DNA from: Seohaeicola saemankumensis
GTDB taxonomy: Bacteria > Pseudomonadota > Alphaproteobacteria > Rhodobacterales > Rhodobacteraceae
Reading direction: 5' to 3'
DNA: 64,000 nucleotides
NCBI RefSeq assembly: GCF_020171285.1
Contig: NZ_JAIUZI010000004.1
Coordinates: 258,832 to 322,831, forward strand
In this document: positions 1 to 64,000 of the stretch, piece by piece
Position numbering within the stretch: the stretch's first letter is position 1
Layout: each line of letters starts with the position of its first letter
Program-made: the position numbers and the translations under genes
The notes under the pieces: generated by a model
The model's database searches: none
What the model saw: only the letters and a program-made list of their open reading frames with translations
What the model was told of the DNA's origin: nothing

Positions 1-481
1 CGTTCTGGCGGCGCTGACGCTGGCCGGGTTGCCGACGGACGCCTTCTTTTTCGCCGGCTTCCTGCCGAACAGCGCTGGCCAGCGCCGGGCCCGGCTGAAG
101 GCGCTGAAAGAGGTTCCGGGCACGTTGGTGTTCTACGAATCCCCGAAACGGGTGGCGGCAAGCCTGAAGGACATGGCCGATGTGCTGGGCGCAGACCGCA
201 AGGCCGCCGTATGCCGGGAACTGACCAAGAAATTCGAAGAGGTCCGGCGCGGGACCCTGGAGAGCCTGGCGGCTGCGGACGACAAGGCGCCGCGCGGGGA
301 AATCGTGGTCCTGGTGGATCGGGGCGGTTCACCAACTGTTAGCGAAGGTGACATAGAAACGGATTTGCGGACGGCGCTGAAAACGCAGTCGGTCCGCGAT
401 GCCGCGGATTTCGTGGCGCAGCTGCATGGGTTGCCGCGCCGCAAGGTCTATCAACTGGCACTGAACCTGGAGGGGGATTGA
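1..481 (+). CDS. rsmI: 16S rRNA (cytidine-2'-O)-methyltransferase RsmI, C-terminal part
   Basis: This is the 3' part of rsmI; the gene begins before the window and the reading frame is open from base 2. RsmI methylates the ribose of C1402 of 16S rRNA using SAM. The visible protein begins LAALTLAGLPTD and continues through the family's FxGFLP and ESPKRV motifs. These are followed by the conserved CRELTKKFEE stretch and the C-terminal helical region ending LPRRKVYQLAL. It is followed after 3 bases by the YraN-family gene and then gshB, an order common in alphaproteobacteria. The methionine at position 29 is internal, not the start. Confidence 0.95.
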   Translation, partial: VLAALTLAGLPTDAFFFAGFLPNSAGQRRARLKALKEVPGTLVFYESPKRVAASLKDMADVLGADRKAAVCRELTKKFEEVRRGTLESLAAADDKAPRGEIVVLVDRGGSPTVSEGDIETDLRTALKTQSVRDAADFVAQLHGLPRRKVYQLALNLEGD

Positions 482-484
482 ACC

Positions 485-850
485 GTGGACCGACGGACGC
501 AGGGACAGATCTCTCACCACGCGGGCAGCGCGGCGGAATTGCGGATCTCGCAGGATTATGAGCGGCGTGGCTTCACGGTTGCCCGACGCTGGCGCGGGTC
601 GGCGGGCGAAATCGACCTGATCGCCCGCGGTGCCGACGGGATCGTGTTCGTCGAAGTCAAGAAAAGCCGCAGCCTGTCCGGGGCGGCGGAACGGCTGGGG
701 CGCGGTCAGATGGAGCGGATCTTGGCCGCGGCGGGCGAATTCCTGGCGGGCGAACCCGACGGCCAGTTGACGGATGTGCGTTTCGACGTGGCGCTGATGG
801 ATGAAACGGGCCGGTACGAGATCATCGAAAATGCCTTTGGGCAGTTCTGA
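485..850 (+). CDS. YraN/UPF0102 family nuclease-fold protein
   Basis: A 121-residue protein with a GTG start 3 bases after rsmI, so the two are probably co-translated. The UPF0102 (YraN) family has a Holliday-junction-resolvase-like endonuclease fold of unproven substrate. The core motif is visible as GEIDLIARG, then IVFVEVKKS, matching the E...D...ExK metal-site pattern of this fold. The length equals the usual family length (about 120 residues). The biochemical role is not established for the family. Confidence 0.9.
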   Translation: MDRRTQGQISHHAGSAAELRISQDYERRGFTVARRWRGSAGEIDLIARGADGIVFVEVKKSRSLSGAAERLGRGQMERILAAAGEFLAGEPDGQLTDVRFDVALMDETGRYEIIENAFGQF

Positions 851-931
851 AGTCGCCCGGTCCTGAGCGAAGCCCATTGAACCCCGGGTCCTGCTGCGCC
901 ATGTATCGCTGAGCAGCACAGGGGTAGACAC

Positions 932-1867
932 ATGAAGATCGCCTTTCAGATGGACCCGATCGGGGCCGTGGACATCAATGCAGACAGTTCGTTCCGGCTG
1001 GCCGAAGAGGCGCAGGCGCGCGGGCATGAGCTGTTCTTCTACGGACCGGATCAGCTGTCCTATCAGGAAGGGCGCATCATGGCGCGCGGCCATGACATGA
1101 CGGTGCAGCGCGTGCCGGGCGACCCGGCGGTGCTTGGCCCTGAACGCGAAATCGACCTGGCGGAATGGGACGTCGTCTGGCTGCGGCAGGATCCGCCGTT
1201 TGACATGCATTACATCACCTCGACGCATCTACTGGACCGGCTGGCGCCGGACACTTTGGTGGTCAACGACCCGTTCTGGGTGCGCAACTATCCCGAAAAG
1301 CTGTTGGTGCTGGATTTCCCGGACCTGACGCCGCCGACCACCATCGCGCGCGACCTGCGCACGATCCGGGCGTTCAAGGAAAAGCATGGCGACATAATCC
1401 TCAAGCCGCTCTATGGCAACGGCGGCGCCGGGGTGTTCCGGCTGGATGAAAACGACCGCAACCTGTCGTCGCTGCACGAGCTGTTCACCGGGTTTTCCCG
1501 CGAGCCGCTGATCGTGCAGAAATTCCTGCCGGACGTGCGCAACGGTGACAAGCGGGTGATTCTGGTCGATGGGGAGCCGGTGGGCGCGATCAACCGGGTT
1601 CCGGCGGCGGGCGAGACACGGTCGAACATGCATGTGGGCGGCCGCCCGGAGAAGATCGGGCTGACCGACCGAGATCGCGAGATCTGTGCGCGCATCGGGC
1701 CATTGCTGCGGGAAAAGGGGCAGGTGTTTGTCGGTATCGACGTGATCGGCGACTACCTGACCGAGATCAACGTGACCTCGCCCACCGGCATTCAGGAACT
1801 GGAGCGGTTCGACGGGGTGAACATCGCCGCCCGGATCTGGGAGGCGATCGAAGCGCGCGCTGCATGA
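932..1867 (+). CDS. gshB: Glutathione synthetase
   Basis: A 311-residue ATP-grasp ligase that joins gamma-glutamylcysteine to glycine, the second step of glutathione synthesis in the cytosol. Visible marks are the N-terminal [10 protein letters not shown], the [18 protein letters not shown] segment, the glycine-rich ATP loop [13 protein letters not shown], and the C-terminal [14 protein letters not shown]. The length is typical for proteobacterial GshB. The ATG is preceded by a GGGG-containing ribosome site. The stop codon overlaps the start of the next gene (ATGA at 1864-1867), so the hydrolase gene is translationally coupled. Confidence 0.97.
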
Positions 1868-2418
1868 GCTGGCGGCGCGTCCTGCTGAATGGGGCGCTGC
1901 GGCGGATCGAAAAACCGTATCTGGCCCGCGAGCAGGATCCGCTGCGGCTGCGCGCGGGGTTCGAACGGCGGGCGCCGCTGATTTTTCGGATGCCGCGCGG
2001 GGTCGCGTCTCGGTGGATCGACCTGCACGGGGTACCGGCGCTGCACCTTGGGCCTCCGATCGGGGCGGGGCCGGTGATGTTCTACCTGCATGGCTGCGCT
2101 TTTGTCATGGGCAGTCCGCGCACCCATTCGGCCATGATCGCGCGGCTGGTACAGCTGACTGGCTGCCCGGCGGTTCTGCCCCGGTACCGGCTGGCGCCGG
2201 AGCATCCGTTTCCGGCCGCGATCGAGGATGCGCAGGCGGCGTATTCGGGCCTTTGCCGGGGCGGGGTGCCGCCCGGGCGGATCGTTCTGGGCGGAGACAG
2301 TGCCGGCGGCGGGCTGGTCCTGTCGCTGCTGGCGCAGATCTGCACCGGGGGCGACGCGACCCTGAAAGGTGTCGCGGGCTGGATCAGGCAGCGGTGGTAT
2401 GGGAGAGCCGAAAGCTGA
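1864..2418 (+). pseudogene. Truncated alpha/beta hydrolase (hormone-sensitive-lipase-like)
   Basis: The 184-residue product matches the N-terminal half of HSL/GDXG-type esterases. It shows an oxyanion-hole region YLHGCAFVMG (normally HGGG/HGGA), the segment PRYRLAPEHPFPAAIEDA, and the nucleophile motif GGDSAGGG near residue 145. Full-length members have about 300 residues. This one stops about 35 residues after the nucleophile, so the catalytic Asp and His are missing. The 3' end overlaps the convergent comM gene by 35 bases, and the last 15 or so residues look unrelated to the family. I infer a deletion that joined the gene to the comM terminus, leaving an inactive remnant. Confidence 0.75.
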
Positions 2419-3898
2419 GCGCTTCGGCGACGTGGGGCCGCAGCACCGGATCGCTGCCGTCGAGATCGGCAATGGTGCGCGCCACCCGCAGCACCCGGTG
2501 ATAGCCGCGCGCGGAGAGGCCAAAGCGGTCGGCGGCCCGGGTCAGCAAGTCCCGCCCCTCGGCATCCGGGGTGGCGATCTGGTCGAGCACCGAGCCTTCG
2601 GCGTCGGCGTTCTGGTGCAGGTCCGGGTGGTCGGCAAAGCGCTGTTCCTGCAGAGCGCGCGCGGCGGCGACACGACCGGCCACCTGTTGCGAACTGTCGC
2701 CGGAAGCCGGCAGATCGAGGTCGGAAAAGGCGACAGGGGGCACCTCGACACGCAGGTCGAACCGGTCGAGCAGGGGGCCGGAAATCCGGCCCATGTAATC
2801 TTCGCCGCATTGCGGGACGCGGGCGCAGGCGCGGGCGGGGTCGGACAGGTACCCGCATTTGCAGGGATTCGCGGCGGCCACAAGCATGAAGCGGCAGGGG
2901 TATTTGATGTGGGCATTGGCGCGGGCCACCATGACTTCGCCGGTTTCGATGGGCTGGCGCAGGGTTTCGAGAACGGCGCGGGGGAACTCGGGGAATTCAT
3001 CCATGAAGAGCACGCCATTGTGCGCCAGGCTGATTTCACCGGGTTTCGCACCGCGCCCGCCGCCGACGATGGCGGCCATCGAGGCGGTGTGATGCGGTTC
3101 GCGGAACGGGCGGGCGCGGCTGATCCCGCCTTCGTCCAGCAGACCGCAGAGCGAGTGGATCATCGAGGTGTCCAGCGCCTCGGCCGGGGTGAGCGGCGGC
3201 AGGATGCCGGGAATACGCGCCGCCAGCATCGATTTGCCCGAACCGGGCGTGCCGACCAGCATCAGGTGGTGGCGGCCGGCGGCGGCGATTTCCAGCGCCC
3301 GTTTGGCACGTTCCTGCCCTTTGACGTCCCGCAGATCGCGGCCGGGCGGTGGCGTGTGTACCTCGCCCGGTTGCGAGGGCAGGATCGGCGACTGGCCGGA
3401 AAAATGGCGCACCACATCGCCGAGCGATGCGGCGGCGATGACCTTGGCGGCGTCCACCCAGGCGGCCTCGGCGCCGGACGCCTTGGGGCAGAGCAGGGTG
3501 CGATCCTCCTGTGCGGCGGTCATCGCGGCGGGCAGCGCGCCGAGCACGGGAACCAATGTGCCGTCCAGCGACAGCTCGCCCAGGGCGACGGTGGTTTCAG
3601 AGGCGTCTTGCGGGACGATGTCGAGCGCGGCAAGCAGGGCCAGCGCGATGGGCAGGTCGAAATGGCTGCCTTCCTTGGGCAGGTCGGCAGGCGACAGGTT
3701 GATGGTGATGCGCCTGGACGGCAGCGCGATGGCCATGGCGCTGAGCGCACTGCGGACCCGGTCGCGCGCCTCGCTGACCGCCTTGTCCGGCAGGCCGACG
3801 ATAGAAAACGCGGGCAGGCCGGGGGTGACGGCGCACTGGACTTCGACGAGCCGGGCGTCGACCCCCTGAAATGCGACGGTATAGGCGCGGGCGACCAT
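2384..3898 (-). CDS. comM: ComM/YifB-family AAA+ ATPase (Mg-chelatase-like)
   Basis: A 504-residue AAA+ protein. The N-terminal third is the ChlI/Lon-like domain (VDARLVEVQCAVTPGLPAFSIVGLPDKAV). The middle has Walker A GTPGSGKS near residue 216 and a Walker B region GVLFMDEFPEF. A zinc-like cysteine set follows (NPCKCGYLSDPARACARVPQC), then the C-terminal Mg-chelatase domain. In naturally competent bacteria ComM is a hexameric helicase that promotes branch migration during integration of incoming DNA. It is widespread in non-competent species too. The length is normal. Its 3' end overlaps the truncated hydrolase on the other strand. Confidence 0.93.
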   Translation of the reverse strand: MVARAYTVAFQGVDARLVEVQCAVTPGLPAFSIVGLPDKAVSEARDRVRSALSAMAIALPSRRITINLSPADLPKEGSHFDLPIALALLAALDIVPQDASETTVALGELSLDGTLVPVLGALPAAMTAAQEDRTLLCPKASGAEAAWVDAAKVIAAASLGDVVRHFSGQSPILPSQPGEVHTPPPGRDLRDVKGQERAKRALEIAAAGRHHLMLVGTPGSGKSMLAARIPGILPPLTPAEALDTSMIHSLCGLLDEGGISRARPFREPHHTASMAAIVGGGRGAKPGEISLAHNGVLFMDEFPEFPRAVLETLRQPIETGEVMVARANAHIKYPCRFMLVAAANPCKCGYLSDPARACARVPQCGEDYMGRISGPLLDRFDLRVEVPPVAFSDLDLPASGDSSQQVAGRVAAARALQEQRFADHPDLHQNADAEGSVLDQIATPDAEGRDLLTRAADRFGLSARGYHRVLRVARTIADLDGSDPVLRPHVAEALSFRLSHTTAA

Positions 3899-3964
3899 GG
3901 AGTTCTGCCAATGCGGTTGTTCTTTTGTTAACCGCTATCAAGGCAGGGGTTTAGGAATGGTTAA

Positions 3965-3993
3965 CGGCACCGCGCGCGGAAAGGGCGGTGCCG
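3965..3993 (-). terminator. Hairpin between the glutathione S-transferase gene and comM
   Basis: A 9-bp perfect stem (CGGCACCGC at 3965-3973 paired with GCGGTGCCG at 3985-3993) with an 11-base loop. It lies just after the end of the minus-strand glutathione S-transferase gene and before comM on the same strand. There is only a short TT after the hairpin on the minus strand, so it may be a weak intrinsic terminator or an RNA-stability element. Confidence 0.5.
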
Positions 3994-4021
3994 GGTGTGT
4001 GGTCAGAAAGAAGCAGGGTGA

Positions 4022-4702
4022 TCAGATTGGCCAGGGTTGGCCGGCGAGGCCGATGGCGTAAGGCTCTGGATCATAATGGATGTCATGTGCCTTGTGGCGC
4101 CAGTCGAGGGTCGCGGGTTCGGTCAAGAGCGCCTCGCAATAGTTCCGCGTTTCGGGGCTGACCGGCAGGTCGTAACCGAGAATCCGGGCCGCGACGGGCG
4201 TGTAGAAGACGTCGGCCAGCGAATAGGCGCCGAAGAGCCAGCCGGATGACGCGCCGGAGACGGTGCGGGCGTGAGACCAGAGGGTTTCGATGCGGGCCAG
4301 ATCGGCGCGCACGGCCTCGGAGGGGACAAAGCCGGTGTAGACGCGTTGAAACTGCATCGGGCAATCACCGCGCAGGGCGGAGAAACCGGCGGTCATCTCC
4401 GCGCAGAGCCAGCGCGCGGTTGCCCGCGCCGCGGGATCGGCGGGCCAGAGACCGGCGTCGGGGTGACGCTCGGCCAGGGTTTCGGCGATGGCAAGGCTTT
4501 CACCGATCACCGTGCCGTCCGGGGTGCGGACACTGGGCACCAGCCGGGCCGGGGCCAGCGGTGCGAGGTCCTGGGCCATGGTGCCGGTGTAGAGACCGAC
4601 GAAATGGGTATTACAGGGAATGCCGAATTTTTCGAACATCAGCCAGCCGCGCAAGGACCAGCTGGAGTACATTCTGTCGCCGAGATAAAGATCATAAGTC
4701 AT
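4022..4702 (-). CDS. Glutathione S-transferase family protein
   Basis: A 226-residue protein starting at the ATG at 4702 (MTYDLYLGD). A TTG start 24 bases upstream is possible but less likely. The N-terminal thioredoxin-like domain has the SxR-type active-site segment YSSWSLRGW and the glutathione-backbone-binding segment RLVPSV...GESLAI. The all-helical C-terminal domain follows, with GSLADV-like sequence YSLADVFYTPVAAR. It probably conjugates or reduces small electrophiles or peroxides with glutathione in the cytosol; the substrate cannot be told. A glutathione synthetase gene lies nearby, but the genes are not in one operon. Confidence 0.88.
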   Translation of the reverse strand: MTYDLYLGDRMYSSWSLRGWLMFEKFGIPCNTHFVGLYTGTMAQDLAPLAPARLVPSVRTPDGTVIGESLAIAETLAERHPDAGLWPADPAARATARWLCAEMTAGFSALRGDCPMQFQRVYTGFVPSEAVRADLARIETLWSHARTVSGASSGWLFGAYSLADVFYTPVAARILGYDLPVSPETRNYCEALLTEPATLDWRHKAHDIHYDPEPYAIGLAGQPWPI

Positions 4703-4760
4703 GGCGCGACGGTAGGCTGGAACCAAGAGGCGGTAAAACGAAGATTTGTGCGCTGGGCCT

Positions 4761-5339
4761 TCAGGGATTGTGATTTATCCGGCCGACCTGCCAGCCATTT
4801 GAGCCGCGCGTGAGCTCGGTGACCGAAAGATTGTCGATCTTGTGACCAAAGGCCTGGTCGGCATCCATCCGCAGGGCCCGCTGCACCTGAGTGAGAATAA
4901 CGCCGAAATGGGCGACGATGATCAGGTCGTCACCGGTATGGGCCGCGATCAGCGCATCGACGGCGGCGTCCACGCGCGCGCAGACCTCGTGCCAGCTTTC
5001 TCCGCCCGGGGGGCGGACGTCGCCGGGCGTGGTCCAGTAGGCGCGGATACGATCGGGATCTTCGGCCTCGATATCCTTGAAACGGCGCAGTTCCCAGGCG
5101 CCGAAGTTGATTTCGCGCAGGGCGGGGTCGTGGGGCAGGCGGGTGCGGCCGGCCTGGATCGCGTCGGCGGTGGCGGCGGCGCGGCTGAGATCGGAGGATA
5201 TCAGACGCGCCCGGTCCGGCAGGTGGTCGGACAACCGCGCCAGCGCCGCCGTGTCGGACAGATCGGCGGGCAGGTCGGACCAGCCGACCATGGATTTGGC
5301 GTGGGTGGGGCCGTGACGCACAAGGTGCAGGCGGGTCAT
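4761..5339 (-). CDS. Histidine phosphatase family protein, possibly alpha-ribazole phosphatase
   Basis: A 192-residue phosphoglycerate-mutase-like phosphatase with the phospho-histidine motif LVRHGPTH at the N-terminus. A second arginine appears in SSDLSRAAATA, the acid in FGAWE, and the late histidine in IIVAHFGVI. Its start overlaps the stop of the upstream cobU gene (ATGA at 5336-5339), so it is probably translated with it. That link suggests the CobC role, removing phosphate from alpha-ribazole phosphate in cobalamin assembly. The family also contains many general phosphatases, so the substrate is an inference. Confidence 0.8.
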   Translation of the reverse strand: MTRLHLVRHGPTHAKSMVGWSDLPADLSDTAALARLSDHLPDRARLISSDLSRAAATADAIQAGRTRLPHDPALREINFGAWELRRFKDIEAEDPDRIRAYWTTPGDVRPPGGESWHEVCARVDAAVDALIAAHTGDDLIIVAHFGVILTQVQRALRMDADQAFGHKIDNLSVTELTRGSNGWQVGRINHNP

Positions 5340-5857
5340 GGCAGCGCGCCTTTCAGGACAACGGGCAGGCCGACGGTGACCTGGATGACAAGGTCGGCCT
5401 CAGCGGCAAGGCGGATGTTGAGGCGGCCCTGCGCCTCGCGGAAGGACCGGCCCAGAGGGGTTTCGGGCACGATGCCCTGGCCGACCTCGTTCGAGACGAT
5501 CACCAGGTCGGCGGCGCAGCTGTCGATGGCCTGCAACAACGCGTCCTGGGCGGCGGCGAGATCGGCTTCGGCCAGCATCTGGTTGCTGAGCCAGAGGGTG
5601 GCGCAATCCAGCAAACAGATGTCGTCGGGGCCGAGGGTCGACAACAGTTCTGCCGCTTTCATAGGCACTTCGTGGGTTTGCCATTCGGGGCCGCGCCGAG
5701 CGGTGTGCAGGGCCACTTTTTCAACCATCTCGGCATCAAAAACTTGTGATGTGGCAAGGTAATGCTGTGATTTGTCTGACTTTAATGTCAACTTTTCGGC
5801 ATATTCAGACTTGCCCGATGCGGCGCCGCCGAAAATAAATGTGACTCTTGGAAACAC
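5336..5857 (-). CDS. cobU: Adenosylcobinamide kinase / adenosylcobinamide-phosphate guanylyltransferase
   Basis: CobU/CobP phosphorylates adenosylcobinamide and then adds GMP, making adenosyl-GDP-cobinamide for late cobalamin assembly. The P-loop is FGGAASGKSEYAEKL at the very N-terminus. The later motifs LDCATLWLSNQM and VSNEVGQGIVPETPLGRSFREAQGRLN are diagnostic. I chose the GTG at 5857 (173 residues, the usual CobU length), which has an AAGG-containing site upstream. The in-frame extension back to 6001 would run into rpoH2 and adds unrelated sequence. It is divergent from rpoH2. No other cob genes are in the window, so the pair serves a pathway or salvage route encoded elsewhere. Confidence 0.92.
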   Translation of the reverse strand: MFPRVTFIFGGAASGKSEYAEKLTLKSDKSQHYLATSQVFDAEMVEKVALHTARRGPEWQTHEVPMKAAELLSTLGPDDICLLDCATLWLSNQMLAEADLAAAQDALLQAIDSCAADLVIVSNEVGQGIVPETPLGRSFREAQGRLNIRLAAEADLVIQVTVGLPVVLKGALP

Positions 5858-5874
5858 TTTTCTTACCCTTCGAG

Positions 5875-5904
5875 TGATCCACCCGGTTGCGCCCTGCGTA
5901 GATG
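5875..5904 (+). promoter_or_regulatory. RpoE (ECF, ChrR-type)-like promoter for rpoH2
   Basis: TGATCC at 5875-5880 is followed after exactly 18 bases by TAGATG at 5899-5904, about 56 bases before the rpoH2 start codon. TGATCC as the -35 element with an 18-base spacer and a TA-initial -10 is the style of R. sphaeroides sigma-E (RpoE) promoters, and rpoH-II is a known target of that sigma factor. The assignment to RpoE is inferred. A second copy of the same layout lies at 19614. Confidence 0.6.
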
Positions 5905-5960
5905 TCATCAGGGAGCAAGGCAAGCATGGGCAGCCATGGGCTGCTGGAAGCGGAGGGAAA

Positions 5961-6839
5961 ATGGCACTTGATACGTCACCCGAGATTTCGGTTTCTCGCA
6001 AAGCGATGAAGGCCGAATTACTGGACGCCGAGACCGAGCTGAAACTGGCCTATGCCTGGCGCGACGAGCGTGACGAGGCGGCGCTGCACCGCCTGATCAC
6101 GGCCTACATGCGGCTTGCGATTTCGATGGCGGCCAAGTTCAAGCGCTATGGCGCGCCGATGGGGGACCTGATCCAGGAGGCGAGCCTGGGCCTGATGAAG
6201 GCGGCGGACAAGTTCGACCCCGATCGCGGCGTTCGCTTTTCGACTTATGCGGTCTGGTGGATCAAGGCGAGCATCCAGGACTACGTTATGCGCAACTGGT
6301 CGATGGTGCGCACCGGGTCCACGTCGAGCCAGAAATCGCTGTTTTTCAACATGCGTCGGGTGCAGGCCAAGCTGGAGCGGGAAGCGTCAGCCGTGGGTGA
6401 GCGTTTGGACCGGCACCAGTTGCACCAGCAGATCGCCAGCGAGATCGGTGTGCCGCTGCGTGATGTCGAAATGATGGACGGTCGTCTGTCGGGGTCCGAT
6501 TTTTCGCTGAATGCGGTGCAATCGGCGGATGAGGACGGGCGCGAATGGATTGATGCGCTGGAAGATGAAAGCGCGCAGAGCGCCGAGATCGTCGAGAACG
6601 AGCATGACACCGCGCAGTTGCGGGAATGGCTGCTGGGCGCGATGCAGGCGCTGAATGACCGCGAGCGGTTCATCGTGCGTGAGCGCAAGCTGCGTGATGT
6701 GCCCCGGACGCTGGAAAGTCTGGGTGCGGAGCTGAGCCTGAGCAAGGAACGGGTGCGCCAGCTGGAAGCGGCGGCGTTCCAGAAAATGCGCAAGAGCCTT
6801 GAAGCGCAATCGCGCGAGGTGCAACACTTTCTCGCATGA
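5961..6839 (+). CDS. rpoH2: Alternative sigma factor RpoH-II
   Basis: A 292-residue sigma-32 family factor starting at the ATG at 5961, which has a strong GGAGGG site at 5953-5958. The longer open frame upstream is not used. Region 2 is clear: LITAYMRLAISMAAKF, DLIQEASLGLMKAADKFDP, and the core-binding/-10 segment STYAVWWIKASIQDYVMRNWS. The RpoH box region TGSTSSQKSLFFNMRR and the C-terminal region 4 helix-turn-helix (LSLSKERVRQLEAAAFQKM) follow. The sequence style is that of RpoH-II, which in Rhodobacter sphaeroides runs part of the singlet-oxygen response, rather than classical RpoH-I. The stop overlaps the next start (ATGA). Confidence 0.94.
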   Translation: MALDTSPEISVSRKAMKAELLDAETELKLAYAWRDERDEAALHRLITAYMRLAISMAAKFKRYGAPMGDLIQEASLGLMKAADKFDPDRGVRFSTYAVWWIKASIQDYVMRNWSMVRTGSTSSQKSLFFNMRRVQAKLEREASAVGERLDRHQLHQQIASEIGVPLRDVEMMDGRLSGSDFSLNAVQSADEDGREWIDALEDESAQSAEIVENEHDTAQLREWLLGAMQALNDRERFIVRERKLRDVPRTLESLGAELSLSKERVRQLEAAAFQKMRKSLEAQSREVQHFLA

Positions 6840-7663
6840 AAAAACTTGCGATTCTGTTTGGCGCCTGGCTGGCGTTTGGGGCCGTCCCTGCGGGGGCGGC
6901 ATCATTGACTGTGGATGTGGTTTCGTCGATGTCACAGGCCGATGTGGTCCTGTTGGGCGAGGTGCATGACAACCCTGATCACCACGCCTTGCAAGCCGAT
7001 GCCATCGAGACGCTGAAACCAGCGGCCATCGTCTGGGAGATGCTGACACCGGAAACCGCTGCCCGCTTTGACGCCGGATGGTTGAACGATCCCGACCATC
7101 TGGAACAGGCGGTGGAATGGGCCAGCGAGGCATGGCCCTCGTTTGATCTATACGTTCCGGTTCTGAAGGCCGCAGCCGGCGGGCCGGCGATTTATGGCGG
7201 GCTGGTTCCGCGATCCAAGACGCGCGCGGCGATGGAAAGCGGGATCGGTGTCGCCTTTGGTGTCGGGGCCTCGCAGTTTGGTCTGATGGTGCCGCTGCCG
7301 CCCGAAGAGCGGGCGGCGCGGGAAGCCGACCAGCAGGCGGCGCATTGCGGGGCCATGCCCGAGGAGATGCTGCCGGTGATGGTCGATATCCAGCGGCTGC
7401 GCGATGCGGTATTGGCGCGAGCCATTGTTACCGCGCTGGACGAGACCGGCGGGCCGGTGGTCGTGATCACCGGCAACGGGCACGCGCGCAAGGACCGGGG
7501 CATTCCGGTCTATCTGAAACGCGTGAAACCCGGTGTCCGGATCTTCTCGCTCGGTCAATCCGAGGACGGGGTGATTAGCGGCACCTTCGATGCCGTGCTC
7601 GACAGTCCGGCGGTTGATCGGCCGGACCCCTGCCTGGCGTTTCAGGACAAGGGATCGGAGTGA
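6836..7663 (+). CDS. ChaN-family haem-binding-like periplasmic protein
   Basis: A 275-residue protein with an N-terminal signal peptide (MKKLAILFGAWLAFGAVPAGA, cleavage after AGA). No lipobox cysteine is present, so it is probably soluble in the periplasm rather than a lipoprotein. The ChaN/DUF399 signature is visible as VVLLGEVHDNPDHH near residues 38-51, with the C-terminal segment VVVITGNGHARKDRGIPVYL. Some family members bind haem and take part in iron regulation; the role here is unproven. It is translationally coupled to rpoH2, which suggests a stress-linked function. Confidence 0.8.
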   Translation: MKKLAILFGAWLAFGAVPAGAASLTVDVVSSMSQADVVLLGEVHDNPDHHALQADAIETLKPAAIVWEMLTPETAARFDAGWLNDPDHLEQAVEWASEAWPSFDLYVPVLKAAAGGPAIYGGLVPRSKTRAAMESGIGVAFGVGASQFGLMVPLPPEERAAREADQQAAHCGAMPEEMLPVMVDIQRLRDAVLARAIVTALDETGGPVVVITGNGHARKDRGIPVYLKRVKPGVRIFSLGQSEDGVISGTFDAVLDSPAVDRPDPCLAFQDKGSE

Positions 7664-7757
7664 TCCGAATCTTGTGGCTGCCATGCCCGCGCAAGGCTCT
7701 GGCAGATCGCGCCGGGTTTGCCTATGGTCGGGCCGTTGACCGCCTCGGGGGAAAATT

Positions 7758-8960
7758 ATGCTGGCTGGCAAGCGGATACTGCTGATCATCGGGGGTGGGA
7801 TTGCCGCCTATAAATCGCTTGAGCTGATCCGCAGGCTGCAGGATCAGGGGGCCGAGGTCGTGCCGGTCCTGACGCGGGCCGGAGAGGAATTCGTGACACC
7901 GCTGTCGGTGTCGGCCCTTGCGGGCAGTGCGGTGCATCGGGATCTGTTCGACCTGACCGCCGAGGCGGAGATGGGCCATATCCAGCTGAGCCGCAGTGCC
8001 GACCTGATCGTCGTTGCACCCGCGACGGCAGATCTGATGGCCAAGATGGCCGCCGGGCTGGCCGGGGATCTGGCGTCAACGCTGCTGCTGGCCACGGACA
8101 CGCCGGTGCTGCTGGCCCCGGCGATGAACGTGCGGATGTGGCAGCACGCGGCGACCCAGCGCAATATCGCGATGCTGGCGGCGGATGGCGTGCGCTTTGT
8201 CGGCCCCGAAGAGGGCGACATGGCCTGCGGGGAACATGGCCCCGGACGGCTGAGCGAAGTGCCTGACATCGTCGAGGCGGTGCTGCGGTTCTTTCGGGCG
8301 GGCCCGTTGCAGGGGCGCCGGATCCTGGTGACGTCGGGCCCGACGCACGAGCCGATTGACCCGGTGCGCTATATCGCCAACCGGTCCTCGGGTGCGCAGG
8401 GTACCGCGATTGCGGGCGCGCTGGCGGCGCTGGGGGCCGAGGTCGTGTTCGTCACCGGGCCGGCGGATGTGCCGCCCCCGTCGGGTGTCGAGGTGATCGC
8501 GGTGCAGACGGCGCAGCAGATGCTGGAGGCGGTCGAGGCCGCGCTGCCGGTGGATGCGGGTATTTTCGCGGCGGCGGTGGCCGATTGGCGCGTGGCCAGC
8601 GCCTCGGACCGAAAGCTGAAGAAAAGCCGCGATGGGATGCCTGTTCTGGAGTTCGCGGAGAACCCCGATATCCTGAAAACGGTGGCCGGGATGGCGCAGG
8701 GCCGCCCGGCGCTGGTGGTCGGTTTCGCCGCCGAGACTGACGACGTCGTCGCCCACGCGACTGCCAAGCGGCTGCGCAAGGGGTGCGACTGGATCGTGGC
8801 CAACGACGTCAGCCCGGAAACCGGGATCATGGGCGGCACGGAAAACGCGGTCGTGCTGATTTCCGAGACCGGGGCGGATGTCTGGCCGAGAATGGGCAAA
8901 TCCGAGGTCGCCGCGCGGCTGGCCGAGCGCGTGGCGCAGGCGCTGGGCGCGGGCGGCTGA
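7758..8960 (+). CDS. coaBC: Bifunctional phosphopantothenoylcysteine decarboxylase / phosphopantothenate-cysteine ligase
   Basis: A 400-residue fusion of CoaC (N-terminal flavoprotein decarboxylase) and CoaB (C-terminal ligase), steps 2 and 3 of coenzyme A synthesis from phosphopantothenate. The CoaC part has IGGGIAAYKSLELIRRL, the conserved histidine-asparagine region PAMNVRMW, and the substrate-clamp cysteine in EEGDMACGEHGPGRLSE. The CoaB part begins at RILVTSGPTHEPIDPVRY with NRSSGAQG, and later has KLKKS. The length is normal. It is a stand-alone gene with about 95 bases free upstream. Confidence 0.96.
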   Translation: MLAGKRILLIIGGGIAAYKSLELIRRLQDQGAEVVPVLTRAGEEFVTPLSVSALAGSAVHRDLFDLTAEAEMGHIQLSRSADLIVVAPATADLMAKMAAGLAGDLASTLLLATDTPVLLAPAMNVRMWQHAATQRNIAMLAADGVRFVGPEEGDMACGEHGPGRLSEVPDIVEAVLRFFRAGPLQGRRILVTSGPTHEPIDPVRYIANRSSGAQGTAIAGALAALGAEVVFVTGPADVPPPSGVEVIAVQTAQQMLEAVEAALPVDAGIFAAAVADWRVASASDRKLKKSRDGMPVLEFAENPDILKTVAGMAQGRPALVVGFAAETDDVVAHATAKRLRKGCDWIVANDVSPETGIMGGTENAVVLISETGADVWPRMGKSEVAARLAERVAQALGAGG

Positions 8961-9036
8961 GGGCCGGATCAGAGTAGCGTCGATCAGATAGAAGCCGGGG
9001 GCAGCGCGGGCGCGGTAACACCGGTGGCCGGAGCCA

Positions 9037-9480
9037 TCATCCGGTGCGCATCAGGTCCACGAAGGCCTTTCTCATCGAATTGCTGATCGCGACCGGGCGG
9101 CGGCTGGTGCGATCGACATAGACGTGGATAAAGAACCCGTTGGCCGAGGCGGAGTCTTCGTCGTTGCGGAACAGGCCGATTTCGTAACGCACCGAGCTGG
9201 TGCCCAGATGGGCCACGCGAATCCCGGCGGTGATGACATCGGGAAAGCCCATCTCGGCATGGTATTTGCACCCTGTCTCGACAACGAGACCAAAGCTGTC
9301 GCTGGTACGCGGGTCGAGCAGGCTGTGTTCGATCAGCCAGCCGTTAACCGCCGTGTCGAACAGCGAATAATGCACCACGTTGTTCATGTGGCCGTACATG
9401 TCGTTGTCCATCCAGCGGGTTTGGATGGTCTGGAACGCTGAAAAGTCGGAGCGGGTCGGAACCGGGGGGCGGGGTGCCAT
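9037..9480 (-). CDS. Acyl-CoA thioesterase (4HBT/YbgC-like hotdog fold)
   Basis: A 147-residue single-domain hotdog protein. It has the 4HBT signature RWMDNDMYGHMNNVVHYSLF near the N-terminus, where the Asp is the expected catalytic residue, and the length is typical. It should hydrolyse a short or medium acyl-CoA; the substrate is unknown. It is downstream of the iron alcohol dehydrogenase gene, with the stop and start overlapping as TGATG at 9478-9482, so the two are translationally coupled and probably act together. Confidence 0.85.
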   Translation of the reverse strand: MAPRPPVPTRSDFSAFQTIQTRWMDNDMYGHMNNVVHYSLFDTAVNGWLIEHSLLDPRTSDSFGLVVETGCKYHAEMGFPDVITAGIRVAHLGTSSVRYEIGLFRNDEDSASANGFFIHVYVDRTSRRPVAISNSMRKAFVDLMRTG

Positions 9481-10640
9481 CACCAGGCCGCCGTGTAGAT
9501 GTTAAAGGCATCGGTTTCGCTGACATCGCGCGGGTTGTTGACCAGCAGCCGGGTCTGCAGCATGGCGTCGCTGGCCATTTTCGCGATGGCGTCCTTTGGG
9601 ATCTCGACGTCGCGCAGGCGGGTCTGCATTCCCAGCTTTGCCGAGAGATCCGCCAGCGCGTCGATGAAACCGGCGCAGCGCGCCTGGCTGCCGTCGACAT
9701 CCGCCAGATGAGGGAAGGCGTCGGCGGCGATCTCGGCATAGGTGGCGCTGGCCTCTGGCGCGTTGAAGCGCAGCACATGCGGCAGCACCAGCGCGTTGGA
9801 CAGCCCATGCGGGATATGAAAGGTGCCGCCGATGGGATAGGCCAGCGCATGAACGGCGGCGACCGGCGAATTGGCAAAGGCCTGCCCCGCCAGCATGGAA
9901 CCCAGCAGCATGGCGCCGCGCGCGTCCTTGTTCTGGCCCTCGAAAACGGCGGTTTCGATGTTGGCCCCGAGCAATCGCAAGGCTTCGCGCGCCAGCATTT
10001 TCGACAGCGGGTTGTTGTTGGCGCTCTTGGAAGCGTAGGCCTCGATCGCGTGGACCATGGCATCGACGCCTGTGGCGGCGGTGATATGCGGCGGCAGCCC
10101 GACGGTCAGGTCGGCGTCCAGAATGGCGATGTCAGGCAGGATGACGGGCGAGGACACGCCGCGCTTTTCCTCGGCGCCGACGGTGATGATGGACACCGGG
10201 GTGACCTCGGACCCGGTTCCGGCCGTCGTCGGCACCAGAACCAGCGGCAGGCGCGGCCCCTTGGCCTGGGCCACGCCCCAGGCATCGTCCAGATCCTCGC
10301 CCGACCCCAGCAGGAGTGCCACCAGTTTGGCGACATCGAGAGAGGAGCCGCCGCCGAAGCCCACGACGCCGGTCGCGCCGGCGCTGCGCCCGGCCTCGAC
10401 CGCGGTCATCAGGGTTTCGCGCGAGGGGTCGGCTTCGACCTGGTCAAAGATCACCACCTCGTGGCCGGCGTCCTGAAGCGAGGCGATGGCGGCATCGGCA
10501 AGACCGAGGGCGCGCAATCCGGGGTCGGTGACCAGCAAGCAGGTCTTGCCCAGGACCGCGCCTGCGACCCCGGCCAGATGGGCGGCGGCCCCGGTTTCAA
10601 AAACCAGCGATTTGGTGGTGTTGAACTGGAAGGGTGTCAT
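9480..10640 (-). CDS. Iron-containing (group III) alcohol dehydrogenase
   Basis: A 386-residue NAD(P)-dependent dehydrogenase starting at the ATG at 10640. The family's nucleotide motif GFGGGSSLDVAKLVA lies near residues 95-110, followed by PTTAGTGSEVTP. The metal-site residues are seen as Asp and His in GVDAMVHAIEAY and two histidines in HALAYPIGGTFHIPHG. It oxidises an alcohol or reduces an aldehyde; the substrate cannot be told. The open frame extends 458 codons further upstream, but that part lies opposite coxC and has no family similarity. It is divergent from coxC. Confidence 0.9.
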   Translation of the reverse strand: MTPFQFNTTKSLVFETGAAAHLAGVAGAVLGKTCLLVTDPGLRALGLADAAIASLQDAGHEVVIFDQVEADPSRETLMTAVEAGRSAGATGVVGFGGGSSLDVAKLVALLLGSGEDLDDAWGVAQAKGPRLPLVLVPTTAGTGSEVTPVSIITVGAEEKRGVSSPVILPDIAILDADLTVGLPPHITAATGVDAMVHAIEAYASKSANNNPLSKMLAREALRLLGANIETAVFEGQNKDARGAMLLGSMLAGQAFANSPVAAVHALAYPIGGTFHIPHGLSNALVLPHVLRFNAPEASATYAEIAADAFPHLADVDGSQARCAGFIDALADLSAKLGMQTRLRDVEIPKDAIAKMASDAMLQTRLLVNNPRDVSETDAFNIYTAAW

Positions 10641-11045
10641 AATCGTGGTCCTTTGAATGTCAGTCCGTGCGCAAAGCCGTGTTGGAAGAGGGCATAGGCC
10701 GGGCCGCATTTGAACGGTCGGGCGCGCGCGTGCCCGCCGGTGCCTGATCTGATCTCTCCCATGCCCGCACTGTCCGGGAACTGCCGTGCCAGCACAATGG
10801 TTTCTTGACCCGTGGTCAAAAGAAACTGGGCGATATCGCGGAATTCGAGTGTCTGGTACGGAGTTCGGTCGCCGTTTGGCCGGTCGCGCGCGGATTTCCC
10901 GGCGGTCGGGCCGGTAAAAAGGCTGGACAGCCGCAGGCCGGTGGTGAAGGTGTTCGGCAAACGACGCGGCAGGAGTTCGGCGCGTTGAGTGGGAGCAGCG
11001 GTCTTGATAGACTTCCCACCGGACACCGGGGAGGGAGGAGCCGGC
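10641..11045. other. Intergenic region between the alcohol dehydrogenase gene and coxC
   Basis: About 405 bases without a convincing gene. It must hold the promoters for the divergent alcohol dehydrogenase and coxC genes. The clearest structure is a perfect inverted repeat TTGACC-N3-GGTCAA at 10805-10819. A strong purine-rich ribosome site lies at 11031-11040, just before the coxC GTG start. No clear sigma-70 promoter could be assigned by eye. Confidence 0.6.
10805..10819. promoter_or_regulatory. Inverted repeat TTGACC-N3-GGTCAA upstream of coxC
   Basis: The two 6-base arms match perfectly, with CGT between them. TTTC and AAGAAA outside the arms extend the symmetry if two A bases are bulged. 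It sits about 165 bases from the alcohol dehydrogenase start and 227 bases from the coxC start. It could be an operator for a dimeric regulator, or its left arm could serve as a -35 element. No regulator can be named. Confidence 0.4.
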
Positions 11046-12137
11046 GTGCTGGAGTTTTCGCATAACGGATGGCTGATCCTGGCGTCCTTTGCTGTCGCCC
11101 TGATGGCGGCCTTTACCGGCCTGTCGCTGACGCGCGACGCGTCGAAGGTACCGGAGGGCAAGCGCAAGCTGATCGTGGTGATGGCGGCGGTGGCGCTGGG
11201 CGGCGGCATCTGGTCGATGCATTTCGTGGCGATGCTGGGCCTGCAATTGCCGATCCAGTTCTACTATGACGCGCTGGTGACGCTGATTTCGGCGCTGCTG
11301 GCGATCCTGGTTGTCGGGCTGGCGCTGTTGATCCTGCATTTCTACCCGCGCGGAGCAGGGTCCATCATTGCGGCGGGGGTTGTCGTCGGTTTCGGCATCG
11401 TGCTGATGCATTATGTCGGCATGTTGGGCATGCGCCTGTGCCGTCCGGTCAACAGCGTTACCGATTACCTGTTGTCCGGCGTGGTTTCGGTCGCGCTGTC
11501 GGTGTTCGCGATCTGGGTGGCCTATGACCGGCGCACGCGGCGTAACATCCTGCTGGGGACGGTGTGTTTTGCCATGGCCGTGGTGGCGGTGCATTTCGTT
11601 GCCGTGACCGGGACGCAATTTGCGATGAGCGAGGCCGCCGACGTGATTGGTCCGGTGTTGAGCAACCAGAGCCTGGCGATCGGGGTTACGGTTGCGGTGT
11701 TCCTGATCTGCGGTGCGTTCCTGCTGAGCGGTGTGAGCTTTCTGGAACGCGCGGTGGTGGTGGCGGAGCCGCCAGAAAGCGCGCCGGAGCCTGTCGAGGC
11801 GGCCACCGCAGGGGTACCGTATCAGCGGGACGGGCACACGCAGTTCGTCGGGCGAAACCAGATCGCGGCGATCCGGGCCGAAGGGCATTATACGCTTCTG
11901 TATGTAGGTGGCGAAAAGCTGTTCTGCCCCTGGTCGATCAGCGAGGCGGACAGCCGCCTGGCGGCGTCCGGCTATGTCCGCACCCACCGCAGCTACCTCG
12001 TGAACCCGTCCCATGTGAGCGGCTTTGAACGGCTGAAGGACACCGGCGTCGTCTACTTCGAGGCGGTGGACTCGCTGACCAAGGTGCCGGTCAGCCGGTC
12101 GCGGCTGGCCCCCGTGCGCGAGGCGCTGGGATTGTAG
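11046..12137 (+). CDS. coxC: MHYT-domain membrane sensor with LytTR DNA-binding domain, CO-dehydrogenase regulator CoxC
   Basis: A 363-residue protein starting at a GTG (11046) five bases after a GGAGGAG ribosome site. The N-terminal 235 residues hold about seven membrane helices with three MHYT repeats: SMHFVAMLG, LMHYVGMLG and a variant AVHFVAVTG. MHYT domains are proposed to sense small gases through a metal. The last 100 residues are a LytTR domain (FVGRNQIAAIRAEGHYTLLY ... RTHRSYLVNPSHV ... VPVSRSRL), which binds direct repeats in DNA. In Oligotropha carboxidovorans CoxC and CoxH have this same layout. Here the gene lies directly upstream of coxM, so I infer it senses CO (or O2) and activates the cox operon. 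Confidence 0.88.
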   Translation: MLEFSHNGWLILASFAVALMAAFTGLSLTRDASKVPEGKRKLIVVMAAVALGGGIWSMHFVAMLGLQLPIQFYYDALVTLISALLAILVVGLALLILHFYPRGAGSIIAAGVVVGFGIVLMHYVGMLGMRLCRPVNSVTDYLLSGVVSVALSVFAIWVAYDRRTRRNILLGTVCFAMAVVAVHFVAVTGTQFAMSEAADVIGPVLSNQSLAIGVTVAVFLICGAFLLSGVSFLERAVVVAEPPESAPEPVEAATAGVPYQRDGHTQFVGRNQIAAIRAEGHYTLLYVGGEKLFCPWSISEADSRLAASGYVRTHRSYLVNPSHVSGFERLKDTGVVYFEAVDSLTKVPVSRSRLAPVREALGL

Positions 12138-12138
12138 T

Positions 12139-12191
12139 TTCGCAACTCGTGCAGCTCATTCGCAGTTCGTGCAGCACCTGTAGCGGTTGGT
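12139..12191 (+). promoter_or_regulatory. LytTR-type operator array upstream of coxM
   Basis: Three related 9-base elements occur in the same orientation with 20 and 21 base spacing: GCAACTCGT at 12142, GCAGTTCGT at 12162 and GCGGTTGGT at 12183. The first two sit inside a longer 17-base direct repeat (12139-12155 and 12159-12175, differing at two positions). LytTR proteins bind direct repeats of about 9 bases resembling WMMGTTNRK at about two helical turns; copy 2 fits best. CoxC, encoded immediately upstream, is the obvious candidate binder. The binding is inferred. Confidence 0.6.
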
Positions 12192-12276
12192 TCTTGTGGC
12201 TTAGAAACCCCTGACGAACCGCCCCATGATCTTCTCACCGGGCCGCATCAGACGGCTCATGGGAGGAGACATTCAA

Positions 12277-13140
12277 ATGATACCAGCCGGGTTCGATTAT
12301 CATCGACCCGCCGACATCGCGTCGGCGATTGCCATTATCCAGCAACACGGGGACGAGGCGCGTGTGATCGCGGGCGGGCACAGCCTGATCCCGATGATGA
12401 AGCTGCGAATGGCTGATCTGAGCCACATTGTCGACCTGCAGGCAATTGACGGTCTGAAGGGCATCACGGTTTCGGGCGGAACAGCCGATATCGGCGCGAT
12501 GGTGACCCAGAACGACCTGATCACCAATGACGACCTGGCGGCGGCCCTGCCCATCCTGCGTGAAGCGGCGCTGCAAATCGCCGACCCGCAGGTGCGGTAT
12601 GTCGGAACGGTCGGGGGCAATGTTGCCAATGGCGATCCGGGCAACGACATGCCGGGGCTGATGCAGTGTCTGGGAGCGACCTATACGCTGGCCGGACCCG
12701 ATGGCAGCCGCGAGGTGGCGGCGCGGGAGTTCTACGAGGCGGCCTATTTCACCGCCCGCGATGACGAGGAAATCCTGACCCGGATCTCGATCCCGGTGCC
12801 GGCGGCTGGGACCGGCTATGCCTACGAAAAGCAAAAGCGCAAGATCGGCGATTATGCGACTGCGGCGGCAGCGGTGCTGATCCGGGTGGAAAACGGCACC
12901 TGCACCGAGGCCTCGGTCGCGATGACAAACCTGGCCGACACACCGGTCTGGTCGCAGGAGGCCGCCGCCGCGCTGGTTGGCAGCAACCTGGACGACAACG
13001 CCCGTCAGGCGGCCGTACGCGCCGCCGTCGATGCGACCGAACCGGTTGCCGACAACCGCGGCCCCGTCGCGTTCAAGAAACATGTGGCCGCCGTGATCCT
13101 GCGCCGCGCGATTGACCGCGCCGCCGATCGCGCGTCCTGA
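12277..13140 (+). CDS. coxM: Aerobic CO dehydrogenase medium (FAD) subunit CoxM
   Basis: A 287-residue FAD protein of the molybdenum hydroxylase family, passing electrons from the CoxS iron-sulfur clusters towards the respiratory quinone pool. The two FAD-pyrophosphate motifs are visible as AGGHSLIP near residues 33-40 and [14 protein letters not shown] near residues 112-125. I start at the ATG at 12277 ([11 protein letters not shown]), eight bases after GGGAGGAG. The in-frame ATG at 12259 lacks such a site. It is the first structural gene of the coxMSLDEFG operon. Confidence 0.95.
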
Positions 13141-13153
13141 GGAGGAGACAGAC

Positions 13154-13648
13154 ATGTCAAAGATGCATGTGAAAATGACGGTGAACGGCAAGGCCGTCGA
13201 AGCGCTGGCCGAGCCGCGCACGCTGCTGATCCATTTCCTGCGCGAAGATCTGCGCATCACCGGGCCGCACATCGGCTGCGAAACCTCGCATTGCGGGGCC
13301 TGCACCGTCGATCTGAACGGCAAGTCGGTCAAGGCCTGCACCGTGTTCGTGGCGCAGGCGGACGGGGCCGACATCACCACCGTCGAGGGGCTGGTGAATG
13401 AGGACGGATCGCTTGGCGTGATCCAGGAGATGTTCCGCGAGCACCACGGGCTGCAGTGCGGGTTCTGTACACCGGGCATGATCACCCGGGCGCACCGCCT
13501 GCTGCAGGAGAACCCGACCCCGACCGAGGAAGAGGTCCGGTTCGGCATGGCCGGCAACCTGTGCCGCTGCACCGGCTACCAGAACATTGTCAAAGCGATC
13601 CTGGCCTCGGCCGATCAGCTGAACGCCCAGAAGGAGGCCGCGGAATGA
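13154..13648 (+). CDS. coxS: Aerobic CO dehydrogenase small (2x[2Fe-2S]) subunit CoxS
   Basis: A 164-residue iron-sulfur subunit carrying two [2Fe-2S] clusters. The plant-ferredoxin-like cluster uses Cys42, Cys47, Cys50 and Cys62 ([16 protein letters not shown] ... KAC). The second, helical-domain cluster uses Cys102, Cys105, Cys137 and Cys139 (CGFC ... CRCTGYQNI). It relays electrons from the Mo-Cu site in CoxL to the FAD in CoxM. The ATG at 13154 follows GGAGGAG at 13141-13147. The stop overlaps the coxL start (ATGA at 13645-13648). Confidence 0.96.
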
Positions 13649-16065
13649 AGGACGAGGTACAAACCCCCGAAGAACGCACCGCCAACCTCAAGGGGATGGG
13701 CAGTGCCCGCAAGCGCGTCGAAGACGTGCGGTTTACCCAGGGCAAGGGCAACTATGTCGATGATATCAAGCTGGATGGCATGCTGTTCGGTGATTTCGTG
13801 CGCTCGCCCTATGCCCATGCGCGGGTGGTCAGCGTCAACAAGGAGGCGGCGCTGGCGCTGCCGGGCGTGATCGCGGTGCTGACAGCCGAGGACCTTGCGC
13901 CGCTGGGCCTTCACTGGATGCCGACGCTGGCGGGGGACAAGCAAATGGTGCTGGCCGACGGCAAGGTGCTGTTCCAGGGCCAGGAGGTCGCCTTTGTCGT
14001 GGCCGAAGACCGCTATATCGCCGCCGACGCGGTGGAACTGGTCGAGGTCGAATACGACGAGCTGCCGGTGGTCGTGGACCCGTTCAAGGCGCTGGAGCCG
14101 GATGCGCCCGTGTTGCGCGAGGATATCGCGGGCAACATGGAAGGCGCGCATGGGCCGCGCAAACACAACAACCATATCTTTACCTGGGAGCAGGGAGACA
14201 AGGAAGGTACCGAGGCTGTGCTCTCCGAGGCCGACGTGGTGGCCGAGGAGATGGTCTATTACCACCGCACCCACCCCTGTCCGCTGGAAACCTGTGGATC
14301 GGTCGCCAGCATGGACAAGGTGACCGGCAAGCTGACGCTGTGGGGCACTTTCCAGGCGCCGCACGCGGTGCGCACGGTGGCCTCGCTGATCTCGGGCATT
14401 GCCGAGCACAACATTCGGGTGATCAGCCCGGACATCGGCGGCGGATTCGGCAACAAGGTGGGCGTCTATCCCGGATATGTCTGTTCCATCGTGGCCTCGA
14501 TCGTCACCGGCAAGCCGGTGAAATGGGTCGAGGACCGGATGGAAAACCTGATGTCGACCGCCTTTGCCCGCGATTACTGGATGCAGGGCAAGATCGCGGC
14601 CACGAAGGAGGGAAAGATCACCGGCCTGTGGTGCCATACCACGGCGGATCACGGCGGCTTTGACGCCTGCGCCGACCCGACCAAGTTCCCGGCCGGGTTC
14701 ATGAACATCTGCACCGGGTCCTATGACATCCCGGTGGCTTATCTTGCGGTCGATGGCGTCTATACCAACAAGGCGCCGGGCGGCGTGGCCTATCGTTGTT
14801 CCTTCCGGGTGACGGAGGCGGCCTATTTCATCGAGCGGATGATCGAGGTGCTGGCGATCAAGCTGAACATGGACGCGGCCGAGCTGCGCCGGATCAACTT
14901 TATCAGCAAGGAGCAGTTCCCCTACCAGTCCGCGCTGGGCTGGGAGTACGACAGCGGTGACTACCACACCGCGTGGGACAAAGCGATGAAGGCGGTGGAC
15001 TACGACGGGCTGCGGGCCGAACAGGCGCAACGTCTGGAGGACTTCAAGGCCGGCAAGACCCGCAAGCTGATGGGCATCGGGTTGACGCATTTCACCGAGA
15101 TCGTCGGCGCGGGACCGGTCAAGAACTGCGATATCCTCGGCCTTGGCATGTTCGACAGCTGCGAGATCCGCATTCACCCGACCGGGTCGGCGATTGCTCG
15201 TCTGGGCACGATCAGCCAGGGGCAGGGTCACGCGACGACCTTTGCCCAGATCATCGCCTCTGAGATTGGGTTGCCGGCGGATGACATCACGCTGGAAGAA
15301 GGCGACACCGATACCGCGCCATATGGTCTGGGCACCTACGGGTCCCGCTCCACGCCGGTGGCCGGTGCGGCGACGGCAATGGCGGCGCGCAAGATCCGCG
15401 CCAAGGCGCAGATGATCGCGGCCTATCTGCTGGAGGTGCACGACGACGATGTCGAGTTCGACATCGACCGCTTTGTGGTCAAGGGCGCGCCGGAGCGGTT
15501 CAAGTCGATGAAGGAGATCGCCTTTGCCGCCTACAACCAGGCGATCCCGGGGCTGGAGCCGGGGCTGGAGGCGGTCAGCTACTATGATCCGCCGAACATG
15601 ACCTATCCGTTTGGCGCCTATATCTGTGTTTTGGATATCGACGTGGACACCGGCGTGTCGGACATCCGCAGTTTCTATGCGCTGGACGATTGCGGCACCC
15701 GGATCAACCCGATGATCATCGAAGGCCAGGTCCACGGCGGCCTGACCGAGGCGCTGGCCATCGCGATGGGGCAGGAGATTGCCTATGACGAGATCGGCAA
15801 CGTCAAGACCGGGACGCTGATGGATTTCTTTATCCCGACCGCCTGGGAAACGCCGAACTATCAGACCGACTGGACCACCACACCCAGCCCGCATCATCCG
15901 ATCGGGGCCAAGGGTGTTGGCGAAAGCCCGAATGTCGGTGGCGTGCCCTGCTTCTCGAACGCGGTGCATGATGCGTTCCGGCCTTTTGGTCTGACGCAAA
16001 GCCACATGCCGCACGATCACTGGCGGGTTTGGAAGACCGCCCATGATCTGGGTCTGCACGAATGA
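13645..16065 (+). CDS. coxL: Aerobic CO dehydrogenase large (Mo-Cu) subunit CoxL, form I
   Basis: An 806-residue catalytic subunit that oxidises CO to CO2 at a molybdenum-copper site. The active-site loop reads AYRCSFR at residues 382-388, with the copper-bridging cysteine at 385. This motif separates form I (true CO dehydrogenase) from form II, which has AYRGAGR. The C-terminal catalytic glutamate region is seen in [13 protein letters not shown]. The molybdopterin-cytosine-dinucleotide binding regions [13 protein letters not shown] and [13 protein letters not shown] are present. The length matches the O. carboxidovorans enzyme (809). Start and length are unambiguous because the ATG overlaps the coxS stop. 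Confidence 0.97.
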
Positions 16066-16072
16066 GGTTTGG

Positions 16073-16095
16073 GGCCGGCGCGAGATGCGTCGGCC
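16073..16095 (+). other. Intercistronic hairpin between coxL and coxD
   Basis: GGCCGGC at 16073-16079 can pair with GTCGGCC at 16089-16095 (one G-U pair) around a 9-base loop, directly after the coxL stop. There is no T run, so it is more likely an mRNA-processing or stability element separating structural from accessory cox genes than a full terminator. Confidence 0.35.
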
Positions 16096-16159
16096 TCTCC
16101 GCCCGGCGTGGCCGGGGAATTGAGTATTTGCAAAGAGATGAAACAGGGGGATGCGCGTG

Positions 16160-17017
16160 ATGAGCTTTGGTGAGGTGCAGGTGGCGCTGGCCGAACAGGG
16201 CTATGTCGCGGGTGACCGTCTGGCCATGGCGTTGCATCTGGCGGGGGCGCTGGGGCGGCCGCTGCTGCTGGAAGGACCGGCGGGCGTGGGCAAGACCGAG
16301 GTGGCCAAGGCGTGGGCGGCGGCGCGGGACGCGCGGCTGATCCGGTTGCAATGCTATGAGGGGCTGGATGCCAGCCATGCGATTTATGAGTGGAACTACC
16401 AGCGCCAGCTGCTGGCCATCCGTGCCGCCGAGGTGGCCGAGGAGGCGCAGCTTTTTTCCGAGCGCTACCTGTTGAAGCGACCTTTGCTGGAGGCGATTTC
16501 TTCGGAGGAGCCGGTGGTTCTGCTGATTGACGAGATCGACCGGGCGGATGAGGAGTTCGAGGCCTATCTGCTGGAGATCCTGTCGGAGTTCCAGATCACG
16601 ATTCCGGAGTTGGGGACAATTGCGGCGCAGGTCAGGCCGATGGTGATCCTGACCGCGAACGGCACCCGCGACTTGTCCGATGCGCTGCGGCGGCGGTGTC
16701 TTTATGCCTTTGTCGATTTCCCGGACCGCGAGACGGAACTGTCGATCCTGACCGCGCGGATGCCCGGGGTCGAGCCCCTGCTGGCGCGTCAGGTGGTCGG
16801 CGTGGTGCAGGCGCTGCGCCGCGAGGACATGGAGAAGGTGCCGGGCATTGCCGAGATGCTGGACTGGGCGGCGGCTCTTTCGGGACTTGGGGTGAACGAC
16901 ATGGCGCAGGCGCCCGAAGCGGTGCAGGCCAGCCTGGTGTGCCTGTTGAAGACGGCGGCGGACCGGGACGCGGCCCCGCGCGAGGTGATGGACCGTTTGA
17001 TCGGCAAGGTGGCGTGA
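16160..17017 (+). CDS. coxD: MoxR-type AAA+ ATPase CoxD
   Basis: A 285-residue AAA+ protein with Walker A LEGPAGVGKTEVAK near residue 40 and Walker B VVLLIDEIDRADEEFE. In O. carboxidovorans CoxD is a membrane-associated chaperone needed to insert sulfur and copper into the CoxL active site. An ATG at 16151 is in frame, but a GGGGG run abuts it with no spacing. The ATG at 16160 lies nine bases after that run and is preferred. The stop overlaps the coxE start (TGATG at 17015-17019). Confidence 0.92.
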   Translation: MSFGEVQVALAEQGYVAGDRLAMALHLAGALGRPLLLEGPAGVGKTEVAKAWAAARDARLIRLQCYEGLDASHAIYEWNYQRQLLAIRAAEVAEEAQLFSERYLLKRPLLEAISSEEPVVLLIDEIDRADEEFEAYLLEILSEFQITIPELGTIAAQVRPMVILTANGTRDLSDALRRRCLYAFVDFPDRETELSILTARMPGVEPLLARQVVGVVQALRREDMEKVPGIAEMLDWAAALSGLGVNDMAQAPEAVQASLVCLLKTAADRDAAPREVMDRLIGKVA

Positions 17018-18204
17018 TGGGGGTGACCCGCTTTCCATCCCGTGCGGCGGGGCTGGCGGACCGGATGGCGGGGTTTGTCGCGCATCTGCGGATGAACGGG
17101 TTCTTGCTGGGCCCGAGGGATACCGGAGCGGCCATGACGGCGTTGGCGGCGGTGCGGGCAACCGACCCGGCCGAGGCACGCGAAGCCTTGCAGGTGCTGT
17201 TGGCGGGGGATGCCGAGGAATGGCGGCGCTTTGACGATTTGTTCGACGCCTATTGGTTCAACGCGGGGAAACAGCGCGAAGACAAGGCACCGAGCCCGCA
17301 TGTCAGGGTGCAGGCTGCGCGCCAGCCGCTGTGGCAGCCGCATCTGGACCCGCTGAGCGGCGGCGCGGAGAGCCAGCAGGAGGCGGATCAGCCGGATGCA
17401 GGCGATGGCGAGGCCGAGGGCCGCGACGGGCGTCTGATTGCCACGCGCACGGACAACCTGAGCCGCCGGGATCTGCGCGAACTGATGGACGAAGACAGCC
17501 TGCGGCAGGCCGAGGCGGTGGCCCGCAATCTGGCTCGCGCGATCCGGGACCGGCGGTCGCGGCGGCGCAGGCGGGCGGCGCGCGGTTCGGCTCTGGACAT
17601 GCGGCGGATCCTGCGGGCCAGCCTGTCACGGGGTGGCGAGCCGATCGACCTGTACCGCAGGGCCCGGCCGCCAAGACCGATGCGGATCGTGGCGATTTGT
17701 GACGTGAGCGGGTCGATGACCGTCTATGCGCGCGTGTTTCTTGCCTTTCTCAAGGGGCTTCTCGACAGTGGAACCCGCGCCGATGCCTATCTGTTTCACA
17801 CCCGTCTGATGCGGGTGACCGATGCGCTGAAGGATCACGACACGCTGCGGGCGGCGGCGCGACTGTCGCTGATGGCCGAAGGTTTTGGCGGCGGCACGGA
17901 TATCTCGGGCAGTCTTGAGAGCTTCCTTGCCGGTTATGGCGCCCGGGCGCTGAACGGGCGTACGGTGGTGGTGATCCTGTCGGATGGCTACTGCACTTCG
18001 GAGCCGCAGGCGCTGGCGGAGGTGCTGGAGCGGATGCAGCGCAAGGCCCGGCGCATCGTCTGGCTGAACCCGTTGAAAGGGTGGCGCGACTATGCCCCCG
18101 TGGCCGGCGCGATGCAGGCCGCCGCGCCGTATCTTGACGCCCATCTGCCCGCCAATTCGCTGCCTGCCCTGGCCGCGCTTGAACCCGAATTTGCCCGGCT
18201 CTGA
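17017..18204 (+). CDS. coxE: von Willebrand factor A domain protein CoxE
   Basis: A 395-residue protein of the CoxE family, with a helical N-terminal region and an acidic linker. An arginine-rich stretch (RDRRSRRRRRAARGS, near residue 190) follows, then a VWA domain whose metal-ion site starts DVSGSM. CoxE works with CoxD in maturing the Mo-Cu cofactor of CO dehydrogenase. The start overlaps the coxD stop, indicating paired production of the MoxR/VWA partners. Confidence 0.92.
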   Translation: MGVTRFPSRAAGLADRMAGFVAHLRMNGFLLGPRDTGAAMTALAAVRATDPAEAREALQVLLAGDAEEWRRFDDLFDAYWFNAGKQREDKAPSPHVRVQAARQPLWQPHLDPLSGGAESQQEADQPDAGDGEAEGRDGRLIATRTDNLSRRDLRELMDEDSLRQAEAVARNLARAIRDRRSRRRRRAARGSALDMRRILRASLSRGGEPIDLYRRARPPRPMRIVAICDVSGSMTVYARVFLAFLKGLLDSGTRADAYLFHTRLMRVTDALKDHDTLRAAARLSLMAEGFGGGTDISGSLESFLAGYGARALNGRTVVVILSDGYCTSEPQALAEVLERMQRKARRIVWLNPLKGWRDYAPVAGAMQAAAPYLDAHLPANSLPALAALEPEFARL

Positions 18205-18216
18205 CAGGAGAACACC

Positions 18217-19026
18217 ATGGCTCAGTTTGATATTTTCGATACCATCGGGACGCTGCGGCAGGCGGGGGATGCCTTTTGTGTGGCGACTGTCATGCGCACG
18301 GCGGATGCGACGTCGGCCAAGGCCGGGGCCAAGGCGGCGATCACCCGCGACGGTCGCATACTAGGGCACCTTGGTGGCGCCTGCGTGCAGCGGGCGGTGC
18401 GCGCCGCGGCGGCTGACGCGCTGCTTGCGGGGGCGCCGCAGATGATCCGTGTGAAACCCTCGGACAAGGTGGTCGCGATTGCCGACCCGGACGGGGTGCA
18501 AACATACAAAAGTGGCTGTCCGTCCGGGGGGACTGTTGATTTGCTGATCGAACCCTATGAACACCCGCCCCGTCTGGTGATTTTCGGCGAAACGCCGATT
18601 GCCCGCGCCTTGGCCAGTCACGCGGCGCTGGCCGGGTTTCGTGTCTATCTGCCGGAGGGCGGCGATGGGATCACGGCGTTTGACCCCGAGGATCTGGGCG
18701 CGCTGGAGCTGCAGTCGCGTGATTTTGTGGTTGTGGCCAGCCAGGGCAATGGCGATCGCGCCGCGCTGAAGGCGGCGGTGACCAGCCCGGCGCGACGGGT
18801 GTCGATGGTAGCCAGCCGCCGCAAGGCCGAGGTGCTGAGCGCCAAGCTGATCGACGCGGGGCTCCCCGAGGCCGACGTCCGGCGGTTGAAATCGCCGGCG
18901 GGGCTGGACCTGAAAGGCGTCGATCCGCATGAGATCGCGTTGTCGGTGCTGGCCGAGATCATCCTGTGGCGGAACACCGACGCGCCTGTGCGGGACGCCA
19001 CCGACGAAGGGCAGCAGACAGCCTGA
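18217..19026 (+). CDS. coxF: XdhC/CoxF-family CO dehydrogenase maturation protein
   Basis: A 269-residue XdhC/CoxI-family protein. The N-terminal domain has the family segment GRILGHLGGACVQRAV and the motif SGCPSGGTVDLLIEP. The C-terminal half is a Rossmann-like domain starting RLVIFGETPIARALA. XdhC proteins help deliver the sulfurated molybdenum cofactor to molybdenum hydroxylases, and CoxF is the cox-operon member. The gene starts 12 bases after coxE with a CAGGAG ribosome site. Confidence 0.9.
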   Translation: MAQFDIFDTIGTLRQAGDAFCVATVMRTADATSAKAGAKAAITRDGRILGHLGGACVQRAVRAAAADALLAGAPQMIRVKPSDKVVAIADPDGVQTYKSGCPSGGTVDLLIEPYEHPPRLVIFGETPIARALASHAALAGFRVYLPEGGDGITAFDPEDLGALELQSRDFVVVASQGNGDRAALKAAVTSPARRVSMVASRRKAEVLSAKLIDAGLPEADVRRLKSPAGLDLKGVDPHEIALSVLAEIILWRNTDAPVRDATDEGQQTA

Positions 19027-19105
19027 CCATACGCATATCCGGAACAACCAGCAGGGCGCGGCGCGCGCCCTGACCTGATTTTGTCGTCAAGGAGGAGAAC
19101 ACGAC

Positions 19106-19558
19106 ATGGAATTGAGTGAGGAAATCCGCATCAAGGCCCCCCGCGAGGTGGTTTATGCCGGGCTGAATGATCCAGAGGTGCTGAAAGCCTGCATTCCGGG
19201 CTGCGAGGAGTTGACCCAGACCTCGGAGAACGAGCTTGAAGCCAAGGTCGTGCTGAAGATCGGACCGGTCAAGGCACGGTTCGGCGGGCAGGTGACGCTG
19301 GACCGCTCGAACGCGCCGGGCGGTTTCACCCTGACGGGCGAGGGCAAGGGCGGGGCGGCCGGGTTCGCCAAGGGCGGAGCCGAAGTCACATTGATCGAGG
19401 ATGGCGACGAAACGGTCCTGAGCTACACCGCCAAGGCCGAGGTCGGCGGCAAGATTGCCCAATTGGGCAGCCGGTTGATTCAGGGAACGGCCAAGAAACT
19501 GTCGGCCAAGTTCTTTGCCAGTTTTGCCGAGGAAATGCAGGCCAGCGCGGTATTGTAA
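19106..19558 (+). CDS. coxG: CoxG family SRPBCC protein
   Basis: A 150-residue member of the CoxG (START/SRPBCC) family (MELSEEIRIKAPREVVYAGLND ... LKACIPGCEEL). CoxG has been described as recruiting CO dehydrogenase to the membrane, and mycobacterial CoxG as carrying quinone between the membrane and the enzyme. This copy ends right after the SRPBCC domain with no hydrophobic C-terminal helix, so it fits a soluble quinone carrier better than a fixed anchor; that is an inference. It is the last gene of the cox operon and is followed by a hairpin. Confidence 0.9.
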   Translation: MELSEEIRIKAPREVVYAGLNDPEVLKACIPGCEELTQTSENELEAKVVLKIGPVKARFGGQVTLDRSNAPGGFTLTGEGKGGAAGFAKGGAEVTLIEDGDETVLSYTAKAEVGGKIAQLGSRLIQGTAKKLSAKFFASFAEEMQASAVL

Positions 19559-19565
19559 CCTGAAA

Positions 19566-19588
19566 CCGGGGGTCTTGGTTGCCCCCGG
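19566..19588 (+). terminator. Hairpin at the end of the cox operon
   Basis: CCGGGGG at 19566-19572 pairs with CCCCCGG at 19582-19588 around a 9-base loop, eight bases after the coxG stop codon. No T run follows, so strength as an intrinsic terminator is uncertain, but the position separates the cox operon from the following lipid/stress operon. Confidence 0.5.
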
Positions 19589-19613
19589 CTTGATCCTCCC
19601 AACAAATATTTTG

Positions 19614-19643
19614 TGATCCGATGCCCGCGCCTCTCCGTAACCT
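19614..19643 (+). promoter_or_regulatory. RpoE-like promoter of the lipid/stress operon
   Basis: TGATCC at 19614-19619 is followed after 18 bases by TAACCT at 19638-19643, giving a predicted start of transcription just before the ribosome site (AAAGGAATGGAG). This has the same layout as the element before rpoH2 (TGATCC-N18-TAGATG). In R. sphaeroides the orthologous cluster is induced by singlet oxygen through RpoE/ChrR. The match was made by eye. Confidence 0.55.
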
Positions 19644-19664
19644 TTTCAAAGGAATGGAGAACCG

Positions 19665-20942
19665 ATGTCGTTTGATGCCCCTCACAACAGCCAGCAGCGG
19701 ATTGCCATCATTGGTGGCGGGATTTCCGGCCTCGCCGCCGCATACCGACTGTCGCCGCACAACAAGGTCGTGCTTTTTGAGGCAGACGGCCGCCTGGGCG
19801 GGCACGCCCGCACCATCAACGCCGGGTTGCGTGGTGATCAGCCGGTGGATACCGGCTTTATCGTGTTCAACTACGTGAACTATCCGCATTTGACGGCGAT
19901 GTTTCGCGATCTGGATGTGCCGGTTGCCAAGAGCGACATGACCTTTGGCGCCTCGGTCGACAACGGGCGCGTGGAATACGCGTTGTACAGCCTGAACGCA
20001 TTGGTCGCGCAGCGGCGAAATCTGGCGCGTCCGGGGTTCATGCGTATGGTGCGCGACATTCTGCGGTTCAACGCGCGGGCCGAGGAATTCGCAACGACGG
20101 ACGACGCGACCATCGGCGATCTGGTTGACGAATTGGCGTTGGGCGACTGGTTCCAGAGGTATTATTTGCTGCCGATCTGCGGCGCAATCTGGTCGACGCC
20201 AACCGAAGGCATCCGTGATTTCCCGGCCCGGACCCTGGTCAGCTTCTTCCGAAATCATTCGCTGCTGGGGCTGGAGCAGCACCAGTGGTGGACTGTCGAC
20301 GGCGGCAGCATCGAATATGTCCGGCGTCTGGCGCAGCGGCTGACGACCCTGGGTTGCGACCTGAGGGTGTCGACGCCGGTGCGCGGCATCGCGCGCGATG
20401 CGCTCGGCGTCACTGTTCACAGCGCCCGCTACGGCGCCGAGCGGTTCGATCAGGTGATCATGGCCTGTCATCCCGATCAGGCGCTGAGCATGTTGCAGCA
20501 GCCCTCGGCCGCCGAGCAGTCGGCGCTGGGGGATATCAGGTACCAGGACAATCAGGTGATTCTGCACCGCGACCCGGCGCAGATGCCGCGGCGGCGGGCA
20601 GCCTGGAGCAGCTGGGTCTACAAGGCGCAATCGGAACGGAAGGAAACCGCGATCGGCGTGACCTATTGGATGAACCGGCTACAGAACATTCCCGAACGCG
20701 ATCCGTTGTTCATTTCGCTGAACCCGGCGACCCCTGTGCGGGACGAGATGATCTATGACGTCAATACCTTTCGCCACCCGGTATTCGACCGCGCCGCACT
20801 AAAGGCACAGCGTCGGGTCGCCGACCTGCAGGGGCAGCGCAACACCTGGTACGCGGGGGCCTGGCTGCGGCACGGGTTCCATGAGGATGGCTTTGCCAGC
20901 GCGGTGCGCGTGGCGCGCCAGATGGAGCGGATTCCGGCATGA
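19665..20942 (+). CDS. FAD-dependent amine-oxidase-fold oxidoreductase (singlet-oxygen/furan fatty acid cluster)
   Basis: A 425-residue flavoprotein with the N-terminal dinucleotide motif IAIIGGGISGLAAAYRL and the second FAD motif EADGRLGGHARTI. A conserved YAGAWLRHGFHEDGF segment near the C-terminus would contact the isoalloxazine. It belongs to the family seen beside DUF1365 and a cyclopropane-fatty-acid-synthase-like gene in many proteobacteria. In R. sphaeroides genes of this cluster are needed to make methyl- and furan-fatty acids on phospholipids, so a fatty-acyl desaturation or oxidation role is plausible. The exact reaction is not shown. It overlaps the next gene by four bases. Confidence 0.82.
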   Translation: MSFDAPHNSQQRIAIIGGGISGLAAAYRLSPHNKVVLFEADGRLGGHARTINAGLRGDQPVDTGFIVFNYVNYPHLTAMFRDLDVPVAKSDMTFGASVDNGRVEYALYSLNALVAQRRNLARPGFMRMVRDILRFNARAEEFATTDDATIGDLVDELALGDWFQRYYLLPICGAIWSTPTEGIRDFPARTLVSFFRNHSLLGLEQHQWWTVDGGSIEYVRRLAQRLTTLGCDLRVSTPVRGIARDALGVTVHSARYGAERFDQVIMACHPDQALSMLQQPSAAEQSALGDIRYQDNQVILHRDPAQMPRRRAAWSSWVYKAQSERKETAIGVTYWMNRLQNIPERDPLFISLNPATPVRDEMIYDVNTFRHPVFDRAALKAQRRVADLQGQRNTWYAGAWLRHGFHEDGFASAVRVARQMERIPA

Positions 20943-21682
20943 TGCCGCCGGAACACATCAGCGGCATCACCACCCACGCGCGACGCGGTAGGGTACGCCA
21001 CGCGTTCCGTTATGGCGTGGATATGGTGTTGATCGATCCCGAAACGCGCGGCGGCCCGGCCTTGTTCTCGCGCAACCGGTTCAACCTGAGCGCGGTGCAT
21101 GACCGCAACCATGGCGGACCGCGCGGTCAGGGGCGTGGTGTGGAGTGGGCGCGCGAGATTTTTGCGCATGCCGGTTTGCAGGGTGCGCAGGTGATGCTGC
21201 TGACTCAACCCAGCTACCTCGGTCACGTGTTCAACCCGGTCAGTTTCTGGCTGGCGATGGAGGGGGGCGAGTTGCGGGCGGTGATCGCCGAGGTCAACAA
21301 CACCTTTGGCGACCGCCACAGTTATCTCTGTCACAAACCGGGGTTCGCGGCGATAGATGGCCGCGACCGTCTGAGCGCTGAGAAGATCTTTCACGTTTCG
21401 CCGTTCCAGCAGGTCGAGGGCCAGTACCATTTCAATTTCGACGTCCGCGCCGACCGGATCGCCATTCGTATCCTGCACGAAAACGGTGACGAAGGTGTCA
21501 TCGCCACGCTGGCAGGGCCCCGCCGCAGGCTGACCAACGCGGGCATTTTGTGGTCGGGTCTGCGCCGGCCGGCCTGGGCGCTGCGGGTGCTGGTCCTGAT
21601 CCATTGGCAGGCGTTGCGCCTGAAACTCAAAGGCGCGCCGTTCCGCCCGCGCCCGGTCCCGCCACAACAAGAGGTGAGCTGA
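20939..21682 (+). CDS. DUF1365 family protein
   Basis: A 247-residue protein of DUF1365, starting ISGITTHARRGRVRHAFRYGVDMVLID and containing the family segment LTQPSYLGHVFNPVSFWL and the late FHVSPFQ. No enzymatic motif with known chemistry is visible. DUF1365 genes are almost always found between an amine-oxidase-fold flavoprotein and a CFA-synthase-like methyltransferase, as here, so it is probably a partner in modifying phospholipid acyl chains. Start and stop both overlap neighbours (ATGA), implying one operon. Confidence 0.85.
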   Translation: MMPPEHISGITTHARRGRVRHAFRYGVDMVLIDPETRGGPALFSRNRFNLSAVHDRNHGGPRGQGRGVEWAREIFAHAGLQGAQVMLLTQPSYLGHVFNPVSFWLAMEGGELRAVIAEVNNTFGDRHSYLCHKPGFAAIDGRDRLSAEKIFHVSPFQQVEGQYHFNFDVRADRIAIRILHENGDEGVIATLAGPRRRLTNAGILWSGLRRPAWALRVLVLIHWQALRLKLKGAPFRPRPVPPQQEVS

Positions 21683-22839
21683 TGCAATTCGTGACCAACC
21701 GCGTGCGCCACGATTTCCTGGAAACCTGCGCCAACCTGAACGCCGGTCGTCTGCGGCTGACCACGCCCGAAGGCACGGTGCACGATTTCGGTCAGGGCGC
21801 GCCCGAGGCTGACATTCACCTGCGCGACTGGTCCGCCGTTACCTCGATTGCGGCGCGCGGGGATATTGGGCTGGGCGAAACCTATGTCGCCGGTTTGTGG
21901 GAGACCTCCTCGATCGAGAACCTCGTGACCGTCGCGCTTCAGAACCGGGCGGCGCTGGGCACATATGCCCGTCCGGGTTTCTGGAGCACGCTGAAGTTTC
22001 GTGCCATCGACCGGGTGGTCCGCGCCAATTCGATGCGCGGCGCGGCGCGCAACATCCGCGCGCATTACGACGTCGGCAATGAGTTCTACCAACTCTGGCT
22101 GGACCAGGGGATGACGTATTCCTCGGCGATGTTCGCGCCCGGTGACGACGACCTCGTCCGCGCCCAGACCCGTAAATACGATCGGGTGCTGGATCGGCTG
22201 GGTGCAGGCGAAAGCGTTCTGGAAATCGGCTGCGGCTGGGGCGGATTCGCAGAGCGCGCCGCCGATCAGGGCCGCCGGGTGACGGGCATCACCATCTCGC
22301 CGAGCCAGCTGGGCTATGCAAATGCACGGCTGGACGGCCGGGCCGAGCTGCGGTTGCAGGATTACCGCAAGACGACCGGCACATTCGACAACATCGTTTC
22401 CATCGAAATGATCGAGGCGGTTGGGGAACGTTACTGGCCGGGGTACTTTGCGACGCTGAAGAACCGGTTGGCTGGAGACGGGCGTGCGATGGTGCAGGCG
22501 ATCACCGTCGACGACGGCTACTTTGATATATACCGGACCAATTCCGACTATATCCGGCAGTACACCTTTCCCGGCGGTATGCTGCTGTCCGAAGGCACGA
22601 TCCGGAAACAGGCCGGGCTGGCTGGCTTGCAGGTGCGCGATGTCCATGGCTTTGGCCAGGATTATGCGCGGACCTGCCGGATTTGGGCCGAACGTCTGTT
22701 GGCCAAGGCGCCCAAGGTCGCAAGCCTCGGTTACGACGGGGCGTTTCTGCGCAATTGGAAGTACTACCTTGAACTGTGCGCGGCGACATTTGCGGTGGGG
22801 CAGACCAATGTCCTCCAGGTGGAGCTGGCCCATGCGTAG
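21682..22839 (+). CDS. Cyclopropane-fatty-acid-synthase family SAM methyltransferase
   Basis: A 385-residue CFA-synthase-like enzyme starting at the ATG at 21682 after GAGGTGAG. The SAM-binding motif is VLEIGCGWGGFAERA. The family segments HYDVGNEFYQLWLDQGMTYS and EMIEAVGERYWP are also clear. It should transfer a methylene or methyl group from SAM to the double bond of phospholipid acyl chains. Given the cluster, the product may be a methylated fatty acid that is a furan fatty acid precursor (UfaM-like) rather than a cyclopropane. That choice cannot be made from sequence alone. Confidence 0.9.
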   Translation: MQFVTNRVRHDFLETCANLNAGRLRLTTPEGTVHDFGQGAPEADIHLRDWSAVTSIAARGDIGLGETYVAGLWETSSIENLVTVALQNRAALGTYARPGFWSTLKFRAIDRVVRANSMRGAARNIRAHYDVGNEFYQLWLDQGMTYSSAMFAPGDDDLVRAQTRKYDRVLDRLGAGESVLEIGCGWGGFAERAADQGRRVTGITISPSQLGYANARLDGRAELRLQDYRKTTGTFDNIVSIEMIEAVGERYWPGYFATLKNRLAGDGRAMVQAITVDDGYFDIYRTNSDYIRQYTFPGGMLLSEGTIRKQAGLAGLQVRDVHGFGQDYARTCRIWAERLLAKAPKVASLGYDGAFLRNWKYYLELCAATFAVGQTNVLQVELAHA

Positions 22840-23341
22840 GTTCGTGATCGCAGCGGTCATGGCATGGCCTTTGTCGCTGTCCGCCAGCGCCGATCTGGAA
22901 CGGTCGGGTTTGCATGACCCGGTGCAACTGGGCGCGGCCACCATTCGCTGGCTGGGCGCGCCGATATACGACGCCTCGCTCTATACGACGGGCGGCGGGG
23001 CGTTTCGCTGGCAGGCGCCGATGGCGCTGCAACTGGCTTACCGGCGCGGGTTCTCGGGCGCGCAATTGCTGGAAGCCACGATGCAGGAGATCCGGCGGAT
23101 CGAAGGCGACCGTGCGGATCATGCCAAGCTCAGCCGCGATCTGGAGGCCTGTTACCGTGACGTGGGCCGGGGTGACGCGATCACGGCGGTGTCGAAGGGC
23201 GCCAATGATCTATCGCTGTGGATGAACGGCAGCCGCCTTTGCGCTTTGAACACGCCAAATATTCAGCAGCGGTTTCTGGGCATCTGGCTGTCGCCACAAA
23301 GCCGGATCGCGCGTCTGGGGCCGCGTCTGAGGGGGCAGTGA
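22832..23341 (+). CDS. Chalcone-isomerase-like periplasmic protein
   Basis: A 169-residue protein with an N-terminal signal peptide (MRRFVIAAVMAWPLSLSASA), then a chalcone-isomerase-like domain (LGAATIRWLGAPIYDASLYT ... FRWQAPMALQLAYRRGF). The bacterial members do not act on chalcones; several are thought to bind lipids. It overlaps the methyltransferase gene by eight bases and the following transporter gene by one base (TGATG), so it is firmly part of the operon. It is likely exported and acts on or carries lipids in the periplasm. Confidence 0.8.
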   Translation: MRRFVIAAVMAWPLSLSASADLERSGLHDPVQLGAATIRWLGAPIYDASLYTTGGGAFRWQAPMALQLAYRRGFSGAQLLEATMQEIRRIEGDRADHAKLSRDLEACYRDVGRGDAITAVSKGANDLSLWMNGSRLCALNTPNIQQRFLGIWLSPQSRIARLGPRLRGQ

Positions 23342-24558
23342 TGTATGCGCGGGCCGGTCTGTTTGCGTTTATGCTGGCGGCGGCGGGATTGCCCCTGTAC
23401 ATCCATTTGCCGCGGTATGCGGTGACCGAACTGGGCCTGAGCCTGTCGATGCTGGGGGCGATCCTGATCGGCATCCGGGTGATGGATTTCGCGCAGGATC
23501 CCTTGCTGGGCCGACTTGTCGACCGTTTTCCGCGGTTTCGTACCGGATTTGCCGGGCTGGCCTGCGCGGCGATGGGGCTCGGGTTCCTCGCCTTGTTTTC
23601 CGTTTCGCCGCTGCTGCGTCCCGACCTTTGGCTGGTGCTGACGCTGGTGGTCCTGTTCACCGGCTACAGCCTGGGCGCGATCCTGTTTTACAGTCAAAGC
23701 ACCGCGATTGCCCCGGACGCGCAGGCATTGATCCGGCTGGCAGGGTTTCGAGAGACGGGAACGCTGGTTGGTGTCGTGCTGGCGGCGCTGGTACCGGTGA
23801 TCCTGTTGCAGCTGGCCGGACCCGCAGCCCAGTATGCGGGGTTCGGCGTGTTGTTGGCGCTGGTCTGTGCTGGCACCTTTTGGGTGACGCGGCCCCTGTG
23901 GCGGCCCGACCCGCCCGAGGGTGCGGCGCTGAGCCTGGCCGGGCTCATGTCGTCGGGCGGGGGGCAGTTGTTGTTGCTGGCTCTGGTCAACAGCCTGCCG
24001 GTGGCGATGACGTCGACGCTGTTCCTGTTTTTTGTCGAGGATCGCTTGATGCTGCCGGGACAGGCCGGCGGTTTTCTGATCCTGTTTTTTATCGCTGCGG
24101 GGGTGTCGGTACCGCTGTGGACCCGGTTGAGCGACCGTTTCGGTGTCCGCGCCGTCTTGCTGCCGGCAATGGTGCTGGCGGTGGCCTCCTTTGTCTGGGC
24201 CGCGATGCTGGGACCGGGCGCCGCGGTACCCTTTGCGCTGGTCTGCATCGGTTCGGGCGCGGCGCTGGGCGCGGACATGGTGATATTGCCGGTGGTGTTT
24301 TCGGCCACGTTGCGGCGGGCGGGTCTGCCCGCCGGTCAGGCCTTTGGATTGTGGTTCCTTGCCGGAAAACTGGCGCTGGCCGTGGCGGCGGTGGTGCTGT
24401 TGCCCGCTCTCGAGGTTTCGGGGTTCACCCCCGGATCACTAAACGACCGCGAGGCGCTTATGTCGCTCAGCTTTGCTTATGCCGTGGTGCCTTGTGTCCT
24501 GAAACTGATCGCCATCGCGCTGGTCTTTCGCCTTCCCAGAGAGGTTCTCGCATTATGA
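23341..24558 (+). CDS. MFS transporter (GPH/MelB-like)
   Basis: A 405-residue membrane protein with about 12 hydrophobic segments. The N-terminal region has DFAQDPLLGRLVDRF, the pattern of the sugar:cation symporter-like MFS branch (D-x2-DP-x2-G-x2-SD). The substrate is unknown. Its place inside the lipid/stress operon suggests movement of a lipid or lipid-derived compound across the inner membrane. It overlaps both the preceding gene (TGATG) and the following gene (ATGA). Confidence 0.82.
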   Translation: MYARAGLFAFMLAAAGLPLYIHLPRYAVTELGLSLSMLGAILIGIRVMDFAQDPLLGRLVDRFPRFRTGFAGLACAAMGLGFLALFSVSPLLRPDLWLVLTLVVLFTGYSLGAILFYSQSTAIAPDAQALIRLAGFRETGTLVGVVLAALVPVILLQLAGPAAQYAGFGVLLALVCAGTFWVTRPLWRPDPPEGAALSLAGLMSSGGGQLLLLALVNSLPVAMTSTLFLFFVEDRLMLPGQAGGFLILFFIAAGVSVPLWTRLSDRFGVRAVLLPAMVLAVASFVWAAMLGPGAAVPFALVCIGSGAALGADMVILPVVFSATLRRAGLPAGQAFGLWFLAGKLALAVAAVVLLPALEVSGFTPGSLNDREALMSLSFAYAVVPCVLKLIAIALVFRLPREVLAL

Positions 24559-25103
24559 AACTAGCCCTTTTGCTGCTGGTCGTCCTTTTGGCCCTACTGT
24601 TGTTTCGCCCCGGTTTCGGGTTTCGAACGCAAAAACCCGGCCACTATTCCGAGACTGGGCCGGCGTTCGACATGGCGGTGCATCTGAACGGGCCGATCGT
24701 TTCCGAAGGAATGATCCACGATTTTCGCGGGCGTCTGGTGTCGCGTTTCGTGGCGCGGATGCAGGGCACCTGGAGCGGGTCGACCGGAACCCTGTCCGAA
24801 AGCTTTGCCTATGCCAACGGCGGCACGCAGGAGCGGGAATGGGCGCTGACGTTGGGTGAGAATGGCAGTTTTACGGCAACCGCCGACGATATCATCGGGC
24901 AGGCGCAGGGGCAGGTCTCGGGCGCAACGCTGTCGATGACTTATCGGATCCGTTTGCCCGAATCCGCTGGTGGCCACGTTCTGGACGTGACCGACTGGCT
25001 GTACCTCATGGAGAACGGAACCATTCTGAACCGGTCCGAGTTGCGCAAGTTCGGGCTGCGTGTGGGAGAGTTAACGGCGACCATGCGCCGCGAAGGACCA
25101 TAG
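24555..25103 (+). CDS. DUF3833 family protein
   Basis: A 182-residue protein with an N-terminal hydrophobic segment (MKLALLLLVVLLALLLF) that is either a membrane anchor or an uncleaved signal. A beta-rich, lipocalin-like DUF3833 domain follows (HDFRGRLVSRFVARMQG ... DWLYLMENGTILNRSELRKFG). The function is not known. The family is regularly encoded in this same cluster. It is translationally coupled to the transporter upstream. Confidence 0.78.
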   Translation: MKLALLLLVVLLALLLFRPGFGFRTQKPGHYSETGPAFDMAVHLNGPIVSEGMIHDFRGRLVSRFVARMQGTWSGSTGTLSESFAYANGGTQEREWALTLGENGSFTATADDIIGQAQGQVSGATLSMTYRIRLPESAGGHVLDVTDWLYLMENGTILNRSELRKFGLRVGELTATMRREGP

Positions 25104-25104
25104 C

Positions 25105-25830
25105 ATGTTCGACGGGCAAAGATGGTGGATCGTCGGCGCCAGCGAGGGGCTGGGCCGTGCCCTGGCACAGCACATGGACCGGCGCGGCGCGCGGTTGATC
25201 CTGTCGGCGCGCAGCCGCGACCGGCTGGAGGCTCTGGCCGGATCGCTGCGGCAGGCTACGGCCTTGCCGCTGGATGTCACCGACAGCGCGGATGTGGCGC
25301 GGGCCGTCAGCCGGGCAGGGCTGGTTGACGGGGTGATATACTGTGTCGGGCAATACGATCCGATGACGGCACAGGAGTGGAACGCCGAGCAGGCGGAGCG
25401 GATGTGCGAGGCCAATTTCACGGGGGCGGTGCGGGTTCTGGGCCGTGTGGTGCCGGACATGGCCCGCCGTGACAGCGGTATGGTGGTTCTTATCGGGTCG
25501 CTGGCTGGTTATTCGGGGTTGCCAGGGGCGATCGGCTATGGCGCGTCAAAGGCGGCGCTGATGCATCTGGCCGAAAACATGCAGGCCGATCTGCGCGGCA
25601 CCGGGGTTCGGGTGCGGCTGGTTAACCCCGGGTTCATCCGCACGCGCCTGACTGACAAGAACAGTTTTGACATGCCTTTCATCGTCTCGCCGGAGCGGGC
25701 GGCCGAAAAGGTCGTGCGGGCTATCGAGGGGCGCAGATTCGCGACCGCCTTTCCGACGGTGTTTTCGTGGTTGTTTCGAGGCGGACGGTTTCTGCCGCGA
25801 GGCCTGTTTCTGCGGCTGTTTCCGCGATAA
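25105..25830 (+). CDS. Short-chain dehydrogenase/reductase
   Basis: A 241-residue SDR with the nucleotide-binding motif IVGASEGLGRALA, a conserved Ser in IGSLAGYSG, and the catalytic YGASK followed by the helix AALMHLAEN. The C-terminus is hydrophobic and basic (LFRGGRFLPRGLFLRLFPR), which suggests contact with the membrane. It is the last gene of the operon and is followed by two hairpins. The substrate is unknown; a lipid-derived carbonyl is plausible from context. Confidence 0.85.
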   Translation: MFDGQRWWIVGASEGLGRALAQHMDRRGARLILSARSRDRLEALAGSLRQATALPLDVTDSADVARAVSRAGLVDGVIYCVGQYDPMTAQEWNAEQAERMCEANFTGAVRVLGRVVPDMARRDSGMVVLIGSLAGYSGLPGAIGYGASKAALMHLAENMQADLRGTGVRVRLVNPGFIRTRLTDKNSFDMPFIVSPERAAEKVVRAIEGRRFATAFPTVFSWLFRGGRFLPRGLFLRLFPR

Positions 25831-25874
25831 AGCGCCAAAATGCCGCGATTTCCGGGTAAACTCAGCCGGACAAG

Positions 25875-25911
25875 GGCGTAAACGCCAGGTTACTGCCGGG
25901 AAACCCGGCAG
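25875..25911 (+). terminator. Two tandem hairpins downstream of the SDR gene
   Basis: GGCGT-AA-ACGCC at 25875-25886 is followed by the perfect CTGCCGGG-AAA-CCCGGCAG at 25893-25911. They lie between the end of the lipid/stress operon (25830) and the hox operon and are the likely transcription end of the former, though no T run follows. Confidence 0.55.
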
Positions 25912-25934
25912 ACTTGGCAGGCAAGCGGCTCGGT

Positions 25935-25948
25935 TTGCGCCAAATCAA
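25935..25948 (+). promoter_or_regulatory. Possible FnrL/Crp-family site upstream of hoxF
   Basis: TTGCG-N4-ATCAA resembles the FNR box TTGAT-N4-ATCAA, with a perfect right half and two mismatches in the left half. It lies 65 bases before the hoxF start. Oxygen or redox control of a hydrogenase operon would make sense, but the match is imperfect. Confidence 0.35.
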
Positions 25949-26012
25949 TTCTGACTGTCACAAACCCTGATTATCGTGTTCCCATGGTGCAGCCACAAGA
26001 ACGGGGACAGCC

Positions 26013-27857
26013 TTGGTTCAGAGCCAGACAGACATAGCGACGCCTGCCGAGATCGAGGCGATCTGCGCCCGTTTCGACGATGATCCGCACCGTATGCTGG
26101 ACATTCTGCAAGAGGTGCAGACCCGGTTCCGCTGCGTTTCCCCCGAGGTGATGGAGGTCGTCGCCAGCGCCACCGGGTTGACCCGCGTGGCCGTGGACGC
26201 GGTCGTAAGTTTTTATTCCTTTCTGTCGGACGCGCCCAAGGGCCGGGTCACCATCCGGCTGTGCGACGATATCGTCGACCGGTTCTCGGGACTGGACGCG
26301 GTGATTGCGGCGTTCGAGGCCGAACTGGGGATCAAGGTCGGGCAGACCTCTGGCGACGGGGCGTTCTCGCTTGAAGTGACGGCCTGCATCGGTATGTGCG
26401 ATCAGGCTCCTGCGGCAATGATCAACGACGTGGTACTGACCAGCCTGACAGCCGAGCGGGTGCGGGATCTCGTCACGCAGTTGAAAGAGGGCGTGGACCC
26501 GGGTTTGTTGATTGGATCGCGGTATTACGAGAAACCGCCCCAAGATCGGATCCGGGACGCGGTGCGAAACAACATTCGCCGTGCCGGTGCGGTTCTGCTG
26601 GGGCCGGTTCCTGCCGATTCAGGTCTGAAGAAGGCGCTGCAGATGCGTCCGGAACAGGTGATCGACATTATTGAAGACAGCGGGTTGCGCGGCTGTGGCG
26701 GTGCCGGGTTCCCAGCGGGGAAAAAGCTGCGCCATGCCACCCAGAACGATTCAACTCGACGGTTCGTCTTCTGCAACGCGGACGAAGGCGAGCCGGGCAC
26801 ATTCAAAGATAGGGTGTTGCTGACCGAGCGGGCGCATCTGATGGTCGAGGGCATGACAGTTGCCGCCCGCGCGATAGGAGCCGAAGAAGGGCTGATCTAC
26901 CTGCGCGGTGAGTACACCTACATGCGCGATCACATTCTGGCAGTGCTGGACGACCGCCGTGCGCGCGGCTTGCTGGGACGCAACATCATGGGGATGGAGG
27001 GAAGTCATTTCGACGTCCGGTTGCAGATGGGTGCGGGATCCTATGTCTGTGGCGAGGCGGGTGCGCTGATCAGCTCCTGCGAGGGGCTGCCGGGAGAACC
27101 CAAGGGTAGGCTGCCCTTGCCAACTGAACGCGGATATCTCGGTCTGCCGACCGTGGTCAACAACGTGGAAACCTTCTGTCATATCGCGCGGGTGATGGAC
27201 CGGGGCGCCGAGTGGTTTCGCGGTATGGGGACCGACACCAGCCCGGGAACCAAGCTGTTCAGCGTGTCGGGCGACTGTCTGAACCCCGGCATTTACGAGT
27301 TGGAATACGGGCTGACGCTGGCCGAATTGCTGGACATGGCCGGCGCGCCCGAGGCGGCGGCGGTGATGGTGGGCGGCCCCAGCGGCACGATCATCGGGCG
27401 CGAACACTTTGGCCGCCGGCTGGTGTTCGGCGATCTGCCCACCGGCGGCGCGGTGATGATCTTTGGCCCGCATCGCAACATTCTAGAAATCGTCGATTAC
27501 TACATGGGTTTTTTCGTGCATGAAAGCTGTGGCTATTGCACGCCCTGCCGGGTCGGGAACGTGTTCCTGCACAAGGCGGTTCAGAAGATCCGGGCCGGGC
27601 AAGGCAAGCAGGCGGATTTGGATTACATCCGCGAGTATTCCGCGACGATCATGGAAACCAGCCGCTGTGGACTGGGCCAGACCTCGCCCAACCCGATCCT
27701 GAGCACGCTGAAGAACTTTCCGCTGCTGTATTCGGCGATGTTGAAGGGTGGCGGCGACCGCACGCAACCGACGTTTGATATTCAGGACGCCATCGAGGAG
27801 GCCCGCTCGATCGCGCAGCGGCGTTCCTATATCTTTGATAGGGATTTCACCCAATGA
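26013..27857 (+). CDS. hoxF: NAD-reducing [NiFe] hydrogenase diaphorase subunit HoxF (HoxE/NuoE-HoxF/NuoF fusion)
   Basis: A 614-residue flavoprotein starting at a TTG after a GGGGACAG site. Residues 1-150 are a NuoE-like domain and 180-614 the NuoF-like domain. The NADH/FMN region is seen as GCGGAGFPAGKK (near 230), NADEGEPGTFKDR and GAGSYVCGEAGAL. The [4Fe-4S] ligands are Cys506, Cys509, Cys512 and Cys552 (SCGYCTPC ... RCGLG). In the NuoE-like domain only Cys84, Cys125 and Cys129 are placed like ligands. One cysteine of the first C-x4-C pair is missing, so that [2Fe-2S] cluster is doubtful. It reduces NAD+ with electrons from H2. The stop overlaps hoxU. Confidence 0.94.
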   Translation: MVQSQTDIATPAEIEAICARFDDDPHRMLDILQEVQTRFRCVSPEVMEVVASATGLTRVAVDAVVSFYSFLSDAPKGRVTIRLCDDIVDRFSGLDAVIAAFEAELGIKVGQTSGDGAFSLEVTACIGMCDQAPAAMINDVVLTSLTAERVRDLVTQLKEGVDPGLLIGSRYYEKPPQDRIRDAVRNNIRRAGAVLLGPVPADSGLKKALQMRPEQVIDIIEDSGLRGCGGAGFPAGKKLRHATQNDSTRRFVFCNADEGEPGTFKDRVLLTERAHLMVEGMTVAARAIGAEEGLIYLRGEYTYMRDHILAVLDDRRARGLLGRNIMGMEGSHFDVRLQMGAGSYVCGEAGALISSCEGLPGEPKGRLPLPTERGYLGLPTVVNNVETFCHIARVMDRGAEWFRGMGTDTSPGTKLFSVSGDCLNPGIYELEYGLTLAELLDMAGAPEAAAVMVGGPSGTIIGREHFGRRLVFGDLPTGGAVMIFGPHRNILEIVDYYMGFFVHESCGYCTPCRVGNVFLHKAVQKIRAGQGKQADLDYIREYSATIMETSRCGLGQTSPNPILSTLKNFPLLYSAMLKGGGDRTQPTFDIQDAIEEARSIAQRRSYIFDRDFTQ

Positions 27858-28564
27858 GCGGCGACAGTTTCACCTTTACCATCGACGGGGTCGAGGTCAC
27901 GGCGACACCGGGGCAGACGATCATGGAGGCCGCCGATGCCGCCGGTATCTATATCCCACGGCTGTGCGATGTCGAAGGATTGCGCCATCAGGGCGGTTGC
28001 CGGGTTTGCACGGTCAAGGCAAGCGGCCGCAGCGCGGCGGCCTGCACACAGCCGGCGGCGCCGGATCTGGTGGTCGATAACGAAACCGATCATCTTAACA
28101 CCATGCGCCGGCATCTGGTCGAGATGCTGTTTCAGGAAGGCAATCACCTGTGCCCGGTCTGCGAGGCAAGTGGCAATTGCGAGCTGCAGGCCATGGCCTA
28201 TCGGCTGGAAATGGTGGAACCGTTCCGCTTTCCGGGGCTGGAACCCTGCCGCCCGGTCGATGCCAGCCACCCGGATATCGCGCTGGACACCAACCGCTGT
28301 ATCAGCTGCGGGCGCTGTATCCGGGCGTCGGCGGATGTCGATGGCAAGGGGATCTTTGGCTATGTCGGGCGCGGCATTCACCGCCGTGTTGCCGTCAATG
28401 GCAGTGATCTGGCGCATACGGATGCCGATATCAACGATCACGCCGTCTCCAGGCAGGTCTGCCCGGTCGGCTGCATCATCCGCAAGCGCGAAGGCTTCAG
28501 CATTCCGATCGGGGAACGCGAATACGACCACGGTCTGATCGGTGACGAAGGGGACAGCGAATGA
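27854..28564 (+). CDS. hoxU: NAD-reducing hydrogenase iron-sulfur subunit HoxU
   Basis: A 236-residue NuoG-N-terminal-like subunit that wires the hydrogenase module to HoxF. The [2Fe-2S] ligands are Cys38, Cys49, Cys52 and Cys64. A His-Cys3 [4Fe-4S] site is seen at His98, Cys100/103 and Cys109 (NHLCPVCEASGNC). A further [4Fe-4S] set is Cys149, Cys152 and Cys155 plus Cys203/207 (CISCGRC ... CPVGC). Start and stop overlap both neighbours (ATGA), as expected for fixed stoichiometry. Confidence 0.95.
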   Translation: MSGDSFTFTIDGVEVTATPGQTIMEAADAAGIYIPRLCDVEGLRHQGGCRVCTVKASGRSAAACTQPAAPDLVVDNETDHLNTMRRHLVEMLFQEGNHLCPVCEASGNCELQAMAYRLEMVEPFRFPGLEPCRPVDASHPDIALDTNRCISCGRCIRASADVDGKGIFGYVGRGIHRRVAVNGSDLAHTDADINDHAVSRQVCPVGCIIRKREGFSIPIGEREYDHGLIGDEGDSE

Positions 28565-29130
28565 GCACGGATCGCAAAGCGCGCATCGCCACCGTATCTC
28601 TGGCGGGTTGTTTTGGATGCCACATGGCGATCCTGGACATGGACGAACGGCTGATCGACCTGATGGCGCGGGTGGAATTCGACCGGTCGCCGCTGAACGA
28701 TCTGAAACGGTTCACCGGGCGGTGTGATATCGGCATCGTCGAGGGCGGATGCTGTAATGAAGAAAATGTGCATACCCTGCAGGAGTTTCGCCGTAACTGC
28801 GACGTGCTGGTGGCGCTGGGGCAATGTGCGATCATGGGCGGGCTGCCGGCGATGCGCAACGCGATCATGCATTCCGACGACCCGCTGCGCGATTGCCTGG
28901 ACGAGGCCTATCTGTCCAGTCCGTATACCCGCAACCTGACGAACACGGTGCCCAATGACCCGGTGTTGCCGCTATTGCTGGACCGGGTGTACCCTTGCTC
29001 CGAGGTGGTCGAGATCGACCTGCAGATCCCCGGATGCGCGCCCTCGGGGGATATCATCCATGATACGCTGATCGCGCTGCTGGATGGCAAGTTCCGGGGT
29101 TTTGAACGCACCGAGCTGCGGTTCGACTGA
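28561..29130 (+). CDS. hoxY: NAD-reducing hydrogenase small subunit HoxY
   Basis: A 189-residue hydrogenase small subunit carrying the [4Fe-4S] cluster next to the NiFe site. Ligand cysteines are seen at Cys17 and Cys20 (AGCFGCHMAILD), in VEGGCCNEENV, and in the C-terminal IPGCAPSG. It is short and has no signal peptide, as in soluble group 3d enzymes. It is followed by hoxH after 15 bases. Confidence 0.95.
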   Translation: MSTDRKARIATVSLAGCFGCHMAILDMDERLIDLMARVEFDRSPLNDLKRFTGRCDIGIVEGGCCNEENVHTLQEFRRNCDVLVALGQCAIMGGLPAMRNAIMHSDDPLRDCLDEAYLSSPYTRNLTNTVPNDPVLPLLLDRVYPCSEVVEIDLQIPGCAPSGDIIHDTLIALLDGKFRGFERTELRFD

Positions 29131-29145
29131 GCGGAGGAAAGCACC

Positions 29146-30588
29146 ATGGACAAACCCCGCATTCTGGAAATCGATCCGGTCACCCGCGTCGAGGGTCACG
29201 GCAAGGTCACGGTTCATCTGGATCGGCAGGGCAACGTGAACGAGGCGCGGCTGCATATCGTCGAGTTTCGCGGATTCGAGCGTTTTATCCAGGGACGCCT
29301 GTTGTGGGAAGTGCCTGTCATCGTTCAGCGGCTCTGCGGCATCTGCCCGGTCAGTCACCACCTGTGCGCGGCCAAGGCGATGGACCGGATCGTCGGGGTC
29401 GATCAGCTGACGCCAACGGCCGAGAAAATGCGCCGGCTGATGCATTATGGGCAGGTGATGCAGAGCCACGTGCTGCATTTCTTTCATCTCTCGGCCCCAG
29501 ACATCCTGTTCGGCTTCGGCTCTCCGGCGGAAAAGCGCAACGTGTTCGAGATCATCCGCCAGAACCCCGAGCTGGGCCACCGCGCGGTATTGATGCGGAA
29601 ATACGGGCAGGAGATCATCGAGGCGACGGCGGGCAAGAAGATCCACGGCACCGGCGCGATCCCCGGCGGCATCAACCGCAACCTGTCCACCGAACGGCGC
29701 GATCAATTCCTCGCCCAGATCGACGAGATGCAGGACTGGGCGCTGGAGGCATTGGCGCTGGCGCGGGATTACTGCCTGCGGGAAAAAGACTTTATTGCCA
29801 AGTTCGGGGGGCAGCCGTCGAATTACATGTCCTTGGTGCGGCCCGGGGACGGTGCGCTTGATCTCTACGATGGTAATCTGCGGATGCTGGATGCGCGCGG
29901 CGAGGCGATCTTCGATCAGGTCGACGACAGCCGCTACCACGAATACCTGACCGAGGACGTGCGCCGCTGGTCCTACATGAAGTTCCCCTACATCAACTCG
30001 ATCGGGGCCGACGATGGCTGGTACCGTGTTGGGCCGCTGGCGCGGATGAATACCGCCGATCTGATCGACACACCGCTCGCCGCCAAGGCCCACGAAGATC
30101 TGCACGCGGCCTTTGACACGCCGCTGATCCATGGCGTGCTGGACAATCATTGGGCCCGGATGATCGAGGTGGTGCATTGCGTCGAAAAGATCCGCGAGCT
30201 GCTGAACGATCCCGACCTGCAGGGAACCGACCTGGTGGTCAAAGGTGAGCGGCGTCACGAAGGCGTCGGCGTGATCGAGGCGCCGCGCGGCAACCTGATC
30301 CATCATTACAAGGTCGACGAGAACGACCAGGTGACGTTCTGCAACCTGATCGTCTCAACCACGCATAACAACGAGGCGATGAACCGGTCGATCCGGGATG
30401 TGGCGAACAAGCATATCTCGGGGCAGGAGGTGATCACCGAGGGCATGATGAACCATCTCGAGGTGGCGATCCGCGCCTATGATCCCTGTCTCAGCTGCGC
30501 GACCCATGCACTGGGCCAGATGCCGCTGAAAGTGGAACTGTTCGACAGCAATGACGTGCTGATCGACAGCGCATTGCAGAGCCCGTGA
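29146..30588 (+). CDS. hoxH: NAD-reducing hydrogenase large subunit HoxH (group 3d [NiFe])
   Basis: A 480-residue catalytic subunit that splits or forms H2. The L1 motif RLCGICPVSHH gives Cys64 and Cys67, and the L2 motif DPCLSCATH gives Cys448 and Cys451; these four bind the NiFe(CN)2CO centre. The C-terminal 25 residues after CATHA would be cut off by the protease HoxW during maturation. The sequence style (MDKPRILEIDPVTRVEGHG) and the partner genes hoxFUY place it in group 3d. Maturation genes hypABCDEF are not in the window. The stop overlaps hoxW (GTGA). Confidence 0.96.
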   Translation: MDKPRILEIDPVTRVEGHGKVTVHLDRQGNVNEARLHIVEFRGFERFIQGRLLWEVPVIVQRLCGICPVSHHLCAAKAMDRIVGVDQLTPTAEKMRRLMHYGQVMQSHVLHFFHLSAPDILFGFGSPAEKRNVFEIIRQNPELGHRAVLMRKYGQEIIEATAGKKIHGTGAIPGGINRNLSTERRDQFLAQIDEMQDWALEALALARDYCLREKDFIAKFGGQPSNYMSLVRPGDGALDLYDGNLRMLDARGEAIFDQVDDSRYHEYLTEDVRRWSYMKFPYINSIGADDGWYRVGPLARMNTADLIDTPLAAKAHEDLHAAFDTPLIHGVLDNHWARMIEVVHCVEKIRELLNDPDLQGTDLVVKGERRHEGVGVIEAPRGNLIHHYKVDENDQVTFCNLIVSTTHNNEAMNRSIRDVANKHISGQEVITEGMMNHLEVAIRAYDPCLSCATHALGQMPLKVELFDSNDVLIDSALQSP

Positions 30589-31028
30589 CGGTTCTGGTCA
30601 TCGGCTATGGCAATCCCGGGCGCGGTGATGACGGGGTCGGCCCGGCGCTGGCTGAGCGGATCGCGGCGTTGGGTTTGCCCGGTGTCGCGGTCGACTGTGA
30701 CTATCAGTTGACGGTGGATCATGCCGCGCCAATCGCCGGGGCTGGTCACGTGGTCTTTGCCGACGCGGCGGTGGATCTAGGGGCGCAATTTGTCTTTGCG
30801 CCGCTGTCTGGCGAGGCGCCGCAGACGCTGGGCAGTCACACGGTCACGCCGCAGGCGGCCATGCGTCTGGCCGGGGATCTGTTTGGCCATCGGCCTGCGG
30901 CGCATGTTCTGGCCATCGGTGGGCGCGATTTCGGCGAAGTGGCCGAAGGGCTGAGCGATCCAGCCAAGGCCAATCTGGACGCGGCGGTGGCCTTTCTGGC
31001 AGGCTGGTTGCGGGACGCGGGCAACTGA
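30585..31028 (+). CDS. hoxW: Hydrogenase maturation protease HoxW
   Basis: A 147-residue HycI/HoxW-type endopeptidase that trims the C-terminus of HoxH after nickel insertion. The N-terminal motif is VIGYGNPGRGDDGVGP, with the metal-sensing acids Glu/Asp in DDGVGPALAERI. The later Asp is in VVFADAAVDL and the histidine in GSHTVTPQ. It starts with GTG overlapping the hoxH stop, so it is co-produced with its substrate. Confidence 0.92.
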   Translation: MTVLVIGYGNPGRGDDGVGPALAERIAALGLPGVAVDCDYQLTVDHAAPIAGAGHVVFADAAVDLGAQFVFAPLSGEAPQTLGSHTVTPQAAMRLAGDLFGHRPAAHVLAIGGRDFGEVAEGLSDPAKANLDAAVAFLAGWLRDAGN

Positions 31029-31088
31029 CCTTGCCGCGCGGTCTGCGCCGGGTCACAGTGGGCCGGCAATTGCGTCAGGGAGGCATGC

Positions 31089-31589
31089 ATGTCAGGCAGT
31101 CGGAAACTGGTACAGGACATGGTCGATGCCGGCATCGGCTTTGTCACATCGGTGCCCTGCAAGCAGCTAAAAGGTGTGCTCGAGGAAATCGATGCGAGCG
31201 ACCGCATCCGCCATGTACCGGCCAACAAGGAAGACGAAGGCATGGGGCTCTGCGCAGGGGCGTTCCTGGGGGGCACACGGCCCTGCATCATCATGCAGAA
31301 CACGGCGCTGGGCGTGACGGTGAACGCGCTGGCGACGCTGATCCAGTATTACCATATGCCGCTGCCGATGCTGATCAGTTATCGCGGCGAAGTCGGTGAA
31401 CCGGTGGCCTGCCAGGTGGAAATGGCCGTTCACACCAAGGCGATTCTGGCGCAGCTGAACATCCAGACCTACCATTTCCACCGCGCGCAGGACGCCCGCG
31501 AATTCCCCGGTATCCTGCGCCATACCTTCATGAGCAGCAAACCCACGGCAATCCTGACGGATGCGACATTCTGGGGAGAGGCGCAATGA
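31089..31589 (+). CDS. comD: Sulfopyruvate decarboxylase alpha subunit (ComD-like)
   Basis: A 166-residue protein matching the pyrimidine-binding half of a two-subunit thiamine-diphosphate decarboxylase. The conserved glutamate region is HVPANKEDEGMGLCAGAFLGG, followed by IIMQNTALGVTVNALATL. With ComE it should convert 3-sulfopyruvate to sulfoacetaldehyde and CO2. Such pairs serve sulfolactate breakdown in roseobacters and coenzyme M synthesis in methanogens. Phosphonopyruvate is an alternative substrate. The ATG at 31089 follows GGGAGG. It lies only 60 bases after hoxW and may share the hox transcript. Confidence 0.85.
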   Translation: MSGSRKLVQDMVDAGIGFVTSVPCKQLKGVLEEIDASDRIRHVPANKEDEGMGLCAGAFLGGTRPCIIMQNTALGVTVNALATLIQYYHMPLPMLISYRGEVGEPVACQVEMAVHTKAILAQLNIQTYHFHRAQDAREFPGILRHTFMSSKPTAILTDATFWGEAQ

Positions 31590-32149
31590 ACCGGTCCGAG
31601 GTGATCCAAAGCCTGCTTCCCGTTCTGAGGGATGAACTGGTCGTATGCAACATCGGGCTGCCGTCGCAGGAACTGCACATGATGGGCGACCAGCCGTCGA
31701 ATTTTTACATGTTGGGGACAATGGGGCTGGCGTCCTCCATCGGGCTGGGGCTGGCACTGGTGCAAGAGGCCCGCGTGGTTGCAATTGACGGTGACGGATC
31801 GGTTCTGACCAACCTCGGCACGCTGCCAACCATCGCCAATAACGTGGCGGATAACTTTACGCTCTTTATCGTCGACAATGGCAGCTACGGATCAACCGGG
31901 GACCAGCCGACCTATGCGGGGCGCAAGACCTCGCTGGCGCGGGTGGCCGAGGCATGCGGATGCGAAAGGGTGGTGGAATGCGACGCCGGACAGGCCGCTG
32001 AAGCCCTGCAAGACGCGCTGGAAAGCAACCGGATGACGATCATCGTGTGCAAGTGCGACCCCGGGAATATCCCGGTCCCGGTTATTGAAAAGCACCCGGT
32101 GACGATCCGCGACCGGTTTATTCAGGCCGTGCGCCGGGCCAACGGTTGA
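31586..32149 (+). CDS. comE: Sulfopyruvate decarboxylase beta subunit (ComE-like)
   Basis: A 187-residue protein matching the thiamine-diphosphate-binding half. The ThDP motif GDGSVLTNLGTLPTIAN is at residues 69-85, followed by the NGSYGSTGDQPT loop and the C-terminal KCDPGNIPVPVI. It overlaps comD by four bases, as expected for a heteromeric enzyme. No sulfoacetaldehyde acetyltransferase, dehydrogenase or sulfolactate dehydrogenase gene is in the window, so the pathway context is open. Confidence 0.85.
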   Translation: MNRSEVIQSLLPVLRDELVVCNIGLPSQELHMMGDQPSNFYMLGTMGLASSIGLGLALVQEARVVAIDGDGSVLTNLGTLPTIANNVADNFTLFIVDNGSYGSTGDQPTYAGRKTSLARVAEACGCERVVECDAGQAAEALQDALESNRMTIIVCKCDPGNIPVPVIEKHPVTIRDRFIQAVRRANG

Positions 32150-32153
32150 CCGG

Positions 32154-32777
32154 TTACAGGAACCCCTGCAGAACGGCGCGCATGGCGTTCAATTGTTCCT
32201 GTCGCGACGGCGGCGGGTCGCTTGTGATCTGCTTTTGCATCAGGAAACGGAATACGCCGTCCAGCAGCGCATATTGAATCTCGACATCCCTGTCCGGCTG
32301 GCCAGCGGCGCGCAGGGCACGACGTACCACGTCGATCAACATGGATTCGACCTCTTCCACGATCGGCTGGAACGCGGTGTCGAACATCGCCTGATTGCGA
32401 ATGTCGTACCACAACCGGTGAATGGCCTTGTCGTCGATGATCGACCGCACCAGCGCCTCGGCGAAGGCCGCGATCATCTGGTCGCGGTTCTGGGCGCCGT
32501 CAATGGCCTCTGACATGCCCCGGACGAACTCGCGCTTGTACATGCTGACGCAAAAAATGATCAGCTCGGTCTTGTCCTCGAAATAGTAGTGCAGCATGCC
32601 CAGCGACAGGTCGGACTTGGCGGCGATGTCGCGCAGGCTGGTGCTGGCATAGCCGAGTTCCTTGAGCGCGCTGAGCGCGCTTTCGGCGATCTGGCGCTTC
32701 TTTTCGTCACGCTTCTTGCCCTTGCGCTCGGCCCGGAGTTGCAATTTCGAGGGTAGCTGGTTCATCCGCGAACTCAT
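32154..32777 (-). CDS. TetR/AcrR family transcriptional regulator (BetI-like)
   Basis: A 207-residue regulator with a classical N-terminal helix-turn-helix (ALSALKELGYASTSLRDIAAKSDLSLGMLHYYFEDK) after a very basic start. I use the ATG at 32777; a TTG at 32801 is in frame but would run through a palindrome that is likely its operator. The C-terminal part (DKAIHRLWYDIRNQAMFD) resembles the BetI-type ligand domain. It lies on the same strand as the RND pump operon, just after it, and convergent with comE. It may control the pump or itself. Confidence 0.88.
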   Translation of the reverse strand: MSSRMNQLPSKLQLRAERKGKKRDEKKRQIAESALSALKELGYASTSLRDIAAKSDLSLGMLHYYFEDKTELIIFCVSMYKREFVRGMSEAIDGAQNRDQMIAAFAEALVRSIIDDKAIHRLWYDIRNQAMFDTAFQPIVEEVESMLIDVVRRALRAAGQPDRDVEIQYALLDGVFRFLMQKQITSDPPPSRQEQLNAMRAVLQGFL

Positions 32778-32792
32778 GGCTTTGTTAAGGAT

Positions 32793-32811
32793 CGGATGCA
32801 AGGTGCATCCG
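32793..32811. promoter_or_regulatory. Palindromic operator candidate upstream of the tetR gene
   Basis: CGGATGCA-AGG-TGCATCCG is a perfect 8+3+8 inverted repeat ending 15 bases before the TetR-family start codon. Its size and place fit an autoregulatory TetR operator. I did not find a second copy in the region before the efflux adaptor gene. Confidence 0.55.
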
Positions 32812-32827
32812 GATCCCTGCGCGGATA

Positions 32828-32861
32828 CGTCGTCGGCCCTGGCAGCGCCGGGCCGACGACG
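32828..32861 (-). terminator. Strong hairpin at the end of the RND pump gene
   Basis: CGTCGTCGGCCC at 32828-32839 pairs perfectly with GGGCCGACGACG at 32850-32861 (12-bp stem), and part of the loop can pair as GGC/GCC. It lies just after the end of the minus-strand RND permease gene and before the TetR-family gene. There is no T run, but stem strength makes it the likely end of the pump transcript. Confidence 0.65.
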
Positions 32862-32867
32862 GCTGGT

Positions 32868-35800
32868 CTACTCGGCAGAGGCCACCGTGTCGTCCGTCTT
32901 GGCGGACCCCTTGATGCGTTCGCGCAGGCCTTGCATCACCGCATAGAGGACAGGAACGAGGATGACGCCCAGAACGGTCGCGGCCAGCATGCCGCCAAAA
33001 ACCGCGACGCCGATGGCCCTCTGGCTCGCGGCCCCGGCGCCACTGGCGGCCAGCAGCGGAATCACGCCCAGCAGGAACGACAGCGCCGTCATCATCACCG
33101 CGCGGAATCGCTGGCGGGCAGCCTCTCCGGCGGCCTCGATGATCGACAGGCCGTGTTGACGTTGCTCCATCGCGAATTCCACGATCAGGATCGCGTTTTT
33201 CGAGGCTAGCCCGATCAACATGATCATCCCGATCTGTGTGTAGAGGTTGATGTCGCTGCCGACCACGGCCACCGCCGCGACGGCCCCGAACAGCGCCACG
33301 ATGACCGACAGCAGGATCGCCACCGGCATCGTCCAGCTTTCGTACTGGCCAACCAGGAAGAGGTAGCCGAACAGCACCGCCATCACGAGGATCACCTGCA
33401 CCAGCCCGCCTGATGACAGCTGCTGCTGCGCGGTGCCGGTCCATTCAAAGGCATATCCCGGCGGCAGGGCCGTGGCGGTGACCTCGGTCATGGTGTTGAT
33501 GGCGTCGCCGGTGGACAGACCCGGTGCCGGAATCGCCGTCACGGTGGCCGAACGGAACAGGTTGTGCCGTTTCAGCAGGATGGGCCCCAGCACGTTTTCG
33601 ACGTCCACCAGCGTGCCCAGTGGTACCATTTCGCCCTGTTGCGAGCGCACGTAGAGGTTCGAGATGTCGTCGACCTTGTCGCGATAGGTTCCTTCGGCCT
33701 GGATCATCACCCGGTACACCCGGCCAAAGAGGTTAAAGTCGTTGACGTAAAACGACCCCAGATGAGCCTGCATCGTCTGGAAGACTTCGGCCACGGAAAC
33801 ATCCAGCGTCTTGGCCTTTTCGCGGTCAAGATCGACAAACAGCTGCGGCACGTTGGCCCGGAACGTGGTATAGGATTGGCCGATGGTTTCGGTCTGGTTG
33901 GCGGCATAGACCAGCGACCCGACCGCTGCGGCCAGATCCTGCGGGCTGCCGCCGCCGGTCTGCTGCACCTCCATCTCGACCCCGGCCGACAGGCCAAGCC
34001 CCTGGATCGGCGGCGCGTTGAAGGCCACGATCGAGGCGGCGGATTCGCCCCAGGCCACCTGCAGGATCTGCTCCAGGATACCATCCGCGCTCAACTCCGG
34101 TGTTTGCCGCTCGTCCCAGTTGTCGAGGTTCACGATGATCATCGCACCGTTTACCGTCAGCCCGTTCAACAGCGAAAAGCCGTTCACCAGTACCGTGTTT
34201 GCAACCCCGTCGATCTCGCGCAGCTGGTCGTTGACGCGGGCCGAAACGACTTCTGTGCGGGTCAGCGTGGCGGCATCGGGCAGCTGTATATCGACAAAGA
34301 GGTAGCCGTTGTCCTCCAGCGGGATGAACCCCATGGATGTGTTTTTTATAATGGTACCCATGCCCAACCCGACAGCCGCGATGATCGCGAGGCTGATCAG
34401 CGGGATCCGCAGCAGCCGGCTGACCACTGCCATGTAACCGCCGCGCACCCCGTCGATGCCCTTTTCGAACATCGCCAGCAGCCCCTTGGGCGGGCCGGAC
34501 CGGGGTTTCAGCACCAGCGCACACAGCGCAGGCGACAGCGTCAGCGCGTTGATCGACGAAATCACAACAGCGGTCGAAATGGTGACCGCGAACTGCGAAA
34601 ACAGCCGCCCGGTGATCCCCGGCATAAAGGTCACCGGCACGAAGACCGCCAGCAGAACCAGCGTGGTGGCGATGACCGGCGTGGTGATCTGGCCCATCGC
34701 CTTGAGCGTGGCTTCGGGCGGCGACAGACCCTCATCCGCGATGATCCTTTCGACGTTCTCGACCACGACGATGGCGTCATCGACCACGATGCCGATGGCC
34801 AGCACCAGCGCGAACAGCGAGATCGTGTTCAACGACATGCCAAAGGCCAGCAGGAACGCGAAGGTGCCGATCAGCGAAACCGGGATCGCCACAGCCGGAA
34901 TGATGGTCGCACGCCAGCTGCCGAGGAAGATGAACACCACGGAAATGACCAGCGCAAAGGTCAGCATCAGGGTCGACACCACGTCGTTCAGCGACTGTTC
35001 GACAAAGTCAGTGGTGTTGAAGGGGACCTCGTATTCAATGTCGTCGGGGAAGGCGCGCGACAGCCGTTCCAGCTCGGCTGTAACCAGTTCGGAAACCGCC
35101 AGCGCGTTGGCACCGGGTGCCTGATAGATGCCCAGCACGGTGGCCGGCTTGCCTTGATAATAGCCCGAAGCGCTATAGAACTGCGCGCCCAGTTCGACGC
35201 GGGCGATGTCCTTGACCCGGACGATGGCGCCGGCATCGCCGGTGCGCACCACGATGTTTTCGAATTCCTGAACCGTGGTCAGCCGGCCCTTGGTCTTGAT
35301 GGTATATTGAAACGCCTGATCGTCCGGGGCAGGCGGCGCGCCGATCTGACCGGCCGACACCTCGATGTTTTGTTCGCGGATCGCGGCGATCAAATCACCG
35401 GGTGTGATCGACAGCGCCGCCATCTTGTTGGGGTCCATCCACATCCGCATGGCGTATTTCAGATCGGTAAGCACGTCCGCCTTGCCGACGCCCGCGACCC
35501 GCGCCAATGCATCCTTGAGATTGATTGATGCATAGTTGGCCAGAAACACCGCGTCGTAGGTGTCATTTGGCGAGGTCAGGGTGACCACCATCAGCATGTT
35601 GGTCGATGACTTCTGCGTCACCACGCCAGAAGATGTCACTTCGGTCGGCAGCGACGCCATCGCCTGTGCCACCCGGTTCTGCACGTTGACCGAGGCAATA
35701 TCCGGGTCGGTACCGACTTCGAATGTCACCTGCAGCGAATACGATCCGTTGTCGGATGAACTCGATGTCATGTAGAGCATGTCGTCGACGCCGTTCACCT

Positions 35801-36005
35801 GCGCCTCGATCGGCGCGGCCACCGTGTTTTCGACCGTTTCGGCATTGGCGCCGGTATAGTTGGCCGAAACGTTGACCACGGGTGGGGTCAGGTCGGGAAA
35901 CTGCGCAACCGGCAGCACCGAATAGGCGATTGCCCCCATGATGGTCAGCACCAGCGAGATCACCAGCGCGGTCTTCGGGCGGTTGATAAAGACCGATGAA
36001 AACAT
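32868..36005 (-). CDS. RND efflux permease, HAE1 (AcrB/MexB) family
   Basis: A 1045-residue inner-membrane drug/proton antiporter of the tripartite efflux type. It starts [18 protein letters not shown] and has 12 membrane helices with two large periplasmic loops. The proton-relay aspartates are in TM4 ([16 protein letters not shown]), and a conserved lysine region in TM10 is [14 protein letters not shown]. The length is standard. It lies three bases after the adaptor gene on the same strand. No outer-membrane TolC-type gene is nearby, so the third part must come from elsewhere. Confidence 0.93.
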
Positions 36006-36008
36006 GGA

Positions 36009-37178
36009 TCAATCCCCGTAGCTGGCGGTGACGGCATCCACCGCGACACCGGGCCGGACCCGTTGCAGTCCTTCGACGATGACGCTTTCGCCCTCGCGCA
36101 GACCGTCCAGGACGATGATCGCGTTGTCGTAGGAATCGCCGGTCTGGATGTACCTCTGTTCCACCAGCTGCTTGTCGGTGACCACCAGTACGAAATCGCC
36201 GCGCTGGTCGCGCTGCAGCGCCGCCTGCGGCACCAGAACCCGTGTGACCGGCTCCAGCGCCTGGATGCGGACCTGAAGAAAGCCGCCGTCGACAATCAGA
36301 CCCTCTGTGTTCTGAAACTCCGCCCGCAGGGCAATGGCGCCTGTCAGCGGATCGATGCGGTTGTCGATGAACACGATGGTTCCGGCCTCTTCCAGCTCGG
36401 TCCCATTGGACAGGGTCAGGAACACATCGGGGCTCTTGCCCGATTCAACCAGCGTATCGGCGGTTTGATTAAGTTGCTCCAGAACCGTGATCAGCTGTTT
36501 TTCGTTCAGGGAGAAGGTCACGTAGATCGGGGCGTCGCGCACGAGGTTGACCAGCGGTCCGCTGTTGGGGCCGACTACATCGCCTTCGCTGATGGCGACC
36601 CGCCCGATCCGCCCGGCAAAGGGGGCGTGGATTTCCGTATAGCTCAGGTCCAGTTCGGCCTGCTGAATGGCTGCCTTGGCCGATTTCACCTCGGCTTCGG
36701 CCACCAGTTCGTTGGCGCGCGCGATGTCGCGCTCGGAAACCGGCACCGCCTCGCGCTTCAGCAACTCTTCCTTGCGGGCCAGTTCGACCGTGCGCAGTTC
36801 CAGCGTGGCTTGCGCCCGGTCCAGATCGGCCCGGCGCGCGACGAGAGTCGCCTCGTACAGGTCCGGTTCGATGCGGAACAGCAACTGGCCCTCCTCGACC
36901 GGAACGCCGTTGTCCACCAGCTTTTCATCAAGGAACCCGTTGACGCGGGCGATAATGTCGACCTTGTCGATGGCCTCGCCCCGACCGATAAACACAGCTT
37001 CGTCAGTGATTTCCTCGGTATAGGCGGCCGCAATCGACACTTTCGGGGCAGGGGCGTCGCTGTCCTGCGCCTGACTTTGGGTGGCGGCAAACACGAGCGA
37101 TGCGCATAGGGTGGCGGTCGCGATCCGGGTCCGGAGACGGGAAAACACGGACAGCGGCGGATGAGAGTGCAGGGGCAT
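36009..37178 (-). CDS. RND efflux periplasmic adaptor (membrane fusion protein)
   Basis: A 389-residue AcrA/MexA-type adaptor starting at the ATG at 37178, which has an AAAGG site upstream; a longer in-frame start is not supported. The N-terminal signal region runs RTRIATATLCASLVFAATQSQA. The lipoyl/hairpin part (VEEGQLLFRIEPDLYEATLVARRADLDRAQATLE) and beta-barrel part (FAGRIGRVAISEGDVVGPNSGPLVNLV) are clear. There is no lipobox cysteine, so it is probably held to the membrane by other means. It is transcribed with the permease. Confidence 0.92.
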   Translation of the reverse strand: MPLHSHPPLSVFSRLRTRIATATLCASLVFAATQSQAQDSDAPAPKVSIAAAYTEEITDEAVFIGRGEAIDKVDIIARVNGFLDEKLVDNGVPVEEGQLLFRIEPDLYEATLVARRADLDRAQATLELRTVELARKEELLKREAVPVSERDIARANELVAEAEVKSAKAAIQQAELDLSYTEIHAPFAGRIGRVAISEGDVVGPNSGPLVNLVRDAPIYVTFSLNEKQLITVLEQLNQTADTLVESGKSPDVFLTLSNGTELEEAGTIVFIDNRIDPLTGAIALRAEFQNTEGLIVDGGFLQVRIQALEPVTRVLVPQAALQRDQRGDFVLVVTDKQLVEQRYIQTGDSYDNAIIVLDGLREGESVIVEGLQRVRPGVAVDAVTASYGD

Positions 37179-37304
37179 TGCGGGGCCTTTGCTAAAGTTT
37201 GGAACGAATACGCATTGGGCGCTGAATCCTGTTCGCAGACTTGCAGCAATTGGTCTCGGGCTCAAGGCAGCAGTTGATGACCTGTGCCTCCAATTGGCTC
37301 TGTA

Positions 37305-38708
37305 TCAACCGGGCGCAAACGGATCCGACACGCCTGGCCGATGCCCTGATCGTTCGATCACCGATCCGGCTGCCAGCAGCACGTCTTCGCGGTAGTGCGC
37401 CCCGACCAGCTGGACGCCGACGGGGCAGCCCCGGGCATAGCCGGTGGCCACCGACAGAGCGGGCATGCCCATCGCGGGCAATCCGCGCTGGGTCAGCTGC
37501 GCCTCCAGCACGTTGTCGAAATCAGCCTCGGACCGGACGTCGAGCTGCTGGTCGAACGGCAACATGCCTGAAACCGGGCAGATCAGCACCGGGTATTGCT
37601 GCAGGAAAAGTTCCCATTGCCGGATCAGTGTGGCGCGGCTTTGCAGGGCACGCATCACCGTTTCCAGATCGATCTGCCCGGCCCGATCCCGCATCCATTT
37701 GTAAACCTTCAGCGAATCCGCTTCATTCTCCTGCGCGATCAGCGCATCCGCAGACATCAGCGATTCGGCCATCCACAGGGTTGCATTGATGTCGGCGGCG
37801 GCGCGCATGGGCGGGCAGGGGACCTCCTCGATGACCCAACCATCGGCTTCGAGCTGACGCGCGGCGGCGTTGAGCGCGTCGCGCACCTCGGCGCAGACCG
37901 GCATGTCGTCGGGGGCAAGGGTGAGCGCGGCGCGTTTTTCGAACCCGCCGCCGTCGAGCGGCGCGGGGATGTACCACGGATCGCGCGCATCCGCCGCCGC
38001 CATGGCATGCAGGCTGAGCGACAGATCGTCGATGCTGCGCGCAATCGGCCCCGAAACCGCCATCAGTTGCGCTCCGATAAACCGGTCGGGTCCGGTGGCA
38101 TTGTAGGCCGGCACCCGGCCCAGTGTCGGGCGCAGACCATGCAGACCGCAGGCATATGCCGGGTAGCGCACCGACCCGGCGATGTCGGTGCCATGACCAA
38201 TGGCGCAGATCCCGGCGGCCACAGCCGCCGCCGCACCGCCAGACGATCCACCGGGCGTGATCGCTCGGTTGCGCGCGTTCAACGTCTGCCCATGCAGGTC
38301 GTTGCGGGTGAACCAGCGCAGCGAGAAGGCCGGCGTGTTGGTGCGCCCCACGATCACCGCCCCGGCATTCCGCAGGTTGGCGACGACCGGGCTGTCGGCC
38401 TGCGCCACGGTGTCGGCGGCAAGCTTGAGCCCGTTTGTGGTGGCAAACCCAGCCTGATCGACGTTGACCTTTATGGTGACAGGAACCCCGGCCAAGGGGC
38501 CGGGATCCTCGCCACGGGCGATCCGGGCGTCCAGGTCTGCCGCGGCTTTTAGAGCTTGGGCGCTGCAATCCTGCACGACGGCGTTGATCTCGGGGTTCAC
38601 CGCGTTCAGCCGGTCCAGATGGTTTTGCGTGACCTCTGTCGCCGAAACCGTCCGGTCGCGCACCGCCTGCGCGATGTCGCTGGCCGTCTGCTGCCAAAGC
38701 TCTGCCAT
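37305..38708 (-). CDS. Amidase signature family amidohydrolase
   Basis: A 467-residue amidase with the Ser-Ser-Lys triad. The lysine is in VPVTIKVNVDQAG (near residue 83). The signature serines are in GGSSGGAAAAVAAG and in the loop GHGTDIAGSVRYPA. It hydrolyses an amide bond of unknown substrate; related genes are annotated indoleacetamide hydrolase, aryl-acylamidase or GatA-like. It stands alone without gatB/gatC, so it is not the tRNA amidotransferase. It is divergent from the dihaem cytochrome gene. Confidence 0.9.
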   Translation of the reverse strand: MAELWQQTASDIAQAVRDRTVSATEVTQNHLDRLNAVNPEINAVVQDCSAQALKAAADLDARIARGEDPGPLAGVPVTIKVNVDQAGFATTNGLKLAADTVAQADSPVVANLRNAGAVIVGRTNTPAFSLRWFTRNDLHGQTLNARNRAITPGGSSGGAAAAVAAGICAIGHGTDIAGSVRYPAYACGLHGLRPTLGRVPAYNATGPDRFIGAQLMAVSGPIARSIDDLSLSLHAMAAADARDPWYIPAPLDGGGFEKRAALTLAPDDMPVCAEVRDALNAAARQLEADGWVIEEVPCPPMRAAADINATLWMAESLMSADALIAQENEADSLKVYKWMRDRAGQIDLETVMRALQSRATLIRQWELFLQQYPVLICPVSGMLPFDQQLDVRSEADFDNVLEAQLTQRGLPAMGMPALSVATGYARGCPVGVQLVGAHYREDVLLAAGSVIERSGHRPGVSDPFAPG

Positions 38709-38868
38709 GTGAATGATCTCCCTCTTACCCCGCCATTGTTGGTCGTCACTCTAGCGGCGGATCTCTCACAAACGCCAGCTTGGACCGCGTGTTTCGCAAA
38801 CCACGCGGCGTCAGCGAGTTTTCGTGTTACGCTGGAGCGGCGATTGCAGGACTGGAAAGGACGCGGGA

Positions 38869-40539
38869 ATGATCTGGCAAGGTTTGAAGGTTTTGCTCGT
38901 CGTGGTTTTGACCATTGTCGGGGTCTATTTCGCGGTCGGCTGGTACCATACGTATCAATTCGGCAAGGGCAAAAACTCTGACATCTGGCTGGATGCAGAT
39001 TTTCTGGATCTCGAAGCACTGGCCATCGACGGGCTGCCGGCTATCGACCGGGTCCTGTACAATCCGATGGGTCTGAAGGACGCGGACTATGCCCCGTTTC
39101 TGCATTCCTCTCAGGGGTCGGCCCTGCTGCCGCTGGATATCTTTCAGGCGCTGGAAGTCGCCGGCGGTGAAGACCTGTTTGCAAGCTCGGCCAACCTGCT
39201 TGGGTACCGTTACTTTCCATCGGTCAAACGGGCCGATAACGCTGACGGTCTGGCCATCGGTTTTGCGCGCACGGAAAAACCCTGGCAGGGCGAGATCTTT
39301 GTCGGGCTGACCTGCATGGGCTGCCACGCCGGGTTGCTGACCTATCAAGGCACCGGACTTTTCATCGCCGGGGCCCCGACGCAGGGCGACTTCCAGACCA
39401 TGACCGAAGAGTTGAGCGCAGCCGTCACCGCCGCGCTGAATGACGGTGCCAAGTTCGATCGACTCGCCAAACGTCTGGGCGTGGGAGAGGCTGCGGAGCG
39501 CGCCGAACTGCGCCGGCGCCTGTCGCGCGAAGAGGCGATCCTGACCCAGCGCATCACCATCAATGCCGCCCCGATCCGCTATGGCTATGGCCGGGTCGAC
39601 GCGGTCGGACAGATTTACAACATGGCGACGTCGGTGAACCCCGGCCTGCCGCAAAACGCCAGCCCGCCGGATGCGCCGGTCAGCTACCCGCACCTGTGGG
39701 GCACCGGGCAGGCGGACGTGGCCCAGTGGACCGGCTTTGCCCCCAATGCGATCCTCGGCTCGATCCTGTTGCGCAACATCGGAGAGGTCATTGGCGTGTT
39801 CGGCCGGGTGGACATGAAAGAGGGCGCTCTGACGATCCCCAGTTCGGTCAACATCAGGGAGCTGGGCCAGCTTGAAGAGTGGGTCAACCACATGGAGCCG
39901 CCGGCATGGCCCGAGGACGTGCTGGGCAAGATCGACCGCGATCTGGCGGCCAAGGGGGCGGCGCTCTACGACGATCACTGCAAGGGGTGCCACGTGATCG
40001 CCGCGCCGTATGAGCCCTACAAGGCGACGCTGGTTTCGCCGGACGAGTTGGGGGTTGATCCGCTGGCGGCGCGCAACACGCTTGAAACCGGGGTGACGAC
40101 AAAGGGCACGACCATGCCCAAGCTCAAGATGCTGATCGAGCAGACGTTTTTTGTCGCGGCCGCCCAGCTGGAGGATACGCTCGAGGCGCTGTTCGCGGGT
40201 GACATTCTGGACAAGTTCGGCAAGCGCGGCGGGTTCACCTACAAGGCGCGCACGCTGAATGGAATTTGGGCCACGGCGCCGTTCCTGCACAATGGATCGG
40301 TGCCGACACTCTACGACTTGTTGTCGCCGCCCGAGGAACGGCCAAAAAGCTTTACCCTGGGTGCATGGGAATTCGATCCGGTCAAGGTTGGGCTGGCACC
40401 TTATGATGGCCCGGACGGGTTCGTTCTGGACACAACGCTGCCCGGCAATCGCAACACCGGCCACGATGCGCGCATTTTTGAGACAACCTTTTCAAAAGAG
40501 CAGCGCGAAGCGCTGGTCGAGTTCCTCAAGACCCTGTGA
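38869..40539 (+). CDS. Membrane-anchored dihaem c-type cytochrome, RoxA/CcpA-like
   Basis: A 556-residue protein starting at the ATG at 38869 (GGAAAGG site eight bases upstream), with an N-terminal membrane segment (GLKVLLVVVLTIVGVYFAVGW). Two haem c motifs are CMGCH at residues 149-153 and CKGCH at 371-375. The distance between them and the C-terminal segment TLNGIWATAPFLHNGSVPTLYDLL resemble the dihaem peroxidase/rubber oxygenase (RoxA) group. The substrate is unknown: it could be a peroxidase-like electron acceptor or an oxygenase of a hydrophobic compound. A second haem protein lies 3 kb downstream. Confidence 0.75.
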   Translation: MIWQGLKVLLVVVLTIVGVYFAVGWYHTYQFGKGKNSDIWLDADFLDLEALAIDGLPAIDRVLYNPMGLKDADYAPFLHSSQGSALLPLDIFQALEVAGGEDLFASSANLLGYRYFPSVKRADNADGLAIGFARTEKPWQGEIFVGLTCMGCHAGLLTYQGTGLFIAGAPTQGDFQTMTEELSAAVTAALNDGAKFDRLAKRLGVGEAAERAELRRRLSREEAILTQRITINAAPIRYGYGRVDAVGQIYNMATSVNPGLPQNASPPDAPVSYPHLWGTGQADVAQWTGFAPNAILGSILLRNIGEVIGVFGRVDMKEGALTIPSSVNIRELGQLEEWVNHMEPPAWPEDVLGKIDRDLAAKGAALYDDHCKGCHVIAAPYEPYKATLVSPDELGVDPLAARNTLETGVTTKGTTMPKLKMLIEQTFFVAAAQLEDTLEALFAGDILDKFGKRGGFTYKARTLNGIWATAPFLHNGSVPTLYDLLSPPEERPKSFTLGAWEFDPVKVGLAPYDGPDGFVLDTTLPGNRNTGHDARIFETTFSKEQREALVEFLKTL

Positions 40540-40635
40540 GGCACAGATTTTTCGGGGAATCGCCTGCCAAATGCTCTAGTTTGTTTACCATGGTGCATTC
40601 GCTGGGGTTCCGGCGCCGCTGGCCTTTGGAGGACC

Positions 40636-42528
40636 ATGAACGAGTTGACGGGCACAATGCGTCGCGAAGTTGCCATTCTGTTTGGCGATGTCGTGGGCTA
40701 TTCGCGCTTGATGGATCTGGACGAAGACCGGACCTATCAGCGGCTGCGCGATTGTCTCGTCGATCACTGGCGGCCGCTGATCAAGGAATTTGGCGGGCGC
40801 ATCGTCGGCACCGGGGGCGACAGTATGTTTGCCGAGTTTGCCGACGCCGGAACGGCCACCCGCTGTGCCACGGCGCTGCAAACCCGGATGCGCGACGTCA
40901 ATGCCGACCTGGCCGACGGCGACCGGTTCGTCCTGCGGATCGGTGTGAACTTTGGCGAGGTTCTGGATACCGGGGATGACCTCTATGGCGCGGTGGTCAA
41001 TGTGGCGGCGCGGCTGCAGGCGCTGACCGAACCCGGTGGTGTGCTTGTGTCCGAGGCGGTGCGGATCCGTCTGCCCGACGATCTGGCGGCGCAATTCACC
41101 GAAGCCGGACAGAAGCGGCTGAAAAACATTGCCAACCCGGTGCCGGTGCACCGGTGGCGGCGCGGCGCCACGGACGCGGTCGCGCCCGCACCGTTCATGG
41201 CGCGGGTCGCGAACGGTGCAGCGCAGGCTGCGGGCGGGATGCGAAGCTTGCTGGGCAAGGTGCTGAGCCGCAGAACCAAACCAGCGGAAGACGCGCCGGT
41301 TGAGGATGAACAAACCACGCCGGGCATCATCGTGATGCCGTTTTCGGTGCCGGGCCAGGATGGCGAAGATCTGGTGCTGGCCGATGGCATGACCGAAGAG
41401 ATCATCACCATTCTGGGACAGCAGGCGAACCTGCGCACGCTGGCGCGCGGCGACAGTTTCGCCCATCGGACCGATGGCGCCAGCGCCAGCGACATGCGCC
41501 GGAAATACGGTGTGGGATACGTGCTCGAAGGTTCCACCCGGCAGGCGCGCGAAGAATTCCTGTGCACCGTGCGGCTGATCGAGGCCGCCAGCGACCGCGT
41601 GCTGTGGACCCAGCGCTATCAGCGTCCGCTGGCGGATGTGTTCGACGTTCAGGTCGAAATCGCCGAACGGGTGGCATTTGCGATCCAGTCTGCCGTGGTG
41701 CGCGAGGAGGGGTTTCGCATCCGGTCGCGCCCGCCCGACAATCTGCAGGCCTGGCAGCTGGTGGTGCGGGCCAATCACGAACTTTTTGCCCGGATGAACT
41801 CCACCTCGCTGGCAAATGCCGAACGGCTTCTGCGGCTGGCGGTCGAAACCGACCCGGATTACGCCGACGCCTGGGCCCTGCTTGCGCTGACGCTGGCAGG
41901 CAAGGTGGCGGGTGGCTATTCCAAAGATCCCGAACGGGAGGACGCGGAAGCGATTTCGCTGGCCGAGGCGGCATTGGACATGGCCCCCAACGATGCAACC
42001 GTTCTGGGCGCTGTGGCCGCCACCAAGGCGCATCTGGGCAACGGTGGCGAAGGGTTGCGCCTGATCAACCGGGCGCTGGAGATGGCGCCGCACTATGCCC
42101 CGTTTCACCAGACCAAGGCGGTGTCGCTGTCGCAAAACAGTCAGCACGCCGAAGCGATCCCGATCCTCGAGCGGATCGTCGACGCCAGTCCGCAGGATCT
42201 GCAGCGGCATATGAACATGTTCATCCTCGCCGTTGCCTATGCATCCGAAGGCCGCCGGAGCGAAGCGCGGGCAGCCGTCGAAAAGGCGATCGAGCTGGAT
42301 CCGACATGGCATCAGCCGCATATGTTCGAGGCGATGCTGTATGGCATGCAGGGCAGGTTTTCCGCCGCGGCGGCCAAGGTGGCCGATGCCCGCCGGCTTG
42401 AGCCGGATCTGGAACTTGAAGGCTACGTCTATTTCTTCAAGAAATCCCGCGCGCCGCTGGTCAAACCGCTGCTGATGATGGTGCGCAAGCTGTGGAAGGA
42501 CAGCGACAAGCTGCTAGCTGCCGGGTAA
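40636..42528 (+). CDS. Class III adenylate/guanylate-cyclase-like protein with TolB-like and TPR domains
   Basis: A 630-residue protein with a GGAGG site. Residues 10-170 are a class III cyclase homology domain, with the metal aspartates in FGDVVGYSRLM and GTGGDSMFAEF and the Asn/Arg transition-state pair in VVNVAARLQ. The usual purine-recognising Lys (four residues before the second Asp) is Gly, and the usual Asp before VN is Ala, so activity or nucleotide specificity is uncertain. A FlgO/TolB-like segment follows (PGIIVMPFSVPGQDGED near 235), then several TPR-type helical repeats from about residue 400. Its 3' end overlaps the convergent next gene by 15 bases. Confidence 0.8.
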   Translation: MNELTGTMRREVAILFGDVVGYSRLMDLDEDRTYQRLRDCLVDHWRPLIKEFGGRIVGTGGDSMFAEFADAGTATRCATALQTRMRDVNADLADGDRFVLRIGVNFGEVLDTGDDLYGAVVNVAARLQALTEPGGVLVSEAVRIRLPDDLAAQFTEAGQKRLKNIANPVPVHRWRRGATDAVAPAPFMARVANGAAQAAGGMRSLLGKVLSRRTKPAEDAPVEDEQTTPGIIVMPFSVPGQDGEDLVLADGMTEEIITILGQQANLRTLARGDSFAHRTDGASASDMRRKYGVGYVLEGSTRQAREEFLCTVRLIEAASDRVLWTQRYQRPLADVFDVQVEIAERVAFAIQSAVVREEGFRIRSRPPDNLQAWQLVVRANHELFARMNSTSLANAERLLRLAVETDPDYADAWALLALTLAGKVAGGYSKDPEREDAEAISLAEAALDMAPNDATVLGAVAATKAHLGNGGEGLRLINRALEMAPHYAPFHQTKAVSLSQNSQHAEAIPILERIVDASPQDLQRHMNMFILAVAYASEGRRSEARAAVEKAIELDPTWHQPHMFEAMLYGMQGRFSAAAAKVADARRLEPDLELEGYVYFFKKSRAPLVKPLLMMVRKLWKDSDKLLAAG

Positions 42529-43308
42529 CCCGTCCTCGGGCGAGCCGCTGCCCAGGATACGCCCCATGAACTTGAGACTGGGGCTGTGGCGCAGGTTGTT
42601 CGGGGTCACCAGTTCCGGCGCCAGCGCCGAAATAGAGCCGGATTTCGCATCTTCGATCTTTTTCTCCAACTCCGGGTCGATGACCTTCAACGCCGCCAGC
42701 GCGGCCTCGTATGCGGCCTCGAATTCCTTGTCCGGCGGACCGGGGATCTGATAGGTATCCGCGAATTTCAGAGCGTACTTCTGGTAGTCGTCATTTTCCA
42801 GGAACAGCCGGGTTATGAACTCGGAACAGATCATTCCCTTGTGCAGGTCGGGGTCGGCCTTGTCAGCGAGAAAGACCAGCGCATTGATCAGGAACCACAT
42901 CTGTTTGCGGCCCTCGGCGGTCTTTGGCAGATTGTGCAGGATGATCAGGATCCAGTAGAAATACAGATCGTCATAGGCATAGCTGACCCCCTTTTTCATA
43001 TAGGCGTTGCAAACTGCCGTCACCGGGGCGGGCGACCAGCCGGGCGATCCCATTTCACAGTTCGGATCGCCGCCGTCGCCGTAGAATCTGTAGACGTCGA
43101 TATAGGCGGTATCCTTATCCGCGAGGGTTGTTTTCATGTCGTTGTGAACAAGACCGACGCGGATGCAGCCCACCACGTATTCGCCGTTGAAATAGGCCGA
43201 ATGGCTATAAATCCCGTTGTCGAGCAGCGCGATGAGCTCGGCGCTCCATTCCTTGTACATCATCAGCAGGATATCGCCCTCTTTTACGTCGTCCGCGGTA
43301 AAACTCAT
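42514..43308 (-). CDS. YiiX-like permuted papain-fold (NlpC/P60-type) hydrolase
   Basis: A 264-residue protein starting at the ATG at 43308, seven bases after AGGAG. The order GDILLMMY ... IYSHSAYFNG (His) ... GMICSEFITRLF (Cys) matches the circularly permuted NlpC/P60 or YaeF/YiiX group, where the catalytic His comes before the Cys. There is no signal peptide. It would be an amidase, peptidase or acyl-transferring enzyme; the substrate is not known. The C-terminal 70 residues (DPELEKKIEDAKSG ... ELVTPNNL) look like an added helical tail. No clear partner gene is visible. Confidence 0.65.
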   Translation of the reverse strand: MSFTADDVKEGDILLMMYKEWSAELIALLDNGIYSHSAYFNGEYVVGCIRVGLVHNDMKTTLADKDTAYIDVYRFYGDGGDPNCEMGSPGWSPAPVTAVCNAYMKKGVSYAYDDLYFYWILIILHNLPKTAEGRKQMWFLINALVFLADKADPDLHKGMICSEFITRLFLENDDYQKYALKFADTYQIPGPPDKEFEAAYEAALAALKVIDPELEKKIEDAKSGSISALAPELVTPNNLRHSPSLKFMGRILGSGSPEDGLPGS

Positions 43309-43467
43309 GGCGCTCTCCTGTCTGTGTGAATCGATTGGCAACGGGTCTTGTTGGTAAATACTTCTCAGAAAATACCCGAAAATGCGTTAGATTGATAGGA
43401 GTTGCGCCGTCGGTGTGATCCCGGACCCGTCATCCGTGGAATGTTGAGCCGTACAAGGAACCGTTAC

Positions 43468-44856
43468 ATGCCAAGACATTTTGCTCTCAGCCTCGCCGCC
43501 GCCCTGTGCGCGGGACAGGTGGTCGTCGCCGAACCCGCAGCCATCAGCACCACCCCTGCCACCTATGTTCCGGTTCCCGATGGCTACGACATGCCGGCGG
43601 GTTACGATTTTGCCAATGGCCCGCCGACCGAGGCGGATTGGGTCGCCGGCGAGGCGCATCTGCTGGGGTTGCTCGAGAAACGCGATTTTGCGGCCCTGCG
43701 CGCCCATGCATGGCAGGTTTTCGCGGGCATCACCTCGCCCGCGCCTGGGGGCTACGCGGTTTGGGAAAGCTGGTATTCGTCCGACACCGTCTATGCCGGC
43801 CCGGAAGGCACGGCGCCCGAAACCCTTTCAGATCGGCGGGTGGCAATTCACAGCGCGCGTCAGCTGGGGTTTGGCCTGACCGGCGCACCTGAACCGGATC
43901 CGGGTGAATCGGTTGCGGCCAACGTGATGTTCAATCAGGAAATCCGGGATCACATCTGGAAGAACGCGCTTTACAAACCCGACACGCTGGACCTGATCAA
44001 CGCCGAATTCGACGCGAACAAGACGCCGTTGCTAGATCGTTCGATCCAGCAGTTCCCGTATCAGGCGATCGCCCTGAAAACGATCTGGAGCGTGGTGTCG
44101 AAAGAGGGGTTGACCGTTCTGCCGGTCTGGGACGGCGATCTGGATTTGCCGCAGGTCAAGGTCAGCCCGCCCTATCCCTCGGATGTCTGGACCCGCTGTG
44201 TCGCGGTCTCTCCCGATCCGGGCTATGCGCAGCCAACGGCCCAGGTGACCTGCAACCGGCAACCGCTTGAGGCGACTGTGGTCGGGCTGGACGGGTTCTA
44301 TCATTTCCAGATCACCCAGGCGGAACTGGACGCGGTGACCAAGGCGGTGCGCCCCGGGCCGGTGGACGGCACGCCGTCCAAGATCAAGGTGGGCGATTAT
44401 GCAATCCTGCTGGGCATCCATTTTACCACGCGCGAAATCCCGAACTGGGTCTGGGCCACTGCCTGGTGGCACGATCAGCCGAACGGGGCGCCCTATGGTC
44501 TGGGCCGACCTGACAATGTCACCGGTGTCTGGCGCAACTACCGCATGAACAGCGGTTACAGCCGCGAGGTGCCGGTGGCCATCGACGGCGGACCGGCAAC
44601 GGTCTGGAATCCATACATCGAGGGGAAATACCCCGATGGAATGCGGTCGAACTGCATGAGCTGCCATGTCCGCGCGGTTTATCCGCGTCTGGAACCGGTG
44701 ATCGACGGTTTTGACATGTGCGGCGCATTGCCGGTTTTGCGGGGCGACGCATCGTTGCCGCTGAACGATCCTGTGCTTGCAACGCGGACGCGGTTGGAGT
44801 TCCTGTGGTCGATCCTGCTGGATACACGGCCCGAGGACAAGGCGCCCTGCGGATAG
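43468..44856 (+). CDS. Exported monohaem c-type cytochrome-like protein
   Basis: A 462-residue protein starting at the ATG at 43468 (AAGGAA site) with a signal peptide (MPRHFALSLAAALCAGQVVVA). A single haem c motif CMSCH lies at residues 396-400, near the C-terminus. The large N-terminal region has aromatic-rich segments (AVWESWYSS, IPNWVWATAWWHD) but no family I can name. I infer a periplasmic electron-transfer or redox enzyme. It is divergent from the YiiX-like gene and may work with the dihaem protein upstream. Confidence 0.7.
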   Translation: MPRHFALSLAAALCAGQVVVAEPAAISTTPATYVPVPDGYDMPAGYDFANGPPTEADWVAGEAHLLGLLEKRDFAALRAHAWQVFAGITSPAPGGYAVWESWYSSDTVYAGPEGTAPETLSDRRVAIHSARQLGFGLTGAPEPDPGESVAANVMFNQEIRDHIWKNALYKPDTLDLINAEFDANKTPLLDRSIQQFPYQAIALKTIWSVVSKEGLTVLPVWDGDLDLPQVKVSPPYPSDVWTRCVAVSPDPGYAQPTAQVTCNRQPLEATVVGLDGFYHFQITQAELDAVTKAVRPGPVDGTPSKIKVGDYAILLGIHFTTREIPNWVWATAWWHDQPNGAPYGLGRPDNVTGVWRNYRMNSGYSREVPVAIDGGPATVWNPYIEGKYPDGMRSNCMSCHVRAVYPRLEPVIDGFDMCGALPVLRGDASLPLNDPVLATRTRLEFLWSILLDTRPEDKAPCG

Positions 44857-44967
44857 CGGGACGGGGCATCAGGATCCAAGGTCTGCGTCGCGCTTGGCGG
44901 GCTTTTGCCGCATTGAAGATTGAAGGTGGCGACCCTAGCTGTGGACCAAGCTGCCAAGGAGCCTGCC

Positions 44968-45429
44968 ATGCGCCCCGCCGATCGGTCGGCCTATTCCTAT
45001 CGCGATGACGACCGTGTCCCAGAGTTTGACGAGGGTCGGATACTGCTGGTCATGGACGGCGATTGTGCCCTGTGTTCAGCGGCGGCCCGGCGGATCGCCG
45101 CGCTGGATCGCTACGACGAGGTGCGGATCACGACGATGCAGCGGCCGTTGGGGCGCGCCTTGCTGGAACACTACGATCTGGACGCCCACGACCCCGCCAC
45201 CTGGCTGATGCTGCGTGACGGTCAGGCGCGCGGGTCTCTTGATGCGATCTTGACGCTGGGCGCGCATCTGCACCCGGCCTTTCGTCCGCTGGGTGTCTTG
45301 CGGGTTTTGCCGGTTCGGGTCCAGGACTGGCTTTATGCCCGGATCGCCCGCAACCGCTACGCGATGTTCGGCCGCGACGATCTCTGCGCCCTGCCAAGTC
45401 CCGAGCTGCGGCGGCGGCTGGTGGAATGA
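44968..45429 (+). CDS. DUF393 (DCC-type thiol-disulfide oxidoreductase-like) protein
   Basis: A 153-residue protein starting at the ATG at 44968 after an AAGGA site. The DCC family motif is visible as LLVMDGDCALCSAAARRI (D-G-x-C-x2-C), with the family's later PLGVLRVLP region. Members are thought to have a thioredoxin-like redox role, but function is unproven. It overlaps the DUF4166 gene downstream (ATGA), and the two appear to be a functional pair. Confidence 0.8.
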   Translation: MRPADRSAYSYRDDDRVPEFDEGRILLVMDGDCALCSAAARRIAALDRYDEVRITTMQRPLGRALLEHYDLDAHDPATWLMLRDGQARGSLDAILTLGAHLHPAFRPLGVLRVLPVRVQDWLYARIARNRYAMFGRDDLCALPSPELRRRLVE

Positions 45430-45965
45430 ACCCGGTCGATGCCCGCTGCCTTGGACCAAAGCTGAACGACCTTGATGCCGAACTGAGCACCGTTCACGGC
45501 GGGTACGGAAGGTTTCAAGGACAGATTGCGGTGGATGCGCCCGCGCGCTTTCCATTGCGCCAGATCTGCCGATTGATGGGATTTCCCGAGGCGACCGAGG
45601 GCGCCGCGTTCCAGTTCAGCACCGAACGCGGGCATATCGCGGATATCTGGACCCGGCAAATCGGCGACCAATTCATGCGGTCGCAACTCTGGGTAACAGG
45701 CGATGGATACCTGGCCGAAAAACTGGGGCCGGTCACGGCAGTTTCGGCAATTCAGATCAAAGATGGCGCCCTGTGTCTGCGTTTGCGGCGCATGCGGGTT
45801 CTGGGCATCCCCGTGCCGCTGGTGCTCGCGCCGCGAGTGGAAACCATCGAGCGCGGACAGGACGGCCTCTACATCTTTGACGTATCCATCCGGTTGCCCC
45901 TCGCACGCGCGCCATTGGTGCGCTACGCAGGTTTTCTCGCGGTCTCTTTCAGCGTATCCGCCTAG
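45426..45965 (+). CDS. DUF4166 family protein
   Basis: A 179-residue protein that appears to be a DUF4166 domain, with the segment GYGRFQGQIAVDAPARFPLRQICRLMGFP followed by a beta-rich region ending in PLVRYAGFLAV. Function is unknown. In other bacteria this domain is found fused to NAD-dependent epimerase-like or DCC proteins, which agrees with its coupling to the DUF393 gene here. Confidence 0.65.
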   Translation: MNPVDARCLGPKLNDLDAELSTVHGGYGRFQGQIAVDAPARFPLRQICRLMGFPEATEGAAFQFSTERGHIADIWTRQIGDQFMRSQLWVTGDGYLAEKLGPVTAVSAIQIKDGALCLRLRRMRVLGIPVPLVLAPRVETIERGQDGLYIFDVSIRLPLARAPLVRYAGFLAVSFSVSA

Positions 45966-46065
45966 CCGTTTCACCGGCCCGACCGGGGCTACCTTTGCTG
46001 AGCGCGGCTTTTACCACTGGCGTTCTGACAGGCGGAATATTGGTTTCGGCTGGCGGCCCGCGATA

Positions 46066-46094
46066 TTGACCCTAGGGAAGTTCGTTGCTATTCA
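46066..46094 (+). promoter_or_regulatory. Sigma-70-like promoter of the araC-family gene
   Basis: TTGACC at 46066-46071 and TATTCA at 46089-46094 are separated by exactly 17 bases, followed by an AT-rich start region and the start codon at 46128. It is the best housekeeping-type promoter I found by eye in the window. Confidence 0.6.
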
Positions 46095-46127
46095 ATCTTA
46101 TCGTATCGGGGAGGCAGCGCAGGCAAC

Positions 46128-47189
46128 ATGGATGGACAGAACGCCGAGGTTCTTTCACCCGCCGAAACGGTGCCATCAAGCTTTTCCGCACAGGTGTTTT
46201 CGACCCGGATCCTGGCCGCTGTCGTGTTCCAGCTGCATCAGCAGGGCATCCCGCCCGAGGCCACGCTGGAGGGAACCCAAATCGCGCCTGCCCAGCTCGA
46301 CGATCATACGACCCGCACCTCTTACCGTCAGCTGGACCGGGTATTGCGCAACGCCCTACGCCTGACACGGGATCCGGCGATCGCCTTGCGCGCCGGACGG
46401 CGGATGCGGATCACCAGCTATGGCATGTATGGCTACGCGGTGCTGAGCAGTGAAACCTTTGATGATGTCCGCCGGATCGTAACGCGGTACAAACATGTGG
46501 TCGGCCCGCTGGTTGATACCAGCATTCACAAGGACGGCGAAACGGTCGTCTGCCGGCTGGAGCCCATGTACTGGCACGACGTGTCGCAGGATATCTACCG
46601 GTTCGCGGTGGAATTCGGGCTGGCCGCCAGCCTCGCGATCCGCAAGGATCTGTGCGGGCCTGACTTTACGTTTTCCGAGGTTTCCCTGGCCTATCCGGCG
46701 CCAGGGCACCGCGCCGTTTATGAGGACATGTTCGCATGTCCGGTCCGATTCGACAGGCAGGTCAATGCCGCGTATTACGACCAGGCATGGGTTGACGGAC
46801 CGATGCCGCTGGCCGATGCCCGCAGCAACTCCATGGCGCGCGAAATGTGCGAACAGCTGCTGCGCGAAGTCAATCAGGCCGGCGGAATTGCCGCCGAGGT
46901 GCAAAAGGTTCTGGTCGGGCGGTTGGGGCATTTCCCCAACATGGACTCGATCGCGGAACTGGTTGGAATGCACCCGCGCGCCCTGCGTCGCAAGCTCCAG
47001 TCCGAGGGCACGTCGTTCCGGCACCTGCTGTCAGACGTTCGGATGCGGCTGGCGGTTGAATACCTACAGAAAACCATGCTGACGAACGAAGAGATCGCGC
47101 ACCGGCTCGGGTATCGCGATCCGGCCAACTTCCGCCATGCCTTCAAGCGTTGGAAGGGCAGGAGCCCCTCGGCCTTTCGGGCAGAGTAG
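46128..47189 (+). CDS. AraC family transcriptional regulator with arabinose-binding-like N-domain
   Basis: A 353-residue regulator of the OruR/ArgR-type AraC subfamily. The first 230 residues are the ligand domain (RITSYGMYGYAVLSSETFDDV near residue 95). The last 90 are the double helix-turn-helix (MDSIAELVGMHPRALRRKLQ and NEEIAHRLGYRDPANFRHAFKRW). Relatives control catabolism of lipids, aromatics or amino acids. It precedes an esterase-phasin-ligase-WS/DGAT group on the same strand and may control it; that is inferred from position. Confidence 0.9.
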   Translation: MDGQNAEVLSPAETVPSSFSAQVFSTRILAAVVFQLHQQGIPPEATLEGTQIAPAQLDDHTTRTSYRQLDRVLRNALRLTRDPAIALRAGRRMRITSYGMYGYAVLSSETFDDVRRIVTRYKHVVGPLVDTSIHKDGETVVCRLEPMYWHDVSQDIYRFAVEFGLAASLAIRKDLCGPDFTFSEVSLAYPAPGHRAVYEDMFACPVRFDRQVNAAYYDQAWVDGPMPLADARSNSMAREMCEQLLREVNQAGGIAAEVQKVLVGRLGHFPNMDSIAELVGMHPRALRRKLQSEGTSFRHLLSDVRMRLAVEYLQKTMLTNEEIAHRLGYRDPANFRHAFKRWKGRSPSAFRAE

Positions 47190-47263
47190 ACCAGCCCGCC
47201 CGCAACCGGCAGATGCCGATTCTGTCGCAGCCCTGTCCCCAAATGACCGGCCAAGTGGTCACT

Positions 47264-47282
47264 CCGAACCTCGTCGGTTCGG
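47264..47282 (+). terminator. Hairpin downstream of the araC-family gene
   Basis: CCGAACC at 47264-47270 pairs with GGTTCGG at 47276-47282 around a five-base loop, 75 bases after the regulator's stop. A weaker TGACC-N8-GGTCA repeat lies just before it (47244-47261). There is no T run. Confidence 0.4.
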
Positions 47283-47423
47283 AAAATGCGAATTACTCAT
47301 GCCGATCAAGAGTCGCGATCCCGGACTAACGCCCCCGGTTCACAAGTGGGCATGTCCAATCGCAGGCTGGGGACATGGACGTGCGGGCTCTGGTTGCCCT
47401 AGCGTCAATAGGAGAGAGCTGCC

Positions 47424-48221
47424 ATGGGCACATCGCCCGATCCGGTCGCGCCGCCGTCGCGAATGCTGTTGAACCTCGAACTGAGGGCCGCGTTCGAACT
47501 GCAGGCTTTCATTACCGCCTACCCGATGCTGCGGCAGGCGCCGCGCGGTGACGGGCATCCGGTCATGGTGCTGCCCGGTCTGAGCGCCAGCGATCATTCG
47601 ACGGTGCCGCTGCGCACTTATCTGCGCGAACAGGGGTACCGGGTGCACGGCTGGAAACAGGGCCAGAACAAAGGTCCACGCCCAGGCGTGGAACAGGCGC
47701 TGGACGGCCGCCTGGCCGAACTTTTTGACCGCTACGATGCTCCCGTCAGCCTGATCGGGATCAGCCTGGGCGGTATCTTTGCCCGCGAACTGGCGCGGCG
47801 GTCGCCGGACAAGGTGCGGCAGGTGATCACGCTGGGCAGCCCGATCGGCAACCCGCCAAAAGCCAGCAATGTCTGGCCGCTCTACGAACGGCTGAGCGCA
47901 CGCGAGATCGGCACCTGGCACCGGGGCCGCGACATAACAGAGCCGCCGCCGGTCCCCTGCACCGCGATTTTCACCCGCACGGACGGGATCGTGGCCTGGC
48001 AGGGGTGCCGTGAACGCAAGGACACCTGGACCGACAATATCGAGGTCGACGGCAGTCACAGCGGTTTGGGCCACAACCCGCTTGCGGTTTTTGCAATCGC
48101 GGACCGTTTGGCACAGCCACAGGACGAATGGGCGCCATTTGACCGGGGCGGTGTGCGCAGGCCTCTATATCCGGACCCCAACCGGCCCGACGACAGTCGC
48201 GCCAACCCCTTCGCGGCGTGA
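47424..48221 (+). CDS. Alpha/beta-fold esterase or lipase
   Basis: A 265-residue hydrolase with a clear nucleophile elbow LIGISLGGIFARELA (near residues 110-123), an oxyanion region VMVLPGLSASDHS, and a final His in VDGSHSGLGHNP. There is no signal peptide. Given the phasin, acyl-CoA ligase and WS/DGAT genes that follow, it may act on stored lipid or polyester. The ATG is preceded by AGGAGAGAG. Confidence 0.8.
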   Translation: MGTSPDPVAPPSRMLLNLELRAAFELQAFITAYPMLRQAPRGDGHPVMVLPGLSASDHSTVPLRTYLREQGYRVHGWKQGQNKGPRPGVEQALDGRLAELFDRYDAPVSLIGISLGGIFARELARRSPDKVRQVITLGSPIGNPPKASNVWPLYERLSAREIGTWHRGRDITEPPPVPCTAIFTRTDGIVAWQGCRERKDTWTDNIEVDGSHSGLGHNPLAVFAIADRLAQPQDEWAPFDRGGVRRPLYPDPNRPDDSRANPFAA

Positions 48222-48263
48222 CGCCACCCACCATACTGCATACTTCTGACAAGGATCTTACCG

Positions 48264-48698
48264 ATGAACGCCAAAGCGACCTCCACATCGACCGACCCCA
48301 TCTCGAAATGGACGGAAGAGATGAAAAACCTGTTTGAAAAATACAAGATGCCCGGTCTTGACCTGGACGCGCTGTCCGACTGGCAGCGCAAGGATATCGA
48401 GGCCCTGACCGAGGCCAATCGCACCGCCACCGAAGGCATGAGCGCGCTGGTCAAACGCCGGACCGAAATCCTCGAAGAGGCGCTGTCGCAGTGGCAGTCG
48501 GCCGTCAAGGACGCCACCGGCGCCGACGCGCTGGCGAAACAGACCGAGATCGCCCAGGAAGGCTTCAACAAGGCGCTGGCCAACTACCGTGAACTCGCCG
48601 AGATGGAAGTGAAGACCTACAGCGACGCCTGGAAGGTTGTGCAGGACCGGATGCAGGAAAACATGACCAACCTGCAGAAGATGCTGCAGCCCAAGTAA
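48264..48698 (+). CDS. Phasin family protein
   Basis: A 144-residue, almost entirely helical and amphipathic protein (KWTEEMKNLFEKYKMPGLDLDALSDWQRKDIEAL ... VVQDRMQENMTNLQKM), typical of granule-coating phasins of about 110-150 residues. Phasins cover polyhydroxyalkanoate granules and sometimes triacylglycerol or wax droplets. Here the neighbours are an acyl-CoA ligase and a WS/DGAT, with no phaC in the window, so it may coat neutral-lipid inclusions. Confidence 0.85.
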   Translation: MNAKATSTSTDPISKWTEEMKNLFEKYKMPGLDLDALSDWQRKDIEALTEANRTATEGMSALVKRRTEILEEALSQWQSAVKDATGADALAKQTEIAQEGFNKALANYRELAEMEVKTYSDAWKVVQDRMQENMTNLQKMLQPK

Positions 48699-48747
48699 TC
48701 CGGACCCCTTTGGCGGCGCCCCTTGAACGGAGGCCGCAGACCCTGAT

Positions 48748-48768
48748 GGGAGCAGCCCCGCTGCCCCC
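48748..48768 (+). terminator. Hairpin between the phasin and acyl-CoA ligase genes
   Basis: GGGAGCAGC at 48748-48756 pairs with GCTGCCCCC at 48760-48768 (one A-C mismatch) around CCC. It lies 50 bases after the phasin stop and could limit read-through, which would give the phasin a higher level than the downstream genes. There is no T run. Confidence 0.4.
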
Positions 48769-48798
48769 AGCCCGTATACCTTTGCCGTGGAGAGACCG

Positions 48799-50514
48799 AT
48801 GACTGACCGACCCTGGACCAAATCCTATCCCGACGGCGTGCGCTGGGATATCGAAATCGCCCCCGAGGCGGTCACCTCGATTTTGAACAACAGCGTGGCC
48901 CGCTGGCCGGATGCTCCGGCCATCGAGTTCATGGGCAAGCGCATGAGCTACGCCGAACTCGGGGCCCGCTCTGACCGGGTTGCGCGCGGGCTACAGGATC
49001 TGGGTGTCGGGCCGGGGGTGCATGTGGGGTTGTACCTGCCAAACTCACCGCATTGCCTGATCGCCTTCTTTGGCATCCTCAAGGCGGGCGGCACGGTGGT
49101 GAACTATTCGCCACTGGATGCCGCGGGCGTGCTGCAGCACAAGATTGAGGACAGCGAAACCGATATCCTGATCACGCTCGATCTGGCTGCTTTGTATCCC
49201 AACATGGCGCCGATGCTGGGCAAGACCCGGCTGAAGAAACTGGTTGTCGGCAACCTTGGCGAAATGTCCCCGGCACCCGAGGCGGTGACCGCCCAGTTGC
49301 AGGCCGCCGGCGCGCTCAGTGACGTCGCATGGGACGACCGGCACATCAGTTTTGCCGATCTCGCGGACAATGACGGCGATTTCACCCCCTACCGCGTCGA
49401 CCGCCCCGAAGAGGCCATCGCGGTGCTGCAATATACCGGCGGCACCACCGGCATGCCAAAGGGCGCGATGCTGACCCATGCAAATCTCTGCGCCGCGACC
49501 CGGCAATACTGGACCGTGACCGACGGGACGGTTCCGGTGCTGGAAAAGGCGCAGGAACGCACGCTGGCGGTGCTGCCACCGTTCCATATCTATGCGCTGA
49601 CCGCCAACATGCTGTTCGGCATCCATTGCGGTTCCGAGATCATCCAGCACCTGAAATTCGACCCCAAGGCGATCCTGCAGGAAATCGAGGCCAAGCAGGT
49701 CACCATCTTCTGCGGCGTGCCGACCATGTTCACCGCCATGATTTCGCATCCCGAGACACCGAACTTCAGCCTCAAATCGCTGAAATACTGCGGCTCGGGG
49801 GGCGCGCCGCTGCCGCTGGAACTGGCGCGCCAGTTCAAGGCGATCACCGGCACCGAACTGACCGAAGGCTGGGGCATGACAGAAACCTCGCCCAGCGGCA
49901 CCTTTACCCCCGGCCAGCCCGATGCCCTGCGCAAACCGGGATCCTGCGGCATGCCGGTGCCCGGATCGGACATCAAGTTCCTCAGCCTCGATAACCCGGT
50001 GCAATACGTGGCGGACGGCGAAACCGGCGAGATCTGTATCAAAGGCCCCAACGTGATGAAGGGCTACTGGAAGAACGAACAGGCCACCGCCGAGGCAACC
50101 ACCTACGACGGCTACCTGCGCACCGGTGACGTTGGTTACATGGACGAAGACGGGTTCATCTACATTGTCGACCGGACCAAGGAAATGCTGCTGTGCAGTG
50201 GCTACAACGTCTATCCGCGCGTGATCGAAGAGGCGATCTACCAGCACCCGGCGGTGGAAGAAGTGGCCGTGATTGGCGTGCACGACGAATACCGCGGCCA
50301 ATCTCCCAAGGCCTTTGTCACACTGAAACCCGGCGCGCGCGCCTTTACCCTGTCAGAGCTGCAGGAATTTTTGAAAGACAAGCTGGGCAAGCACGAAATG
50401 GTGCGGGCGCTGGATATCCGGGCCGAACTGCCCAAAACGGCGGTCGGCAAGATCTACAAGAAAGACCTGCACGACGAAGAAGATGCCGCCGCTGCCCAAA
50501 TGGCCGCCACCTGA
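48799..50514 (+). CDS. AMP-forming acyl-CoA synthetase (long-chain fatty acid type)
   Basis: A 571-residue adenylate-forming ligase starting at the ATG at 48799 (GGAGAGA site). The P-loop-like motif is LQYTGGTTGMPKGAMLTH. Further motifs are LTEGWGMTETSPSGTF, the hinge region TGDVGYMDEDGFIYIVDRTKEML, and the C-terminal catalytic lysine in KTAVGKIYKKDL. It activates a fatty acid or related carboxylate to its CoA ester, which could feed the WS/DGAT encoded next. Confidence 0.92.
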   Translation: MTDRPWTKSYPDGVRWDIEIAPEAVTSILNNSVARWPDAPAIEFMGKRMSYAELGARSDRVARGLQDLGVGPGVHVGLYLPNSPHCLIAFFGILKAGGTVVNYSPLDAAGVLQHKIEDSETDILITLDLAALYPNMAPMLGKTRLKKLVVGNLGEMSPAPEAVTAQLQAAGALSDVAWDDRHISFADLADNDGDFTPYRVDRPEEAIAVLQYTGGTTGMPKGAMLTHANLCAATRQYWTVTDGTVPVLEKAQERTLAVLPPFHIYALTANMLFGIHCGSEIIQHLKFDPKAILQEIEAKQVTIFCGVPTMFTAMISHPETPNFSLKSLKYCGSGGAPLPLELARQFKAITGTELTEGWGMTETSPSGTFTPGQPDALRKPGSCGMPVPGSDIKFLSLDNPVQYVADGETGEICIKGPNVMKGYWKNEQATAEATTYDGYLRTGDVGYMDEDGFIYIVDRTKEMLLCSGYNVYPRVIEEAIYQHPAVEEVAVIGVHDEYRGQSPKAFVTLKPGARAFTLSELQEFLKDKLGKHEMVRALDIRAELPKTAVGKIYKKDLHDEEDAAAAQMAAT

Positions 50515-50547
50515 TCCAGATGCCCGAGCGAACCGGAGATCGACCCC

Positions 50548-52083
50548 ATGGAACACCTCAGTACCATCGACGCCTCTTTCCTGCATCTGGAAACCCCGGA
50601 AACCCCGATGCACGTGGCCAGCCTGATGTTGCTGGACCTGCCCGAGGGCTATGACGGCGATTTCCTGATCGACCTGCGCACGGTAATCGGCAAGCGGATG
50701 CACCTCGCCAAAGTGCTGACCCGCAAGCTGGCGCCGATGCCTTTCGAGCTGACCGAACCGGTCTGGATCGAGGATCACGAAATCGATCTTGAACACCACA
50801 TCCGGCACCTGACCCTGCGCAAGCCCGGTTCACGGCAGCAACTGGACCAGTTGATCGCCCGGCTGCATTCCATGCTGCTCGACCGCAGCCGTCCCTTGTG
50901 GGAACTCTACGTGATCGAGGGGCTCGAAGACGGCAAGGTCGGGTTTTATTCCAAGCTCCATCACAGCGGCATCGACGGCAAGGCGGGCGTGGAATTCGCC
51001 CAGGTGCTCTATGATGCGACCGCCAAGATCCGCGAGGTGCCGCCGCCGAGACGCAGCCGCGACCAGAGCCCCTATCAGCTGGGCGTGGCCGAATTGTTGC
51101 AGGCGTCGTTCAACAACTCGGTCCGCCAGTACCGCAAGATGGCCGAGATGATGCCGGCCACCGTCAACGCGCTGGCCGCCGCCAACCGGATCATGATCAA
51201 TCAGCGCACCCAGCCCGGCGAACGGCCGCTGAACCTCGGGCTGGCGCCCAAAACCATCTTCAACGCCTCGATCACCAACCAGCGGTCCTTTTCCTGCTTC
51301 AGCCTGCCGATGGACGAGATCAAGGCCGCCGGCAAACGGGTCGGCGGCACCATCAACACGGTGGTCATGGCGATGTGCAGCGGCGCGCTGCGCGGGTTTC
51401 TCAAGGATCGCGGGCTGCTGCCCAAGGAATCGCTGATCGCCATGGTTCCGGCCAGCCTGCGCACGGCCGACGACGATTCGATGAACAATCAGGTCACCCT
51501 GATCCGGGTCGATTTGGCGACCGAGATTGACGACCTGCCGGAACGGTTCAAGATCATCCATGCCTCGTCAGAAGCGGGCAAGGCCACCGTGCGCGAACTG
51601 AAACCTGCGCTCAGCACCGAGGTGCCATTGACCGGCACGCCATGGCTGATGACAGGTTTCGCATCGATGGTCGGGCGTACCCGGCTGGTCGAACAATCGC
51701 CTTCGCTGGCCAATGTGCTGATCTCCAACGTCCCCGGACCGCCAAGACCGCTGTTCGTGGCCGGCGCGAGGGTCAGCGAGTTCTATCCGGTGTCGATCCC
51801 CTATCACGGCACCGGCCTGAACATCACGGTTCAAAGCTATGACGGCAGGCTGGAGTTCGGGCTGACCGCCTGCCGCCGCGTGCTGTCGCAGAACGAATCC
51901 TACGAACTCTGCGACCGGATGCTAAAGGCTCTTGGCGACATCAAGGCGCTGCCCTCGGCCGAGGATACCGACACGGCGGCGGCTGAGGCACCGGCAGAAC
52001 CCAAACCCGCCAAGGCGCCCGCAGCCAAGCGCAAAGCGGCGGTACGGGCCGCATCCCGGCCCAGGGGCACGACCGCGAAATAG
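50548..52083 (+). CDS. Wax ester synthase / diacylglycerol acyltransferase (WS/DGAT)
   Basis: A 511-residue acyltransferase with the catalytic motif LHHSGIDG (His138, His139), the family N-terminus LSTIDASFLHLETPETPMHV, and the late PLTGTPWL and NVPGPPRPLFVAG segments. It joins acyl-CoA to a fatty alcohol or diacylglycerol, making wax ester or triacylglycerol at the membrane. The last 40 residues are a low-complexity Ala/Lys/Pro tail (EPKPAKAPAAKRKAAVRA), which may bind inclusion surfaces or nucleic acid. It is in line with the ligase gene 33 bases upstream. Confidence 0.9.
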   Translation: MEHLSTIDASFLHLETPETPMHVASLMLLDLPEGYDGDFLIDLRTVIGKRMHLAKVLTRKLAPMPFELTEPVWIEDHEIDLEHHIRHLTLRKPGSRQQLDQLIARLHSMLLDRSRPLWELYVIEGLEDGKVGFYSKLHHSGIDGKAGVEFAQVLYDATAKIREVPPPRRSRDQSPYQLGVAELLQASFNNSVRQYRKMAEMMPATVNALAAANRIMINQRTQPGERPLNLGLAPKTIFNASITNQRSFSCFSLPMDEIKAAGKRVGGTINTVVMAMCSGALRGFLKDRGLLPKESLIAMVPASLRTADDDSMNNQVTLIRVDLATEIDDLPERFKIIHASSEAGKATVRELKPALSTEVPLTGTPWLMTGFASMVGRTRLVEQSPSLANVLISNVPGPPRPLFVAGARVSEFYPVSIPYHGTGLNITVQSYDGRLEFGLTACRRVLSQNESYELCDRMLKALGDIKALPSAEDTDTAAAEAPAEPKPAKAPAAKRKAAVRAASRPRGTTAK

Positions 52084-52190
52084 CGGACCACGAAAAGATA
52101 CATCCGGGCTGGCGATTTGTCGCACTCTGGGCAAGAGTGTGGTGATCGCCGCCTTTCGTGCGGCCCGAAATTGCGCCGGAGCCCGAAGCC

Positions 52191-55100
52191 ATGACCGCAC
52201 ATACCCCGACCAAACGCCTCGAGATGTCGCTGGACGACCGGCTGAACCAGGACGAAGGCTGGGTGTACATGACCGGGATGCAGGCGCTGGTGCGGCTTCC
52301 GATCCAGCAACGCAAGCGCGACATGGCGGCGGGGCTGAACACCGGCGGCTATATCTCGGGCTACCGTGGGTCGCCGCTGGGTACCTACGACATGAACCTG
52401 TGGAAGGCCGAGAAGGAACTGAAGGCGCACAACGTCGTCTTCCAGTCCGGCGTAAACGAGGACATGGCCGCAACCGCCACCTGGGGTAGCCAGTTCGTGG
52501 GGCTGTTCCCCGGGGCCAAGGTCGATGGGGTGTTTTCGATCTGGTACGGCAAGGCGCCGGGCATGGACCGGTCGATGGACCCGATCCGCCATGCCAACCT
52601 GTCGGGGACATCGGCGTTGGGCGGGACGCTGTTGTTGGTGGGCGACGATCACGGCGCCAAGTCTTCGACGCTGGCCTGTTATTCGGATTACAACTTTGTT
52701 TCGGCCGGGATGCCGCTGTTGGCGCCGGCCAATGCGCAGGAGGTGCTGGATTTCGGCCTGCACGGCATCGCCATGAGCCGCTACAGCGGCACGTTGGTGG
52801 GGCTGAAGCTGGTGACCGATGTGGTCGAGGGCGGCGGGTCGGTACAGGTTGGCCCCAACAGTCCTGAAATTGTGCTACCCGAGCATGACAAGCCGTCGCC
52901 CAGCATCACAGTGCATCGCCGGCAGATGGAGCAGGAGCAGCTGCTATGGGACGTCAAGATCAAGCTGGCGCTGGATTATGCCCGAGCCAACAACCTGAAC
53001 CAGATCGGAGGTGACGCGCAGGCCACGATCGGTATCGTTGCGGCGGGCAAGGCATGGCAGGACCTGAATCAGGCGCTGGACGGGCTGGGCTACCGCGATG
53101 GCAAGATCGGAAATGCCCGCGTCCGGCTGCTCAAGGTCGGCATGGTCTGGCCGCTGGACGACGTCGCCGTGCGCGATTTTGCCCAGGGTCTCGACACCAT
53201 CATCGTGGTCGAGGAAAAGCGCCCCCTGCTCGAGGACCAGATCCGCACCCAGCTTTATGGCTCCGGGTTCAGCCCCCGCATCATTGGCAAGACGTTCAAC
53301 GGCCAGGCCTACAGCCGCGATGCCGACGACTGCGCCTTTCCCAACTTTGGCGAGATCGACCCGACCCTGGTGGCTCGTATCGTCGCGCGTGCGGGCAACG
53401 AAAGCGATCCGGCCTGCGGTATCCCGCTGCCCAATCAGCCCGATCAACCGCCGAGCCTGGGCGGTACCGGCGCGATCCGGCCACCGTCGTTCTGCGCGGG
53501 CTGCCCGCATGGCCGCTCGACGCAGGTGATCGAAGGCAGCCGGGCGCTGGCGGGCATCGGCTGTCACTCCATGGCGCAGCTGCGCGACCCGATTAACACC
53601 AACTCGATGAGCCACATGGGTGGCGAGGGCGTCGGCTGGCTGGGCCAGTTCCCCTTTACCGATGAAAAACACGTGTTCACCAACATGGGCGACGGCACCT
53701 ATTTCCACTCCGGCCTGATGGCCATTCGTGCCGCCATCGCGGCGGGTGCACCGATCACCTACAAGCTTTTGCACAACGGCTTTGTCTCGATGACCGGCGG
53801 TCAGCCCCACGACGGCGAGATCACGCCCGAGATGATGGTGCAGCAACTGCGCGCCGAAGGCGTCGAGCGCATTGCGCTGGTGGCCGACGAGCCCGAGAAA
53901 TACGAAGGTAAATCGCTGGGCACCGGTGTGACGCTGCACCACCGGACCGAGATGGAGGCGGTGCAGCAGGAGTTGCGCGAGCTGCCCGGCGTTACTGTCC
54001 TGATCTATGACCAGCCCTGCGCCACCGAGCGCCGCCGCCTGCGCAAACGCGGCAAATGGAGCGATCCGGACAAGCGCGCCTTTATCAACCCGGCGGTCTG
54101 CGAGGGCTGCGGCGATTGTTCGACCGTGTCGCAATGCATGGCCATCGAACCGCTGGAAACCGAATTCGGGCGCAAGCGCCGGATCAACCAATCGTCGTGC
54201 AACAAGGATTTCTCCTGCGTCGAGGGGTTCTGCCCGTCGTTTGTCACCGTGACCGGTGCCAAGCCCCGCCGCGCCAAGGCCGGCGCGTCGGTGATCGACG
54301 TCAGCCACCTGCCAATGCCCGACCAGCGCGCGGTGGAGGGCTCCTGGGCGATCCTGGTGTCCGGGATCGGCGGTGCGGGGGTGGTGACCGTGGGTCAGAC
54401 GCTGGCCGTCGCCGCCCATGCCGATGGATACTTCTCATCGAACCTCGACATCACCGGGCTGGCGCAGAAATACGGGGCGGTTCACAGCCATATCAAGATC
54501 GCCGCCAGCCCGGACAAGATGCGCGCCACGCGGATCGCCACGGATGAGGCCGACGCGCTGATCGGCTGCGACCTGGTGGTGGCGGCCGGGGACGAAGCCC
54601 TGTCCAAGCTGAAAGGCGATGACGCGGTCGCAGTGACGGACATGACCGTCGTGCCCACTGCCGATTTCTCGAAAAACCCCGACTGGCAGCTGTCGGGCGA
54701 CGAACAGCTGCAACGCCTGTCACGGGTGCTGGGTGACCGGGCGCGGGGCATCGCCGCGCAGGATCTGGCCGAACGGGCGATGGGGGACCGTGTTTTCGCC
54801 AATATGCTGCTGGTTGGGGCGGCCTGGCAGCAGGGCGGTATCCCGCTGTCGCTTGAGGCAATCCACCATGCAATCGACCTGAACGGCGTGGCGGTGGACA
54901 AGAACCGGCAGGCGTTCGATCTGGGTCGCCTGGCCTATGCCGACCCCGACACCGCCGCGCGGCTGATGGGCGGCGACACGCCGGTCGATCTGGCCGCGCA
55001 CCGCGCACCCACGCTGGACGAGGTCATCGCCCGCCGGGTCGCCGAACTGACCGACTACCGCGACGCGGGCTTTGCGGCGCGCTATTCCGATATGGTGGCG

Positions 55101-55649
55101 CGGGTGCGGGCCGCGGGCCTGTCGGATCCGGCGGTCCTCGCGGTGGCCAAGGGCTATTACAAGCTGATGGCGGTCAAGGATGAATGGGAAGTGGCGCGGC
55201 TTTACGCCAAACCGGAGTTCAAGGCTCAGCTGGCCGAGGCCTTTGAAGGCGATCTTGAGCTGACATTCTACTTTGGCGCCTGGCCCTATGGCGGTACCGA
55301 TGCCAAGACCGGCAAGCCGGTCAAGGGAGCGGTCTCGGGCAAGCGCGCGATGCGGTTCTTTGGGCTGCTCAACCGGTTTCGCGGGTTGCGCGGCACCTGG
55401 CTGGACCCGTTCCGCAACACCGCCGAGGCGCAGCTGGCGCGCAAATTGCTGGCCGACTACGAGGCCGACATCGACTTTGCGCTGGCCAACTGGTCAGAGG
55501 GGCGCGCGGCGCAGATCACGGCGCTGCTGGATCTTCCGGACCAGATCCGCGGCTACGGTCATATCCGCGAACGCCACGCCACGCGGGTGGCCAAGACGCG
55601 CGCCGAACTGCGCGCGGAGATCACCGCCAAGGATGCAAAGGCCGCGTAA
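52191..55649 (+). CDS. Indolepyruvate ferredoxin oxidoreductase, fused alpha-beta type
   Basis: A 1152-residue fusion starting at the ATG at 52191. The N-terminal part is the pyrimidine/core region of a 2-oxoacid:ferredoxin oxidoreductase (GYISGYRGSPLGTYD, FQSGVNEDMAATATWGSQ). The middle binds thiamine diphosphate (GGEGVGWLGQFPF, TNMGDGTYFHSG). A ferredoxin-like cysteine set follows (CEGCGDCSTVSQC ... SSCNKDFSC). The C-terminal gamma-like domain starts SGIGGAGVVTVGQTLA. It turns aryl-pyruvates such as phenylpyruvate into aryl-acetyl-CoA, so it can feed the phenylacetate pathway encoded nearby. Confidence 0.93.
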   Translation: MTAHTPTKRLEMSLDDRLNQDEGWVYMTGMQALVRLPIQQRKRDMAAGLNTGGYISGYRGSPLGTYDMNLWKAEKELKAHNVVFQSGVNEDMAATATWGSQFVGLFPGAKVDGVFSIWYGKAPGMDRSMDPIRHANLSGTSALGGTLLLVGDDHGAKSSTLACYSDYNFVSAGMPLLAPANAQEVLDFGLHGIAMSRYSGTLVGLKLVTDVVEGGGSVQVGPNSPEIVLPEHDKPSPSITVHRRQMEQEQLLWDVKIKLALDYARANNLNQIGGDAQATIGIVAAGKAWQDLNQALDGLGYRDGKIGNARVRLLKVGMVWPLDDVAVRDFAQGLDTIIVVEEKRPLLEDQIRTQLYGSGFSPRIIGKTFNGQAYSRDADDCAFPNFGEIDPTLVARIVARAGNESDPACGIPLPNQPDQPPSLGGTGAIRPPSFCAGCPHGRSTQVIEGSRALAGIGCHSMAQLRDPINTNSMSHMGGEGVGWLGQFPFTDEKHVFTNMGDGTYFHSGLMAIRAAIAAGAPITYKLLHNGFVSMTGGQPHDGEITPEMMVQQLRAEGVERIALVADEPEKYEGKSLGTGVTLHHRTEMEAVQQELRELPGVTVLIYDQPCATERRRLRKRGKWSDPDKRAFINPAVCEGCGDCSTVSQCMAIEPLETEFGRKRRINQSSCNKDFSCVEGFCPSFVTVTGAKPRRAKAGASVIDVSHLPMPDQRAVEGSWAILVSGIGGAGVVTVGQTLAVAAHADGYFSSNLDITGLAQKYGAVHSHIKIAASPDKMRATRIATDEADALIGCDLVVAAGDEALSKLKGDDAVAVTDMTVVPTADFSKNPDWQLSGDEQLQRLSRVLGDRARGIAAQDLAERAMGDRVFANMLLVGAAWQQGGIPLSLEAIHHAIDLNGVAVDKNRQAFDLGRLAYADPDTAARLMGGDTPVDLAAHRAPTLDEVIARRVAELTDYRDAGFAARYSDMVARVRAAGLSDPAVLAVAKGYYKLMAVKDEWEVARLYAKPEFKAQLAEAFEGDLELTFYFGAWPYGGTDAKTGKPVKGAVSGKRAMRFFGLLNRFRGLRGTWLDPFRNTAEAQLARKLLADYEADIDFALANWSEGRAAQITALLDLPDQIRGYGHIRERHATRVAKTRAELRAEITAKDAKAA

Positions 55650-55655
55650 TCATAC

Positions 55656-55681
55656 CGGTGCCGCCCTCCGGGGCGGCACCG
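55656..55681. terminator. Bidirectional terminator between convergent genes
   Basis: CGGTGCCGCC at 55656-55665 pairs perfectly with GGCGGCACCG at 55672-55681. It stands between the convergent ends of the indolepyruvate oxidoreductase gene (55649) and the hydrolase gene (55696) and can serve both. No T run is present on either side. Confidence 0.7.
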
Positions 55682-55695
55682 CGTCACCTGGACCG

Positions 55696-56655
55696 TCAGC
55701 CGGCCTTGGCAGCCATGCGGCGGATGAAATCGGCACAGGCATCCGGCGCGGTGATCGGGATCATGTGGCCATGCCCGTCCAGTTCCTCCACCGTCAGGCC
55801 ATAGCGGGCCATCGCATCGCCATGCGCAGCGGGCGGCAGGATGTTGTCGCTCGCGCCGAACAGAACGCCGCCGGGGGTCTTCAGTTCGCTCTCGTACCGG
55901 GCCGATTGGCCGGGGATATCCTCGCCCGCCGCAACCATATCGGCCGATGCGGTGATAAAGGCCTTGGGCCGCAGACCCAGCGCCGCCCCGGCCCGGATCA
56001 TGAAGTCCTGCGGGCAGGCGTCGGGGCGAAAGACCTCGGTCAGGATCAGACCCGCGTTTTTCTTGGCCATCGGCACCGCGATGGTGTGGCCGATCAGGCG
56101 GCGCAGAAAGCCTGAGGTGACCTCCAGCCCGTCAAAGGCTTCGGGCGCCTCGGCCTGCTCGTGGGTCAGCGGGCACAGCAGCGCCAGCGCGCCCACCGCG
56201 CCGGGCCGCTCAAGCGTCATGGCAAGCGACACCGCACCGCCCAGCGAATGGCCCACCAGCACCGGCCTGCTGACCCCGAGGTGGTCGAGCAATTCCCAGA
56301 TCATCCGGGCCTGCTGCGCCAGCGCCGCCTGTTCGTCGCTGTCACGGTCTGAATAGCCACAGCCGGGCCGGTCCACCGCGATAACACGGTAATCGCCCTC
56401 CAACTGGCCGCTCAGCGCGTAGGTGAAATGCTGCAACTGCCCCGACAACCCGTGGATCAGCACCAGCGGCTGGCCCGAGGGCGACCCGCTTTCGACATAG
56501 TGCAGTGTACCGCCGGTCACCGGGTGCAGCTTGCCCGCGCGGGGCACCAGCTTGCCGATGTCACGGCCCAGATAGCGGGTATAGATCGCGGCTGCGGCCA
56601 GCAGGCCCAGCACCGCAAGAACAAGGATATACAGCAGGGAAAGAAGAAAGCTCAT
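55696..56655 (-). CDS. Membrane-anchored alpha/beta hydrolase
   Basis: A 319-residue hydrolase with an N-terminal membrane helix (MSFLLSLLYILVLAVLGLL). The oxyanion region is VLIHGLSGQLQHF, the nucleophile motif VLVGHSLGGAVSLAM, the acid near GASDNILPP, and the final His in DGHGHMIPI. It lies 27 bases after a Baeyer-Villiger-type monooxygenase gene on the same strand, so it may hydrolyse the ester that enzyme makes. The substrate is otherwise unknown. Confidence 0.82.
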   Translation of the reverse strand: MSFLLSLLYILVLAVLGLLAAAAIYTRYLGRDIGKLVPRAGKLHPVTGGTLHYVESGSPSGQPLVLIHGLSGQLQHFTYALSGQLEGDYRVIAVDRPGCGYSDRDSDEQAALAQQARMIWELLDHLGVSRPVLVGHSLGGAVSLAMTLERPGAVGALALLCPLTHEQAEAPEAFDGLEVTSGFLRRLIGHTIAVPMAKKNAGLILTEVFRPDACPQDFMIRAGAALGLRPKAFITASADMVAAGEDIPGQSARYESELKTPGGVLFGASDNILPPAAHGDAMARYGLTVEELDGHGHMIPITAPDACADFIRRMAAKAG

Positions 56656-56682
56656 TGGAGGATCCTGATTGGGGGGCGGGTG

Positions 56683-58149
56683 TTAGGCGGTGCTGACCGG
56701 TCGGTAATCCCCGATCCCGGCCTTGGCCATTCGGGCTTGATATTCGCGGACGGTGCCGGGCCACAGGGTCGGATTGCGGCCGGTGTCATCCTGGTACCAG
56801 GACACGCAACCGCCGCTTTGCCAGACGGTCGAAGACAGCCGGTCATCCATCTCGGTCTCAAATGCTGCCTGCGCCTCGGGGCGAGGTGCCACGGCGGCGA
56901 TCCCGTCGCTCTGCATCTTGTCCAGCAGGCGGACGACATGGGCAACCTGTGCCTCGATCATCAGCACGACCGAGTTATGACCCAGCCCGGTGTGCGGACC
57001 GAGCAGAAAGAACAGGTTGGGAAATCCGGCAACGGCGGTCCCGAGGTGCGCCTGCAGCCCGCTCTCCCAGGCCTTGGCCAGGGGCAAACCACCCTCTCCG
57101 GTGATCTCCAGCCGCTCCAGCGCGTCGGTTACATGAAACCCGGTGCCCCAGATCACCACGTCGGCCTCGATGCTCTGTCCGTTCTGCGCCGTCAGGTTGG
57201 CCCCGTCGATACGCTCGACACCGCTCTGGATCACCTCGACATTGTCCCGCGCCAGCGCCGGATACCAGTCGTTTGAGCTCAGGATCCGTTTGCAGCCAAT
57301 CCGGTAGGGCGGGGTCAGCGCGGCCTGCAGCGCGGGGTCGGTGATCGACCGCTCCAGCTCCTTGCGCCACATCTTCATGGCGAAATCCACCGCGCGTGGC
57401 CGGCCCATGAACACTGCATGGCGCAATTCGAAAATGTGGAAAAACAGCGCCCGGCGGATCCTGCGGGTCAGAGGCAGCACACGGTAGAGCCGGCGAAGCC
57501 AGGGTTTGACCGGCCCGTCGGGACGCGGCAGCACATAGGGCGCGGTGCGCTGGAAAACCGTGACCCGCGCGGCGGTCTTGGCAATCTCGGGCACGAACTG
57601 TACCGCCGAGGCGCCGGTGCCCACCACCGCAACCCGCTTGCCGGCAAGGTCCAGATCGTGATCCCACCGGGCCGAATGGAACGCCGGTCCGGGGAAACTG
57701 TCGGCGCCGGGAATCTCGGGCACCAGCGGGATATGCAGCGCGCCGATGCCCGACACCAGCACCCGCGCACGCCAGCTTTGCCCCTCTTCGGTTTCGACCT
57801 GCCAGTGCTGGCCGCCCCAACGGGCCGAGGCCAGCGTCTGCCCGAATTCGCACAGCTCATACAGCCCTTCGTCGCGGGCGACCTTTTGCATATAGGCCCA
57901 GATCTCCGGTCCGCCGGCATAGACGGTGCTCCACTCCGGATTGGGATGCGAGGCCATCGAATAGAGATGCGAGGGCACGTCGCAGGCGACACCGGGATAG
58001 GTGTTCTCGCGCCATGTCCCGCCCACGTCCTGCGCCTTTTCCAGGATCACGATGTCGCGGAACCCGCGCTTGCGCGCCTCGATCGCCATGATCAGGCCGG
58101 AAAACCCGGCGCCCACGATCAGGATGTCACAGTCTCTGGTCGCGGTCAT
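56683..58149 (-). CDS. FAD-dependent monooxygenase, Baeyer-Villiger/FMO type
   Basis: A 488-residue flavoprotein starting at the ATG at 58149; the longer open frame adds only unrelated sequence. The FAD motif is ILIVGAGFSGLIMAIEA. The Baeyer-Villiger fingerprint FPGPAFHSARWD (FxGxxxHxxxW) lies near residue 150, directly followed by the NADPH motif VAVVGTGASAVQFVP. A later ATG-like segment VIWGTGFHVTDAL is also present. It should insert oxygen next to a ketone to give an ester or lactone. The hydrolase downstream would then open it. Confidence 0.9.
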   Translation of the reverse strand: MTATRDCDILIVGAGFSGLIMAIEARKRGFRDIVILEKAQDVGGTWRENTYPGVACDVPSHLYSMASHPNPEWSTVYAGGPEIWAYMQKVARDEGLYELCEFGQTLASARWGGQHWQVETEEGQSWRARVLVSGIGALHIPLVPEIPGADSFPGPAFHSARWDHDLDLAGKRVAVVGTGASAVQFVPEIAKTAARVTVFQRTAPYVLPRPDGPVKPWLRRLYRVLPLTRRIRRALFFHIFELRHAVFMGRPRAVDFAMKMWRKELERSITDPALQAALTPPYRIGCKRILSSNDWYPALARDNVEVIQSGVERIDGANLTAQNGQSIEADVVIWGTGFHVTDALERLEITGEGGLPLAKAWESGLQAHLGTAVAGFPNLFFLLGPHTGLGHNSVVLMIEAQVAHVVRLLDKMQSDGIAAVAPRPEAQAAFETEMDDRLSSTVWQSGGCVSWYQDDTGRNPTLWPGTVREYQARMAKAGIGDYRPVSTA

Positions 58150-58264
58150 GCGGGGCTCCGGGTCTGGCAGGCGGACAGGTTGGCCAGAGGTTAGTCGCAC
58201 CGACGCCGTTCTGAACAGGAAAAACCGGGCCACCGTGGCAAATGACGGGACGTCCCGCCGCGGA

Positions 58265-59077
58265 TCAGCCCTGGCAGCAGTCTTCCAGCAACGCCAGGTC
58301 AGGGCGCGGCAGGGCGTCCAGCAGGTCAAAGACCCGGTCCCGGCAATCCGGCCCGACCCAGCCGTCGGGGTAGAATTCCGGCGGCAGATCGGGGTGGCGC
58401 AGGACGACGCGCCGCCAGCGGTGCACGATTAGCGTGCGCAGCGTGGCAACCTGGCCGGGCGACGGCGCATGCCGGCCGGGATCCTGTGCTGCACAGGTGT
58501 CCAATGCCAGCAGCAGCGCACGATATGCATCGCTCAGGTCCGGCGGACAGACCCGGGTCCGGGCCCAGTCCGGTACGGTTTGCGCGTTCACCCGGAACGC
58601 CAGAAGGTCGTCGCAGTTGGGCGGCAGATCGCCCGATCCCATGGCCAGCGTGCGGCCGAGGCTCAGGTAATCGGTGCTCAGCAGCAGGTCTTCGAGCGTG
58701 GCCATGCCACTGGCGTCGTCGGCGATCAGCAGGTGCCAGTCCTGCGGTGCGCGCGGGGTCCGGTCGTAGATGCGGGGCGAGACGCGGGCGCTCTGGTCCC
58801 GGCCGAATTCGGTCAGGTAGTGCACGCTGGTGCGGCCGGACCGGGCGCTTTCCAGCCAGCCGTCCTTGCGCAGGCGGTGCAGGGCGACGCGGATCGCTTC
58901 CGCCTTGATCCCCATCGGCATGATGATCCGGCTGAGCGCGCTGCCCGACAGCTGCGCGCCGGGGGCCTGCGCCAGATCGCCGAACAGCGACACGATCACC
59001 GACCACACCCGTTGGTTGGCGGGGTCGCTGAGCGCGTGAACACAGGTGTCGAACCAGGTATGGGGTGCGTCTGACAT
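58265..59077 (-). CDS. paaX: Phenylacetate pathway regulator PaaX
   Basis: A 270-residue PaaX-family repressor starting at the ATG at 59077. The N-terminal winged helix is QLSGSALSRIIMPMGIKAEAIRVALHRLRKDGWLESARSGRTSVHYLTEFGRDQ. The C-terminal PaaX domain ends with LLEDCC. In other bacteria PaaX represses paa genes and is released by phenylacetyl-CoA. It lies just downstream of paaZ on the same strand. A TetR-type gene at the other end of the cluster suggests two-layer control. Confidence 0.92.
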   Translation of the reverse strand: MSDAPHTWFDTCVHALSDPANQRVWSVIVSLFGDLAQAPGAQLSGSALSRIIMPMGIKAEAIRVALHRLRKDGWLESARSGRTSVHYLTEFGRDQSARVSPRIYDRTPRAPQDWHLLIADDASGMATLEDLLLSTDYLSLGRTLAMGSGDLPPNCDDLLAFRVNAQTVPDWARTRVCPPDLSDAYRALLLALDTCAAQDPGRHAPSPGQVATLRTLIVHRWRRVVLRHPDLPPEFYPDGWVGPDCRDRVFDLLDALPRPDLALLEDCCQG

Positions 59078-59154
59078 GGCGGCTACACTACCGCGTGCCG
59101 CCATGTCAGACCATCCTGAACGCGACCCGACTGGCGCGGCGGACTGCCGCTGGG

Positions 59155-61185
59155 TCAGAAGGCGTTCATCGTAAGAAGCTCGTATTCCGCAACCTTTTCA
59201 GCGTCTTGGTTGGTCAGCGTCACGTGCCATCGGACCTCGCCGTAGTCGGCCGAGCGCGGGGACTTCTGTTTCACCGTCAGGCGCACGGCGATGCTGTCGC
59301 CGGCGACCACCGGTTTCATGAACCGCAGCCCGTCGAGACCGGTGTTGGCCAGAACCGGGCCTTCGTTCGGTTCCACGAACAGGCCGGCGGCAAAGCTGAG
59401 CAGCAGGTAGCCATGCGCCACCCGGCCGGGGAAAAACGGGTTCCGTTTCGCGGCGTCCTCGTCCATGTGGGCATAGAAGGTATCGCCGGTGAAATGGGCG
59501 AAATGTTCTATATCTTCCAATGAGATAACGCGCGGCGCGGTGGTCAGCGTCTCGCCGATCTGCAGCTCGCCGTAGCGGCGGGTAAAGGGGTGCGCGGGGC
59601 CGGTGATCTCGGACGCGCCGGGCATCCATTTGCGCCCAACGGCGGCGATCATGTCGGGCGAGCCCTGCAGCGCGGTGCGCTGCATGTAGTGTTTGACGGC
59701 CCGGATACCCCCAAGCTCTTCTCCGCCACCGGCGCGGCCGGGGCCACCGTGCACCATGTGCGGCATCGGTGATCCGTGGCCGGTGCTTTCCTTCATCGAG
59801 ACCCGGTCGTTGATGTAGATCCGCCCGTGCCAGGCGGCGGCGCCCAACACAACTTCGCGCGCGACGTCGGTATCATGGGTGATCAGCGAGGCGACGAGGC
59901 TGCCCTGTCCGCGGTTGGCCAGGTCGATGGCATGAGACAGGTCACGGTAGCCCATCACGGTGCTGACCGGGCCAAAGGCCTCGACCTCGTGAATGGCGGT
60001 GGCGGTGTCGGGATTATCCGTTTTGTACAGCATCGGCGGCACGAATGCGCCGTTTTGTACATCTTCTCCGGCGACCGAAAACGCCTCCGGGTCGCCAAAG
60101 ACGCGCTCGGCCTCGGTGCCGATCTGCGCGGCCTTTTCCAGCACGTCGCGTTTCTGGTCGAGCGAGACCAGCGCGCCCATCCGGGTGGCGGAATCGCGGG
60201 GGTCGCCGATCACGGTTTTCGACAGTCGCGCGGTCAAGGCCTCGATCACCGCCTCGACGCGGGCTTCGGGTGCGATGATGCGGCGGATGGCGGTGCATTT
60301 CTGACCCGCCTTGGTGGTCATCTCGCGACTGACCTCTTTGACAAAGAGATCGAACTCGGGCGTGCCGGGTTCCGCGTCGGGGCCGAGGATGGAGGCGTTG
60401 AGACTGTCGGCCTCGGCGGTAAAGCGGGTGTTCTGCGCCAGCAGGTTGGGATTGGATTTCAGCATCAGCGCGGTGTCGGCGGAGCCGGTGAAGGCGACGG
60501 CATCCTGCGCGTTCAGGTGATCGAGCATATCGCCCAGCCCGCCGGCCACGAATTGCAGCGACCCGCGCGGCAGGATGCCGGCGTCAAGGATCAGCCGGAC
60601 CGCCAGTTCGGTGACGTAGCAGGTGGCCGTGGCCGGTTTGACGATCGCGGGCACCCCGGCCAGCAGGGTCGGGGCGAGTTTTTCCAGCATGCCCCAGACC
60701 GGGAAGTTGAAGGCGTTGATATGCACCGCCACGCCCTGGCGCGGGGTATAGATGTGCTGGCCGAGGAACGTGCCGGCGCGGCCGAATTGTTCGGTGTCGC
60801 CGTCCAGCAGCACCTGTTCGTCGGGCAGCTCGCGCCGCCCCTTGGACGCGTAGACAAAAAGCGTGCCGATGCCGCCGTCGACGTCGATCATGTGGTCGGA
60901 TTGGGTGGCACCGGTATCGAAGGAGATGTCGTAGAGCGCCTGTTTGTTCTCGGTCAGGTGCAGGGCCAGCGCCTTGAGCATGCGGGCGCGGTCGTGGAAG
61001 GTCATCGCGCGCAGGGCGGGGCCGCCGACGTCGCGGGCAAAGCCCAGCATCGCCTGTGCGTCGAGCGCGTCGTTGCCGGCGCTGGCGATCGCCTTGCCGG
61101 TGATGGCGCTGGCGATGCTGCGGGCGCCGGTGCCGGGCGCGATCCATTCGCCGGCGGCGAAGCTGCTGATCTGTCGGATGTCCAT
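59155..61185 (-). CDS. paaZ: Bifunctional oxepin-CoA hydrolase / 3-oxo-5,6-dehydrosuberyl-CoA semialdehyde dehydrogenase PaaZ
   Basis: A 676-residue fusion starting at the ATG at 61185 after a GGGGAGGG site. The N-terminal aldehyde dehydrogenase domain has the catalytic cysteine in [11 protein letters not shown] and the Glu-containing [11 protein letters not shown] region. The C-terminal MaoC-like hydratase domain (residues about 535-676) has [11 protein letters not shown] ... [18 protein letters not shown]. It opens the oxepin ring of the phenylacetate pathway and oxidises the resulting aldehyde. It is divergent from paaG. Confidence 0.95.
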
Positions 61186-61261
61186 GTGATCCCTCCCCTG
61201 GATGGCCGCCGTGCCGGGGCCGGTCGAATCCGGGGGCGTGGCGGTGGTTAATCTTTTATTG

Positions 61262-61275
61262 ACCAACCGGTCGGT
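61262..61275. promoter_or_regulatory. Palindromic TetR (PaaR-like) operator between paaZ and paaG
   Basis: ACC-A-ACCGGT-C-GGT is a 14-base palindrome centred on ACCGGT, broken only at one base pair. It lies 77 bases from the paaZ start and 41 bases from the paaG start, where it could control both. Its ACCNACCGGTNGGT pattern is typical of TetR-family regulators, and a TetR-family gene begins at 63851 in the same cluster. The pairing is an inference. Confidence 0.6.
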
Positions 61276-61315
61276 TTATGCAAGAAATTTCCATGAACAG
61301 CCTTGGGAGGGGTGT

Positions 61316-62101
61316 ATGAGCGATACGATTCTGGTGACCGATCACGGCGGCTGGACCGAGATCACGCTGAACCGGCCCGACCGGTTGAACAGTTTCACCG
61401 AAGAGATGCACCTGGCGCTGCGCGCCGCCATCGAGGCGGCGCGGGACGGCGGCGCGCGGGCGCTGCTGCTGACGGGCGCGGGGCGCGGGTTTTGCGCCGG
61501 TCAGGACCTGGGCGACCGCGATCCGCGCAAGATGGACGGGCCGCCCGATCTGGGTCACACGGTGCGGACATTCTATGCGCCGCTGGTCAACCTGATCCGG
61601 TCGCTGGAGTTTCCGGTGATCTGTGCCGTCAACGGTGTGGCCGCCGGGGCGGGGGCGAACCTGGCGCTGGCCTGTGACATGGTGCTGGCCGCCGAGAGCG
61701 CCAAGTTCATCCAGTCGTTTTCCAAGGTCGGGCTGATCCCGGACACCGGCGGGTCATGGCATCTGCCGCGCCTTTTGGGCGAGGCGCGGGCCAAGGGGCT
61801 GGCGTTCACCGCCGAGCCGCTGCCGGCGGCGAAGGCGGCTGATTGGGGGCTGATCTGGAAGGCGCTGCCGGATGATCAGCTGATGCAGGAGGCGCGGGCG
61901 CTGGCCGCGAAGCTGGCGGTGGGGCCGACGCTGGGCCTGGGGCTGTCGAAAATGGCGATCCAGGCCTCGGCGGTCGATACGCTGGGCGATCATCTGGAGC
62001 TGGAGGCCGATTACATGAAACGCTGCGGCGAGAGCGCGGATTATGCCGAGGGCGTGGCGAGTTTCCTTGAGAAACGCGCGCCGGAGTTCAAGGGCAAATG
62101 A
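61316..62101 (+). CDS. paaG: 1,2-epoxyphenylacetyl-CoA isomerase PaaG
   Basis: A 261-residue crotonase-family enzyme starting at the ATG at 61316 after GGGAGGGG. The oxyanion-hole segments GRGFCAGQDLGDRD and NGVAAGAGANLALACDM are clear, and SFSKVGLIPDTGG is the PaaG/ECH catalytic region. In the paa cluster it converts the ring-epoxide of phenylacetyl-CoA to the oxepin form. It overlaps paaI by four bases. A plain enoyl-CoA hydratase is the alternative, but the context favours PaaG. Confidence 0.92.
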   Translation: MSDTILVTDHGGWTEITLNRPDRLNSFTEEMHLALRAAIEAARDGGARALLLTGAGRGFCAGQDLGDRDPRKMDGPPDLGHTVRTFYAPLVNLIRSLEFPVICAVNGVAAGAGANLALACDMVLAAESAKFIQSFSKVGLIPDTGGSWHLPRLLGEARAKGLAFTAEPLPAAKAADWGLIWKALPDDQLMQEARALAAKLAVGPTLGLGLSKMAIQASAVDTLGDHLELEADYMKRCGESADYAEGVASFLEKRAPEFKGK

Positions 62102-62538
62102 CGCCGGAACAGCGCGCCGAACGGTCGGCGGAGGCGATGTGGGCCGACGACAATGCCTCGAAATGGGCGGGGATGGCGATTGCCCGCGTCGGCGAGGGCA
62201 CGGCGGTTCTGGAACTGACGGTCGAAGGCCACCATTGCAACGGCCATGCGATCTGTCATGGCGGGGTGATCTTTATGCTGGCCGACAGCGCCTTTGCCTT
62301 TGCCTGCAACAGCCGCAACCAGGTGACGGTGGCGCAGCACAACATGATCAGTTTCATCGCCCCGGGGCAAAAGGGCGACCGGCTGACCGCCGAGGCGCGC
62401 GAGATCAGCCTGACCGGGCGCAGCGGGATTTATGATGTGAGAGTGACCAATCAGGACGGCACCCTGATCGCCGAAATGCGGGGCATGTCCCGCGCGATCA
62501 AGGGCGCGCTGTTCGATGAGGAGGAGAAAAAGCCATGA
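62098..62538 (+). CDS. paaI: Hydroxyphenylacetyl-CoA thioesterase PaaI
   Basis: A 146-residue hotdog-fold thioesterase with the family segment CNGHAICHGGVIFMLADSAFAFACNS, which holds the expected active-site Asn/Asp positions, and VAQHNMISFIAPG. PaaI hydrolyses dead-end ring-hydroxylated CoA intermediates and frees CoA. It is translationally coupled to both paaG and paaK (ATGA at each end). Confidence 0.94.
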   Translation: MTPEQRAERSAEAMWADDNASKWAGMAIARVGEGTAVLELTVEGHHCNGHAICHGGVIFMLADSAFAFACNSRNQVTVAQHNMISFIAPGQKGDRLTAEAREISLTGRSGIYDVRVTNQDGTLIAEMRGMSRAIKGALFDEEEKKP

Positions 62539-63845
62539 AGGATCTGAGCCCGAAACCCGGCGATCTGGACCCGATCGAGGTTGCCTCGCGCGACGAGATC
62601 GGCGCGCTGCAGCTGGACCGGCTGAAATGGTCGCTGCGCCATGCCTATGACAACGTGGCGATGTACAAGGCGCGGTTCGATGAGGCGGGGGTACATCCCG
62701 ACGACCTGAAAACGCTGAGCGATCTGGCCAAGTTCCCGTTCACCTACAAGAACGACCTGCGCGACAACTATCCCTTTGGCCTCTTTGCGGTGCCGAGGGA
62801 GCAGATCATCCGGCTGCATGCCTCCTCGGGCACCACGGGCAAGCCGACGGTGGTGGGCTATACGAAAGCGGATATCGACAACTGGGCCGATCTGGTGGCG
62901 CGGTCCTTGCGCGCCAGCGGGCTGCGCAAGGGTGACATGGTGCACAACGCCTATGGCTACGGGCTGTTTACCGGGGGTCTGGGCGCGCATTACGGGATCG
63001 AGCGGCTGGGCGCGACGGTGGTGCCGATGTCGGGCGGGCAGACGGAAAAGCAGGTCAACCTGATCACCGATTTCAAGCCCGACGGGATCATGGTGACGCC
63101 GTCCTATATGCTCAACATCCTCGAACAGTTCCACAAGGCGGGGCTGGACCCGCGCGACAGCTCGCTGCAGGTGGGGGTGTTTGGCGCCGAACCCTGGACC
63201 GACGCGATGCGGCGCGAGGTGGAAGAGGCGTTCGACATGCACGCCGTCGATATCTATGGCCTGTCCGAGATCATGGGGCCGGGCGTGGCCAATGAATGTG
63301 TGGAGACCAAGGATGGCCCGGTGATCTGGGAAGACCATTTCTATCCCGAGATCATCAACCCGGCGACGGGCGAGGTCTGTGCCGATGGCGAGATGGGCGA
63401 GCTGGTGTTTACCACGCTGACCAAGGAAGGTCTGCCGATGATCCGTTACCGTACCCGCGACCTGACCCGGCTGCTGCCGGGCACGGCGCGTTCGATGCGG
63501 CGGATGGAGAAGATCACCGGGCGCAGCGACGACATGATGATCCTGCGCGGCGTCAACGTCTTCCCGACCCAGATCGAGGAACAGCTGATGGCGACCGGCG
63601 GGCTGGCCCCGCATTTCCAGATCGAGCTGTACACCGCCGGACGCATGGACGCGATGCGGGTCTATGTGGAGGCCAGCCCCGATGCCGCCGACGAGTTGAG
63701 CAAGACCGCCGCCGCGCGGATGCTGACCAAGCGGATCAAGGACAACGTCGGCGTGTCGACCGAAATCGTGGTGGGCGAGCCCGGTGATGTGGCCCGCAGC
63801 CAGGGCAAGGCGGTGCGGGTGATCGACAACCGCAAGAAGGAGTAG
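62535..63845 (+). CDS. paaK: Phenylacetate-CoA ligase PaaK
   Basis: A 436-residue adenylate-forming ligase that activates phenylacetate to phenylacetyl-CoA, the first step of the pathway. The motif HASSGTTGKPTVVGYTKADI is the P-loop-like region, YGLSEIMGPGVANEC is the A5 motif, and RYRTRDLTRL and GRSDDMMILRGVNVFPTQIE follow. The length is typical for PaaK. It overlaps paaI by four bases. Confidence 0.96.
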   Translation: MKDLSPKPGDLDPIEVASRDEIGALQLDRLKWSLRHAYDNVAMYKARFDEAGVHPDDLKTLSDLAKFPFTYKNDLRDNYPFGLFAVPREQIIRLHASSGTTGKPTVVGYTKADIDNWADLVARSLRASGLRKGDMVHNAYGYGLFTGGLGAHYGIERLGATVVPMSGGQTEKQVNLITDFKPDGIMVTPSYMLNILEQFHKAGLDPRDSSLQVGVFGAEPWTDAMRREVEEAFDMHAVDIYGLSEIMGPGVANECVETKDGPVIWEDHFYPEIINPATGEVCADGEMGELVFTTLTKEGLPMIRYRTRDLTRLLPGTARSMRRMEKITGRSDDMMILRGVNVFPTQIEEQLMATGGLAPHFQIELYTAGRMDAMRVYVEASPDAADELSKTAAARMLTKRIKDNVGVSTEIVVGEPGDVARSQGKAVRVIDNRKKE

Positions 63846-63850
63846 CGCCC

Positions 63851-64000
63851 GTGGCCCGGACAATTGCCAAGGACCACGACCAGAAACGCGAGATGATCCT
63901 GAAATCGGCGGCCAAGGTGTTCGCCGAACAGGGATTCGACCGCGCCTCGATGACCCAACTCGCCCGCGAATGCGGGATCTCCAAGGCCAATATCTATCAC
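63851..64000 (+). CDS. TetR family regulator (PaaR-like), N-terminal part
   Basis: The first 50 codons of a TetR-family gene, starting with GTG five bases after paaK and cut by the window end. The helix-turn-helix reads KVFAEQGFDRASMTQLARECGISKANIYH, which is classical TetR. Its place at the end of the paaGIK operon fits PaaR, the TetR-type phenylacetate regulator of some proteobacteria. The palindrome at 61262 is its likely target. The ligand domain cannot be seen. Confidence 0.82.
   Translation, partial: MARTIAKDHDQKREMILKSAAKVFAEQGFDRASMTQLARECGISKANIYH

Follow-up and report, generated by a model that had tools for sequence, protein, structure and literature searches.

Kerby and Roberts are said to have described in 2012 that the RcoM1 operator at the cox genes of Paraburkholderia xenovorans is a triplet of direct repeats TTCNNGCA separated by spacers of 12–13 bases, and RcoM operators are reportedly composed of TT-NNN-G repeats placed about 21 bases apart on centre, the regulator being a haem PAS-LytTR protein. 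Canonical LytTR sites are presented in the main text of a 2024 paper (PMC11347149) as 9-base direct repeats that lie about two turns apart and occur as a pair. The closest described system is that of Afipia carboxidovorans OM5, for which the main text of the same paper reports that the LytTR domain of CoxC binds PcoxB in vitro with an apparent KD of ~25 nM, that efficient binding at this promoter requires three repeats, that the operator overlaps the −35 element and that in E. coli, as judged from reporter and gel-shift experiments, CoxC represses a PcoxB-lacZ fusion and is released by CO, with copper (PMC11347149). In that main text coxM is named twice, in the description of the cluster, and PcoxM is never named (PMC11347149). 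An operator of the kind considered here is already known, both from the CoxC triple repeat of Afipia (2024) and from the RcoM triplet, the former of which had not been mentioned in the original prediction.

That prediction placed three phased 9-base repeats, as a likely CoxC operator, in front of coxMSL in the window, i.e., the whole stretch of 64 kb that was analysed, and its layout is borne out by the sequence. The gap between coxC, whose stop codon ends at 12137, and coxM, whose ATG is at 12277, is 139 bases long and contains the array: GCAACTCGT at 12142, GCAGTTCGT at 12162 and GCGGTTGGT at 12183 all lie on the + strand, with the claimed distances of 20 and 21 between successive 9-mers, and the first two are indeed embedded in a 17-base repeat (12139–12155 versus 12159–12175) with 15 of 17 positions identical. 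Of the three 13-mers delimited by family comparison, LytTR-type site 1, CGCAACTCGTGCA (12141–12153, + strand), contains GCAACTCGT (12142–12150) and is kept in relatives; site 2, CGCAGTTCGTGCA (12161–12173, + strand), contains GCAGTTCGT (12162–12170) as well as TTCGTGCA and is the strongest site family-wide; site 3, AGCGGTTGGTTCT (12182–12194, + strand), which contains GCGGTTGGT (12183–12191) and is placed +21 from site 2, is the weakest both family-wide and in the window, with a site information of 4.8 bits versus 18.3 and 20.8 for the others. The TTCGTGCA of site 2 is an exact match to TTCNNGCA and, when the three sites are set against the CoxC-operator repeat TTNNNGCN / TTCNNGCA, site 2 agrees with it, site 1 (CTCGTGCA) departs from it at one position and site 3 (TTGGTTCT) does not fit. 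Like a CoxC operator, the locus has a direct repeat that recurs three times ahead of a cox gene at intervals of about two helical turns, with a conserved 20/21 spacing and a weak third member.

With the RcoM1 operator the array has in common the repeat triplet and the LytTR DNA-binding domain, and its 20/21 spacing fits the RcoM-type spacing, an exact fit of the cores (CTCGTG at 12146, TTCGTG at 12166 and TTGGTT at 12187) to TT-NNN-G being seen in the middle one only. On the other hand, RcoM senses CO by a haem domain whereas the window protein has an MHYT membrane domain, and no haem PAS-LytTR regulator was found, the neighbour being an MHYT-LytTR protein and the only other LytTR protein found in the genome having no Pfam domain besides LytTR, so neither MHYT nor PAS. 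Canonical LytTR sites resemble the array in being 9-base direct repeats with a spacing of about two turns and differ from it in forming a pair, not a triplet, and in having regulators that are not membrane-bound through MHYT. The Afipia PcoxB operator shares with the array an MHYT-LytTR CoxC and the presence, at a cox promoter, of three direct repeats, yet the array of the window lies before coxM, downstream of coxC, and ends upstream of the predicted −35 whereas the PcoxB operator overlaps this element according to the main text of PMC11347149. The identification of the array as a likely CoxC operator before coxMSL is supported by its conservation, by the third site at +21, by the MHYT-LytTR neighbour and by the first rank assigned to PcoxB in a matrix scan; as far as can be judged from sequence, the array very probably (with a probability of about 0.86) serves as the operator that controls the coxM promoter and as the place where the CoxC encoded just upstream docks.

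Lack of conservation beside coxM in relatives had been named as one of the observations that would tell against the prediction; it is not what is seen. The phased pair is present in 165 of 178 distinct regions upstream of coxM, the window itself included, at a cut-off of 17.9 which, like the site consensus, was chosen after inspection of the data, with shuffles and the Afipia scan as guards; none of the 173 shuffled regions (one each) reaches this value, their average being 12.9 and the highest score 15.6. The relatives consisted of the best 80 of 546 CoxC matches from named genomes and of 394 genomes drawn evenly from the same family; among the latter, CoxC is matched with E values no higher than 1e-20 in 99 (weakly in 4 of these, with 29–35% identity) and coxL with E values no higher than 1e-280 in 102. 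When both strands of the whole locus are considered, the best phased pair falls between coxC and coxM in 88 of 96 loci, the other eight being cases in which coxM does not adjoin coxC or the contig ends and including the probable duplicate pairs L040/L085 and L078/L105. Of the 164 loci analysed, 112 have a distance of 20 from site 1 to site 2 and 52 a distance of 21 (L206, which scores 21.0 and has 393 bases upstream, is among the 165 but outside the 164); for a third site +21 is the only enriched downstream offset among 13–61 (z 8.8), and for an extra site upstream of the pair no offset stands out in the 164 loci.

Not all of the 13 misses (L033, L118, L194, L120, L116, L117, L119, L189, L197, L202, L203, L204 and L205) are of the same nature. 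L033 was counted as such on account of a split coxM match and a wrong anchor, and its pair does sit in the coxC–coxM gap, while the coxM start is absent from the contig in L118 and L194, and in L120 there are 72 bases upstream; these four are included in the 13. Of the 12 class-level regions fetched from outside the family, seven score at or above the cut-off, although in L200 the pair is remote from its customary position, and the regions of the Afipia plasmid (18.0) and of the Bradyrhizobium plasmid (19.7) also reach it, the array being conserved in Rhodobacterales and Hyphomicrobiales. As to the class-level misses, no LytTR was found in the stretches of L203, L204 and L205, and that of L197 and L202 is 38–41% identical; these last two, together with G226 and G016, are the loci of divergent CoxC proteins and score under the cut-off.

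In the family survey, 97 of the 102 coxL genomes could be assessed; no judgement was possible for G353, G101, G109 and G007, and G007 and G737, in which coxL is at the contig start, were left out of the fetched loci. Where coxC adjoins coxM the array is found in 90 of 91 genomes, the exception being G226, whose CoxC LytTR is 38% identical, and where the two genes do not adjoin it is found in 3 of 3. Genomes that can serve as CoxC-less controls are few, the scan having found no CoxC in the remaining three: G082 has neither the array nor any LytTR match; in G016 a divergent MHYT-LytTR gene adjoins coxM and there is a divergent repeat with a spacing of 20 bases; G108 (L117), a 97% complete genome, has the cox cluster and a pair which, with a score of 17.8, is just below the cut-off and is perhaps a relic after the loss of coxC.

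Nothing points more strongly to a CoxC operator in the roseobacter array than the rank of the CoxC-bound PcoxB. A three-site matrix derived from 151 roseobacter-type coxM promoters, from which the window, Afipia, Bradyrhizobium and the other-family loci were excluded, was used to scan both strands of the 18.3 kb Afipia cox region and places PcoxB first (20.0) and the coxC–coxM gap second (14.8), the next place scoring 0.3; in 12.8 kb of Bradyrhizobium the coxC–coxM gap comes first (20.3), followed by a place at −4.9. An earlier matrix that included five other-family loci had given 19.9, 14.7 and 2.2 for Afipia, with the order unchanged. From the second rank of the coxC–coxM gap a second CoxC operator is predicted in this model organism, Afipia OM5, one that the main text of PMC11347149 does not name.

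In the register of the matrix the PcoxB sites have the cores TTCATG, TTGGTG and TTGGGC at 21/21 spacing, and the hexamers TTGATG and TATCGT, which begin 40 and 64 bases after site 2 (+40 and +64), are found close to the promoter slot described below for coxM. The repeats published for PcoxB, which judging from the oligonucleotides given in the methods of PMC11347149 would be TTACCGCC, TTTGGGCA and TTGCGGCA, with starts 29 and 26 bases apart, are overlapped by the 21/21 array but would represent a different register. Since the first published mutation also alters the 21/21 array, at position 2 of its second 13-mer, the loss of repression reported in the main text of that paper fits both registers.

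Directly upstream of the array, as had been claimed, an MHYT-LytTR protein is encoded: the product ending at 12137 matches PF03707 and PF04397. The gene of this sensor-regulator, coxC, extends from 11046 to 12137 on the + strand, in an ORF listed from the GTG at 10989; its start is uncertain, since relatives align from residue 8–21 of the longer ORF, and one of them from residue 2, and translation could plausibly begin later, at the GTG at 11046, which follows GGAGGGAGGAGCC. Among 169 aligned CoxC sequences, some of which are not independent of one another, the three histidines of the MHYT motifs are unvaried in 169/169 and both the H-R pair of LytTR and the R of VPVSR are invariant. The array is followed, on the + strand, by coxM (12277–13140), encoding the medium (FAD) subunit of CO dehydrogenase and presumed to be the first gene of the regulated operon, by coxS (13112–13648 for the ORF as listed, the true start being probably later), encoding the 2Fe-2S subunit, by coxL (13648–16065, start putative), encoding the large subunit with the AYRCSFR signature of form I, and by the gene of a coxD-like MoxR-type AAA ATPase (16151–17017), whose best NCBIfam match is below the family cut-off and whose place in the gene order is as in Afipia. 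Before coxC, neither the 407-aa ORF at 9474–10697 nor the reverse ORF at 9344–10063 has a Pfam match, and coxB was not recognised by Pfam matches within 8961–11045.

Could these repeats have an origin or a function other than that of a CoxC operator at coxM? An origin by chance, or as the leftover of a duplicated stretch, might be suggested by the strong likeness in the window between only two of the three sites, but its probability is practically negligible, having already been ruled out by the conservation of the array in Rhodobacterales and Hyphomicrobiales. Indeed, when the gap was shuffled 4000 times with its dinucleotides preserved, such a 17-base repeat at offsets 18–22 never arose and an equally good three-fold array of 9-mers arose once; the repeat at 12139 is the sole instance in the 64 kb of an identity of at least 15/17 at offset 20 or 21, and a degenerate two-site pattern (CGCANYTSRTG twice, 9–10 apart) has a single match in the 5.1 Mb genome, which is this array, and none when the pattern is reversed as a control. 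Two further explanations, both very improbable, draw on the fact that the anchor site begins at most 32 bases from the coxC stop in 63 of 87 loci, and so would be within a read-through transcript: that the array belongs to coxC, as part of its 3′ end or for its feedback control, and that the repeats work at the RNA level, in a transcript reading through from coxC into coxM, where they would attenuate or direct processing. However, it is to coxM, and not to coxC, that the array is attached. Its position is steady with respect to coxM and not to the coxC stop, the distance between site 2 and the coxM ATG having a median of 112 (5–95% 104–134) while the coxC–coxM gap varies up to 3.8 kb, and it is kept at coxM in all six assessable cases in which coxC lies apart (G327, G278, G006, G394, G395 and G396; in G397 the stretch ends too early for an assessment). 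Of these separate coxC genes, that of G006 is 3.8 kb away, and some others are far off in the genome. The array is also kept at coxM in G661, whose MHYT-LytTR gene is ~8 kb from coxL, and remains beside coxM in a Shimia MAG (L012) in which an extra reading frame separates the two genes. Conversely, no pair reaches the cut-off near eight separate coxC genes (highest score 16.8), and a second target upstream of coxC, sought in 107 stretches of 700 bases around and before the coxC start, some of them from the same genome twice, was discarded when none attained the cut-off (highest 16.2). A function in RNA is further opposed by the conserved 20/21-base helical phasing, by the persistence of the array with coxM where coxC has gone from its side and by the lack of an unusual RNA fold in the window (z −0.62; 45 of 200 shuffles fold equally well).

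As to the identity of the binder, a LytTR protein other than CoxC, either the second one of the genome or an RcoM-like one, is an improbable candidate. The genome, in which a single CoxC was found, does encode a second protein with a LytTR domain, 287 aa long (G000:C13:48423-48677, L211), and a LytTR frame of comparable size is present in G108, which has the near-cut-off pair but lacks CoxC. Nevertheless, the second protein is encoded on a contig other than that of the cox genes and is devoid of MHYT and PAS, the array accompanies the CoxC genomes in the family survey and the matrix singles out the very promoter known to bind CoxC in Afipia.

A promoter can be predicted between the array and coxM. 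A positional scan with the consensus sigma-70 hexamers reveals an enrichment of −35-like sequences at +40/41 and of −10-like sequences at +63–65 from site 2; in the promoter statistics, comprising 163 loci (L200 left out), the best promoter, if allowed to float freely, falls in this slot in 59 loci, 53 of which have the 20-base array spacing, or in 38% by weight versus 7% in shuffles (maximum 12.5%). Only 24 of 164 loci have a TTG in the interval from +39 to +42, and in six of eight outgroup loci it is exactly at +40, a count in which L195, L200 and L202 are not included. In the window the slot would correspond to a −35 TAGAAA (12202–12207, + strand), a poor match, and, 17 bases after it, to a −10 CATGAT (12225–12230, + strand). 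These elements are followed by a ribosome-binding site for coxM, GGGAGGA (12261–12267, + strand), a sequence which, according to a motif search, starts 11–16 bases before coxM in most loci; an expectation-maximisation motif search for the −10 was abandoned, having returned the ribosome-binding site and then a diffuse motif. The predicted slot puts the −35 ~7 bases after site 3, as against an overlap with the operator, and a start near 12237 would centre the three sites near −88, −68 and −47. Being just upstream of the predicted −35, they would occupy the position usual for activators.

In the mechanism that can be envisaged, CoxC of the window would occupy the three sites, the weak third one included, with LytTR domains that follow each other at two helical turns and all sit on the same face of the DNA, and the array would end ~7 bases before the −35 of a sigma-70-type promoter driving coxMSL and the maturation genes. 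The protein would sense CO and copper, in that CO would reach the copper-binding MHYT domain in the membrane and thereby change the grip of CoxC on the array, so that the operon is switched.

In which direction the switch would operate is a matter of nearly balanced odds. The only experiments concerning direction are those carried out on Afipia PcoxB with an E. coli reporter and gel shifts, in which, according to the main text, repression is relieved by CO (PMC11347149). Repression at coxM too may be given an even chance; activation has a somewhat smaller yet substantial one, and sites located before the −35 would be equally appropriate for an activator. A more far-reaching proposal, which can be put forward only tentatively, is that CoxC acts, in an RcoM-like manner, as an activator or dual regulator at PcoxM (from ~−88, −68 and −47), that the register of the repeats published for PcoxB is wrong, the array at work there being the 21/21 triple ending upstream of the −35, and that the repression seen in E. 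coli is an effect of the foreign polymerase or of the construct.

With respect to what was known, the new elements are a conserved site at coxM, a proposed alternative register of the repeats in PcoxB and the prediction of a promoter with the sites just upstream of its −35; no report of a coxM-proximal CoxC operator was found among the open-licence papers searched. A DNA-site consensus thus becomes available for a family of membrane-bound CO sensors, checked by a scan that recovered the sole known bound promoter, and the coxM promoter is indicated as a conserved target of CoxC. Furthermore, the question of whether CO oxidation in the native hosts, marine roseobacters included, is under the control of an activator or of a repressor is turned into a simple promoter experiment.

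A few minor observations may be added. A search for further targets in the same genome with the loose pattern TCGTG-N15/16-TCGTG was discarded, the pattern being found in 34 places versus 45 for its reversed form; of the 33 places other than the array, three (L207–L209) were judged by eye to be coding, with ORFs listed for L207 only. A 9-base inverted copy, ACGAACCGC at 12214–12222, is the reverse complement of the site-like GCGGTTCGT and lies between the predicted −35 and −10; it was considered as a fourth site and rejected, a similar stretch having been seen elsewhere, by eye, in L058 and L112 only. In the third MHYT motif of CoxC (window residue 201) the Met position is occupied by Val in 106 and by Met in 54 of the 169 aligned sequences, and by Met in Afipia, the His being unvaried. 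In Shimia abyssi and Roseovarius (L046, L063, L064 and L073) coxC lies apart from coxMSL, and the extra reading frame that separates coxC from coxM in the Shimia MAG appears, by eye, Hint-domain-like.
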